A stretch of DNA of 43,198 nucleotides. Origin: Porticoccaceae bacterium. GTDB lineage: Bacteria; Pseudomonadota; Gammaproteobacteria; Pseudomonadales; Porticoccaceae. This document shows, piece after piece, positions 1 to 43,198 of this stretch. Made by a program: the position numbers and the translations under genes. The first letter of the stretch is position 1. Every line of letters begins with the position of its first letter. The DNA is taken from contig JAQWIR010000025.1 in assembly GCA_029248755.1 (NCBI GenBank), forward strand, positions 1 to 43,198. Direction: 5' to 3'. The notes beneath the pieces are model-generated. The model saw only the letters and a list, made by a program, of their open reading frames with translations, made no database searches and was not told where the DNA came from.

Positions 1-174
1 CGGCATCATCCAATCTAGAAGCACTAGATCGGGGTGACGGTCTAAGATAGTTGCATGAGCCTGCTGCGCATTTGACGCCTGCAGTACATTAAAGTCCGCA
101 GCATCGAGAGAGATACTCAGCATTTCTCGAATCGCTGATTCATCATCAACGACCAGTACGGTATGTTTGGGCAT
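1..174 (-). CDS. phoB: PhoB phosphate-regulon response regulator (partial, N-terminus only)
   Basis: This is the first part of a response-regulator receiver domain reading leftward off the window edge. The translation begins MPKHTVLVVDDES and continues through IREMLSISLDAADF to DLVLLDWMMP, which carries the acidic pocket (DD) and the phospho-acceptor Asp of the LLDWM motif. The AIREM and DL(I/V)LLDWM(L/M)P signatures are those of PhoB, the activator that binds Pho boxes when phosphate is low. Its partner kinase PhoR would lie outside the window. I chose the ATG at 174 over the in-frame ATG at 210 because it gives the usual PhoB N-terminal length and has a GAAGAGA-like ribosome site. It also leaves room for a Pho box with a TTTAAT -10 (209-214) in front. 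The winged-helix DNA-binding half is missing, so PhoB identity rests on the receiver sequence and the two Pho boxes nearby. Confidence 0.8.
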   Translation of the reverse strand, partial: MPKHTVLVVDDESAIREMLSISLDAADFNVLQASNAQQAHATILDRHPDLVLLDWMMP

Positions 175-224
175 AAACTCAATCTCTTCTTCCACTTTTT
201 GCCCTCCCATTAAAAAACCTCTTT

Positions 225-242
225 ATGACATAATTGTGACAC
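225..242 (-). promoter_or_regulatory. Pho box upstream of phoB
   Basis: On the minus strand this reads GTGTCACAATTATGTCAT. It has two TGTCA half-sites 11 bases apart, the spacing of the PhoB consensus CTGTCATAWAWCTGTCAY. A TTTAAT hexamer lies at 209-214, ten bases beyond the box, where the -10 element of PhoB-activated promoters sits. This predicts autoactivation of phoB. The half-sites are exact, but the central bases and first base deviate, so it is a weaker match than the box at 845. Confidence 0.6.
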
Positions 243-351
243 TAGCATCAACCATTGTTTTATTTTATTACGTTATTTAAGAATAAGTTGATCGATATTT
301 ATTCACCAATATGGATAATGTACAGCTGATTCAACAAACGGATAAAATATC

Positions 352-837
352 ATGAATATTCAGAACAACAGCGCTGTTAGCTTTCACTATAAACTGACCG
401 ACGATGACGGCATTAACATTGATAGCTCAGAAGGCAAAGAGCCTCTTGGCTATTTGCATGGCGCCGGAAATATTATTCCTGGTCTTGAAAAAGCACTGGA
501 AGGTAAGAAAGTAGGTGACTCGCTAACAGTTGCAGTAACCGCAGATGAAGGCTACGGTGAGGTTCAAAAAGAACTCATTCAAGAAGTGCCGCGCGAAGCG
601 TTTCAAGGTATCGATACCATTGAGCTAGGCATGCAATTTGAAGCTCAGACCGGCCAAGGCGGCACTGTGCCAGTCACTGTAATTGCAGTAACAGACGAAA
701 TTGTTACCGTTGATGGTAATCACCCGCTAGCTGGTAAAAACCTTAATTTTGATGTCACTATCGAAGAAGTCCGTGAAGCGTCAGAAGAAGAGTTAGCTCG
801 CGGGCATCTCCACGATTTAGATGTTGAAGAGCAATAA
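352..837 (+). CDS. slyD: FKBP-type peptidyl-prolyl cis-trans isomerase, SlyD-like
   Basis: A 161-residue FKBP-fold prolyl isomerase and chaperone of the cytoplasm. The N-terminal FKBP segment has the LGYLHGAGNIIPGLEKALEGKKVGD core typical of SlyD. An insert-in-flap chaperone domain follows (about residues 70-125, including VPREAF and GNHPLAGK), then the strand LNFDVTIEEVREA. Unlike E. coli SlyD the C-terminal metal-binding tail is very short (GHLHDLDVEEQ, two histidines), so nickel storage is probably reduced; many non-enteric SlyD proteins look like this. The Pho box for the next operon begins only eight bases after the stop, with no terminator in between, so read-through into the arsenic genes is possible. 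Confidence 0.9.
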   Translation: MNIQNNSAVSFHYKLTDDDGINIDSSEGKEPLGYLHGAGNIIPGLEKALEGKKVGDSLTVAVTADEGYGEVQKELIQEVPREAFQGIDTIELGMQFEAQTGQGGTVPVTVIAVTDEIVTVDGNHPLAGKNLNFDVTIEEVREASEEELARGHLHDLDVEEQ

Positions 838-844
838 ATCGAGG

Positions 845-862
845 CTGTCATAAAACTGTCAT
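845..862 (+). promoter_or_regulatory. Pho box (exact consensus) for the GAPDH-arsJ operon
   Basis: The sequence CTGTCATAAAACTGTCAT matches the PhoB-binding consensus CTGTCATAWAWCTGTCAY at every position. It lies in the 68-base gap between slyD and the GAPDH gene, 44 bases before that gene's ATG. A weak -10 (TAACGT, 873-878) lies ten bases downstream, the usual spacing for a PhoB-dependent class II promoter, where PhoB replaces a -35 element. The phoB gene is about 0.7 kb away. The motif is seen directly; the control is inferred. Confidence 0.85.
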
Positions 863-905
863 CTTTTGCGATTAACGTGAAATCTTTTATATATTATGGA
901 ATATT

Positions 906-1919
906 ATGTCGATAAAAGTTGGGATTAATGGGTTCGGTCGCATAGGCCGACTCGCACTTCGTGAATCTTGGGGATGTGACGATTTTGACATTGTGCATAT
1001 CAATGAGATGGCGGGCGATGTTCAAAGTGCAGCACATTTGCTGCGCTTTGATTCTGTTCACGGTCAGTGGGATAAACAAGTTTCTGTCGATAATGGTCAT
1101 TTAATTATTGATAACCATAAAATTAGTTATTCGCAAAACCAAGTAATCTCCGATACAAACTGGCGTTCAGCTGAAGTTGACTTAATTATTGATTGCACAG
1201 GGGTATTTAAAAGCCCTGAGGCACTATCACCCTACTTTGAACAAGGCGTTTCAAAGGTAGTGGTATCTGCGCCTGTTAAAGGCTTTCCTAGAGATCAGGT
1301 ATTAAACGTTGTTATGGGAATTAATGACCATGAATATATAGGTCAGGATATTGTTACAGCCGCGTCATGCACCACCAACTGTATTGCCCCCGTTGTGGAT
1401 GTTATTCATCAGTGTTTTGGTATTTCTCATGGTTCAATGACCACTATCCATGATATGACCAATACCCAAAGTATTATTGATCAGTACCATAAAGATTTAC
1501 GCAGATCCCGTGCTAGTAGCATGTCTTTAATACCCACCAGTACTGGATCTGCAACAGCCATTACCGAAATTTTTCCCGAACTTAAGGGCAAAATCAACGG
1601 TGTAGCGGTGCGTGTCCCCCTAGCTAATGCCTCATTAACCGACTGTGTTTTTGAAGTGGAAAAATCGGTGACTGTTGAAGAGGTAAATTCAGCTCTTAAA
1701 ACCGCGGCAGATGGTCGCCTACAGGGTATTTTGGGCTATGAGGAATTACCTCTTGTTTCTGTCGATTACACCAATGATATCCGTTCAGGTATTGTCGATG
1801 CTCCCTCAACCATGGTGATTAACGACACTCAGGTTAAACTATTAGTCTGGTATGACAATGAAATTGGCTATGTAAACCGAATGATGGAACTCGTGTCTAA
1901 AGTCGCTCTATCGATGTAG
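906..1919 (+). CDS. ArsJ-associated glyceraldehyde-3-phosphate dehydrogenase (arsenate detoxification)
   Basis: A 337-residue GAPDH-family enzyme with the Rossmann motif [13 protein letters not shown] at residues 7-19, catalytic Cys155 in SCTTNC, and the catalytic His182 in TTIHDMTN. The C-terminus has [12 protein letters not shown]. It begins two bases before an arsJ-type gene (1922), the hallmark of the GAPDH/ArsJ arsenate pathway described in Pseudomonas aeruginosa. There this dedicated GAPDH uses arsenate in place of phosphate to make 1-arseno-3-phosphoglycerate, which ArsJ exports and which then falls apart outside. The [20 protein letters not shown] region keeps the C-terminal GAPDH fold. 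The window has no arsR; a Pho box takes the promoter position instead. A plain glycolytic role is possible but unlikely given the tight pairing. Confidence 0.88.
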
Positions 1920-1921
1920 CT

Positions 1922-3109
1922 ATGACGCTTGATTCTGCCGCCAAGCAATATCTTACAATCACCCTAAGTTACTGGGCTTTCACACTCACCGATGGCGCAC
2001 TGCGCATGTTGGTGCTGTTTTTCTTTCATGGCTTGGGTTACTCACCGCTAGAGCTTGCTAGTTTATTTATTCTCTATGAATTTTTTGGCATATTAACCAA
2101 TCTTTATGGCGGCTGGCTGGCTACCCGTATTGGTCTAAATGTTCTCTTGTATATAGGTTTAGGTCTACAAATACTGGCATTGGGTATGCTAACCGTTGAT
2201 CCCTCAATGCTCAGTCTTGTGTATGTGATGATTGCACAGGCAATTTCTGGCGTTGCAAAAGATCTTAATAAAATGAGTGCCAAAAGCAGTATTAAGTTAT
2301 TAATTAGCGATAATCAGCCAGCAAAACTTTACCGTTGGATTGCCCTACTGACGGGATCAAAAAACAGCTTAAAAGGTCTTGGGTTTTTCCTTGGCGGCTT
2401 TTTAATGGCAACTTTTGGCTTTAGCAATAGTCTATTTGCACTCATGGCTTTATTAGCCGTTACACTTTTACTTAGCCTGATATTTTTGCAGCCGCAAACA
2501 ACCACTTTTAAGCCGAAATTTAGCGAAACACTGTCAAAAAGTCGCGATATTAACCTTTTATCTGCCGCACGCTTCTTTTTATTCGGTTCCAGAGATATTT
2601 GGTTTGTAGTGGCGCTACCCGTGTTTCTTCAGAGCCAATTGCAATGGTCACACCTGCAAGTTGGTAGTTTTATGGCTTGCTGGATCATTGGCTATGGTTT
2701 AATTCAAGCACTTACCCCCAAAATTACTCGTAACAACCAGCTACAGGCCCCTAGTGGCTCTGCGCTGACATCTTGGGTGGCAAAATTAGCTCTTGTTCCT
2801 GCTTTAATAGCAGGCGGGCTGGTTTATGGACTAGACCCAGCAATAATTTTAATCATAGGTTTATTCGCCTATGGTGGTATTTTTGCCATCAACTCTAGTA
2901 TCCATTCATTTTTAATTGTGGCTTTTGCACAACGTGACTCTGTCTCTACAGATGTGGGTTTTTACTATATGGCCAATGCGGCAGGGAGATTGGCTGGAAC
3001 AATACTCTCAGGCCTTGTTTATCAACAACAGGGGCTGGCGGCTTGCCTAATTATCTCATCATTAATGGTTATAATTAGCACTATCCTAAGTGCAAAAATT
3101 ACCCGCTAA
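1922..3109 (+). CDS. arsJ: ArsJ organoarsenical efflux MFS transporter
   Basis: A 395-residue inner-membrane protein of the major facilitator superfamily with roughly ten to twelve hydrophobic segments. The N-terminal TLSYWAFTLTDGALRMLVLFFFHGLGYSPLELA and the AQAISGVAKDLNKMSAKSSIK loop are characteristic of ArsJ. In the known system it exports 1-arseno-3-phosphoglycerate made by the partner GAPDH, conferring arsenate resistance. The ATG lies two bases after the GAPDH stop codon, so the genes are cotranscribed and probably translationally coupled, under the Pho box at 845. No terminator is evident in the 78 bases before the next gene. Confidence 0.88.
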   Translation: MTLDSAAKQYLTITLSYWAFTLTDGALRMLVLFFFHGLGYSPLELASLFILYEFFGILTNLYGGWLATRIGLNVLLYIGLGLQILALGMLTVDPSMLSLVYVMIAQAISGVAKDLNKMSAKSSIKLLISDNQPAKLYRWIALLTGSKNSLKGLGFFLGGFLMATFGFSNSLFALMALLAVTLLLSLIFLQPQTTTFKPKFSETLSKSRDINLLSAARFFLFGSRDIWFVVALPVFLQSQLQWSHLQVGSFMACWIIGYGLIQALTPKITRNNQLQAPSGSALTSWVAKLALVPALIAGGLVYGLDPAIILIIGLFAYGGIFAINSSIHSFLIVAFAQRDSVSTDVGFYYMANAAGRLAGTILSGLVYQQQGLAACLIISSLMVIISTILSAKITR

Positions 3110-3187
3110 TCGAATGATCGCCTATTCATAGCCCCCAATCTCTGTTACATTTCGCCTTAAATCAACCAACTCTTTTGGCGACCATTT

Positions 3188-3553
3188 ATGAGTAATGAAG
3201 AAAGTAATGCAATGAGCCCTGATGAGCTTTACCGAGAAGAGAATTTTACCGACCAAAAAACCGGTGCTATTCGCAAGTTAATTCCGGTATTGGCCAATGG
3301 TTCTGACGACCCTGATAGAGCCACTGCATTTTTTGGCTCGGCTCAGGTCATGACTCCTATGGGGGCTATTCCTCTAAATTTCGCTCTAGATGGTGACACT
3401 ATAGGTGAAGCCGCTCAAGACTTTGCCGGTAAAGCAGCAATTGCAGTTGAAGAGGCAGGCAAAGAGCTTGAACGTATGCGTCGAGAACAGGCATCAAAAA
3501 TTGTGGTTCCGGGGCAAGAAGGCAATAACCCAGGCGGCGGCATCATTACTTAG
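3188..3553 (+). CDS. Conserved cytoplasmic protein of unknown function
   Basis: A 121-residue soluble protein with no signal peptide or membrane segment. An acidic N-terminus (EESNAMSPDELYREENFTDQKTGAIRKLIPV) is followed by a central part that looks beta-rich (AFFGSAQVMTPMGAIPLNFALDG), a helix of about 35 residues (IGEAAQDFAGKAAIAVEEAGKELERMRREQ) and a Gly-rich C-terminal tail. I recall similar small 'cytoplasmic protein' homologues in other proteobacteria (LYREE, GxIRxL, QxMTPxGxxP), all uncharacterised, and assign no role. It follows arsJ by 78 bases and its last eight bases overlap the 3' end of the convergent NYN gene. Confidence 0.75.
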   Translation: MSNEESNAMSPDELYREENFTDQKTGAIRKLIPVLANGSDDPDRATAFFGSAQVMTPMGAIPLNFALDGDTIGEAAQDFAGKAAIAVEEAGKELERMRREQASKIVVPGQEGNNPGGGIIT

Positions 3554-4031
3554 TCATTAACAGGGCTTTATCTATAGGACAAAACACCGATGCGGCATTC
3601 ACTAGGGATGCCGCAGTTAACTGGGGGACACCATAGACCATGGTTTCTTTTCCATTACCACGATAAATACGCTGCAATAATCGATCAAAATCACCATCAC
3701 CGGATAATAAAATCAGCATGTCTATATCCTGTCTAGCTGCAGCATCCATCATATCAATGGCAATACCCACATCCCAATCACCCTTAGCTGACCCATCAGA
3801 ACGCTGAATATAAGGCTTTAAATTAACCTCAAAGCCAATATTTCTAAGGGTTTGCTGAAAACTTCGCTGCTTTGCATTGGCGCTTTCAATTGCATAGGCA
3901 TCTGCTGAAACTATATTGTAATCCTTAGAAATTTGATCCCATAGCGCCTGATAGTTAAAGAAACTCTGGTAGGTATCCCTGACGGTGTAATAGATATTTT
4001 GTACATCGACAAATAGGGCTATTTTCTTCAT
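3546..4031 (-). CDS. NYN/LabA-like (DUF88) PIN-fold ribonuclease-type protein
   Basis: A 161-residue cytoplasmic protein of the NYN family, a PIN-like metal-dependent nuclease fold. Visible active-site motifs are FVDVQNIYY (Asp9, Asn12), KGDWDVGIAIDMMDAA in the middle and LLSGDGDFDRLL near residue 110, which together place the usual acidic metal ligands. Members act on RNA or are uncharacterised (LabA/YaiI relatives). Its ATG overlaps the stop codon of the upstream GntR regulator by one base, a translationally coupled arrangement, so it is presumably expressed with that regulator under the palindromic operators at 4772-4861. Substrate unknown. Its 3' end overlaps the convergent small gene by eight bases. 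Confidence 0.85.
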   Translation of the reverse strand: MKKIALFVDVQNIYYTVRDTYQSFFNYQALWDQISKDYNIVSADAYAIESANAKQRSFQQTLRNIGFEVNLKPYIQRSDGSAKGDWDVGIAIDMMDAAARQDIDMLILLSGDGDFDRLLQRIYRGNGKETMVYGVPQLTAASLVNAASVFCPIDKALLMTK

Positions 4032-4756
4032 TATTTTATATCCTCAAAGTCATCACCCAAAAAGTAATCATCAGCTGGATGCAACATAATTGAAAAACTA
4101 AATATGGAATCACCCGACCATTCTCGTCGAGAGAGTTGAAGACAACTGGGAGTATCTTGATTGGATAGGCTTAATTCCAGTCGCTGACTTGCGCTCGGAG
4201 TCACTGCTTTAATCTGATAATCGGTCTTTTGAGAGGGGCAAACCCAGTGAAGGTAGTCATTTGGGTCAATTTTATCCAATTTTTGCTTCAATAGAGCAGG
4301 CACAAAGGTGCGATTAACCCAAATTTGCTGCCATTGTATGGGGTTATCATCCCTTTGATGCAATAAAGTCAATTGAAATACCAAAGTATCTGTTTGCAAC
4401 CTCAATAACTTTGCAATCGTTGAAGTTGCCTGAATAGCATCTGCTGAAATCATTTTGTGATGATGGTTATTGTCTGCCTTTGCCGCTTTAACTGGGTCTT
4501 TAAGCACTAAATAAGGTATTTTTTTAGGTGTATCGGCCACAAAAGTGCCTGAACCCTGAGTTCTTTCAAGTAATCCAGCATCCGCTAGCTCCTGTACAGC
4601 GCGTCTTGCGGTCATTCGACTCACCGAAAAGGTATCAGCTAGGGATTGTTCGGTAGGAATTTGCCGACCTGGCGCCCACTGCGAAGTTTTAATCTGCTGT
4701 TCTAAATACTGCTTGATAACAGCAAATTGCGGTATTTTTTGATCTTGTACGCCCAT
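4031..4756 (-). CDS. GntR-family (HutC/UTRA subfamily) transcriptional regulator
   Basis: About 241 residues. The N-terminal winged helix-turn-helix has the GntR signature (IKQYLEQQIKTSQWAPGRQIPTEQSLADTFSVSRMTARRAVQELADAGLLERTQGSGTFVAD). A UTRA-type effector domain follows from about residue 85 (QLTLLHQRDDNPIQWQQIWVNRTFVPALL, then the C-terminal SRREWSGDSIFSFSIMLHPADDYFLG). I chose the start MGVQDQKIP (4756) because an upstream in-frame ATG (4783) lies inside an operator copy and would add a non-family extension. It is the first gene of a two-gene unit with the NYN nuclease. Three copies of a 12-base palindrome in its promoter suggest autorepression. The UTRA ligand cannot be told from sequence; the subfamily covers histidine, phosphonate and sugar regulators. 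Confidence 0.88.
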   Translation of the reverse strand: MGVQDQKIPQFAVIKQYLEQQIKTSQWAPGRQIPTEQSLADTFSVSRMTARRAVQELADAGLLERTQGSGTFVADTPKKIPYLVLKDPVKAAKADNNHHHKMISADAIQATSTIAKLLRLQTDTLVFQLTLLHQRDDNPIQWQQIWVNRTFVPALLKQKLDKIDPNDYLHWVCPSQKTDYQIKAVTPSASQRLELSLSNQDTPSCLQLSRREWSGDSIFSFSIMLHPADDYFLGDDFEDIK

Positions 4757-4771
4757 AGAGATCGACCATAT

Positions 4772-4861
4772 TTGTATATACATATTATTTGTATATACCT
4801 TTTATTTAACTTAAAACTATTGTTAATACTGTGATTTAAATATTTTTATTTGTATATACAA
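4772..4861. promoter_or_regulatory. Three-copy palindromic operator for the adjacent GntR regulator
   Basis: Copies of the palindrome TTGTATATACAA lie at 4772-4783 (one mismatch at the last base), 4789-4800 (two mismatches, both at the 3' end) and 4850-4861 (perfect). The first two have centres 17 bases apart; the third is 61 bases further from the second. GTATATAC-type palindromes are typical of GntR-family operators. All three lie in the 112-base gap in front of the regulator and flank its likely promoter, so autorepression is the simplest reading. The NYN gene would be repressed with it. Confidence 0.75.
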
Positions 4862-4868
4862 TATGGTT

Positions 4869-5156
4869 TTATAATAGCAGATTCTTTTGCTGTCGGGTCA
4901 TTTTTTTTATTTGCGCCTCACGAATAGAGGCACTACTTCGATTATGTCCAGATTCTGTGAACACAAATTCACAGGCTTTGCGCCCGCGAAAATACTTCGC
5001 ACCGCCTTTTCCTGTTTGATGCTGCTCTAATCGGCGTGCTAAGTCAGTGGTTATGCCTGTGTACAGCGAATCATCGCTGGCACGAATAATATAAACAAAC
5101 CAACCACAATCATCATTACCACTCAATCTGGGGCCGCCTTCAAAAGCTGATGGCAC
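4869..5156 (-). CDS. GIY-YIG nuclease family protein (YhbQ/UPF0213-like)
   Basis: A 95-residue single-domain GIY-YIG endonuclease-fold protein. The core reads WFVYIIRASDDSLYTGITTDLARRLEQHQTGKGGAKYFRGR, giving the YII...YTGIT pair, the catalytic Arg of ARRL and HQ. The C-terminal helix has EAQIKKMTRQQK. The family is believed to act on DNA. The start codon lies 34 bases inside the 3' end of the upstream SprT gene in a different frame, so the two are probably translationally coupled. The stop falls just beyond the perfect copy of the GntR operator. The exact start is uncertain within the overlap. Confidence 0.85.
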   Translation of the reverse strand: MPSAFEGGPRLSGNDDCGWFVYIIRASDDSLYTGITTDLARRLEQHQTGKGGAKYFRGRKACEFVFTESGHNRSSASIREAQIKKMTRQQKNLLL

Positions 5157-5689
5157 TCTTTACAGCGGTATTCCGCCTTTCCGGATAGCACTCGACGATG
5201 TCTAATCAGTGATAATTGATGGGTTTTACAGCCACAAACATAGGCAAAACGCTGATATTGCTTTACTGGGACGCCAGTTAGGTCAAAATTACCCGTGACC
5301 TCTGGAGAAACACCAAAATCCAGCATAACCGACTTCCACTCTTTACCATGAGGCTTAACCTTACGAAAAGACCATAAACTATCAGTGATATAATGGGCTA
5401 CTTCATGGGGAATAGTTTGCTCTATACTGTGCTTGTAGTCTTTTGCGAACAACCAAGGGTTAAATCGAATGCATTTTTCTTTTCCCTTGCGCCGATACAT
5501 TCCCGCGCATTTTCCACGCAAGTCAAAGGTTATTGGTATCAAAGCAAAGGGTTTTTTATAGATTTGACCGGCACTGGCAATGTATTTTAGCGTCAAATCT
5601 TGCACCTGGGCTTTCTGCTGTTCAGAAATAGGCGCAATAAAGTCAGTATTTGTCACTATGGGATGCATCGTCTGATTATAAAGATTCAT
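5123..5689 (-). CDS. sprT: SprT-like zinc metalloprotease
   Basis: A SprT-family protein with the HEVAHY (HExxH) zinc motif, a downstream metal/helix segment KPHGKEWKSVMLDFG, and a C-terminal zinc ribbon (YVCGCKTHQ...YRCKECHQ). Bacterial SprT is related to eukaryotic Spartan/SPRTN, which degrades DNA-protein crosslinks; the bacterial role is less clear. The longest frame opens at 5737 but would leave only six bases to the divergent gene. MNLYNQ (5689, about 188 residues) or MHPIV (5668) fit family length better, and no strong ribosome site decides between them. It overlaps the GIY-YIG gene downstream by 34 bases. Confidence 0.85.
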   Translation of the reverse strand: MNLYNQTMHPIVTNTDFIAPISEQQKAQVQDLTLKYIASAGQIYKKPFALIPITFDLRGKCAGMYRRKGKEKCIRFNPWLFAKDYKHSIEQTIPHEVAHYITDSLWSFRKVKPHGKEWKSVMLDFGVSPEVTGNFDLTGVPVKQYQRFAYVCGCKTHQLSLIRHRRVLSGKAEYRCKECHQLLKAAPD

Positions 5690-5743
5690 AGCATCGGCAC
5701 AAGAGAAGGTTATAATGATGTTAATTACTAGGCACATATACCT

Positions 5744-6565
5744 ATGAACGTTGATTTACACTGCCATACCAACCTATCAGACGGCTCTTTGCCGCCAGAG
5801 GAGCTTTTGAAACTGGCTATTGAGCGAAAAATAGATATTTTGGCCATTACTGATCATGACAATATCGACTGTTATTCTAGGATTTCCGCCCCTGAAGGCC
5901 CTTTAACCCTGATAAGTGGTATTGAGTTTTCCACTACTTGGAAAAATATCGGAATCCATATTGTTGGACTCAATATGGATCTTAGCAATCCCGAACTACT
6001 TAAAGGTATTGAGTTTCAATCAATCGCTAGAGAAAAACGCGCCATATTAATAGATGAAAAATTACATAGCCTTGGGTTTAAGGGCTGCCTTGAAGGCGCC
6101 AAACGCTATAGCAGCGGCCAGCAGGTGGGGCGGCCGCATTTCGCCCAATACCTTGTTGAAATAGGGGCTGTAACAAATATCCAACAAGCTTTTAAACGCT
6201 ATCTAGGGGCTGGTAAGGCCGGTGATATCAAGCAACAGTGGGCCAGTCTTAATGATGTTATATCTTGGATACGGGGTGCCGGCGGTGTGGCTGTTTTAGC
6301 TCATCCAACCAAGTATAAAATGACTCGAACCAAATTATGCCTGCTTTTGGAGGATTTTATCGACCTAGGCGGGGAGGCTATGGAGGTTATCTCTGGAACA
6401 CAAACTGTCTCTGAAACTCAGTCTATGGCTAGGCTATGCAAGCAATATAACTTACTCGCCTCGCGCGGCTCTGACTTTCACAGCCCTGGGCAACCCTGGG
6501 CAGCCTTAGGCATGACCAATGATCTACCGGCTGATTGTAATCCTGTATGGAGTCAATGGGCTTAA
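5744..6565 (+). CDS. rnm: PHP-domain 5'-3' exoribonuclease, RNase AM / YciV (TrpH) type
   Basis: A 273-residue PHP-fold phosphoesterase. Metal-binding motifs in order: VDLHCHTNLSDGS (residues 3-15), AITDHDN, GIEFSTTW, IHIVGLNMD, GRPHFAQYLVEIG, LAHPTKYKMTRTK and a final GSDFHSPGQPW. This pattern is that of E. coli YciV, now called RNase AM, which trims 5' ends of 5S and other small structured RNAs and degrades short RNA and pAp-like substrates. Length is close to the family norm (about 290). Divergently transcribed from sprT; the shared promoter region is short. The Asp/His set appears complete, so activity is expected. Confidence 0.88.
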   Translation: MNVDLHCHTNLSDGSLPPEELLKLAIERKIDILAITDHDNIDCYSRISAPEGPLTLISGIEFSTTWKNIGIHIVGLNMDLSNPELLKGIEFQSIAREKRAILIDEKLHSLGFKGCLEGAKRYSSGQQVGRPHFAQYLVEIGAVTNIQQAFKRYLGAGKAGDIKQQWASLNDVISWIRGAGGVAVLAHPTKYKMTRTKLCLLLEDFIDLGGEAMEVISGTQTVSETQSMARLCKQYNLLASRGSDFHSPGQPWAALGMTNDLPADCNPVWSQWA

Positions 6566-6680
6566 TTTATTAATGAAATTGGTGCTCAATATAATATTTT
6601 GTGGCCAATTCCACCTCAGACAAATACTGTGTATACTAGCCACCGCCTAACACTATCTATTTTTCTATGAGATTCTAAAC

Positions 6681-7097
6681 GTGAATATCTTTATTTTTGT
6701 CAGTCAGGAATGGCTTCTAATTACTTTTCTTTTTGCCCTTATTGCTGCGTTAGTTGCTGTCACGCGAAAAAACAATGGTTTGCCAATTGTAGCCGGTGAA
6801 TTGGTGACTTTAATGAACCAAGATAAAGCGGTATTAGTCGATGTTCGCAGTGCCAACGACTTTAAACAGGGTCATATTCATGGATCAATTAATATCCCGC
6901 ACAATGCCTTAGCAAGCAGAACTAGCGAGCTCGAAAAACATAAGTCTTCACTGGTTGTTCTAGCGGACCAAATGGGTCAACACGCGGGTACTGCGGGAGG
7001 ATTACTGACCAAGCAAGGCTATGATATTCGTCGCCTAAGCGGTGGTATTTCTCAATGGAAACACAGCAATCTACCTCTAGTTAGCGGCAAGAAGTAG
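6681..7097 (+). CDS. Membrane-anchored rhodanese-like protein (YibN type) lacking the catalytic cysteine
   Basis: A 138-residue protein with one N-terminal transmembrane helix (about residues 10-28, WLLITFLFALIAALVAV) followed by a rhodanese fold (VLVDVRSANDFKQGHIHGSINIPHNAL ... LSGGISQWKHSNLPLVSGKK). At the expected active-site loop the sequence is VVLADQMGQHAGTAGG, and the protein contains no cysteine at all, so sulfurtransferase activity is not expected. It is the first gene of a yibN-grxC-secB cluster that is conserved in many gammaproteobacteria, with grxC starting six bases after its stop. Function of YibN proteins is poorly known. Confidence 0.85.
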   Translation: MNIFIFVSQEWLLITFLFALIAALVAVTRKNNGLPIVAGELVTLMNQDKAVLVDVRSANDFKQGHIHGSINIPHNALASRTSELEKHKSSLVVLADQMGQHAGTAGGLLTKQGYDIRRLSGGISQWKHSNLPLVSGKK

Positions 7098-7103
7098 CCG
7101 ACA

Positions 7104-7367
7104 TTGGAAAACTTGAACCCAGTCATCGTTTATGGCACTAGATTCTGCCCTTACTGTGTTGCTGCAAAGCAACTACTTGACGCAAAAGGCCTTGTGTATC
7201 AGTATATAGCGGTTGATAACGATCATGATCTTCGAGAGAATGTATCTAAGCGGAGCGGTCAGAGAACAGTTCCACAAATTTGGATTGGCGAGCAACATAT
7301 AGGTGGCTTTACCGATCTACGAAAACTGGCATTAAATGGCGATTTAGATCGCTTACTCAATGTCTAA
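7104..7367 (+). CDS. grxC: Glutaredoxin 3 (GrxC)
   Basis: An 87-residue thioredoxin-fold glutaredoxin. The redox motif CPYC (residues 15-18) lies after strand VIVYGTRF, followed by the cis-proline loop RTVPQIWIG and GGFTDLRKLALNGDLDRLL. It reduces disulfides at the expense of glutathione in the cytoplasm. The frame starts with TTG at 7104, and a second in-frame TTG (7113) would give MNPVIVYG; no ATG is available nearby, so initiation is at a rare start codon. It sits between yibN and secB in what appears to be one operon. Confidence 0.92.
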   Translation: MENLNPVIVYGTRFCPYCVAAKQLLDAKGLVYQYIAVDNDHDLRENVSKRSGQRTVPQIWIGEQHIGGFTDLRKLALNGDLDRLLNV

Positions 7368-7411
7368 TAAAACTTAATAATAATCAAAAGCTAATTTTTA
7401 AGGGTTTTACC

Positions 7412-7903
7412 ATGGCTAAGAAAGAAACAGAAAAAAAACAAGATGCTGAACAACCACAATTTTCTATTCAGCGTGTTTACCTAAAAGATTTATCTTTTGA
7501 AACACCTCAAGGTCCTGCTGCATTCCAAAAAAAATGGCAGCCAAAGGTTAACCAAGACCTCAATACTAAGACTGCCGAAGTAGAGGAGGGTATTTTCGAG
7601 GTTGCTCTTCGCGTTACTATTACCATGGCAGATGGCGAAGATACAATTTACGTTGTTGAAGCCGAACAAGCGGGTCTATTTAATATTAAGGGCTTTCCTG
7701 AAGAGCAATTGCCTCAAATTCTCAATACAACCTGCCCTGGTATATTATTTCCCTACCTTCGCGAGACATTAGATAACGTGGTGACTAAGGGCTCGTTTCC
7801 AGCTCTATTACTTCCACCTATTAATTTTGACGCACTATTTGCAAGCGCTCTACAACAAGCCACAGAAGAAAAAAATAAAGAGAGTGATGGTACAAAGCAC
7901 TGA
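7412..7903 (+). CDS. secB: SecB protein-export chaperone
   Basis: A 163-residue cytoplasmic tetrameric chaperone that keeps preproteins unfolded and hands them to SecA. Signature segments are FSIQRVYLKDLSFETP, the substrate-groove strands (VEEGIFEVALRVTI) and the C-terminal CPGILFPYLRETLDNVVTKGSFPALLLPPINFDALF. The start is the ATG at 7412, with AAGGG eight bases upstream; a longer open frame running back into grxC is not coding. The usual SecA-binding zinc tail of enteric SecB is absent here; the end is a short charged tail. A strong terminator follows. Confidence 0.95.
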   Translation: MAKKETEKKQDAEQPQFSIQRVYLKDLSFETPQGPAAFQKKWQPKVNQDLNTKTAEVEEGIFEVALRVTITMADGEDTIYVVEAEQAGLFNIKGFPEEQLPQILNTTCPGILFPYLRETLDNVVTKGSFPALLLPPINFDALFASALQQATEEKNKESDGTKH

Positions 7904-7924
7904 TTAATAGCTACTGTTTATTAC

Positions 7925-7956
7925 AAAAAACCCCGCCAAATTGGCGGGGTTTTTTC
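7925..7956. terminator. Bidirectional intrinsic terminator between secB and ntrC
   Basis: A GC-rich hairpin, CCCCGCCAA paired with TTGGCGGGG around a single unpaired base, is flanked by six A on the left and six T on the right. It therefore works for secB on the plus strand and for the ntrBC unit on the minus strand. Confidence 0.95.
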
Positions 7957-7978
7957 ATATTAGTTAGCTAAAAAAGTA

Positions 7979-9379
7979 TTATTTTTCGATACTGTATTCC
8001 TGAAGTTTTCTAGTTAGGGTATTACGCCCCCATCCCAATAACTGCGCAGCATCTTTTTTTCTTCCCGCGGTATGCGCTAATGCTGCCTCAATCATAGTGC
8101 GCTCAAAATCAGGAATGGCACAGGAAAGTATATCTTTACTGCCTGAGTTAAGCTCTTTTTCAGCCCAGGTTCGGAGAATTGTTTGCCAACTTCCAGATAT
8201 TCGTTGATCTTTATCCGATTGCTCTGTCCGTAGCTCAGGAGGTAAATCAGATAACAGAACCTCTCTACCTGCAGCCATAACTGTCAACCAACGACAAATA
8301 TTTTCTAACTGTCGAACATTACCTGGCCAGGGCAGGCTGTACAAAAAATCTTCCGCTTCAGAAGTAAGGGTCTTTGGCTCCATCTCTAGCTCTTTGGCAG
8401 CACTATGAAAGAAATGTTGCATTAATTCAGGTATATCTTCTCGCCGATCCGCTAACCGAGGAAGATGCACTCTAATCACATTCAAACGATGATAAAGATC
8501 CTCACGAAAACGATTCTCTGAAACAAGCGTTTCAAGGTTTTGGTGAGTCGCTGCAATGATTCTAACATCTACCTTGACGGCAATATGCCCGCCTACTCGA
8601 TAAAACTCACCATCAGCAAGTACTCTCAATAATCTTGTTTGTGCTTCAGGAGGCATATCGCCAATTTCATCAAGAAATAAGGTGCCGCCATTGGCTTGCT
8701 CGAATCGACCCTCACGCCTCTGAGCTGCACCAGTAAAAGCACCTTTCTCATGGCCAAAAAGCTCGGATTCAATCAAATCGTGGGGTATAGCGGCCATATT
8801 TAAGGCAATAAACTTGTTATTTCGTCGCGGGCTATGCTTGTGTAAAGCCTGAGCAACCAATTCTTTACCCGTTCCAGATTCCCCATTGATTAATACCGTA
8901 ATATTAGAATTAGAGAGCCGGCCGATTGCTCGAAAAACCTCCTGCATTGCCGGGGCTTCGCCAATTATTTCACTCTGTGGCAACTGAGTGACTTCATTCG
9001 ATGTTTTTTGCTCATTGGCAAAGCTGATTCCGCGCCGCGCTACATCCACTAGCTCTTCAAGGTCAAATGGCTTTGGCAAGTACTCAAAGGCTCCACTCTG
9101 ATAGGCCGAAACCGCACTATCCAGATCTGAATGAGCGGTAGTAATAATAATTGGCATATCTGAATAATCGGCATGTATACGCTGTAACAATTCCAAACCG
9201 TCCATGCCGGGCATTCTGATATCTGAAATAATTATCTCGGGACGATCTTTCTCAAGCGCCTCAAGCAAGTCTTCACCATTTTCGAAGCTTCGTACCTGCA
9301 TATCTTCACGCCGAATAGCTTTTTCCATCACCCAGCGCAATGAACGATCATCTTCTGCAATCCAAATTTCTGAAGTCAT
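7979..9379 (-). CDS. ntrC: NtrC (GlnG) nitrogen regulation response regulator, sigma-54 activator
   Basis: A 466-residue enhancer-binding protein. Receiver domain (residues 1-120) with phospho-acceptor Asp53 ([12 protein letters not shown]). AAA+ domain from about 140 with the Walker A GESGTGKE, the sigma-54 contact loop GAFTGA (in [15 protein letters not shown]), Walker [12 protein letters not shown] and the arginine-rich RLLRVL...[11 protein letters not shown] region. A Fis-type helix-turn-helix closes the protein ([27 protein letters not shown]). When phosphorylated by NtrB it activates sigma-54 promoters during nitrogen limitation. The gene lies seven bases after ntrB. Its predicted sites occur upstream of both ntrB and glnA. 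Confidence 0.96.
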
Positions 9380-9386
9380 TTTATCA

Positions 9387-10463
9387 CTAAACCTTTATTG
9401 GTAAATAAATAGAGAAGCAGGTATGTCCTGGTCTCGAATCACATTCTATAGTGCCCTGATGGCCGTTTACCGCATTTTGTGCAATGGTAAGACCAAGTCC
9501 AGAACCCTGTTTGCGGCCGCTAATCATTGGAAAGAAAATCTGTTCTTTAATTTCTTCAGATACGCCTGGGCCATTATCGATAATTTCAATTCTACAAATC
9601 ATTCTGTGGCGCTCTCCAGCAATGGTAAAGCTCCTATTAACTCTGGTTCTAAAAGTAATTTTAGGATGCTTTTGGTCAGAATCTATCAACGCCTGCATCG
9701 CATTTCGAGCCACATTAAGAACCGCCTGTATAAGTTGTTCAGCATCGCCCTCAATAGACGGAATACTAGGGTCATAATCACGGATAATTTTAATTTGCCC
9801 TTGGAGCTCAGCTTGCATCAAAACCACCACTCGTTCAGTTACCTCGTGAATACTAATTTGAGTGTATGTTGGCACTTGATTAGGGCCTAGCAAACGATCA
9901 ACCAAATTTCTCAAGCGGTCTGTTTCCGTCATAATGATTTGGCAAAGCTCTCTGGTTTCACCATCTAAACTCTGTTCAGCAATTTCATCATCTAATAGTT
10001 GTGCCGCGCCACGAATACCGCCTAGAGGATTCTTGATCTCATGAGCTAGCCCGCGAATTAAGGTCTTTGATGTATCCTGAACAGACAGCATTGCCTCCTC
10101 GCGGTTTATCTTGAGAAAACGATCAATAGGCTGCAACTCCATCAAAAATTTCTTTTGACCTTCAATTTCAATGGGGATTCCTGAGTAATCCACCTTAATT
10201 GGACCGGTTGAATAGGTATCCAAAAATTCATGGCGTCTAGTGTAAGGTCGTCCAGTACTCAATGCAGTTTCAATACTTTTAAAAACTTTGCCTGCATCTC
10301 GAAATATAGCGCTTGCTGGAAGACCTTTTAATCGGGTGCTACTCACTTGAAGCAAAGCTTCGAATGCAGCATTTATGTATTCGACAGTTAAATCCTCATC
10401 TAGCAACAGAACTGCTGTATTGAGGTTGTCGATTAAAAAATGATGTATTTTATTTGAAACCAC
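9387..10463 (-). CDS. ntrB: NtrB (GlnL) nitrogen-regulation sensor kinase/phosphatase
   Basis: A 358-residue soluble histidine kinase. An N-terminal PAS domain (about 5-110, DNLNTAVLLLDEDLTVEYINAAFEALL) is followed by the H-box GLAHEIKNPLGGIRGAAQLL with phosphorylated His141. The ATPase domain has the N-box NVARNAMQAL, G1 DNGPGV and G2 GSGLGLTIAQNAV. It phosphorylates or dephosphorylates NtrC depending on PII protein and carries no membrane segment. The start codon is GTG at 10463, with GGGAG about ten bases upstream. It is the first gene of ntrBC, separate from glnA, with its own predicted sigma-54 promoter and NtrC site. Confidence 0.95.
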   Translation of the reverse strand: MVSNKIHHFLIDNLNTAVLLLDEDLTVEYINAAFEALLQVSSTRLKGLPASAIFRDAGKVFKSIETALSTGRPYTRRHEFLDTYSTGPIKVDYSGIPIEIEGQKKFLMELQPIDRFLKINREEAMLSVQDTSKTLIRGLAHEIKNPLGGIRGAAQLLDDEIAEQSLDGETRELCQIIMTETDRLRNLVDRLLGPNQVPTYTQISIHEVTERVVVLMQAELQGQIKIIRDYDPSIPSIEGDAEQLIQAVLNVARNAMQALIDSDQKHPKITFRTRVNRSFTIAGERHRMICRIEIIDNGPGVSEEIKEQIFFPMISGRKQGSGLGLTIAQNAVNGHQGTIECDSRPGHTCFSIYLPIKV

Positions 10464-10507
10464 CTAAAAATATCTCCCAACTGAAATATCAGCTTTTCTA
10501 GTTATCT

Positions 10508-10523
10508 TGCAATTTGCGAGCCA
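10508..10523 (-). promoter_or_regulatory. Sigma-54 (-24/-12) promoter of ntrBC
   Basis: On the minus strand this reads TGGCTCGCAAATTGCA. TGGC and TTGCA are at the exact sigma-54 spacing (consensus TGGCACG-N4-TTGCW), with one mismatch in the -24 block. The start point would be near 10497, giving a leader of about 35 bases before the ntrB GTG. An NtrC site lies about 130 bases upstream. Confidence 0.8.
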
Positions 10524-10621
10524 ATTATGTGCACTATTTATTAGAAATTAACTTATATAGCCATTTATCAACCTAAGATTTAAAGAAAATACACTTTTAA
10601 AACCACAATGAAACTGCAGTA

Positions 10622-10638
10622 TGCACTATTATGGTGCA
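10622..10638. promoter_or_regulatory. NtrC-binding enhancer site upstream of ntrBC
   Basis: TGCACTATTATGGTGCA has GCAC and GTGC half-sites separated by seven bases, the NtrC consensus layout, with an extra outer T/A pair. It is centred about 130 bases upstream of the predicted ntrB sigma-54 start, a normal enhancer distance. It also lies just past the glnA terminator. Confidence 0.8.
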
Positions 10639-10673
10639 AACTTATAATCCTAATTAAGTAGAATCTAGTGGAC

Positions 10674-10704
10674 AAAAAAAACCCGCCGCCACAAGACGCC
10701 GGGT
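10674..10704 (-). terminator. Intrinsic terminator of glnA
   Basis: On the minus strand an ACCCGGCG...GCGGGT hairpin with internal mismatches is followed by a run of T (the A tract at 10674-10681). It lies 40 bases beyond the glnA stop. A second perfect 6-bp hairpin (ACCGCG/CGCGGT, 10713-10732) lies between the stop and this one, making a tandem arrangement. Confidence 0.75.
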
Positions 10705-10743
10705 TTTTGTTCACCGCGCTTTTTCACGCGGTAATTTTTGTAC

Positions 10744-12150
10744 TTAGCAGCTGTAGTACATCTCAAACTCAACAGGATGAGTTGTATGCTCAACTTTGTA
10801 CACTTCTTCCATCTTCAACTCAATGTAAGCGTCAATCATATCATCCGTGAATACACCACCAGCGGTTAAAAATTCACGATCGCCATCCAATTCGTCAAGA
10901 GCTTCTCTCAAACTACCAGCAACCTGTGGTATTGCCGCAGCTTCTTCAGCTGGAAGATCATATAGATCTTTATCTGCCGCATCACCTGGGTGGAGTTTGT
11001 TTTTAACGCCATCAATACCCGCCATAAGCATAGCAGCAAACATTAGGTATGGATTAGCTGTCGGATCACCAAATCGTGCTTCAATACGCTTACCTTTGGG
11101 GCTCGGCACATAAGGAATACGAATCGACGCAGAACGGTTACGGGCTGAATATGCCAGCATAACTGGTGCTTCAAAGCCTGGGATCAGACGCTTGTAAGAG
11201 TTAGTTGACGCATTAGCAAATGCATTGATCGCTTTAGCGTGCTTAATAATACCACCGATGTAGTAAAGTGCAGTTTCACTTAAGCCTGCATAACTATCAC
11301 CAGCAAATTGGTTTTCACCGTCTTTCCAGAAAGACTGATGACAGTGCATACCAGAACCATTATCGCCAACCAATGGCTTAGGCATAAAGGTTGCAGTTTT
11401 ACCATAGGCATGAGCTACATTGTGAACGCAATACTTAAGAATTTGCACTTCATCAGCTTTTTTGACTAGGGTATTGAAACGGATACCGATTTCACACTGA
11501 CCAGCAGTACCTACTTCATGGTGATGCACTTCAACGTCTAATCCCATCTGCTCCATAGCACCACACATCGCGGCACGCATATCATGAAGGCTGTCTACTG
11601 GAGGAACAGGAAAATAACCACCTTTAATACCTGGACGGTGGCCCATATTGCCATCAGGAAGTTCTGCAGATGATGACCAAGCCGCTTCCTCAGAAGAGAT
11701 CTTGTAGAAAGCACCGCTCATGTCAGCGCCCCACTTAACATCATCAAATACAAAGAACTCAGGCTCTGGACCAAAGTATGCTGTATCACCTAAGCCGGTA
11801 GACTGTAGATATTGCTCAGCACGTTCTGCGATAGAACGTGGGTCACGCTCATAACCTTGCATTGTAGAAGGTTCAACGATACCGCAGCGAACGATAACGG
11901 TTGTTTCATCAGTAAAAGGATCCAAAACTGCAGTGCTATCATCTGGCATTAGAATCATGTCGGATTCATTAATACCTTTCCAGCCAGCAATCGATGACCC
12001 ATCAAACATTTTTCCTTCGACAAAAAAATCATCGCCTACTTCAGAAATGGGTATAGACACATGCTGCTCTTTACCTTTTGTGTCGGTGAAACGAAGATCA
12101 ACCCATCGGGCTTCACTTTCTTTAATAAGATCTTGGGTCTTGTTAGACAT
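10744..12150 (-). CDS. glnA: Glutamine synthetase type I (adenylylatable, GlnA)
   Basis: A 468-residue GSI-beta enzyme that makes glutamine from glutamate, ammonia and ATP. Recognisable segments: [17 protein letters not shown] (residues 49-65), [36 protein letters not shown] and [19 protein letters not shown]. The adenylylation loop [10 protein letters not shown] places the modified tyrosine at residue 397, exactly as in E. coli. The matching adenylyltransferase GlnE is in this window (36975-39866). The start at 12150 (MSNKTQ) is chosen for its GGAGA ribosome site; an upstream in-frame codon adds four residues. It is a single-gene unit with its own sigma-54/NtrC control region. Confidence 0.97.
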
Positions 12151-12258
12151 TTTTTTCTCCACTTTACTTTAATTCGTGTAAAAATAACTTTGTTAGTAAT
12201 TCTTTAAATTTGAGTATAACTTGCAAACTAAAATACTGTTTTAATCCCTGATCAGACT

Positions 12259-12274
12259 TGCAATTCTTATGCCA
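12259..12274 (-). promoter_or_regulatory. Sigma-54 (-24/-12) promoter of glnA
   Basis: On the minus strand this reads TGGCATAAGAATTGCA. TGGCA and TTGCA are at the exact sigma-54 spacing. The predicted start near 12248 gives a leader of about 100 bases to the glnA ATG. Two NtrC sites lie about 140 and 170 bases upstream. Confidence 0.85.
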
Positions 12275-12378
12275 ATTTTACACCTTAGCATGAATAACCA
12301 AAAAATTTGAGAACTCAGCCTAAATCCTTATCAGAGCAAAGACTAATTAAGCATCGCATGGCATCGAATGCTATATTC

Positions 12379-12424
12379 GCACAATAATAGTGCATATTAC
12401 TGTATATCTGCACCATTTAGGCGC
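12379..12424. promoter_or_regulatory. Paired NtrC enhancer sites upstream of glnA
   Basis: Site 1 (12379-12393) is GCACAATAATAGTGC, with both half-sites perfect and seven bases apart. Site 2 (12410-12424) is GCACCATTTAGGCGC, with one mismatch in the second half-site. Their centres are 31 bases apart, about three helical turns, much like the paired strong sites at E. coli glnA. They probably load two cooperating NtrC dimers onto one DNA face. Confidence 0.8.
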
Positions 12425-12489
12425 TTATTTTTACTCTTTTGGCCTTTCCAATCAGAAGCGCCCCAGTATAAAGCATACTGAAGACAAAT

Positions 12490-12810
12490 ATGTCATCTAT
12501 ATTAAAAGATATGGAAAACTGTTCGATTAATCACTTAACAATTATGCATGTTGGCAAGCCAAAACCAGAGGATATTATTATTGACCTTAGGCATCCGTCT
12601 GCTCGCAATCAAGATAAACTCAATAAACTTGGCAACTTACTTTTATCAATTCCTTTTTTTTCACTCCAGTCTTCGCTGTGCAAACTAAATATTAACAAAA
12701 GATACCTACTTTACTGCGACAACGGAATGATGAGCCACCTTCAGGCGCTTGAAATGCACAATCATGGCTTTAAATCAGTCGCGTTACTCAACCTTAATCA
12801 CAGTAAATAG
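12490..12810 (+). CDS. Stand-alone ThiI-type rhodanese domain protein
   Basis: A 106-residue protein matching only the C-terminal rhodanese domain of ThiI. IIIDLRHPSARNQDKL corresponds to ThiI's VLDIRS..., IPFFSLQSSLCKLNINKRYLLYCDNGMMSHLQALEMHNHGFKSVALL to its LPF(Y/F)KLS...LL(W/Y)C(E/D)RGVMSRLQALYLREQGF. Active-site Cys76 is present. The ferredoxin-like, THUMP and PP-loop domains needed for 4-thiouridine in tRNA are absent, and nothing upstream (12172-12490) encodes them. In Pseudomonas full thiI lies between glnA and typA, exactly where this gene sits, so it looks like a reduced thiI. The ThiI rhodanese domain alone is known to suffice for thiazole synthesis in Salmonella, so it may still function in thiamine synthesis. 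A 6-bp hairpin (12464-12480) precedes the ATG. A decaying remnant is the alternative. Confidence 0.8.
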   Translation: MSSILKDMENCSINHLTIMHVGKPKPEDIIIDLRHPSARNQDKLNKLGNLLLSIPFFSLQSSLCKLNINKRYLLYCDNGMMSHLQALEMHNHGFKSVALLNLNHSK

Positions 12811-12927
12811 TTATTTTTGGTCTTGGGAGCATGCGCTTTTATCGGCTAATTTGTGCTTAAACAAGAGCATTGTGCAACTAATTTAGCCTCCATTGAAAAC
12901 TTTTATAGCAGTTCCTTGAAATTCTCG

Positions 12928-12949
12928 TATAATCGCGACTTTTTCGCGA
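12928..12949 (+). promoter_or_regulatory. Putative typA promoter -10 with overlapping inverted repeat
   Basis: TATAAT at 12928-12933 lies 45 bases before the typA ATG. Immediately overlapping is the inverted repeat TCGCGA-CTTTT-TCGCGA (12933-12949), which would cover the start point and could serve as an operator. No convincing -35 is seen at 16-18 bases, so confidence is low. Confidence 0.35.
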
Positions 12950-12978
12950 CCTATAAAAGGTCAATATCAGGTATCTTC

Positions 12979-14790
12979 ATGTCTATTGAAAATTTGCGCA
13001 ATATTGCCATTATCGCTCACGTTGATCACGGTAAAACAACTTTGGTTGATAAACTTCTGAGCCAATCAGGAACTCTCGATCGCAAAGATGTTGGCTCCGA
13101 GAGACTAATGGATTCTAATGATCAGGAAAAAGAGCGGGGAATCACTATCCTCGCCAAAAATACTGCGATCAATTGGAATAACTACCGCATCAATATTGTA
13201 GATACCCCAGGTCACGCTGATTTCGGCGGTGAAGTCGAGCGAGTACTCTCTATGGTTGACTCGGTATTACTGTTGGTAGATGCCGTCGACGGACCCATGC
13301 CGCAAACACGATTTGTAACCTCTAAAGCATTTGAGAAAGGGTTACGCCCCATTGTTGTAATCAATAAGGTGGACCGTCCTGGTGCACGACCAGACTGGGT
13401 AATGGACCAAGTTTTTGATCTCTTTGATAGCCTTGGCGCTACCGATGAGCAGCTCGACTTTCCGGTTATTTATGCCTCAGCCCTAAACGGTATCGCTGGA
13501 ACTGATGCTGATGATATGGCGGAAGATATGACGCCCTTGTATGAAATGATCGTTGCTGACGTCCCTTCTCCCAAAGTTGATATCAACGGACCATTCCAAA
13601 TGCAGATTTCTGCACTAGCCTATGATAGCTATGTTGGGGTTATCGGTGTCGGCAGGATCACCAGAGGCACATTAAAGCCAGGACAACAAGTGATAGTCAA
13701 ATCCTCTGATGACAAAGAGCGTAAAGGCAAAGTACTCAACGTAAAAGGCTATCTAGGTCTTGATCAGGTTGAAACAACATTAGCAGAAGCCGGTGATATC
13801 GTTTGTATCAATGGCATCGATGGTCTAGGTATTTCAGATACACTCTGCGATCCAGACAACATTGAAGCTCTTCCAGCGCTTAGCGTTGATGAGCCTACAG
13901 TGAGTATGACATTTATTGTAAACAACTCACCTTTCGCTGGGCTAGAAGGTAAATATGTTACTACAAGGAATATTAAAGACCGACTTGATCAGGAGCTGAT
14001 TCACAATGTGGCATTGCGCGTCAAAGAGGGCGACTCCCCCGATAAATTTATTGTATCTGGCCGCGGCGAACTTCACTTATCGGTCTTGATTGAAACAATG
14101 CGCCGTGAAGGCTTCGAAATGGGCGTCTCACGCCCAGAAGTTGTAACTAAGATTGTTGACGGCAATGTTCAAGAACCCTATGAGCAGGTTGTTATTGATG
14201 TGGAGGAACAGCATCAGGGGTCTGTGATGGAAGAGCTAGGTCTTCGTAAAGGTGAAATGACTAATATGGAGCCCGATGGAAAAGGGCGTGTACGCCTAGA
14301 ATTTATGATTCCCTCTCGCGGACTAATTGGCTTTCGAGGCGCCTTCTTAACTCTTACCTCTGGCTCGGGCATTATGACTAGCGTTTTCGATCATTATGGT
14401 CCATTAAAAGAGGGTGAGGCAAATAGCCGCCAAAATGGCGCTTTAGTCAGCATGGTTAAAGGTAAGACTGCTGCTTTTGCATTATTTAATATTCAAGCAC
14501 GTGGCCGTCTGTTTCTGGGTCATGCGATTGATGTTTATGAAGGTCAGATTGTTGGCATTCACAGTCGAGGCAATGATCTTGTGGTCAACCCGATCAAAGG
14601 TAAGCAGCTGACTAATGTTCGCGCCTCTGGAACTGACGAGGCACTAACTCTTGTACCGCCTATAAAACATACCCTAGAGCAAGCATTAGAATTTATCGAA
14701 GACGACGAGCTAGTGGAAGTAACACCCGTAAGCATAAGACTTCGAAAAAAATTATTGACTGAAAACCTGCGTAAACGCGCACCTAAATAA
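12979..14790 (+). CDS. typA: TypA/BipA translational GTPase
   Basis: A 603-residue ribosome-binding GTPase related to EF-G and LepA, needed for ribosome assembly and stress or low-temperature growth. The G domain has [15 protein letters not shown] (G1), [10 protein letters not shown] (G2), [14 protein letters not shown] (G3), [10 protein letters not shown] (G4) and SAL (G5). C-terminal domains include [41 protein letters not shown] and the BipA-specific end [19 protein letters not shown]. The real start is [18 protein letters not shown] at 12979. A longer open frame from 12853 adds 42 residues that contain the promoter region and do not fit the family. Confidence 0.96.
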
Positions 14791-14827
14791 ACTATTCAAT
14801 AACCATTTAAAATTCCATGTAAAACTG

Positions 14828-14848
14828 GGCTATTCTCAATGAATAGCC
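14828..14848 (+). terminator. Stem-loop after typA
   Basis: GGCTATTC-TCAAT-GAATAGCC is a perfect 8-bp stem with a 5-base loop, 37 bases after the typA stop and 16 bases before the next ATG. There is no T tract after it, so it may be a weak or factor-assisted terminator, a processing signal, or part of the leader of the GGDEF gene. Confidence 0.4.
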
Positions 14849-14864
14849 TAAATGGAATTTACCG

Positions 14865-15887
14865 ATGAAAGTACAACAGAAAATTGATCATTATTTTTTG
14901 CTGTTTTTTCTAGTATCTCAGCAGCTGATTGCCATCGCTTGTGCCATCAACTATTTTCAAAGCCAACAGATACTATTAGTAATATTCTTTATTACCGTTT
15001 CTAGCGCTATTTTGCTGGCATTGGCTTTTTACTGCGTCTTTTCCTACTACCGAACTGCACAATGGATCCTTTTACTCACATTAATAGCAGGCTGTTTCTT
15101 TTTAATCGTTACTTCTTCTGACCAAGTAACTTCAATTTGGTGTATTGCATCCGCTCCCGTCATAGGAATATTACTAGGTCATATTCGCGGAACTATTATC
15201 CTGGCAACCATATTTACAAGCGCTTTTATTTACCTTTTAGCCGATTATTCTCCAACTATAAAAATAAAATATGATGGCATCCTTATATTAAGATTTTTAT
15301 TTTCAACTGCTCTTCTTTCAATGTTTTCAATAGTAATTAATAAATATAGAATTAATGATCTTGCCCAACACAGCTCTGTTTCTTCTGATAAAAAAATTCT
15401 CAATCGTCAAGATATTCTCACCGCTCTGCTTCATCGACAATGCATGGAAGAACGACTCAAGCTAAGTTATAGGAAATATGAGTCAGGGCTTGGTAATTTT
15501 TGTGTGATTTTGGCAGATCTTGATAACTGTAAAGCAATTAATGATCATTTTGGCAGAGAAACAGGCGATATGGCTTTAAAAAAACTGGGGCATCTGCTTC
15601 GAAAAGAATTGAGAGAAGAGGATATGGCCGGACGCTGGAGTGGCAACCAATTTATAGTTGTTTTGCCAAATGTTTCACAAACTGTGGCCTTACCTATAGC
15701 AAAGCGCATCCTTTTTAAAGCCAACCAGATAGAATTACTATCCAAAGGAGATCGAGTAAAAATCACCCTCAGTATTGGCGTTTGCTCCAGTGGAAACTGT
15801 ACGGGGCTCGATGATCTTTTATCTTTAGTGGAGAATTGCGTCTATCAAGCCAAGCAAATGGGGCGCAATATGGTCATTGCTGCCTAA
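14865..15887 (+). CDS. Membrane GGDEF-domain protein with degenerate active site
   Basis: A 340-residue protein with about six transmembrane segments in residues 10-160, then a GGDEF-fold domain (about 180-340). Family landmarks are kept (DILTALLHRQ for the DxLTGLxNR start, ILADLDNCKAINDHFGRETGD). The signature loop reads SGNQF at 259-263 instead of GG(D/E)EF, losing the catalytic acidic pair, so cyclase activity is unlikely. The allosteric I-site RxxD (R250-D253, REED) is intact at the correct five-residue distance, so it may bind c-di-GMP as a receptor. No EAL domain. Its last four bases overlap the convergent tag gene. The N-terminal segment resembles no membrane sensor domain I can name. 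Confidence 0.85.
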   Translation: MKVQQKIDHYFLLFFLVSQQLIAIACAINYFQSQQILLVIFFITVSSAILLALAFYCVFSYYRTAQWILLLTLIAGCFFLIVTSSDQVTSIWCIASAPVIGILLGHIRGTIILATIFTSAFIYLLADYSPTIKIKYDGILILRFLFSTALLSMFSIVINKYRINDLAQHSSVSSDKKILNRQDILTALLHRQCMEERLKLSYRKYESGLGNFCVILADLDNCKAINDHFGRETGDMALKKLGHLLRKELREEDMAGRWSGNQFIVVLPNVSQTVALPIAKRILFKANQIELLSKGDRVKITLSIGVCSSGNCTGLDDLLSLVENCVYQAKQMGRNMVIAA

Positions 15888-16456
15888 TTGTCTGCAGCGC
15901 GGTAAAAACAAGTCACTATATGATCATTCACCACCCCCATCGCCTGCAGATAGGCATAACAGATGGTAGTGCCGAAGAATTTAAATCCACGCTTTTTCAT
16001 ATCTTTGCTAATACGATCCGAAAGTACAGTGGATACTGGAATCTGGCTCTCATTAACCCACTGGTTAAGTACCGGCTCGCCATCAACAAAGCCCCAAAGA
16101 TAATCTGAAAAACTGCCTCTCTCTGACTGCACATTTAGATAACATTGGGCATTAGAGATGGCACTTTCTACTTTCAAGCGATTGCGCACAATGCCGCTAT
16201 CGGCCATTAACCTCTGGATATCAGTGTTACCGAATGCGGCCACTTTTTTAGCCTCAAAATTTGCAAAAGCCTTTCGGTAATTGTCGCGCTTGCGCAAAAT
16301 AGTTAGCCACGAAAGTCCTGCCTGCGCGGACTCTAAAATCAAAAACTCGAACAGCTTGGTATCCTTACGGCAGGGCACCCCCCACTCGTGATCGTGATAA
16401 TGCTGATAGACCGGATCGTCGCCACACCAAGAGCAACGAATCGTTGTACTTACCAT
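15884..16456 (-). CDS. tag: DNA-3-methyladenine glycosylase I (Tag)
   Basis: A 190-residue base-excision repair enzyme that removes 3-methyladenine from DNA. Zinc ligands match E. coli Tag: Cys8 and His21 at the N-terminus (RCSWCGDDPVYQHYHDHEWG), and the C-terminal His/Cys pair in VNDHIVTCF. The helix-hairpin-helix region includes LFEFLILESAQAGLSWLTILRKRDNYR, and FKFFGTTICYAYLQAMG is typical. A clear ribosome site (AGGGAGA) precedes the ATG at 16456. Convergent with the GGDEF gene. Confidence 0.95.
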   Translation of the reverse strand: MVSTTIRCSWCGDDPVYQHYHDHEWGVPCRKDTKLFEFLILESAQAGLSWLTILRKRDNYRKAFANFEAKKVAAFGNTDIQRLMADSGIVRNRLKVESAISNAQCYLNVQSERGSFSDYLWGFVDGEPVLNQWVNESQIPVSTVLSDRISKDMKKRGFKFFGTTICYAYLQAMGVVNDHIVTCFYRAADN

Positions 16457-16552
16457 GTTGGTTCTCCCTAATTTTTCTTCAGTATAGTTTAAACACCGTC
16501 ATCGCAAACCAAATTATGGCTATAATTATGTTTTTCCTAAAAGGACATCACT

Positions 16553-16996
16553 ATGCTCGGCTTAATTCAACGCGTCTCTTCAGCTTCGGTGTCTATTGAT
16601 AGCCAAATTCACGGGCATATCAATCAGGGTATTCTGCTATTGCTGGGGATAGAAAAAGGCGACTCGGCAACACAGGCTGATCAACTGCTACAAAAGATAT
16701 TAAACTATCGCATCTTTAGTGATGAGCAGGGCAAAATGAACCTATCGCTCAAAGATATAGCTGGAGATTTACTGGTGGTTTCACAATTTACCCTTGCCGC
16801 CGACACCCAAAAGGGCCTGCGACCCAGCTTTTCTTCAGCCGCTCCACCTGCACCAGCAGAGACCCTTTATGACTATTTTTTGGATCAAGCCAAAGTCATC
16901 CATAATGGAACGATTGCCAATGGTCAATTTGGTGCTGATATGCAGGTATCACTATGCAATGATGGGCCAGTGACATTTTTGCTGAGTAGCCAATAA
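16553..16996 (+). CDS. dtd: D-aminoacyl-tRNA deacylase (Dtd)
   Basis: A 147-residue homodimeric proofreading enzyme that hydrolyses D-aminoacyl-tRNA (and Gly-tRNA-Ala). The two defining motifs are present: VVSQFTLAADT (SQFTL) near residue 77 and NDGPVTF with the Gly-cis-Pro near the C-terminus. The N-terminus (MLGLIQRVSSASVSID) is canonical. The ATG has AAGGA eight bases upstream. It ends one base before the convergent mpl stop. Confidence 0.95.
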   Translation: MLGLIQRVSSASVSIDSQIHGHINQGILLLLGIEKGDSATQADQLLQKILNYRIFSDEQGKMNLSLKDIAGDLLVVSQFTLAADTQKGLRPSFSSAAPPAPAETLYDYFLDQAKVIHNGTIANGQFGADMQVSLCNDGPVTFLLSSQ

Positions 16997-18385
16997 TTAT
17001 TTGAGTTGCTCTAGCACACGTTGATGAAAGCCTTCAAAACTTCCATTGCTCATAATCACAATATGTGTGGATTTATTGGCAATTTGATTAACGCCAATGA
17101 TCGCCAACGTTTCTTTGACTAGACTTTTTATATCTCTATGCACCGATGCCGCTACCGCAGAGTCTTTTGCAACTGAGGATAAATCCCAACCTATACTGGC
17201 ATTTTGATACCAGAGCACCTGATCGGCACTTGCAACTGAAGACGCTAAGCCGCCCTCATGAACACCCAACCTCATTGTCGCTGATCGAGGCTCTATCACC
17301 GCTACTATCTGCGCATCACCTACTTTTGCTCGCAGGCCTTCAAGGGTGGTTTTTATAGCCGTTGGATGATGGGCAAAATCATCATAAACAGTCAAAGTAC
17401 GTTCGCTGTAGATCGGTTCCATTCGACGCTTAATACCAACAAATAAACTAAGTGCATCACAGGCACTTTGAACACTAATACCAATTTCAAATGCAGCCAC
17501 TACAGCCGCCATTGCATTTGTGACATTGTGTAGCCCCGTTTGTTGCCAATTTACCGTTGCCTGTTGACCAGAATCTTGGTGTGTAATTTTAAACTGGGAG
17601 CCATCGTCCACTAACAACTTATAAGTCCACTGGGCATCAGTTTCGGCAAAACTTTTCAGCTGACTCCAACAACCCTGTTTAAGCACTTTAGATACCGCTT
17701 TGTTATTGGCTGGAAAAATAATGGTGCCATTGCTTGGCACAGTTCGCACGCAGTGGTGAAACTGACGCTGTATAGCTGCCAAATCATCAAAGATATCGGC
17801 ATGATCGTATTCTAAATTATTAATAATTAGGCAATCACTATGGTAGTGAACAAACTTAGATCGCTTATCAAAAAAAGCGGTGTCATATTCATCCGCCTCA
17901 ATCACAAAGTATTTTTTACCATTGGGCGCCGCACCTCCAATGCGAGCAGAAACACCAAAATCTTGTGGCACCCCGCCAATTAAGTACCCGGGGTGATAGC
18001 CTGCACTATCAAGTATTTTTGCTAGCATGCTACTGGTGGACGTTTTGCCATGAGTGCCTGACACCGAAATAACATGCTTGTCTTTCAAGAGATTATCCCC
18101 CAACCATTGAGGGCCAGAGGTATAAGAGAGTTTTTGGTCGAGCATATATTCAACGCATGGATTGCCACGAGAAAGGGCATTACCCACAACAATCAAGTCT
18201 GGCGCGGGGTTCAATTGGGCAGGATCAAAACCCTCTATCAAATCAATACCCGCCTGCTGAAGCTGAGTGCTCATGGGTGGGTAGACATTGGCATCACTGC
18301 CAGACACCTGATGGCCCGCTGATTTAGCCAGCTGGGCTAAGCTGCCCATAAATGTTCCACAGATACCTAAAAAATGCAGACGCAT
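16997..18385 (-). CDS. mpl: Mpl: UDP-N-acetylmuramate:L-alanyl-gamma-D-glutamyl-meso-diaminopimelate ligase
   Basis: A 462-residue Mur-ligase-family enzyme that joins recycled murein tripeptide to UDP-MurNAc in the cytoplasm. The N-terminal HFLGICGTFMGSLAQLAKSAGHQVSGSDANVYPPMSTQL is Mpl-specific (MurC has a different GxGG loop). The ATP loop is VSGTHGKTSTSSMLAKIL, with EADEYDTAFFDKRSKFVHY and NNLEYDHADIFDDL for the Mur catalytic core. C-terminal domain: YDDFAHHPTAIKTTLEGLRA. It follows the PFK gene on the same strand after a 47-base gap that contains an 8-bp inverted repeat. Confidence 0.95.
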   Translation of the reverse strand: MRLHFLGICGTFMGSLAQLAKSAGHQVSGSDANVYPPMSTQLQQAGIDLIEGFDPAQLNPAPDLIVVGNALSRGNPCVEYMLDQKLSYTSGPQWLGDNLLKDKHVISVSGTHGKTSTSSMLAKILDSAGYHPGYLIGGVPQDFGVSARIGGAAPNGKKYFVIEADEYDTAFFDKRSKFVHYHSDCLIINNLEYDHADIFDDLAAIQRQFHHCVRTVPSNGTIIFPANNKAVSKVLKQGCWSQLKSFAETDAQWTYKLLVDDGSQFKITHQDSGQQATVNWQQTGLHNVTNAMAAVVAAFEIGISVQSACDALSLFVGIKRRMEPIYSERTLTVYDDFAHHPTAIKTTLEGLRAKVGDAQIVAVIEPRSATMRLGVHEGGLASSVASADQVLWYQNASIGWDLSSVAKDSAVAASVHRDIKSLVKETLAIIGVNQIANKSTHIVIMSNGSFEGFHQRVLEQLK

Positions 18386-18388
18386 AAT

Positions 18389-18441
18389 CTACCCTAATAA
18401 ATTAAAACTCTATTAGAACAATAAATTAAGCTCTAGGGTAG
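18389..18441. repeat. Inverted repeat between the PFK gene and mpl
   Basis: CTACCCTA (18389-18396) and TAGGGTAG (18434-18441) are perfect 8-base complements enclosing 37 bases. That interval contains a direct repeat of AATAAATTAA (18397-18406 and 18419-18428). The right arm covers the PFK stop codon. It could fold in the transcript between the genes. There is no T tract, so it is not a standard terminator. Confidence 0.4.
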
Positions 18442-19695
18442 TGTCCATTGCTTACATCGCTTGGTAATCAACTTATTTTGTAACTTTGGATAATGCGGTA
18501 AGCCATTTTTATAGGGAGGGTAATCTTCACCTGCGATAAGCGGCAACAAATATTCTCTTGCTTCTTGAGTTATACCAAAACCGTCTTTACTAATAAAAGA
18601 ACGGGGCATTTTTTTCTCTCGATTAGCCACGCTGCTCAGTGGCACCTCACCCAATGACCAGCCATAAGTTGAAGTCGAATTGCGTTCAATGCTGACCATA
18701 ATGGCATTTTTACCAGTTAAGGCTTTTTCTACGGCGGCTTGGCCGACTGCGTAAGCCTGATCCACATCAGTTTTAGACGCTAAATGACGAGCTGAGCGTT
18801 GTAAATAATCTGCCACCGCATAATGGTATTTATAGCCTAGGGCGTTTTTGACCATAGTGCACAGTGCTGGCGCCACACCCCCTAGCTGTTTATGCCCAAA
18901 GGCGTCTTCCGACAAAGAGCCTGAGAGTAGTCCACCATCCCCGTAGGTGACGCCCTCTGATGCCACCACCACACAATAACCAGACTGCTCAACACTATTT
19001 TTTACCTCAGTAATAAAAGCTTCTCGATCAAAAGCCACCTCAGGAAATAAAATAATATGCGGAGGCTCTCCCTGATTTTTTGCAACTAAACCGCTAGCGG
19101 CTGCAATCCATCCGGCATGTCGACCCATCACTTCCAGAATAAAAACCTTAGTTGAAGAAGCAGCCATTGACGCTATATCTAGGCTCGCTTCCTTGGTTGA
19201 TACCGCCACATATTTGGCCACTGAACCAAACCCCGGCGAACAGTCGGTCAAAGGCAAATCATTGTCTATGGTTTTGGGAATATGAATAGCCTGAATTGGA
19301 TAACCCATGCTTTTTGAAATTTGCGATACCTTGAGACAGGTATCAGCCGAGTCGCCACCGCCGTTATAAAAGAAATAGCCTATGTTATGCGCCTTAAAAA
19401 CCTCTATTAGGCGCTTATATTCACTATCACTATCGGCTATATCTTTCATTTTGTAACGACAAGAGCCAAAGGCACCACCAGGAATATGTCGCAAATTAGC
19501 CACTGCAATATCTGACTCTAAACTGGTATCAATAAGATTCTCTTGCAAGACGCCAATAATGCCATTTTGAGCGGCATACAAAATACCCATCTTATCGCTA
19601 TTTTTACGACATGACTCAATTACACCACAGGCTGAAGTATTGATAACCGCAGTTACACCGCCAGATTGAGCGTAAAGTGCATTTTTTTTTGCCAT
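18433..19695 (-). CDS. Pyrophosphate-type 6-phosphofructokinase
   Basis: A 420-residue PfkA-family enzyme. Substrate loop NGGGDSADT (residues 111-119) resembles the GGNDSMDT form of the long PPi-using subgroup rather than the ATP-type GGDGS, with the usual Asn replaced by Gly. The next motif is PKTIDND (140-146): the lysine at 141, in place of the glycine of ATP enzymes, is diagnostic of pyrophosphate use. MGRHAGWIA and the EGVTYGDGG loop follow. It would interconvert fructose-6-P and fructose-1,6-bisP reversibly in the cytoplasm. Probably cotranscribed with mpl downstream. The phosphoryl donor is inferred from motifs only. Confidence 0.88.
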   Translation of the reverse strand: MAKKNALYAQSGGVTAVINTSACGVIESCRKNSDKMGILYAAQNGIIGVLQENLIDTSLESDIAVANLRHIPGGAFGSCRYKMKDIADSDSEYKRLIEVFKAHNIGYFFYNGGGDSADTCLKVSQISKSMGYPIQAIHIPKTIDNDLPLTDCSPGFGSVAKYVAVSTKEASLDIASMAASSTKVFILEVMGRHAGWIAAASGLVAKNQGEPPHIILFPEVAFDREAFITEVKNSVEQSGYCVVVASEGVTYGDGGLLSGSLSEDAFGHKQLGGVAPALCTMVKNALGYKYHYAVADYLQRSARHLASKTDVDQAYAVGQAAVEKALTGKNAIMVSIERNSTSTYGWSLGEVPLSSVANREKKMPRSFISKDGFGITQEAREYLLPLIAGEDYPPYKNGLPHYPKLQNKLITKRCKQWTLP

Positions 19696-19853
19696 ATTTA
19701 ATGATACATCCCTTAAATTTTCGTATATTTTTATAGTATTACTTCTGACGATATTTATTATTAAAGCCTGTGTAGGTTATATTGGGCTTTCCCCTAGTCC
19801 ACTATAAACGCATAATACAGGCCATAACTTATAGGACTTGGGAAGCTCTAAAT

Positions 19854-22424
19854 ATGCCCTATGCTTTTTTAGCACTGTATCAACGAATAATCATAGACCA
19901 TCCATGGCGAGCTGTAGTGCTAGTTTTGGCTGCGACCCTATTGATGAGTCTTGGGCTACCCAACTTTAAGTTAGATGCATCGGCTGATTCTTTAACGCTA
20001 GAATATGATGAAGACTTAACTTTTTTTCGTGAAGTATCTCAACGCTATGGCAGTGATAATTTTTTAATCATCACCTTCTCACCTAAATCTGGCGATCTTT
20101 TTGATAAAAACAATCTAGATATATTAGGCTCAATAAGCCATCGATTAAAAAACATCGACGGCATAGCTAATACAATTTCTATGCTGGATGCGCCATTACT
20201 TTACAGCCCAAAAATTGATGTCAGTGATTTAGATCAACCGCTAAATACCGTTATTTCTGAGGGTGTAGATAAGCAGGCCGCAAAACAGGAATTTTTAACG
20301 AGTCCAATCTATAAAAATATGCTGTTGAGTGCCGATGGCAGTACCACAGGTATAGTTGCTACTTTAAGCTTAGACCAACAATATCTTTCACTAGTTACCC
20401 GGCGTGACAATCTCAGACTATTGCGAGATACCGAAGGTTTAAGTTTGCAGCAAACCTACGAATTAGACAGTATTAGTTCCGAATTTCTCAATTACCGCAC
20501 TGCAAAAACTGCAGAAGATCATCTGCGGGTAGCTAAAGTTCGACAAATCATGGATCAGTATCGCGATCATGCCACTATTTATCTTGGCGGACCCGATATG
20601 ATTACCGCAGACATGATCGACTTTATTAAAAGTGATTTGGCTATCTTTGGTATCGGTATATTGATATTTATGGTGGCCACTTTAACCTTTATTTTTCGCT
20701 CTGCTCGCTGGGTGGTTCTTCCTTTGGTTACCTGCGCTATATGCCTAACCATTGTTCTTGGATTTTTAAGTTGGATAGATTGGCGTCTTACTGTTATTTC
20801 CTCCAATTTTGTATCCTTGTTACTAATAATTACTCTTGCGCTAACTATCCACCTAATTGTCCGCTATCGGGAACTGCAGGCGGCTAAACCAAAAACAGAG
20901 CAACGCCAGCTTGTAATAAGCACCATTGAGTCTATGGTCAAACCTTGTCTATATACGGTTTTAACCACTATTGTTGCCTTTAGCTCATTGGTAGTTAGTA
21001 ATATTCGTCCAGTCATTGATTTTGGCTGGATGATGACTATTGGCATTATTGTGGCTTTTATAGTGTCTTTTATTGTTATGCCGGCCGGCATGATGATTTT
21101 AGGAAAAGATAAAGCTAACCTCAAAAAAGATGGTAGCAGCGCTATAACATCAAAGTTTGCAAATTTCACTGAGCAGAATGGTGCTGTTGTAATACTGTTA
21201 GCCGCATTGCTCACGCTACTGTCGGGCTATGGAATTTCCCGCCTTGAAGTAGAGAACCGCTTTATTGATTATTTTAAAAGCGATACTGAAATCTATCGCG
21301 GCATGGAAGTTATAGATACTGCATTGGGCGGTACAACTCCCTTAGATATTATTTTGCAAGCACCTACTTTTGATTCATCGTTTGCCATAACAGCCACCAA
21401 TGAGATAGACAGCGACGAGGTTGAAATTGACGAAGAATACGAGTTAGACGATGAGTACGACGAATTTGACGAGTATGGAGAGCTTGATGAATATGGCGAT
21501 ATTGGGAGTGAGAGTGAGAGTGAAAATGTAACCCAGTCACTTAAAGAGAGTTATTGGTTTTCATCTGCGGGATTAAATGTACTCTCAAAGTTGACTGATT
21601 TTTTACAGGCCCAGCCGGAAATTGGCAAAGTGAGCTCTCTAGTACAGCTCAATCAGGTTGCCGCCGATTTAATGGGCCATAAACTCAATGATTTTGAAAT
21701 CGCCTTTATGCGTCAAAGCCTCAGCCCAGAGATTTATCAACAACTGGTAGCGCCCTATCTTATTGAGGACAGAGATGAGGCGCGTATTCAGCTGCGAGCA
21801 ATGGAAAGCGCAGGTCTAAAACGCAAAGATCTTCTGGAAAAGATCCAAAATTTTGCTACTCAAGAAGCAGGTATTGCGGAAACTGATATACGTTTTACGG
21901 GTCTATTGGTGCTCTATAACAATATGCTTCAAAGCCTATTTAAATCACAAATAATGACTCTTGGAGCAGTATTTATAGGCATTATGCTGATGTTTTTGAT
22001 CTTATTCCGATCTATAAAGCTTTCTTTTATAGCGATAATTCCTAACTTTTTGGCCGCTGGTGCAGTGCTTGGCGGTATGGGGCTATTTAAAATACCGCTT
22101 GATATGATGACCATAACCATTGCAGCTATCACTGTAGGCATCGGCGTGGATCACAGTATTCACTACATCACTCGATTTAGGCGTGAATTTACTAAAGACA
22201 GCGATTATGTTGCCACCATGCATCGCGCCCACAATAGTATTGGTCAGGCACTGTTTTATACCGCAATCACCATTATTATTGGCTTTTCAATTTTGGCACT
22301 ATCTAACTTTATCCCTTCAATTTACTTTGGTTTACTCACAGGCTTAGCTATGATGGCCGCGCTATTAGGCTCAATGACACTATTACCGAAGTTAATTCTT
22401 TTGATAAAACCATTAGGGAAATAA
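19854..22424 (+). CDS. RND-superfamily (MMPL) exporter with acidic insertion
   Basis: An 856-residue inner-membrane protein with the two-fold RND layout: a first transmembrane helix near residues 18-36, a large periplasmic loop, a five-helix bundle from about 257, a second large loop, then another bundle. VGIGVDHSIHYITRFRRE is the MMPL/Patched-type signature, so lipids or hydrophobic compounds are plausible cargo; the substrate is unknown. The second loop contains an unusual stretch of Asp/Glu/Tyr (about residues 518-557, including EYELDDEYDEFDEYGELDEYG), then SESESE encoded by a hexamer repeat. The start at 19854 is chosen for a GGAAG ribosome site; the frame opens earlier at 19782. uup follows 13 bases later, likely as an operon. 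Confidence 0.85.
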   Translation: MPYAFLALYQRIIIDHPWRAVVLVLAATLLMSLGLPNFKLDASADSLTLEYDEDLTFFREVSQRYGSDNFLIITFSPKSGDLFDKNNLDILGSISHRLKNIDGIANTISMLDAPLLYSPKIDVSDLDQPLNTVISEGVDKQAAKQEFLTSPIYKNMLLSADGSTTGIVATLSLDQQYLSLVTRRDNLRLLRDTEGLSLQQTYELDSISSEFLNYRTAKTAEDHLRVAKVRQIMDQYRDHATIYLGGPDMITADMIDFIKSDLAIFGIGILIFMVATLTFIFRSARWVVLPLVTCAICLTIVLGFLSWIDWRLTVISSNFVSLLLIITLALTIHLIVRYRELQAAKPKTEQRQLVISTIESMVKPCLYTVLTTIVAFSSLVVSNIRPVIDFGWMMTIGIIVAFIVSFIVMPAGMMILGKDKANLKKDGSSAITSKFANFTEQNGAVVILLAALLTLLSGYGISRLEVENRFIDYFKSDTEIYRGMEVIDTALGGTTPLDIILQAPTFDSSFAITATNEIDSDEVEIDEEYELDDEYDEFDEYGELDEYGDIGSESESENVTQSLKESYWFSSAGLNVLSKLTDFLQAQPEIGKVSSLVQLNQVAADLMGHKLNDFEIAFMRQSLSPEIYQQLVAPYLIEDRDEARIQLRAMESAGLKRKDLLEKIQNFATQEAGIAETDIRFTGLLVLYNNMLQSLFKSQIMTLGAVFIGIMLMFLILFRSIKLSFIAIIPNFLAAGAVLGGMGLFKIPLDMMTITIAAITVGIGVDHSIHYITRFRREFTKDSDYVATMHRAHNSIGQALFYTAITIIIGFSILALSNFIPSIYFGLLTGLAMMAALLGSMTLLPKLILLIKPLGK
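21506..21523 (+). repeat. Hexanucleotide tandem repeat inside the MMPL gene
   Basis: Three exact tandem copies of GAGTGA encode Ser-Glu three times. Slippage would change protein length by two residues without a frameshift. It sits at the end of the acidic Tyr-rich insertion, itself built from near-repeats of GA(T/C)GA(A/G)TA(T/C). Confidence 0.85.
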
Positions 22425-22437
22425 TCGATAACCAATT

Positions 22438-24321
22438 ATGGCGCTAGTCACTTTACAAGATATCTATTTAAGCTATGGACAACCTGCACTTATTGACGGC
22501 ATTAATCTGTCAATAGAACGGGGAGAACGAGTGTGTATGATCGGCCGCAATGGGGCTGGAAAATCCACTTTACTCAATATTCTCACTGGAAAAATCATCC
22601 CTGATGATGGCGTGGTTAAAACCACTGATGGTGTCAAAATCGCTCAGCTGGAACAGGCGGTTCCAACAGATACACAGGGTAGCGTTTATGAAGTTATCGC
22701 TCATGGTTTAGGTAAAGAAGGTGAATTAGCTCAAACCTACTACCGCTTAAGCACTGAGGTGGCGATCAATCCCACTAGGAAAAATATGGCTGAACTAGAA
22801 TCATGCCAGGCTGAACTAGATCTTATAGATGGCTGGGATGTTAACTCGAGAGTTGAAGCTATTATTACGAAAATGGGTCTCAATGCTAATACTGACATTG
22901 CCGATCTTTCTGGCGGCTATAAACGACGGGTTTTGTTAGCTCGGGCGCTGGTTAGCGATCCAGACCTGCTGGTTCTGGATGAGCCCACCAACCACCTCGA
23001 CATCGAAGCTATACAGTGGTTAGAATCTTTTTTAAAGAAATGGGAAGCCGCATTACTTTTTATCAGTCATGATCGTCAGTTTATGGACAATCTAGCCACC
23101 CGATTTATTGAAATAGATCGCGGCAAAGTGATGGAGTTTAACTGTAATTACAGCACCTACCTCAAACGTAAACAAGAAATGCTTGAAACCGAAGATAAGC
23201 ATAATGCACTTTTCGATAAGCGGCTATCACAAGAAGAGGCATGGATTCGAGAGGGCATAAAAGCGCGCCGCACTCGAAACGAAGGGAGAGTGCGGGCACT
23301 TGAAGCTATGCGGGTTGAACTTTCAGAGCGCCGCAAACATCAAGGCAAGGCAAAGCTCAACGTTGTGCAGGCAGAAAAATCCGGAAAAATTGTGGTTGAA
23401 GCAAGAGATATTAATTTTGTATTCAAAGGCGATTCAGAGCAAAAACCTATTGTTAAAGGCTTTTCTACATTGATTCAGCGCGGTGATAAAATTGGGCTTA
23501 TTGGCGGTAATGGCTCTGGCAAAACGACACTTATAAAGCTACTTCAAGGTGAGTTATCACCCAGCACAGGAAAAATAAAAATAGGCACCAACCTCAATAT
23601 TGCCTATTTTGATCAGTACAGAAGCGCCCTAAACGAAGAAAAAACAGTGCAGGACAATGTATCTGGTGGTCGTGATATGTTGGATATTGGTGGCAAATCA
23701 CGTCATGTAGTCAGCTATTTAAGAGATTTTCTATTTGCACCTGAGCGCTGCCGTCAACCGGTCAAAGTGTTATCTGGCGGAGAGCGCAATCGCTTACTTT
23801 TAGCCAAACTATTCACTCAACCATCGAATATGCTAATACTGGATGAGCCAACCAATGATCTCGATATAGATACATTAGACCTTCTGGAAGAGCTTCTGAT
23901 TGATTATAAAGGCACCATTATTCTAGTAAGCCACGATCGTGCCTTTATCAATAATGTAGTCACCAGTACCCTAGCCTTTGAAGGAAATGGAAAATTTAAT
24001 CATTATGTAGGTGGTTATAATGATTGGTTACGTCAGCGAACTAAGCAATTAAATCAATCCACTAAGCCTAAAAAGACTGAAATAAAAATTAAGAAAAAAA
24101 CTGAAAAATTATCCTATAAAGACCAAAGAGAATTGGATGGGCTGCCAGATCAAATTGAAAAACTGGAAATAGAAATTGGCGAAATATCCCAAAAAATGAG
24201 TGAAGCAGACTTTTTTAAAGGTGAGCGCCAAGAGGTTCAAAAAATCGAAAATCGGTTGTTAGAGCTACAAAATCAGCTAAGTCATTGCTATGAACGCTGG
24301 GAAATACTAGAAAATCACTAA
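22438..24321 (+). CDS. uup: Uup ABC-F ATPase
   Basis: A 627-residue soluble ABC-F protein with two ATPase domains and no membrane segments. Domain 1 has GRNGAGKST, SGGYKRRVLLARAL and LVLDEPTNHLDIEAIQWLE. Domain 2 has GGNGSGKTT, LSGGERNRLLLAKL and LILDEPTNDLDIDTLDLLEELL. A linker rich in Lys and Arg (TKPKKTEIKIKKKTEK, about 535-555) leads into the C-terminal coiled coil (residues about 560-627) that binds branched DNA or ribosome in Uup. Uup loss raises precise transposon excision in E. coli, and the protein helps resolve ribosome and replication problems. Confidence 0.93.
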   Translation: MALVTLQDIYLSYGQPALIDGINLSIERGERVCMIGRNGAGKSTLLNILTGKIIPDDGVVKTTDGVKIAQLEQAVPTDTQGSVYEVIAHGLGKEGELAQTYYRLSTEVAINPTRKNMAELESCQAELDLIDGWDVNSRVEAIITKMGLNANTDIADLSGGYKRRVLLARALVSDPDLLVLDEPTNHLDIEAIQWLESFLKKWEAALLFISHDRQFMDNLATRFIEIDRGKVMEFNCNYSTYLKRKQEMLETEDKHNALFDKRLSQEEAWIREGIKARRTRNEGRVRALEAMRVELSERRKHQGKAKLNVVQAEKSGKIVVEARDINFVFKGDSEQKPIVKGFSTLIQRGDKIGLIGGNGSGKTTLIKLLQGELSPSTGKIKIGTNLNIAYFDQYRSALNEEKTVQDNVSGGRDMLDIGGKSRHVVSYLRDFLFAPERCRQPVKVLSGGERNRLLLAKLFTQPSNMLILDEPTNDLDIDTLDLLEELLIDYKGTIILVSHDRAFINNVVTSTLAFEGNGKFNHYVGGYNDWLRQRTKQLNQSTKPKKTEIKIKKKTEKLSYKDQRELDGLPDQIEKLEIEIGEISQKMSEADFFKGERQEVQKIENRLLELQNQLSHCYERWEILENH

Positions 24322-24398
24322 TATTTTAGCTATCGGCATAGCGAAAACTGCGTCAACTCTTTAAAATTAACCCATATTCATTTATTGCGTAGAAGATT

Positions 24399-25940
24399 AT
24401 GAACTCCAACAAATCACCCAAAATATTAATTATTATCGACGGTTTTGGTTTCAGCGATAGCGATAAGTACAACGCAATCTCAGCGGCTAACGCGCCTTGC
24501 TGGCAAAGCCTATGGAAAAATAATCCTAAAACACTAATTAGTACCTCGGGTATGGCGGTGGGTCTACCCGAAGGTCAGATGGGTAATTCTGAAGTCGGGC
24601 ATATGACCTTAGGTGCTGGTCGCGTGGTGTATCAAAATTTTACCCGCATTAACAAAGCCATTGCCGATGGTGATTTCTTCACTAATCCAGTATTTTGCGA
24701 TGCGATTGATGGCGCCATTGAAAATGATAAGGCTGTGCATATTGTTGGCCTACTGTCGCCAGGTGGCGTTCACAGCCATGAAGACCATATCAATGCGATG
24801 CTAGAGATGGCCGTTCAGCGCGGCGCCAAAAAAGTTTATATTCATGCCTCGCTAGACGGTCGCGACTGTCCTCCTCGCAGTGCAAAGCCTTCATTAGAAA
24901 AAACACAGGCCCTTTGCGACAAGCTGGGTGTAGGAAAAATTGCTTCTATTATTGGTCGCTTCTTTTCTATGGACCGAGATAACCGCTGGGATCGAGTTGA
25001 GAAGGCCTATCGCCTAATGACCGAGGGTCATGCTCCACATTTCGCCAAATCCGCTGTAGAGGGTTTAGAGGCCGCTTATGATCGGGACGAAAATGATGAA
25101 TTTGTTCAGGCAACGGCTATTGTTGCAGAGGGTGAATCTGCTGTAACAATGGAAGATGGTGATGCCATTATTTCAATGAACTTCCGTCCTGATCGCGCAC
25201 GAGAAATTACTCACGCTTTAGTTGATGAGCAATTTGATGGGTTTAACCGACAAAAGCAACCTAAACTATCCAGCTTTGTGATGGCAACTGAATATGAGGC
25301 AACCCTTGATTTGCCCTGTGCCTACCCACCAGAAAATTTAGTTAACTCACTAGGTGAGTATCTTGCCAGCCAAGGTAAGCAACAATTACGCATTGCCGAA
25401 ACTGAAAAATATGCCCATGTTACTTTTTTCTTTAGTGGTGGACGCGAAGCTCTGTACGATGGCGAAGAGCGTATTTTAATCCCCTCGCCGGATGTAGAAA
25501 CTTATGACCAACAGCCAGAAATGAGTGCTTTTGAAGTCACTGAAAAATTAGTAGACGCTATTCACTCCGGACGCTTTGACACCATTATTTGCAATTATGC
25601 CAATTGTGATCAAGTAGGTCATACCGGTGATTTTGAAGCCTCTGTAAAAGCTGTTGAAGCGGTCGATAACTGCCTAAAGCAAGTATTAGACGCGGCCGCC
25701 ACACAACAAGGTGAAGTATTGATTACTGCGGACCATGGTAATGTTGAAGAAATGTTCGATGAATCCAGTAATCAACCCCATACCCAACATACTACATTAC
25801 CTGTGCCTCTAGTTTATTCAGGGCCGCATCAAATCTCACTTGATTCTGGCGGCTCTCTAGCCGATATCGCACCCACTATTTTAGATATGATGGGACTTGA
25901 TAAACCCGCCGAAATGTCGGGTCGTTCGCTAATAAAATAA
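24399..25940 (+). CDS. gpmI: 2,3-bisphosphoglycerate-independent phosphoglycerate mutase (GpmI)
   Basis: A 513-residue Mn-dependent enzyme interconverting 3- and 2-phosphoglycerate. The nucleophilic serine lies in [17 protein letters not shown], and metal ligands occur in [25 protein letters not shown] and [25 protein letters not shown] and [15 protein letters not shown] are typical. Its last base is the first of the envC ATG, so gpmI and envC are translationally coupled. The gpmI-envC-ctpA order is conserved in gammaproteobacteria. Confidence 0.96.
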
Positions 25941-27094
25941 TGACTAAACTACGGGCAGGGTCTTTTTTGGTATTGCCTTTTACAGGCCTATTTTGCCTTA
26001 TTCTAAGCTTTTATTCAGCGGCAGATAACCATCAAAAAGCTGAGCTAGAAGAATTGAAACGAAGTATTTTAACCCTGCAGAACCAGCTCAAAAATCAGCG
26101 CCAAGAAAAAAATCAACTCCAAAATCAGATAGAAAACGTTGAAATTGATGCCGCCAAGCTCAATCGAAGTATTGGCAACCTTACCAGCAAAATCAAAACA
26201 ACCACCAAGCAACTCAAAGTCCTGCAGGATAAAAAAATCAAACTGAGTAAGCGTATTGATGAGCAGCGCTCAGCTATTGCGGAACAAATAAGAGCCGCTC
26301 ACAAAACAGGCGCGGAAGAGCCGATCAAGTTACTGCTTAATCAACAAGATCCTCAACTACTGGCTCGCACTCTAAAATATTATGACTTTCTTCTGCGTGC
26401 GCGCAGTCAAAACATCAAACAATTTACAGATGATATCAACCAACTGGAAATTACCGCTGAAGCGATTAAAAAAACATCCATCGGCTTAGCCCAATCGAAA
26501 AAATCGCTGGAAGCGGATCGAAAAAATCTAGCCGCTAATGCACAAAAACGAAAAACTATCCTCTACAAACTAGATAAATCTCTGAAATCGGGCAATGAGC
26601 AATTAGTAAACTATCAAAAGCAACAAGAGCGCCTAGAAACTGTAGTCAATGCGGTTAAAAAAGCCGCGGCAACTATTGCCCCAGCAAAAAATTATCCCTC
26701 CTTTATATCTGGCAAGGGTAAACTTAGTTGGCCAGTAAAGGGCAAGTTAATGCATAGTTTTGGTAGCCCTCGCGGCGGCGACCTGCACTGGGATGGATGG
26801 CTTATTAGCGCTCTAAGCGGCGCTGAAGTTAAAGCGATTCACCATGGCCGTGTTGTTTTTTCCGACTATTTGAGAGGCTTTGGACTGTTAGTCATTATTG
26901 ATCATGGTGATGATTTCATGTCCCTATACGCTCACAGCCAAGAGCTAATGCGTGAGACGGGAGACTGGGTACAAAGCGGTCAAATCGTAGCGCGCGCAGG
27001 AAATAGCGGCGGCTTAACCGATCCTGCTCTATACTTTGAAATACGAGAGAAGGGAATGCCTGTGAATCCAAAAAACTGGTTAGGTAAACGCTAA
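25940..27094 (+). CDS. envC: EnvC-type murein hydrolase activator (LytM domain)
   Basis: A 384-residue exported protein. A hydrophobic signal segment (about residues 8-28, LVLPFTGLFCLILSFYSAA) is followed by a long coiled coil (about 30-250) and a C-terminal LytM/M23 domain (about 260-384). The metal ligands are degenerate: LHWDGW where the first HxxxD should be and PALYFEIR in place of the HxHFE motif. Like E. coli EnvC it is therefore predicted to activate the amidases AmiA/AmiB at the division septum rather than cut peptidoglycan itself. The ATG overlaps the gpmI stop by one base. Confidence 0.9.
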   Translation: MTKLRAGSFLVLPFTGLFCLILSFYSAADNHQKAELEELKRSILTLQNQLKNQRQEKNQLQNQIENVEIDAAKLNRSIGNLTSKIKTTTKQLKVLQDKKIKLSKRIDEQRSAIAEQIRAAHKTGAEEPIKLLLNQQDPQLLARTLKYYDFLLRARSQNIKQFTDDINQLEITAEAIKKTSIGLAQSKKSLEADRKNLAANAQKRKTILYKLDKSLKSGNEQLVNYQKQQERLETVVNAVKKAAATIAPAKNYPSFISGKGKLSWPVKGKLMHSFGSPRGGDLHWDGWLISALSGAEVKAIHHGRVVFSDYLRGFGLLVIIDHGDDFMSLYAHSQELMRETGDWVQSGQIVARAGNSGGLTDPALYFEIREKGMPVNPKNWLGKR

Positions 27095-27115
27095 ATCTCT
27101 TTTTAATGCGTATAT

Positions 27116-28273
27116 ATGAATATGATTAGGCTATGCAATATGTATAAGATTTTACTCAGCGCTGTTTTGATTTTGGTCAGTCTCCAAAGCATAGGTAGCG
27201 AAACCGAACGCCAAAAAGCCGCCAAAGAGTCTCAGCTATTTTCTCAAGTTTTAGAAAAAGTGAAGGCTAGTTATGTCGATGTTCCCTCTGACAATCAATT
27301 ACAAGAAGCCTCTATAAAAAGCCTTTTAGATAATCTCGACCCCCACTCAACCTATCTCGATAAAGATGAGTACCAACAACTCCAGGGTGAGACCTCTGGT
27401 AATGCGGGCGGTTTAGGTATTGATATTAGCATCAATAAACAACAAGCTATACAGGTGGTTACAACCCTAGATGATAGTCCAGCAAGGCTCGCAGGCATCC
27501 AGTCAGGCGATCAAATAATTGATATTAATTACCAAACTCTTGAGGGTATGGATCTAAAGAACATCACTGCCCAATTGCGCGGCAAGCAGGGGTCAGAAAT
27601 TATCATAGGTATTGCAAGAGCGGGACTGTCTCAAAGAATTGAATTCACCTTAAAACGTGAACTAGCACCAGAAAGCTCAGTGCGAAGCCAAATACTCGAG
27701 CAAGGCATTGGTTATATTCGTATAGCGGTGTTTCAAGCGGAGACTAGCGAAGAATTTAAATCAGCTATCAACCAACTTCAAGCCGACGGCCCGCTGCAAG
27801 GCTTAGTATTAGATCTTAGAAATAACCCCGGTGGATTAATGCCCATATCGGTTGAAGTGGCCGACACACTGATTGATCAAGGGCTATTACTGTACACAGA
27901 GGGGCGCTTACCCGAGGCTAATAAGCAGTATTATGCAACCTACGGCGATCTTACCCACGGTGTGCCCATTACAGTTCTAATTAACGGCGGCAGTGCCTCG
28001 GCATCCGAAATTGTTGCCGGCGCGCTTCAGGATCAAGAGCGAGCGACCATTATAGGTACCCAAAGTTTTGGTAAAGGCTCAGTGCAATCGGTTATTCCAC
28101 TGGGTGATGGACGGGCGATTAAATTAACCACCGCGCACTATTTGACGCCCAATGGTCGATTTATTCATGGGCAGGGAATTAAGCCAGATATAGTTGTTGA
28201 GCCTTCTAGCCAAGAGATTGGGGTTAAAGACAAACAGATTGCTCAGGCAGTTCTTACCCTAAAGCAATCATAG
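27116..28273 (+). CDS. ctpA: C-terminal processing peptidase (CtpA/S41 family)
   Basis: A 385-residue periplasmic serine protease. N-terminal signal peptide (MYKILLSAVLILVSLQSIGS region), then LDNLDPHSTYLDKDEYQQL, a PDZ domain (about 95-175, GGLGIDISINKQQAIQVVTTLDDSPARLAGIQSGDQIIDIN) and the S41 core GYIRIAVF...LVLDLRNNPGG. The catalytic Ser is in GGSASASEIVAGALQD and the Lys in GTQSFGKGSVQSV. CtpA cleaves envelope proteins, including murein endopeptidases in Pseudomonas. Two starts are possible (27116 and the in-frame ATG at 27140); neither has a strong ribosome site. Follows envC by 21 bases. Confidence 0.93.
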   Translation: MNMIRLCNMYKILLSAVLILVSLQSIGSETERQKAAKESQLFSQVLEKVKASYVDVPSDNQLQEASIKSLLDNLDPHSTYLDKDEYQQLQGETSGNAGGLGIDISINKQQAIQVVTTLDDSPARLAGIQSGDQIIDINYQTLEGMDLKNITAQLRGKQGSEIIIGIARAGLSQRIEFTLKRELAPESSVRSQILEQGIGYIRIAVFQAETSEEFKSAINQLQADGPLQGLVLDLRNNPGGLMPISVEVADTLIDQGLLLYTEGRLPEANKQYYATYGDLTHGVPITVLINGGSASASEIVAGALQDQERATIIGTQSFGKGSVQSVIPLGDGRAIKLTTAHYLTPNGRFIHGQGIKPDIVVEPSSQEIGVKDKQIAQAVLTLKQS

Positions 28274-28284
28274 TTTTAATTGGA

Positions 28285-30531
28285 CTACTCCGCCTCTAAC
28301 CGATCAACCTTTTGGAACCCGCGCGGCAATTTATGCCCTCGACGGCCACGCTCACCGCGGTAGTGCTCTAAATCTTTTGGCTTCATAACTAGGTAGCGCT
28401 TGCCCGAGTGAACTACTAAAGAGCCCCCTTCTGGGATCACCGCAAAGTCGACTACAAATTCTTCCCGCGCCTGAAGTCTGGAGCTTGGAATGTTGATAAT
28501 CTTATTGCCCTTACCTCTAGACAGCTCTGGCAAATCACTTAATGGGAAGGCAAGTAACCTGCCTTCATTACTCACTGCGGCAATCAGCAGGTTTTCATCG
28601 GATACTAATTTGGGGCTTAGTATTTTTCCGCCTTTAGGGATCGATACTACGGCTTTACCGGCTTTATTTTTGGTAAATAGATCGCCTATTTTAGCGACAA
28701 ATCCGTAACCGGCATCGGTACCTAAAAGAATTTTTTGCGAATCGTCGCCCATGACTAAGTGGGTAAACAATGAACCAGATGGCGGATTTAGTCTGCCCGT
28801 TGCCGGCTCACCCTGACCTCGTGCCGAGGGTAATGTATGGGCCGATAGGCAATAGAATCTACCTGTAGTATCTTGAAGGAACACATTTTGATTGCTACGG
28901 CCTAAAGCTGAGGATAGGAATTTATCCCCGGCTTTATAGTTCAGACTGCTAGGGTCAATATCATGACCCTTAGCCGCTCTAAGCCAACCTTTATCCGAAA
29001 GCACAACCGTCACCGGCTCTGCTGTTACTAAGTCTTTTTCACTAAAGGCTTGAGCCTCTGTGCGCTCTTTTAGCGTTGAACGTCGCTCATCGCCATATTC
29101 TTCGGCACTGGCTTTAAGCTCTTTTTTGACCAGTGTTTTGAGTCGAGCATCGGAGCCTAACAATAATTCTAACTCAGCTTTTTCTTTGGCCAACTCTTCC
29201 TGCTCGGCACGAATTCTAACTTCTTCTAATCGCGCCAACTGGCGTAATTTAGTGTCTAGAATATAGTCGGCTTGTAGATCAGACAGGCCATATTTTTGCA
29301 TCAGTGCAGGCTTTGGCTGATCTTCAGTACGAATAATATGAATTACTTCATCAATATTTAAAAAGGCGATTAATAAACCATCTAATAGGTGTAAACGTTT
29401 TTCGACTTTTTGCAGACGATAATCCAAGCGGCGGCGAGTGACATCAATTCTAAAACTCAACCATTCTTTTAGAATACGCTTTAAGTTCATAACCGCTGGC
29501 TTGCCATCGACCCCAATAATATTGAGGTTGATTCTGTAGCTTCGCTCTAGATCAGTGGACGCAAACAGGTGGTCCATCAATGTCTCTATATCCACACGAT
29601 TGGATTTTGGCGTAATCACCAAGCGTGTTGGGTTCTCATGATCTGACTCATCGCGAAGATCAGCTACCATAGGCAATTTTTTATTGCGCATCTGGGCAGC
29701 GATTTGCTCTAGCACCTTGGAGCCAGAAGATTGAAATGGCAAGGCAGTAACAATAATATCACCGTCTTCTTTACCCCATACTGCGCGCATTTTGACAGAA
29801 CCGCGACCGGTCTCATAGGCCGCTTGAATATCGGCTTTTGGGGTTATTATTTCAGCATCAGTGGGGAAATCCGGCGCTTTGATAAAATCCATAAGCTCGG
29901 GGATATCAGCCTTTGGATTATCCAGTAAATGTAAGGCTGCACTAACGACCTCGTTAAGGTTATGCGGCGGAATATCGGTGGCCATACCCACAGCAATACC
30001 GGTAGTGCCATTAAGTAAAATACTCGGCACGCGCGCTGGCAATATCTCTGGTTCTTCTAAGGATGCATCAAAATTAGGGCGCCAGTTACTGGTCCCCTGA
30101 CCCAATTCAGCGAGCAACAATTCGGCATATTTTGAGAGTTTAGATTCGGTATAACGCATGGCTGCGAAAGACTTAGGATCATCCTGAGAACCCCAGTTAC
30201 CCTGCCCATCAACTAGCGGGTAGCGGTAGGAAAAAGGTTGTGCCATTAAAACCATAGCTTCATAGGCGGCACTATCACCATGAGGATGAAACTTACCAAT
30301 CACATCGCCCACAGTTCTGGCTGATTTTTTATATTTTGCGGTGGCTTTAAGTCCAAGTTCACTCATGGCATAAACAATGCGCCGCTGAACGGGCTTAAGA
30401 CCGTCACCAATATGGGGTAGGGCGCGATCGAGGATTACATACATTGAATAATCAAGGTATGCCTGCTCGGTATAGCTACTCAGTGATCGGCTTTCAAGAC
30501 CCTGATCATTAAAAGTTACTGTGTCGTTCAT
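28285..30531 (-). CDS. parC: DNA topoisomerase IV subunit A (ParC)
   Basis: A 748-residue subunit that cleaves and religates DNA when separating replicated chromosomes. The active tyrosine is in [11 protein letters not shown]. The quinolone-determining region reads [15 protein letters not shown] with the Ser and Glu of the sensitive E. coli form, so no target resistance is evident. [16 protein letters not shown] and the [29 protein letters not shown] beta-pinwheel repeats identify ParC over GyrA, as does its location near parE. It lies 24 bases after parE on the same strand. Confidence 0.96.
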
Positions 30532-30555
30532 TGCCCTTCCTTTGTTTTATTCTGT

Positions 30556-32448
30556 TTACAGATTACCAGTATCGGCTAAATTACCCTTGGTTTCTAACCA
30601 TTGGCGCCTATCTGGCGAACGCTTCTTTGCCAACAGCATATCTAATACTGAGTTGGTATCATCGCCTGGCTCTAAGGTCAGTTGAACTAGGCGTCTGGTA
30701 TCTGGGTCCATGGTGGTCTCACGCAGTTGAGGTGGGTTCATTTCACCTAGCCCTTTAAAGCGCTGAACATTAACCTTGCCGCGCTTGCCCTCAGCCTCTA
30801 TTCGATCGAGAATTCCCTGCCTCTCGGCATCATCGAGGGCATAATAAACATCTTTACCCACGTCAATTCTAAATAACGGCGGCATAGCAACATACACATG
30901 ACCGCTAGCAACCAATGGTCTGAAGTGTCTTACAAATAATGCACATAGCAATGTTGCAATATGCAGTCCATCCGAATCCGCATCAGCGAGAATACATACT
31001 TTGTGATAACGCAGATCGTCCACTGACTCCAGTCCAGGATCTACCCCTAAGGCAACCGATATATCATGTACTTCTTGAGACCCAAGAATCTCCTGAGATT
31101 CAACTTCCCAAGTATTAAGGATCTTGCCACGCAGGGGCATAATCGCCTGATTTTCTCGATTGCGTGCCTGCTTAGCAGAACCGCCCGCTGAATCACCCTC
31201 TACCAAAAATATTTCGCACTGCTCAGGCTCATCGCTGGAGCAATCAGCCAATTTACCCGGTAGTGCCGGCCCCTGGGTAATCTTTTTACGCACCACTTTT
31301 TTACTGGCGCGCATGCGCCGTTGAGCATGTAAAATACACAGCTCAGCAAGCTTTTCAGATTCTTCAGTATGCTGGTTCAACCATAGACTAAAGGCGTCTT
31401 TCACCACCCCAGCAATAAATCCTGCTACCTCTCTTGAGGATAAACGATCTTTAGTTTGTCCGGAAAATTGCGGATCAGCCATTTTTGAGGACAAGACAAA
31501 ACTACAGCGATCCCAAATATCATCTGGAGTAAGCTTTACGCCTCTAGGCAACAGATTGCGGAATTCACAAAATTCGCGCATGGCCTCTAGGAGTCCCGTT
31601 CGCAAACCGTTGACATGGGTTCCGCCCTGAGGCGTTGGAATTAAATTAACGTAGCTTTCCTGAACTAGCTCACCTCCCTCAGGCAACCACTGCACTGCCC
31701 AATCAACAGCTTCATTTTCTGCAGCAAAGGCGCCAATAAATGGCTCTACTGGCAAAACTTCCCAGCCATGCAAGGCATCTGCAATATAATCTTTTAGCCC
31801 ATCTTCATAGTACCATTCCAAACTTTCACTGGTGTTTTCATCGTAAAAGCTCATGGTCAAGCCGCTGCAAAGCACTGCTTTGGCTCTTAGCACATGGCGC
31901 AATCTGGAAACGCTGAACTTGACTGAATCAAAGTACTCAGGATTGGGCCAGAAGCGCAAAATAGTGCCCGTATTGCGCTGACCGCAGGTATCTATTACTT
32001 TTAAATCAGAGGTTTTATCACCGTTGGAAAACAGTATTTGATGAATCTTGCCATCTCTTTTTACAGTGACATCTAAACGATCTGACAGGGCATTAACAAC
32101 AGATACGCCCACACCATGCAGGCCACCAGAAAATTGATAATTATCATTTGAAAATTTTCCCCCAGCATGCAGAGTCGACAAAATAACCTCAACTCCCGGC
32201 AACCCCTGCTCGGGATGGAGGTCCACCGGCATGCCGCGGCCGTCGTCGCAAACCGATAGGGATCCGTCTTTATGAAGAGTGACATCTACTCGGCGAGCAT
32301 GACCAGCCAAAGCTTCATCTACACTATTATCGATAACCTCTTGCGCCAAATGGTTGGGGCGAGTGGTATCTGTATACATACCGGGACGCTTTTTGACGGG
32401 GTCTAACCCTGTTAGGACTTCAATATCTTCTGCGTTGTAGTTGCTCAT
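30556..32448 (-). CDS. parE: DNA topoisomerase IV subunit B (ParE)
   Basis: A 630-residue ATPase subunit of topoisomerase IV. GHKL domain: LTGLDPVKKRPGMYTDTTRPNHLAQEVIDNSVDEALAG, DDGRGMPVDLHPEQGLPGVEV and the ATP lid GGLHGVGVSVVNALS. TOPRIM: CEIFLVEGDSAGGSAKQARNRENQAIMPLRGKILN and LADADSDGLHI. The C-terminus has MNPPQLRETTMDPDTRRL. The length (about 630) and lack of the GyrB insert mark ParE. It lies downstream of yqiA and cpdA on the same strand, as in E. coli. Confidence 0.96.
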   Translation of the reverse strand: MSNYNAEDIEVLTGLDPVKKRPGMYTDTTRPNHLAQEVIDNSVDEALAGHARRVDVTLHKDGSLSVCDDGRGMPVDLHPEQGLPGVEVILSTLHAGGKFSNDNYQFSGGLHGVGVSVVNALSDRLDVTVKRDGKIHQILFSNGDKTSDLKVIDTCGQRNTGTILRFWPNPEYFDSVKFSVSRLRHVLRAKAVLCSGLTMSFYDENTSESLEWYYEDGLKDYIADALHGWEVLPVEPFIGAFAAENEAVDWAVQWLPEGGELVQESYVNLIPTPQGGTHVNGLRTGLLEAMREFCEFRNLLPRGVKLTPDDIWDRCSFVLSSKMADPQFSGQTKDRLSSREVAGFIAGVVKDAFSLWLNQHTEESEKLAELCILHAQRRMRASKKVVRKKITQGPALPGKLADCSSDEPEQCEIFLVEGDSAGGSAKQARNRENQAIMPLRGKILNTWEVESQEILGSQEVHDISVALGVDPGLESVDDLRYHKVCILADADSDGLHIATLLCALFVRHFRPLVASGHVYVAMPPLFRIDVGKDVYYALDDAERQGILDRIEAEGKRGKVNVQRFKGLGEMNPPQLRETTMDPDTRRLVQLTLEPGDDTNSVLDMLLAKKRSPDRRQWLETKGNLADTGNL

Positions 32449-32469
32449 TATTTAAGAGTACTTTTTCTG

Positions 32470-33057
32470 TTATTGGTTTTTATACACGTGGGTTAAGAAT
32501 TCTATGTTAGCGGGCAAATGTTGCTGATAATCAACAAAACTATGATCACCCCCAGCTTCGGTCACAATACAGCAACCGCTGTAATACTGTTGCGCCTGAC
32601 GATAATCTAATACTTCATCCCCAGTTTGCAACAGTAGTTTATAATTTTGCTTACGCTCAATTTTTTTTGGATTCAATTTCACATATTCTTCAATATGCTC
32701 AGGCTTAAAAACCCAATGCTCACCGGTTACAAAATTTCTATTTTCTCCCAACCATGAGTGTAACCCAGAACCGGGATTGACGGCAGGATTTATCAGCACA
32801 GCAGGCAAGTTATATTGCTCGGCAAGACAGGTGGCAAAGAATCCACCCATCGAGCTGCCGACTAAATAGACCGGCTGAGGTGAATGGGCGTCTATAATCG
32901 ATCTAAGTCTTGCCATTACCTGTGATGCATAAGGCGATAATTGCGGGCAACAGAACTTTATTTGTGGGGTATTTAACTGCATCCACTGCTCGGTCTCAAC
33001 CGCTTTTTTTGACTGCGGTGAACTATTAAATCCGTGCAAATAAAGTAGCATCGACAT
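32470..33057 (-). CDS. yqiA: YqiA-type alpha/beta-hydrolase esterase
   Basis: A 195-residue cytoplasmic esterase. LLYLHGFNSSPQSKKA starts the fold, the nucleophile elbow is VGSSMGGFFATCLAEQY, and the remaining triad is Asp in TGDEVLDYRQA and His in GGDHSF. E. coli YqiA hydrolyses palmitoyl-CoA and p-nitrophenyl esters in vitro. Its place next to parE and cpdA is conserved. Confidence 0.93.
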   Translation of the reverse strand: MSMLLYLHGFNSSPQSKKAVETEQWMQLNTPQIKFCCPQLSPYASQVMARLRSIIDAHSPQPVYLVGSSMGGFFATCLAEQYNLPAVLINPAVNPGSGLHSWLGENRNFVTGEHWVFKPEHIEEYVKLNPKKIERKQNYKLLLQTGDEVLDYRQAQQYYSGCCIVTEAGGDHSFVDYQQHLPANIEFLTHVYKNQ

Positions 33058-33128
33058 AGTATCAGCTCACCTAAAAACCAAAGGACATTATATGTAAATA
33101 AACCCTACTATCAGCGGTTGATTTTAGC

Positions 33129-33920
33129 TTATTTGTTAGCTGAAAATGCATGTAAATATTTTACCCCAGTGTCTATTTTTCCATCGGAATATAAATCTAT
33201 CCATCGGTAAGCTGGCGGCAGATCATCAAGCGCGAAATCAACAGAATTTGGCTTAAATTGAAAACATGTAGAAGGCGTTGCATAAACAGGTATGCCATCC
33301 CAATCTGCCTCATGTGACTGATGAATATGGCCATTAATCACTGCCCTGACTTTACCATGCGATGCTAATAACTGGTGAAGTTGACGATGATTGGCTATGC
33401 GGTGCTGATCAACCCAATCACTACCTACTTCCACCGGACTGTGATGCATAGCCACTAAAATATTTTTATGTGGGAAATTGGATAGATGCTTTTCTAGCTG
33501 CTGCATCTCGCTATTGGACATTGCTCCACCGGGTTGATCAGCTATAGAGCTATTTAACATCAGTATTGCCCAGTGTTCAGTTTCATACAGGGGTATATAG
33601 GGGAAGTTTTTTAAAGTTTGCTGCATTAGATCCATACGATCATGATTGCCTGGCAGCCAAAGCATCTGCTTGCCTTTGGATGATAGCAATTGGTCAACTA
33701 GCTGATAGGCCTCAGGCTGACCATCACTGGCAATATCACCCGTAAGTAGTAATCTATAGTCACTGCGACCATCGGCACTTATAGTATCTAGAACAGTCTG
33801 GAGACTTTTAAATGTTTCTAGGCTTCTGCATTTGAAATCTGGTGTGGGCCCAAGATGTAAATCAGTCATCTGAGTTAGCTTTAAGACCGCCACTGAATTA
33901 ACTACTTTGGACTTGTGCAA
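33129..33920 (-). CDS. cpdA: CpdA-type 3',5'-cyclic-AMP phosphodiesterase
   Basis: A 263-residue class III metallophosphoesterase that lowers cAMP. Metal-binding motifs in order: QMTDLHLG, LLTGDIASDGQ, WLPGNHDR, VAMHHSP and INGHIHQS, then the YATPSTCFQFKP segment typical of CpdA. Its start overlaps the end of yqiB by 23 bases in another frame, which indicates translational coupling. Confidence 0.94.
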   Translation of the reverse strand: MHKSKVVNSVAVLKLTQMTDLHLGPTPDFKCRSLETFKSLQTVLDTISADGRSDYRLLLTGDIASDGQPEAYQLVDQLLSSKGKQMLWLPGNHDRMDLMQQTLKNFPYIPLYETEHWAILMLNSSIADQPGGAMSNSEMQQLEKHLSNFPHKNILVAMHHSPVEVGSDWVDQHRIANHRQLHQLLASHGKVRAVINGHIHQSHEADWDGIPVYATPSTCFQFKPNSVDFALDDLPPAYRWIDLYSDGKIDTGVKYLHAFSANK

Positions 33921-34323
33921 TACGTCTATGGCGTAAGGCCTGATATAACAGCTCGCCTAAAAAGATATTCCACTGCCACTTTTCGTCTCTTGATTGAGGC
34001 CCTTTTCTCTCCACAAGCGCCCAAGGAATAGTCCTATCTGAACACCACTCAATAACCTCTGCCATTTTGGCATCGCGATAAATTCTGGCCTTTAATTCAA
34101 TGCACGGCAGCCATTTGAGCTTATTAGATTCAATCCTAATAAAAAGCGTAGTAGTAAATTTAGCTAACTGAATTACCTTGAAATCGATTATTGAATGATG
34201 CGCATTTTTAATACGAAAACTGCTACCCAGACAGGGATTTTCATCTGTCAGTCGCGAAAGTCTACTATAGTTTAGCTCGCACTCTCGGTGAAGGCAGGCT
34301 AGACTAAAATTTTGTCTTTGCAT
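33898..34323 (-). CDS. yqiB: DUF1249 family protein (YqiB)
   Basis: A 141-residue soluble protein of unknown function matching the YqiB/DUF1249 family. An N-terminal helix (ECELNYSRLSRLTDE) is followed by strands (DFKVIQLAKFTTTLFIRIES, PCIELKARIYRDAKMAEVIEWC) and WNIFLGELLYQALRHRRI. It leads the yqiB-cpdA-yqiA-parE-parC group. In E. coli nudF lies between yqiB and tolC; here no nudF reading frame is present. Confidence 0.88.
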   Translation of the reverse strand: MQRQNFSLACLHRECELNYSRLSRLTDENPCLGSSFRIKNAHHSIIDFKVIQLAKFTTTLFIRIESNKLKWLPCIELKARIYRDAKMAEVIEWCSDRTIPWALVERKGPQSRDEKWQWNIFLGELLYQALRHRRIAQVQSS

Positions 34324-34621
34324 AGGTTATCAAAACATTAAAAGTAAGTTAAAAATATACCTGATTTCGGGACATTATTCCATTGCCACTAATCAAGCTA
34401 ACCAAGATCAGTAATCAATGAATACTTACGAGCTGATAGCGCAATATTGATCATAATATTCTCGTTTAACGTAATATAATTGATTATTCCGTGCAACGCT
34501 TATGATCTTAAGAGCCAAGTGTTTGTTTAACGACTACGTTAAAGATTATGATAGAACAATAGGGATAATGATATCCCACAGGAAACGGCAGACAACGCCA
34601 CTAATACAGCATGGAGGAAAT
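34324..34621. other. Divergent intergenic region between yqiB and tolC
   Basis: A 298-base AT-rich gap with no convincing gene. A TATAAT (34475-34480) could serve tolC, predicting a leader of about 135 bases, but no good -35 is aligned with it. TTTAACG half-sites occur at 34465-34471 and as an inverted pair at 34526-34543. A frame that opens at 34502 runs into tolC but lacks a signal peptide start, so I regard it as leader. Confidence 0.6.
34526..34543. repeat. Inverted repeat in the tolC leader
   Basis: TTTAACG-ACTA-CGTTAAA is a perfect 7-bp inverted repeat with a 4-base spacer. A third TTTAACG lies 61 bases upstream (34465-34471), next to the candidate -10. It may be an operator for a repressor of the efflux channel, or an RNA hairpin in the leader. 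Confidence 0.5.
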
Positions 34622-35944
34622 ATGCTATCAATCAATAAAATTATTTCGTTAATCATCTTGATAGCGTTTGCAAGCCTATCGGCTAGAGCAGAAACCCTAG
34701 CTGATATTTATCAGTCTGCTGTAAAAAATGACCCTATTGCCGGTGCAGCTAAGGCCAACTATATGGCTAATAAAGAAACATTAAACCAGGGCAGAGCCGT
34801 ATTAATGCCTCAGTTGACTGCATCTTCAACCAAATTAGAGCCCTCATCCACTGAAAATGGTAATCCCGAGAAAACCACCTACAGGGCAAGTCTTAGCCAA
34901 TCACTGTTTAATGTTCCAGCTTGGTTTCAGTTCCAGAGCGCCAAGAAAATGGATCAAGTGGCTGAAGCTAAATTCGCCGCTCAGCAACAGTCTCTCATTA
35001 TTAGAGTGAGTGATTCCTATTTCAATGTGCTTCGCGCCTATGACAATAAACAAACACGCAATGCTGAAGAGCTAGCCATTAAACGTCAATTAGAACAGGT
35101 AACCGAACGATTTGAAGTGGGCTTACTCCCCATTACTGATGTGCATGAAATTCAAGCTATTTATGATGACGCCACCGTTAATAGTCTTGAAGCAAACGGT
35201 GCGCTAGATATAGCCTTTGAATTGTTACAGGTTCTAAGCGGTACAAGTCACAACGCATTGGCCGGAATTAAAGATAACTTTATTACTGTTAACCCAGATC
35301 CTGCGTCCGCCGAATCTTGGGTAGAGTTCGCCCTAGCTAATAATTTTGATCTGCAAGCCAGTCAACTGACCTATGAGGCATCTGAGCAAACCGCCAAGGC
35401 GGCTAAAGCGCAACACCTACCAAAAATTACTGTTTCTGCGGACTATACAAAGCGTGATATTGAAGCAATGGCCTCCGCTGAGGCCGAGGCCACAGAACAA
35501 ACTGCCATTAATTTAAACTTAACAATGCCTATTTTTTCTGGTGGCCTAACTAGCTCTCAAGCTCGACAGTCGTCTTATCAAGCCAAAGCCGCAGAGCAAA
35601 ATTACATTGCGACTAAAAGAAATACTAAGCAATCCGCTCGATCTAACTATCAGCTTGCCATCACCAATGCGGCAAGAGTGAAGGCCCGTAATCAGGCTAT
35701 AACTTCGGCACAAAGCGCATTAGAAGCAACTCAAGCTGGATATGAGGTTGGAACTCGTAATATCGTGGATGTACTAATAGCACAGCGAACGCTATTTCAA
35801 GCGAAGCGTAATTTTTCTAATGCACGATATGACTATATTCTTTCAATGATGCGACTTAAAGAGGTTGCTGGGCAATTATCGCCGGAAGATATTTTTGAGC
35901 TTAGTATTTGGCTCAATAGTGAAATTTTTATTAACAAATCTTAA
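34622..35944 (+). CDS. tolC: TolC-family outer-membrane channel
   Basis: A 440-residue outer-membrane efflux protein and type I secretion partner. Signal peptide MLSINKIISLIILIAFASLSARA with cleavage before ETLADIYQSAVKNDP, the classic TolC mature start. Repeated helical-hairpin motifs include YRASLSQSLFNVPAWFQFQSAKK, RFEVGLLPITDVHEIQAIYDDA and the second-half counterpart GYEVGTRNIVDVLIAQRTLFQAKRNFSNARYDYILSMMRLKEVAGQLS. The start at 34622 has a strong GGAGGAA site six bases upstream; an upstream in-frame ATG at 34502 would bury the signal peptide. Divergent from the yqiB group, as in enterics. Confidence 0.95.
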   Translation: MLSINKIISLIILIAFASLSARAETLADIYQSAVKNDPIAGAAKANYMANKETLNQGRAVLMPQLTASSTKLEPSSTENGNPEKTTYRASLSQSLFNVPAWFQFQSAKKMDQVAEAKFAAQQQSLIIRVSDSYFNVLRAYDNKQTRNAEELAIKRQLEQVTERFEVGLLPITDVHEIQAIYDDATVNSLEANGALDIAFELLQVLSGTSHNALAGIKDNFITVNPDPASAESWVEFALANNFDLQASQLTYEASEQTAKAAKAQHLPKITVSADYTKRDIEAMASAEAEATEQTAINLNLTMPIFSGGLTSSQARQSSYQAKAAEQNYIATKRNTKQSARSNYQLAITNAARVKARNQAITSAQSALEATQAGYEVGTRNIVDVLIAQRTLFQAKRNFSNARYDYILSMMRLKEVAGQLSPEDIFELSIWLNSEIFINKS

Positions 35945-36043
35945 AGCCAGTTTTTATCTCAATTAATCACAAATGAAGGTGGCAATGACATATTGATTAT
36001 CCCCGACCCTTTATCAACCGCTGCTTCTACAAAAAGCATATAG

Positions 36044-36970
36044 CTACTTTGCTACTGGATGTAACCAATCTTTGTGCTTCGAGCTTTTACCTCTAATCAA
36101 ATCAAAATATGCCGACTGTAGTTTAGCCGTCAATGGCCCGCGAGAACCGGCCCCTAGAATGCGACTATCATATTCTCGAATTGGTACAATTTCAGCAGCC
36201 GTGCCACTAAAGAAAGCCTCATCACTAATATAGACCTCATCGCGAGAAATACGCTTTTCATGAACCGCTATACCTTGGTCTGCAGCTAGCGTAAAAACTG
36301 TATCGCGAGTGATGCCATCCAAGCATGAAGTGAGGTCAGGGGTATAAATAGCGCCTTTACGTACTATAAAGAAGTTTTCTGCACTTCCCTCTGCAACATA
36401 ACCCTCAGGGTCCAGCATAATTGCTTCATCACAACCGGAATCTAAGGCCTCACGCAATGCTAGCATTGAATTTATGTAATTGCCGCTAGCCTTAGCTTTA
36501 ACCATAGTGATATTGACATGGTGTCTTGTATACGACGATGTTCGAACCTTTAAGCCTGACTCTAACGTCTCTGGCGAGGTATAGGATGGCCACTCCCAAG
36601 CGGCAATCCCTAAATGAACCTTTAAACCTTCAGCCCGCAAACCCATTCCCTCAGAACCTAAGAACACCAATGGACGAATGTAGGCTTCTTTGAGATTGTT
36701 CTCTCGAACAACTTCACAGATTGCCGAGCTGACTTCTTCTTCCGTATAAGGAATATCTAAATGCAGGATTTTAGCGGAATTAAATAAACGGCGAACATGG
36801 TCTTCAAGGCGGAAAATACAGGTGCCAGCGGCTGTCTCATAGGCGCGAATACCCTCAAAAACCCCTGTTCCATAATGCAGTGACGATGTCAAAAAGTGTA
36901 TCTGCGCCTCGCGCCAGTCCACTAGTTTGCCATCCATCCAAATAAAACCATCTCGGTCTGAAAATGCCAT
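36044..36970 (-). CDS. ilvE: Branched-chain amino acid aminotransferase (IlvE)
   Basis: A 308-residue fold-type IV PLP enzyme transferring amino groups between glutamate and Val/Leu/Ile keto acids. Typical segments: FIWMDGKLVDWREAQIHFLTSSLHYGTGVFEGIRAYET, the PLP-lysine region NITMVKAKASGNYINSMLALREA, EGYVAEGSAENFFIVRKG, LDGITRDTV and FFSGTAAEIVPIREYD. It starts four bases after glnE, so the two are cotranscribed, as in Pseudomonas. ilvD near the right end is in the same pathway but a separate unit. Confidence 0.95.
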   Translation of the reverse strand: MAFSDRDGFIWMDGKLVDWREAQIHFLTSSLHYGTGVFEGIRAYETAAGTCIFRLEDHVRRLFNSAKILHLDIPYTEEEVSSAICEVVRENNLKEAYIRPLVFLGSEGMGLRAEGLKVHLGIAAWEWPSYTSPETLESGLKVRTSSYTRHHVNITMVKAKASGNYINSMLALREALDSGCDEAIMLDPEGYVAEGSAENFFIVRKGAIYTPDLTSCLDGITRDTVFTLAADQGIAVHEKRISRDEVYISDEAFFSGTAAEIVPIREYDSRILGAGSRGPLTAKLQSAYFDLIRGKSSKHKDWLHPVAK

Positions 36971-36974
36971 CGAC

Positions 36975-39866
36975 CTAATCCTCTTTCTTGTGATTACTTA
37001 AAAAACTCTGCCAGCATAGCTGAACAGCCTCACGCTGTTCAGTATATTCCGACACCAATACCTCAGCGGGAAGATTTTGCAATTGCAAATCATGGGCCGC
37101 TGAGCGATATATCTTATAGGCTTCTATCAGTTGCTGAGCCTGTTGCTCGCAAATAACCTTTGTATTCGACATTGCTTCTAGCAATCGAACGGTATCTGTC
37201 CACTGAACTAATTGTTCAGACTTATTAGACCAAGCCAAGACCGCAAATTGAACCATAAATTCAATATCTACGATACCTCCAGATGACTGCTTTAGGCAGT
37301 ATTTTCCATCTTTTGTGCTTTTATACAGATGTTTACGCATTTTAATACGCATTTCAGACACATCATTGCGCAATTTTTCGATATTTCTTTTTTTACGCAA
37401 CTGTTTAACACGTATAGCACTAAACCCCTTAGCTGTTATCTTATCACCCGCTATCACTCTTGAGCGAACCAGTGCCTGATGCTCCCAAGTCCATGCGCTT
37501 TGTTGTTGATATTTTTCAAACGAGTCAAGGCTAGAAACCAACATGCCCGAATTACCCGAAGGCCGAAGTCGCATATCTATCTCGTAGGCCATACCCGCAT
37601 GGGTTGATGTTGATAGCAGATGAATAATACGCTGACCTAGACGGGCAAAAAAAGTGGAGCTATCAACGGACTTGGGGCCACCAATAGTTTCGCCAACTAA
37701 ATTATCATGCAAAAAAACCAAATCTAAATCAGATTTATAACCCATTTCTAACCCACCCACCTTACCATAGGCAACCACAATAAAACCTGGGGTTGCGCCA
37801 TCATAGGTCTTATCTATTGCCGGTACTGGCGTGCCATATTTAGCTACCATTTGATGCCAGGCGACATTAGCCACATGCTCTACCACTACTTCAGCCGTCC
37901 ATGTCAGCTGATCGCTGGCCTCCATTAAAGATAAGCGGTCCGTAATCTCACTGGCAGCAATCCGCAAATTGCAGGCACGCACAAAGTAGCGAATAACCTC
38001 CATTTGTTGCTCTTGATCATTCGCATCAAGACGTAATGTTTGCTGTCGCAGCTGATCCTGCAAATCAACTTTGGTCTGGGTGGCATACAAATTTCTTGGA
38101 TCCAATAACTCATCCAGCAAGTCTGGAAAAGCGGTGAGTTGATCGGCAATCCACTGACTTCTTTGGCACAGCAGCGCTAATTGCTCCAAAGCCTGTGAGT
38201 TTTCTATTAGCAATGTGAGATACACACTACGTCGCAATACTGCTTGAACTAAATTAAACACTAGACCAAAGGTACGATCACTATCCTCTTGGGCAGCACA
38301 GACTCGCAGCACTTCGGGCATTAGCGCATCTAGACGAGCTCTTGCAACTGCGGCTAAAGCAACTACCCCGCGACTGGCATAAAACTGTTTAAGCGTCTCA
38401 ATAACAGCTTCTGGTTTCTGATAATTTAGCGTCTGAAGCAGAGCGATACTCTCATCTGTATTCATCTCTGGTTGCCAATTAATCTCAGAGCTCTGCTGCC
38501 CAGGGGAAACTTGATCTTCATCGGCAATCATATTGGCGAAACAACAGTGAACATTATCTCTGTGAGTGTCTAACTGCTCTAAGAACTTATCCCAATGAGA
38601 GGCCCCCATCACTAAAGCCACACGCTGTTGTGATAATTCATCCATAGGTAATTGCTGGGTTTGCTTGTCATCTATCCCTTGTAGCACATGCTCTGTATCG
38701 CGCAAAAATTGGTAGGCTTGCCACAATTGAGTTTTTATCTTTTCCTCTAATAGCCCCTCCACTGTAATTTGCTCAAGGGCCTGTTGAAAAGATTGCACCT
38801 GTAAGCTCTGAAGTCGCCCGCCGCGTATCAGCTGAAAGCTCTGAACTATAAACTCTAGCTCGCGAATACCGCCGCGTCCAAGTTTGATATTATCCTGCAT
38901 GCCTTTTCGAGCGACTTCTAAATTAATTTTTCGCTTAAGGTCTCGCAATGACTCGATTGCGCCATAATCCAGATAGCGACGGTAAATAAAGGGGTTTAAA
39001 ATATCATTAAGTACTTCAACACTTTTTTGCTCGCCAGCAACCACTCTGGCCTTAACCATAGCAAAGCGTTCCCAGCCTCGTCCCTGAGTGGTGTAATAAT
39101 CTTCAAGCGCGGCAAAATTTTGTACCAACGGGCCACTCTGGCCATAGGGTCGCAATCGCATATCCACGCGAAACACAAAACCATCCACCGTTTGCGCATC
39201 AAGCGAAGCAATCAACTTTTGACCCAAACGCTCGAAAAACTGCTGATTGGAGACTGAGCGTTTTGCACCCAGGGTTTCTCCCGCCTCTGGGTAGGCAAAA
39301 ATAAGATCAATATCTGATGACAGATTAAGTTCACCACCGCCCATTTTGCCCATGGCTATCACTAATAACTTTTGTTCATTACCAAAGCTATCCAGAGGTT
39401 TACCAAAATCATTGGCAACCATGGGATGCAGATAATCTAATGCAATGTTAATGCAAGCCTCAGCCAATAGGGTCATATCGCGGGTAGTTTCTGTTACATC
39501 CGCTAGACGATTGAGATCGCGCCAGATAATGCGTTGTATTTCACGCCGCCGAAAAAGCCTTAGCTGCCTACCCAGTGCTTTTTCATCGGCATCAGAAATG
39601 GCAGAAATAATCTGTTTAAGTGATTTCAGTAGAGTGTTTTGCGAATAGGATGATTCTAGATCACCACTCTTTACAAGCTCACGAAATTCTTCGGGATGAC
39701 TAGCGGCCTGATCAGCAGCAAAATCACTGCAACCCCAGGCGATTTGGAGTTGCTGTAAAAATTCTGCGTCGCCTATAAGTTTTTTTAACCATGCAGAGTC
39801 TTGATCTCTATCAAGATAGAGATTTAACTTGGTTTCAAAGGACTGCTGTATTGAAGCATTAATCAT
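36975..39866 (-). CDS. glnE: GlnE: glutamine synthetase adenylyltransferase/deadenylylase
   Basis: A 963-residue bifunctional enzyme with two nucleotidyltransferase domains. The N-terminal deadenylylase half has AMGKMGGGELNLSSDIDLIFAYPE, and the C-terminal adenylylase half has AYGKVGGLEMGYKSDLDLVFLHD. Each has the G-G-x(4)-S-D-x-D-L metal motif, and each is followed by its own DMRLRP segment and GG(I/V)x(D/E)xEF(M/I)VQ helix. It attaches or removes AMP on Tyr397 of glutamine synthetase, which is present in GlnA of this window. PII and GlnD, which steer it, are not in the window. Confidence 0.95.
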   Translation of the reverse strand: MINASIQQSFETKLNLYLDRDQDSAWLKKLIGDAEFLQQLQIAWGCSDFAADQAASHPEEFRELVKSGDLESSYSQNTLLKSLKQIISAISDADEKALGRQLRLFRRREIQRIIWRDLNRLADVTETTRDMTLLAEACINIALDYLHPMVANDFGKPLDSFGNEQKLLVIAMGKMGGGELNLSSDIDLIFAYPEAGETLGAKRSVSNQQFFERLGQKLIASLDAQTVDGFVFRVDMRLRPYGQSGPLVQNFAALEDYYTTQGRGWERFAMVKARVVAGEQKSVEVLNDILNPFIYRRYLDYGAIESLRDLKRKINLEVARKGMQDNIKLGRGGIRELEFIVQSFQLIRGGRLQSLQVQSFQQALEQITVEGLLEEKIKTQLWQAYQFLRDTEHVLQGIDDKQTQQLPMDELSQQRVALVMGASHWDKFLEQLDTHRDNVHCCFANMIADEDQVSPGQQSSEINWQPEMNTDESIALLQTLNYQKPEAVIETLKQFYASRGVVALAAVARARLDALMPEVLRVCAAQEDSDRTFGLVFNLVQAVLRRSVYLTLLIENSQALEQLALLCQRSQWIADQLTAFPDLLDELLDPRNLYATQTKVDLQDQLRQQTLRLDANDQEQQMEVIRYFVRACNLRIAASEITDRLSLMEASDQLTWTAEVVVEHVANVAWHQMVAKYGTPVPAIDKTYDGATPGFIVVAYGKVGGLEMGYKSDLDLVFLHDNLVGETIGGPKSVDSSTFFARLGQRIIHLLSTSTHAGMAYEIDMRLRPSGNSGMLVSSLDSFEKYQQQSAWTWEHQALVRSRVIAGDKITAKGFSAIRVKQLRKKRNIEKLRNDVSEMRIKMRKHLYKSTKDGKYCLKQSSGGIVDIEFMVQFAVLAWSNKSEQLVQWTDTVRLLEAMSNTKVICEQQAQQLIEAYKIYRSAAHDLQLQNLPAEVLVSEYTEQREAVQLCWQSFLSNHKKED

Positions 39867-39996
39867 TGACTAATCAATTTAGCGTTTCAGGCTTAGCTGA
39901 CATAATAGCATGCTAAATACCTACCGTTCTCCATGGTTTTAGTCTATATAATTTTATTATGAGTAGGTTAATTTACTCTCAAGCACTGAACCACTG

Positions 39997-40023
39997 TTGC
40001 TTAAAGCGCAAAACCCCTATAAT
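39997..40023 (+). promoter_or_regulatory. argA promoter predicting a leaderless mRNA
   Basis: TTGCTT (39997-40002) and a perfect TATAAT (40018-40023) with a 15-base spacer. The start seven bases after the -10 falls on 40030, the A of the argA ATG. The bases before the ATG hold this -10 and no Shine-Dalgarno sequence. The short spacer weakens the -35 assignment, but the -10 is strong. Confidence 0.6.
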
Positions 40024-40029
40024 CGCGCC

Positions 40030-41334
40030 ATGAAATTAGATAGCTATGTGGATTTCTTCCGTCAAACATCGCCCTATATCCACAAACACAGGGGCAAGAC
40101 CTTTGTTATCGCCCTTGATGGCGATACGGTCGCCCATGCCAATTTCCATCGCAATATTCATGATGTAGCCCTATTGCAGAGCCTTGGCATTCGCATTGTG
40201 CTGGTTCATGGTGGACGTCCACAAATTGATCAACGTATTGCACAGTCTGGGGAACAGAGTCAGTTCCATAAACAGCTTCGTGTTACTAATACAACTGCTA
40301 TGCAATCGGTTAAAGAAGCTTTGGGTAGCACCCGTTGGCAAATTGAAGCTGAGCTATCTACAGGATTGCCAAATTCTCCTATGCATGGTGCGAAAATTAA
40401 AGCCATTGGCGGCAATTTCATTACTGCTAAACCGATTGGTATTTTGGATGGCGTTGATTATCAGCATACGGGTGAAGTGAGAGGTATTGATGCCGAATCA
40501 ATTCAGCAACAACTTCAGCTCGGTGGCTTGGCGCTCATTTCGCCTATTGGTTTTTCGCCCACAGGTGAAGCATTTAATTTGAGTTATCAAGAAGTGGCAG
40601 CTAAAACCGCGATTGCAATTAATGCGGAAAAACTGATCCTTGTCACTGAAATGGCGGGTATTCTTGAAGATAAAAATCTTATTAGAAGCCTATCTATGCC
40701 AGAGGCAAAACGCTTGCTCAAGAAAAGCAATAACAGCGCCCAAAATAAACTATTAGACACCGCCTGCAGTGCTTGTAACGAGGGGGTTAAGCGCGTTCAC
40801 CTAGTTAGCTGTGCTGAAGACGGCGCTCTTTTGACAGAGCTGTTTACCAGAAATGGTAGTGGTACATTGGTTATGCAAGATCACTCTGACGTTATTAGAG
40901 CCGCTGGCATAGATGATGTGGGCGGTATTTTGGACTTAATTTCACCCTTAGAAGAGCAGCAGATTTTAGTTAAACGCTCTCGAGAATTATTAGAAACCGA
41001 AATTTCTCAATTTACCCTTGTGGTTCACCCTGAAGGTAATCTACTTGGTTGCGCCGCACTGTATCCAATAGCAGATAGCCATGATGGCGAAATAGCCTGC
41101 ATGGCAACTGATCCTGAATTTTTGGGGCAGGGTATAGCGTCTAGGCTTTTAGAGCGCCTTGAAGCTGATGCTGTAAAAATGGGTATTAATAAATTATTTG
41201 TTCTCACCACTCAGGCGGCCCACTGGTTTTTGGAAAAGGGTTTTGTTGAAACGGAGCTCAAGGATTTACCTCAACAAAAACAATCGCTTTATAACTATCA
41301 GCGCAATTCGCGCATTTTTAGCAAAATTATTTAG
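40030..41334 (+). CDS. argA: N-acetylglutamate synthase (ArgA)
   Basis: A 434-residue first enzyme of arginine synthesis, acetylating glutamate. The amino-acid-kinase-like domain (1-290) starts MKLDSYVDFFRQTSPYIHKHRGKTFVIALDG and has LVHGGRPQIDQRI, VRGIDAESIQQQL and GVKRVHLVSCAEDGALLTELFTRNGSGTLV. The GNAT domain (about 290-434) has LLGCAALYP and ACMATDPEFLGQGIASRLLERLEADA, the acetyl-CoA loop. The start at 40030 matches the ArgA family; an open frame from 39997 runs through the promoter. Divergent from glnE. ilvD follows after 69 bases. Confidence 0.95.
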   Translation: MKLDSYVDFFRQTSPYIHKHRGKTFVIALDGDTVAHANFHRNIHDVALLQSLGIRIVLVHGGRPQIDQRIAQSGEQSQFHKQLRVTNTTAMQSVKEALGSTRWQIEAELSTGLPNSPMHGAKIKAIGGNFITAKPIGILDGVDYQHTGEVRGIDAESIQQQLQLGGLALISPIGFSPTGEAFNLSYQEVAAKTAIAINAEKLILVTEMAGILEDKNLIRSLSMPEAKRLLKKSNNSAQNKLLDTACSACNEGVKRVHLVSCAEDGALLTELFTRNGSGTLVMQDHSDVIRAAGIDDVGGILDLISPLEEQQILVKRSRELLETEISQFTLVVHPEGNLLGCAALYPIADSHDGEIACMATDPEFLGQGIASRLLERLEADAVKMGINKLFVLTTQAAHWFLEKGFVETELKDLPQQKQSLYNYQRNSRIFSKII

Positions 41335-41403
41335 TGCTACACCGAATACCTGTAGTAAAATTAAACTATTCGATAAGCTTATAAACAAAATAAGAGACAA
41401 ATA

Positions 41404-43198
41404 ATGCCTAAGTATCGTTCACATACTACCACCCAAGGTCGCAATATGGCAGGTGCCAGAGCGCTATGGCGCGCTACCGGCATGAAAGATGACGACTTTA
41501 ATAAGCCGATGATCGCTATCGCCAACTCTTATACCCAATTTGTGCCCGGTCATGTGCATTTAAAAGATATGGGTGACCTAGTGGCGGGTGAAATTGCGAA
41601 AGCCGGAGGTATCGCTCGCGAATTTCACACTATCGCAGTGGATGATGGTATTGCAATGGGCCACGATGGCATGCTGTATTCGCTGCCCTCGCGGGATGTA
41701 ATTGCCGATTCGGTTGAATATATGGTGAACGCCCACTGTGCTGACGCCCTAGTCTGTATTTCTAACTGCGATAAGATCACTCCGGGGATGTTAATGGCCG
41801 CTATGCGGCTAAATATTCCGGTAATTTTTGTCTCTGGCGGCCCTATGGAAGCCGGGAAAACTAAATTATCTGACCACAATCTTGATTTAGTGGATGCCAT
41901 GGTAATTGCGGCGGATGATACTGCCAGTGACGAAAAAGTCGCTGAATATGAACGTTCTGCCTGCCCCACCTGTGGCTCATGCTCGGGTATGTTTACCGCC
42001 AACTCTATGAATTGTTTAACCGAAGCCTTGGGTTTGTCGCTTCCTGGAAATGGTACTACCTTGGCTACTCATGCCGATCGCAAGGGGCTATTTGAAGAAG
42101 CGGGCCGCACCATTGTCTCATTGGCTAAAAGATACTATGAGCAGGATGATGAGTCGGTTCTTCCCCGTTCAATTGCCAATTTTAAGGCCTTTGAAAATGC
42201 CATGACCCTCGATATCTGTATGGGTGGCTCAACCAATACTATTTTGCACCTTCTGGCAGCTGTTCAAGAGGCTGGTATTGATTTTGACATGTCAAATATC
42301 GATGCCCTTTCAAGAGTTGTACCTCAGCTGTGTAAAGTTGCCCCTAACACGCCCGAATATCATGTTGAAGATGTGCATAGAGCGGGTGGCATTATGGGCA
42401 TACTAGCCGAACTTGATCGCGCTGGCTTAATTCACAATGATTTGCCCACCGTACATTCTGCAACCCTTGCTGAAGCATTTGATAAGTGGGACATTGTTAG
42501 CGGCCATGTTAGTGAAGAAGTAAAAACATTTTATAAAGCAGGCCCTGCGGGTATTCCTACGCAGACTGCCTTCAGCCAAGCCACTCGCTGGCCTTCGCTA
42601 GATGCTGATCGTGCCAATGGCTGTATTCGTAACCTAGAAAATGCCTTCAGTACCGAAGGTGGTCTAGCCATTCTGACCGGAAATCTCGCTGAAGATGGCT
42701 GTGTGGTTAAAACTTCTGGCGTAGATGAGTCTATTCTAGTGTTTGAAGGTCCAGCATTTATCACTGAGAGCCAGGACGAAGCGGTTGCCAGTATTCTCAA
42801 TGATGAAGTTAAGGCTGGTGATGTGGTTATTGTGCGCTACGAGGGTCCAAGAGGCGGACCAGGCATGCAAGAAATGCTTTACCCAACCAGCTATATAAAA
42901 TCCAAAAATCTAGGCAAGGCCTGCGCCCTTATTACTGACGGACGTTTTTCCGGTGGAACCTCTGGGTTGTCTATTGGCCATGTTTCTCCAGAAGCTGGCG
43001 CTGGTGGCACCATTGGACTCGTAAAGCAGGGGGATACCATTCGTATTGATATTCCTAACCGCACCATTGATGTGTTGGTTTCAGACGAAGAGCTTGCTAA
43101 GCGTCGCTCAGAGCAAGACAAGATTGGATGGCAGCCTAAAGAGGTACGACCCAGAAAGGTGTCTGCAGCACTTAAAGCCTATGCTAAACTTGCCACTA
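41404..43198 (+). CDS. ilvD: Dihydroxy-acid dehydratase (IlvD), 3' end cut by window
   Basis: An open frame of 598 codons from ATG 41404 (AAGAGA ribosome site) to the window edge, lacking roughly the last 15-20 residues of the usual 616. It dehydrates dihydroxy-acids in valine, leucine and isoleucine synthesis using an iron-sulfur cluster. Cluster cysteines lie in [12 protein letters not shown] and [20 protein letters not shown]. Also seen: [47 protein letters not shown] and [16 protein letters not shown]. Confidence 0.96.

What the first reader, a model, noticed from the sequence alone, without database searches (positions are those of the whole stretch)
845..3109. Arsenate-detoxification operon (GAPDH-arsJ) under an exact Pho box, next to phoB
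Known gapdh-arsJ pairs usually sit in ars operons controlled by ArsR. Here there is no arsR in the window. The promoter position holds CTGTCATAAAACTGTCAT, a full match to the PhoB consensus, and phoB is about 0.7 kb away. Phosphate starvation raises high-affinity phosphate uptake, which also lets in arsenate, so inducing arsenate export through PhoB would be an anticipatory defence, plausible in phosphate-poor seawater. The site and gene pair are seen directly; the regulatory logic is inferred.
Basis: partly seen in the sequence, partly recalled or inferred. Interest (0 to 1): 0.75.

Follow-up and report, generated by a model that had tools for sequence, protein, structure and literature searches.

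The report
Arsenate-export operon under phosphate-starvation switch
In this uncultured bacterium, and in some other gammaproteobacteria, the two genes that pump out arsenate appear to be switched on by the phosphate-starvation regulator PhoB instead of the usual arsenic sensor, so that the cell would arm itself when it opens the phosphate uptake route through which arsenate enters.

Summary
Confirmed and extended. Window 906-3109 encodes an ArsJ-associated GAPDH and ArsJ, both above NCBIfam cut-offs. The 18-mer at 845-862 is the only exact CTGTCATNNNNCTGTCAT in the 1.65 Mb assembly and is letter-identical to a Pho box of E. coli pstS. phoB, cut by the contig end, continues on another contig with phoR and pst genes. 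No arsR is linked; the assembly's only ArsR-family match is a methyltransferase fusion.

A matrix trained on pstS promoters alone finds boxes before gapdh in 13 of 37 same-genus operons (p<=0.01). In a class-wide sample 10 of 47 operons pass a box-plus-minus-10 threshold set at 1% of controls: 9 of 25 without linked arsR, 1 of 22 with it (p=0.012). A -10 hexamer sits exactly 10 nt after the box, as in E. coli pstS; 0 of 5000 shuffles reach this.

Best reading: PhoB-activated arsenate export, with Pho control in place of ArsR. Against: 18 of 37 same-genus operons miss that threshold, and nothing was measured. Low phosphate is already reported to induce arsenate genes elsewhere; direct Pho-box wiring of gapdh-arsJ is a new variant.

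The parts
1..210 (-). 5' part of phoB (70 codons; cut by the contig end, continues on contig C29 with phoR, a porin gene, a PstS-family gene, pstC and pstA)
   Evidence: TIGR02154 PhoB best match; C29 begins with the same 141 bases; full-length-minus-10-aa PhoB on C29 325.5 bits against cut-off 296.2, PhoR 337.6 against 334.2, PstC 281.3 against 196.5, PstA 225.5 against 193.5; PstS-family match 135.3 is below its cut-off of 206.6 but PBP_like_2 is above
225..242 (-). Pho-box-like site before phoB (3 mismatches), possible autoregulation
   Evidence: on its own not above chance, but in the genus all 10 of the 209 non-gapdh control upstream regions that score 11 or more begin with the PhoB N-terminus
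352..837 (+). FKBP-type peptidyl-prolyl isomerase gene; chromosomal neighbour, beside gapdh-arsJ in 36 of 37 same-genus loci; not thought to be part of the arsenate system
   Evidence: PF00254 above cut-off; synteny
845..862 (+). Pho box CTGTCATAAAACTGTCAT, proposed PhoB site in the -35 position
   Evidence: exact; identical 18-mer in E. coli K-12 pstS promoter; matrix p = 0 of 500 shuffles
873..878 (+). Proposed -10 hexamer TAACGT, 10 nt after the box (TATTTT, TAATTT, TAATTT, TAACTT at this place in G035, G030, G060, G042)
866..895 (+). Overlapping sigma70-like match TTGCGA-18-TATATT, a possible basal promoter; such matches are not above chance here
   Evidence: 3 found, 6.7 expected in shuffles
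906..1919 (+). ArsJ-associated glyceraldehyde-3-phosphate dehydrogenase
   Evidence: NF033735 531.3 bits, cut-off 450
1922..3109 (+). ArsJ, MFS-type efflux permease for arsenate / 1-arseno-3-phosphoglycerate
   Evidence: NF033734 559.1 bits, cut-off 400

Best explanation
gapdh-arsJ is a two-gene arsenate-export operon transcribed from a PhoB-dependent promoter. When phosphate is scarce, PhoR phosphorylates PhoB, PhoB~P binds 845-862 in the -35 position and recruits RNA polymerase to a -10 at 873-878. The same signal turns on the pst uptake genes, the route that also admits arsenate. GAPDH would then form 1-arseno-3-phosphoglycerate and ArsJ would expel it (or free arsenate, as reported for V. 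cholerae). Control is feed-forward: export is made together with uptake, without a dedicated arsenic sensor. Shown: genes, box, spacing, linkage to phoBR and pst, absence of a linked arsR, recurrence in relatives. Inferred: PhoB binding, induction by low phosphate, arsenate as substrate in this organism.
For: Exact box, the only one in the assembly, identical to E. coli pstS. Of the 30 columns from the box to base 874, 27 are invariant in six near relatives, against 10 of the next 34. PhoB 53% identical to E. coli PhoB over 219 residues and sharing RTVDVHIRRLRKA. pstS-trained matrix: p<=0.01 in 13 of 37 same-genus operons. At score 11 or more: gapdh upstream regions 13/37 (genus), 4/26 (other genera of the family), 9/68 (named genomes), 10/47 (class sample), against 9/658 control upstream regions and, on the opposite strand, 0, 0, 0 and 1. 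-10 hexamer at exactly 10 nt in 7 of 12 same-genus and 9 of 22 other distinct boxes; 0-2 at any other spacing from 4 to 16; 0 of 5000 shuffles reach the count, in either set. No arsR in 37 of 37 same-genus fetched stretches; one ArsR-family match in the assembly, a fusion. Three further GAPDH-family genes in the assembly, so this one need not be the glycolytic enzyme.
Against: No expression, binding or phenotype data. 18 of 37 same-genus operons fail the 1% threshold and 14 of 37 the 5% threshold of the combined model; a nine-genome subclade beside phoBR has no recognisable box and carries another conserved element instead. On the gapdh-arsJ tree the box state needs 7 changes. The reversed matrix reaches the score of 11 in 4 of 37 same-genus regions, so AT-rich sequence adds some false matches there. 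Some boxed operons elsewhere also have a linked arsR (3 of 4 in other genera of the family, 2 of 7 named, 1 of 10 class). Scanning spacings 6-14 with the combined model does not single out 10 by itself. The window's own -10, TAACGT, matches TATAAT at only 3 of 6 positions. Several other same-genus genomes have more ArsR-family matches (up to 7) elsewhere (list cut), which could act from a distance.
Confidence: 0.77

Rival explanations
1. The operon is PhoB-controlled, but its role in starvation is phosphate economy rather than arsenate defence: the extra GAPDH and the permease would alter glycolytic flux or export a phospho-compound when phosphate is low.
For: The same box evidence fits; GAPDH uses phosphate as a substrate (established biochemistry, recalled).
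Against: Both proteins exceed the cut-offs of the ArsJ-system families, and gapdh-arsJ homologues are needed for arsenate resistance in V. cholerae and Halomonas GFAJ-1 (passages of PMC9601151 and PMC5930303). Other GAPDH-family genes exist in the assembly.
Confidence: 0.1
2. Dual or remote control: PhoB is one input, but an arsenic-responsive regulator encoded elsewhere (an ArsR-family protein, for example the methyltransferase fusion, or one missed in the incomplete assembly) also controls the operon.
For: Assembly 88.7% complete; other same-genus genomes carry free-standing ArsR-family proteins elsewhere; several boxed operons outside the genus keep arsR.
Against: Only one ArsR-family match in this assembly, a 331-aa fusion. 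The box is followed directly by the -10, and I looked for, but did not model, no ArsR operator.
Confidence: 0.09
3. The box is a chance or vestigial match and the operon is expressed constitutively from another promoter.
For: A sigma70-like match overlaps at 866-895; part of the genus lacks a box.
Against: It is the best match in the assembly, is conserved while the bases further downstream diverge, recurs in other lineages and has a -10 at the right distance; promoter-like matches in the region are fewer than in shuffles.
Confidence: 0.04

Closest known systems
gapdh-arsJ of Pseudomonas aeruginosa DK2 (Chen et al. 2016, seen only as cited) and the V. cholerae var operon (PMC9601151, passages)
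   Same: ArsJ-associated GAPDH followed by the ArsJ permease; arsenate handled without reduction and ArsB
   Different: The var operon is driven by one arsenate-inducible promoter upstream of its own arsR, is constitutive without ArsR, and has a phosphatase gene varH; here there is no arsR and no gene between gapdh and arsJ, and a Pho box precedes gapdh
Pho regulon promoters, E. coli pstS type (sequence fetched)
   Same: Identical 18-bp box; -10 hexamer 10 nt after the last half-site
   Different: E. coli pstS has tandem boxes (CTGTCATAAAACTGTCAT then a second pair); the window has one; the gene product is an arsenate exporter, not a phosphate-acquisition function
PhoBR control of arsenite oxidase aioBA in Halomonas sp. 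HAL1 (PMC4563254, abstract and passages)
   Same: PhoB controls an arsenic gene through a Pho box under low phosphate; binding shown there by one-hybrid and EMSA
   Different: Arsenite oxidation, not arsenate export; that box (TTGACACTCCATTGTTAT) is a weak match on the antisense strand near the start codon; the promoter there also responds to arsenite
Nodularia spumigena CCY9414 arsR-sphX-gapdh-arsJ cluster (PMC9846622 and PMC3610870, passages)
   Same: ArsJ-associated GAPDH rises under phosphate limitation (log2 change 1.57 at day 7, 2.41 at day 14) and ArsJ at day 14 (0.29, then 1.20)
   Different: Cyanobacterium with arsR in the cluster (arsR falls, -1.21 and -1.14); the passages name no Pho box; the authors say that most arsenate-related genes did not change clearly
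Arsenic islands with pst genes (PMC3834237 and Halomonas GFAJ-1 in PMC5930303, passages)
   Same: Arsenic genes beside phosphate-uptake genes; the GFAJ-1 island holds pst and an mfs1-mfs2-gapdh operon
   Different: Islands carry several ars or aio genes and an additional pst copy; here gapdh-arsJ alone sits beside phoBR and the one PstS place found in the assembly, with recurring same-genus neighbours

Membership tests
GAPDH-ArsJ arsenate-export pair | GAPDH of the ArsJ-associated family | tested here: met
   NF033735 531.3 bits against 450
GAPDH-ArsJ arsenate-export pair | ArsJ permease directly beside it | tested here: met
   NF033734 559.1 bits against 400, 2 bp after gapdh
GAPDH-ArsJ arsenate-export pair | Confers arsenate resistance / export | not testable with these tools
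   needs an experiment
Pho regulon (PhoB-activated promoter) | Pho box: two 7-bp direct repeats, 4-bp spacer | tested here: met
   exact at 845-862
Pho regulon (PhoB-activated promoter) | -10 hexamer at the E. coli pstS distance (10 nt), box in place of -35 | tested here: met
   distance exact; in the window the hexamer itself is weak (TAACGT); relatives TATTTT, TAATTT, TAACTT; set-wide test
Pho regulon (PhoB-activated promoter) | PhoB with the matching DNA-binding region in the same genome | tested here: met
Pho regulon (PhoB-activated promoter) | PhoB binding and induction at low phosphate | not testable with these tools
   needs an experiment
ArsR-controlled ars operon | arsR in or beside the operon | tested here: not met
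   none in window; one ArsR-family match in the assembly, an unlinked fusion
ArsR-controlled ars operon | Induction by arsenic through an unlinked ArsR | not testable with these tools
   needs an experiment
Arsenic island | Several clustered ars or aio genes with an additional pst or phn copy | tested here: not met
   no ACR3 or ArsB in the assembly; one PstS place; window genes up to 18385 scanned by family, except the short ORF 7280-7903, with no other ars family seen; aio genes not searched genome-wide

The most novel reading that the evidence does not exclude
Across Gammaproteobacteria, gapdh-arsJ operons fall into two regulatory classes: the textbook arsenic-sensing class (ArsR) and a recurrent class wired directly into the Pho regulon, in which PhoB has replaced ArsR more than once and arsenate export is a built-in, feed-forward companion of high-affinity phosphate uptake. 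In one Porticoccaceae-like genus the operon has settled beside phoBR.
Probability: 0.65. Interest if true: 0.72.

Novelty: new variant of a known kind. Interest (0 to 1): 0.62.

Why it matters
Arsenate toxicity depends on the arsenate/phosphate ratio, which rises when phosphate is scarce; PMC6426599 says so for the ocean and cites ratios above 50 in the Sargasso Sea (passages). An arsenate exporter governed by phosphate status rather than by arsenic would make arsenic defence a standing part of the phosphate-starvation response, would mean that arsJ transcripts in the field can report phosphate stress rather than arsenic exposure, and would be a clean case of a resistance operon moved from a sensor of the poison to a sensor of the condition that lets the poison in. 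It can be tested directly with a promoter reporter in a laboratory strain.

Tried and rejected
Chance match: rejected for the exact site but accepted for the other sites of the window with 3 mismatches. Box belonging to phoB rather than gapdh: rejected; an FKBP gene lies between, and boxes before gapdh recur in class-sample operons where no phoB match was seen in the fetched stretch. arsR hidden in the FKBP-gapdh gap of other same-genus members: rejected; the larger gaps often hold a 55-60 aa minus-strand ORF instead. Four- and five-mismatch sites at about -250 to -292 in the box-less subclade lie at the start codon of that ORF and were discarded. ArsC matches (two in this assembly): one is above the TIGR00014 cut-off, the other is an ArsC-family reductase / Spx-like protein; I could not tell a dedicated arsenate reductase from a household homologue, so no argument rests on it. 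Weak ArsB matches in G034, G036, G037 and G051, all in the box-less subclade, were not followed. ArsP, ArsK, ArsM and aio genes were not searched. Gene context of three boxed named loci (L033, L066, L075) showed no phosphate or arsenic family in the 8 proteins scanned.

Rows dropped before counts: L159 and L160 (no GAPDH on the contig); L095-L124 (refetched with longer flanks as L161-L190); of the 80 named loci, L015-L020 (same genus, counted under G handles; L015-L018, L055 likewise) and L025, L055, L072, L074, L079 (no GAPDH found); L061, L169 and L174 (under 150 bases before GAPDH, or GAPDH cut); 12 class loci without GAPDH and 1 with GAPDH at the edge. Of 72 class-wide ArsJ matches above cut-off other than the window's own, stretches of 60 were fetched and 47 analysed. 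Relatedness inside the class and named sets was not corrected for.

Full report
What is there. The window is a whole contig (C11) of a 1.65 Mb, 88.7% complete assembly of 44 contigs. The nearest named record by ArsJ is Cellvibrionales bacterium UBA7375 (98% identical), followed by Cellvibrionales/Porticoccaceae MAGs. On the + strand run an FKBP-type isomerase (352-837), a GAPDH of the ArsJ-associated family (906-1919) and ArsJ (1922-3109); the last two exceed curated cut-offs. On the minus strand the contig starts inside phoB. Its first 141 bases equal the start of contig C29, reversed; there phoB continues, followed by phoR, a porin gene on the other strand, a PstS-family gene, pstC and pstA. 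PhoB, PhoR, PstC and PstA exceed their cut-offs; the PstS-family match does not (135.3 against 206.6) but its Pfam domain does. The operon therefore sits about 0.7 kb from the phosphate-regulon control genes and close to phosphate uptake genes.

The box. CTGTCATAAAACTGTCAT (845-862) is the only exact consensus match in the assembly; the only 1-mismatch site lies before pstS. The same 18 letters occur in the E. coli K-12 pstS promoter, where the last half-site (CTGTCAC) is followed by 10 nt and TATTTT. In the window the box is followed by 10 nt and TAACGT; in relatives by 10 nt and TATTTT (G035), TAATTT (G030, G060) or TAACTT (G042). The box is exact in 4 of the 6 members of the window's own clade, has 1 mismatch in G060 and 3 in G042. 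In an alignment of these six, 27 of the 30 columns from the box to window base 874 are invariant, against 10 of the following 34. PhoB of this genome is 53% identical to E. coli PhoB over 219 residues and shares the stretch RTVDVHIRRLRKA; that this is the recognition helix is recalled.

Test in the genus. Of 50 same-genus genomes held, 38 have ArsJ and 37 have a readable gapdh. FKBP lies beside gapdh-arsJ in 36 of 37 and phoB in the fetched stretch in 33 of 37; of the other four, two are near a contig end (G035, G014) and two (G042, G053) have FKBP but no phoB in about 3.3 kb before it. None of 37 has an ArsR-like ORF in the fetched stretch, though five have under 1.5 kb before gapdh. A matrix trained on 15 distinct pstS boxes from 30 genomes gives p<=0.01 in 13 of 37 and p<=0.05 in 15 of 37; 13 of these 15 lie at -61 to -74 from the start codon. 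The combined model (box, 10 nt, -10) passes a threshold set at 1% of 658 other-gene upstream regions in 19 of 37, and a 5% threshold in 23 of 37. Among 209 same-genus control regions, the 10 that score 11 or more all precede proteins that begin like PhoB, a positive control found blind. Against the reading: a nine-genome subclade, all beside phoB, has no recognisable box, the box state needs 7 changes on the gapdh-arsJ tree, and the reversed matrix scores 11 or more in 4 of 37 regions.

Outside the genus. In other genera of the family 24 of 27 operons have arsR within 1.5 kb, and 4 of 26 pass the combined threshold, three of them with arsR. Of 68 operons from named genomes 7 pass. In a class-wide sample of 369 genomes, 73 including the window's have ArsJ above cut-off; 60 loci were fetched and 47 were analysable. 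Of these 10 pass, against 1% expected (binomial p 4e-11): 9 of 25 without linked arsR (one of the nine has an arsR 2.3 kb downstream) and 1 of 22 with it (Fisher p=0.012). In the named set the same comparison is 5 of 38 against 2 of 30 (p=0.45), so the link with missing arsR rests on the class sample and the genus. With boxes chosen without regard to the -10, a -10-like hexamer occurs at exactly 10 nt in 9 of 22 distinct boxes outside the genus and 7 of 12 inside. At other spacings from 4 to 16 nt the count is 0 to 2, and 0 of 5000 shuffles reach the observed value in either set. I take this as the strongest evidence that these are PhoB-type promoters, because the -10 was not used to find them. 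In contrast, scoring box and -10 together at spacings 6-14 did not single out 10, because the box dominates the score.

Other arsenic genes. ACR3: none above cut-off in 50 same-genus genomes. ArsB: none in this assembly, weak matches in 4 of 50. The assembly's one ArsR-family match is a methyltransferase fusion; other same-genus genomes have up to 7 ArsR-family matches. Two ArsC-family proteins are present. Three further GAPDH-family genes are present. gapdh-arsJ is thus the only arsenic exporter found among the families I searched.

Mechanism. I take the operon to be switched on by PhoB~P at low phosphate together with pst, so that arsenate taken in by the high-affinity system is turned into 1-arseno-3-phosphoglycerate by GAPDH and expelled by ArsJ; the V. 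cholerae study favours extrusion of free arsenate (passages). Shown: genes, site, spacing, linkage, recurrence. Inferred: binding, induction, substrate.

Literature. Searches of the held library: arsJ + phosphate starvation + PhoB + arsenate, 0 papers; arsenate + Pho box + arsenic resistance + phosphate limitation, 0; arsJ + Pho regulon, 1, where passages show the two terms unrelated; arsJ + phosphate starvation, 2, one looked at, likewise unrelated, the other seen in the listing only; arsJ + PhoB, 1. The last is the Nodularia study, whose table shows the ArsJ-associated GAPDH and, at day 14, ArsJ rising under phosphate limitation in a cyanobacterium with arsR in the cluster (passages). SAR11 arsC is reported as 2.3-fold up in P-starved cells (passage of PMC6426599). 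PhoB binding to an arsenic promoter is shown for Halomonas aioBA (passages). Broader searches were read as listings apart from the papers named here and PMC12206446, PMC5111396, PMC10119275 and PMC1906773 (passages), which add no gapdh-arsJ regulation. So the physiological idea has precedents, and within these searches I found no report of a Pho box or PhoB control for gapdh-arsJ in proteobacteria; most subscription papers are not in the library.

Noticed in passing
about -76 to -123 from the gapdh start in L128, L132, L133, L136, L137, L138, L147, L149, L152, L153, L182, L183, L186, L187, L189, L190: Conserved element around TGCAAAATACTGTG (with variants) in 16 of 37 same-genus gapdh promoters, including all nine of the box-less subclade; the main form is in 0 of 145 loci outside the genus and none of the window's clade. 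It may be the other subclade's promoter or the site of another regulator.
   Followed up: partly
between FKBP and gapdh in many same-genus loci, e.g. L132 -445 to -278 from gapdh, minus strand: A conserved 55-60 aa ORF with membrane-like sequence (ends ...SE(I/F/L)xPxFD) on the opposite strand; absent from the window's clade.
   Followed up: no
window 3188-3553, +: 121-aa ORF of no known family directly after arsJ, present at the same place in 36 of 37 same-genus loci (the 37th ends in arsJ) and 70% or more identical, above ArsJ itself in most. Possibly co-transcribed.
   Followed up: partly
G000 contig C22 (L225:457-1452, minus): 331-aa fusion of an ArsR/SmtB-type DNA-binding domain with a methyltransferase, the only ArsR-family match in the assembly; similar ~340-aa frames recur in other same-genus genomes.
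   Followed up: partly
G034, G036, G037, G051: The only four same-genus genomes with an ArsB-family (PF02040) match all belong to the subclade without a Pho box before gapdh; the matches are weak.
   Followed up: no
L086 and L092 (Vreelandella, Halomonas): pst genes lie a few kb before gapdh-arsJ, with no arsR found in L086 and arsR after arsJ in L092; in L092 a box ATGTCATAAAGCTGTCAT precedes a neighbouring ORF.
   Followed up: no
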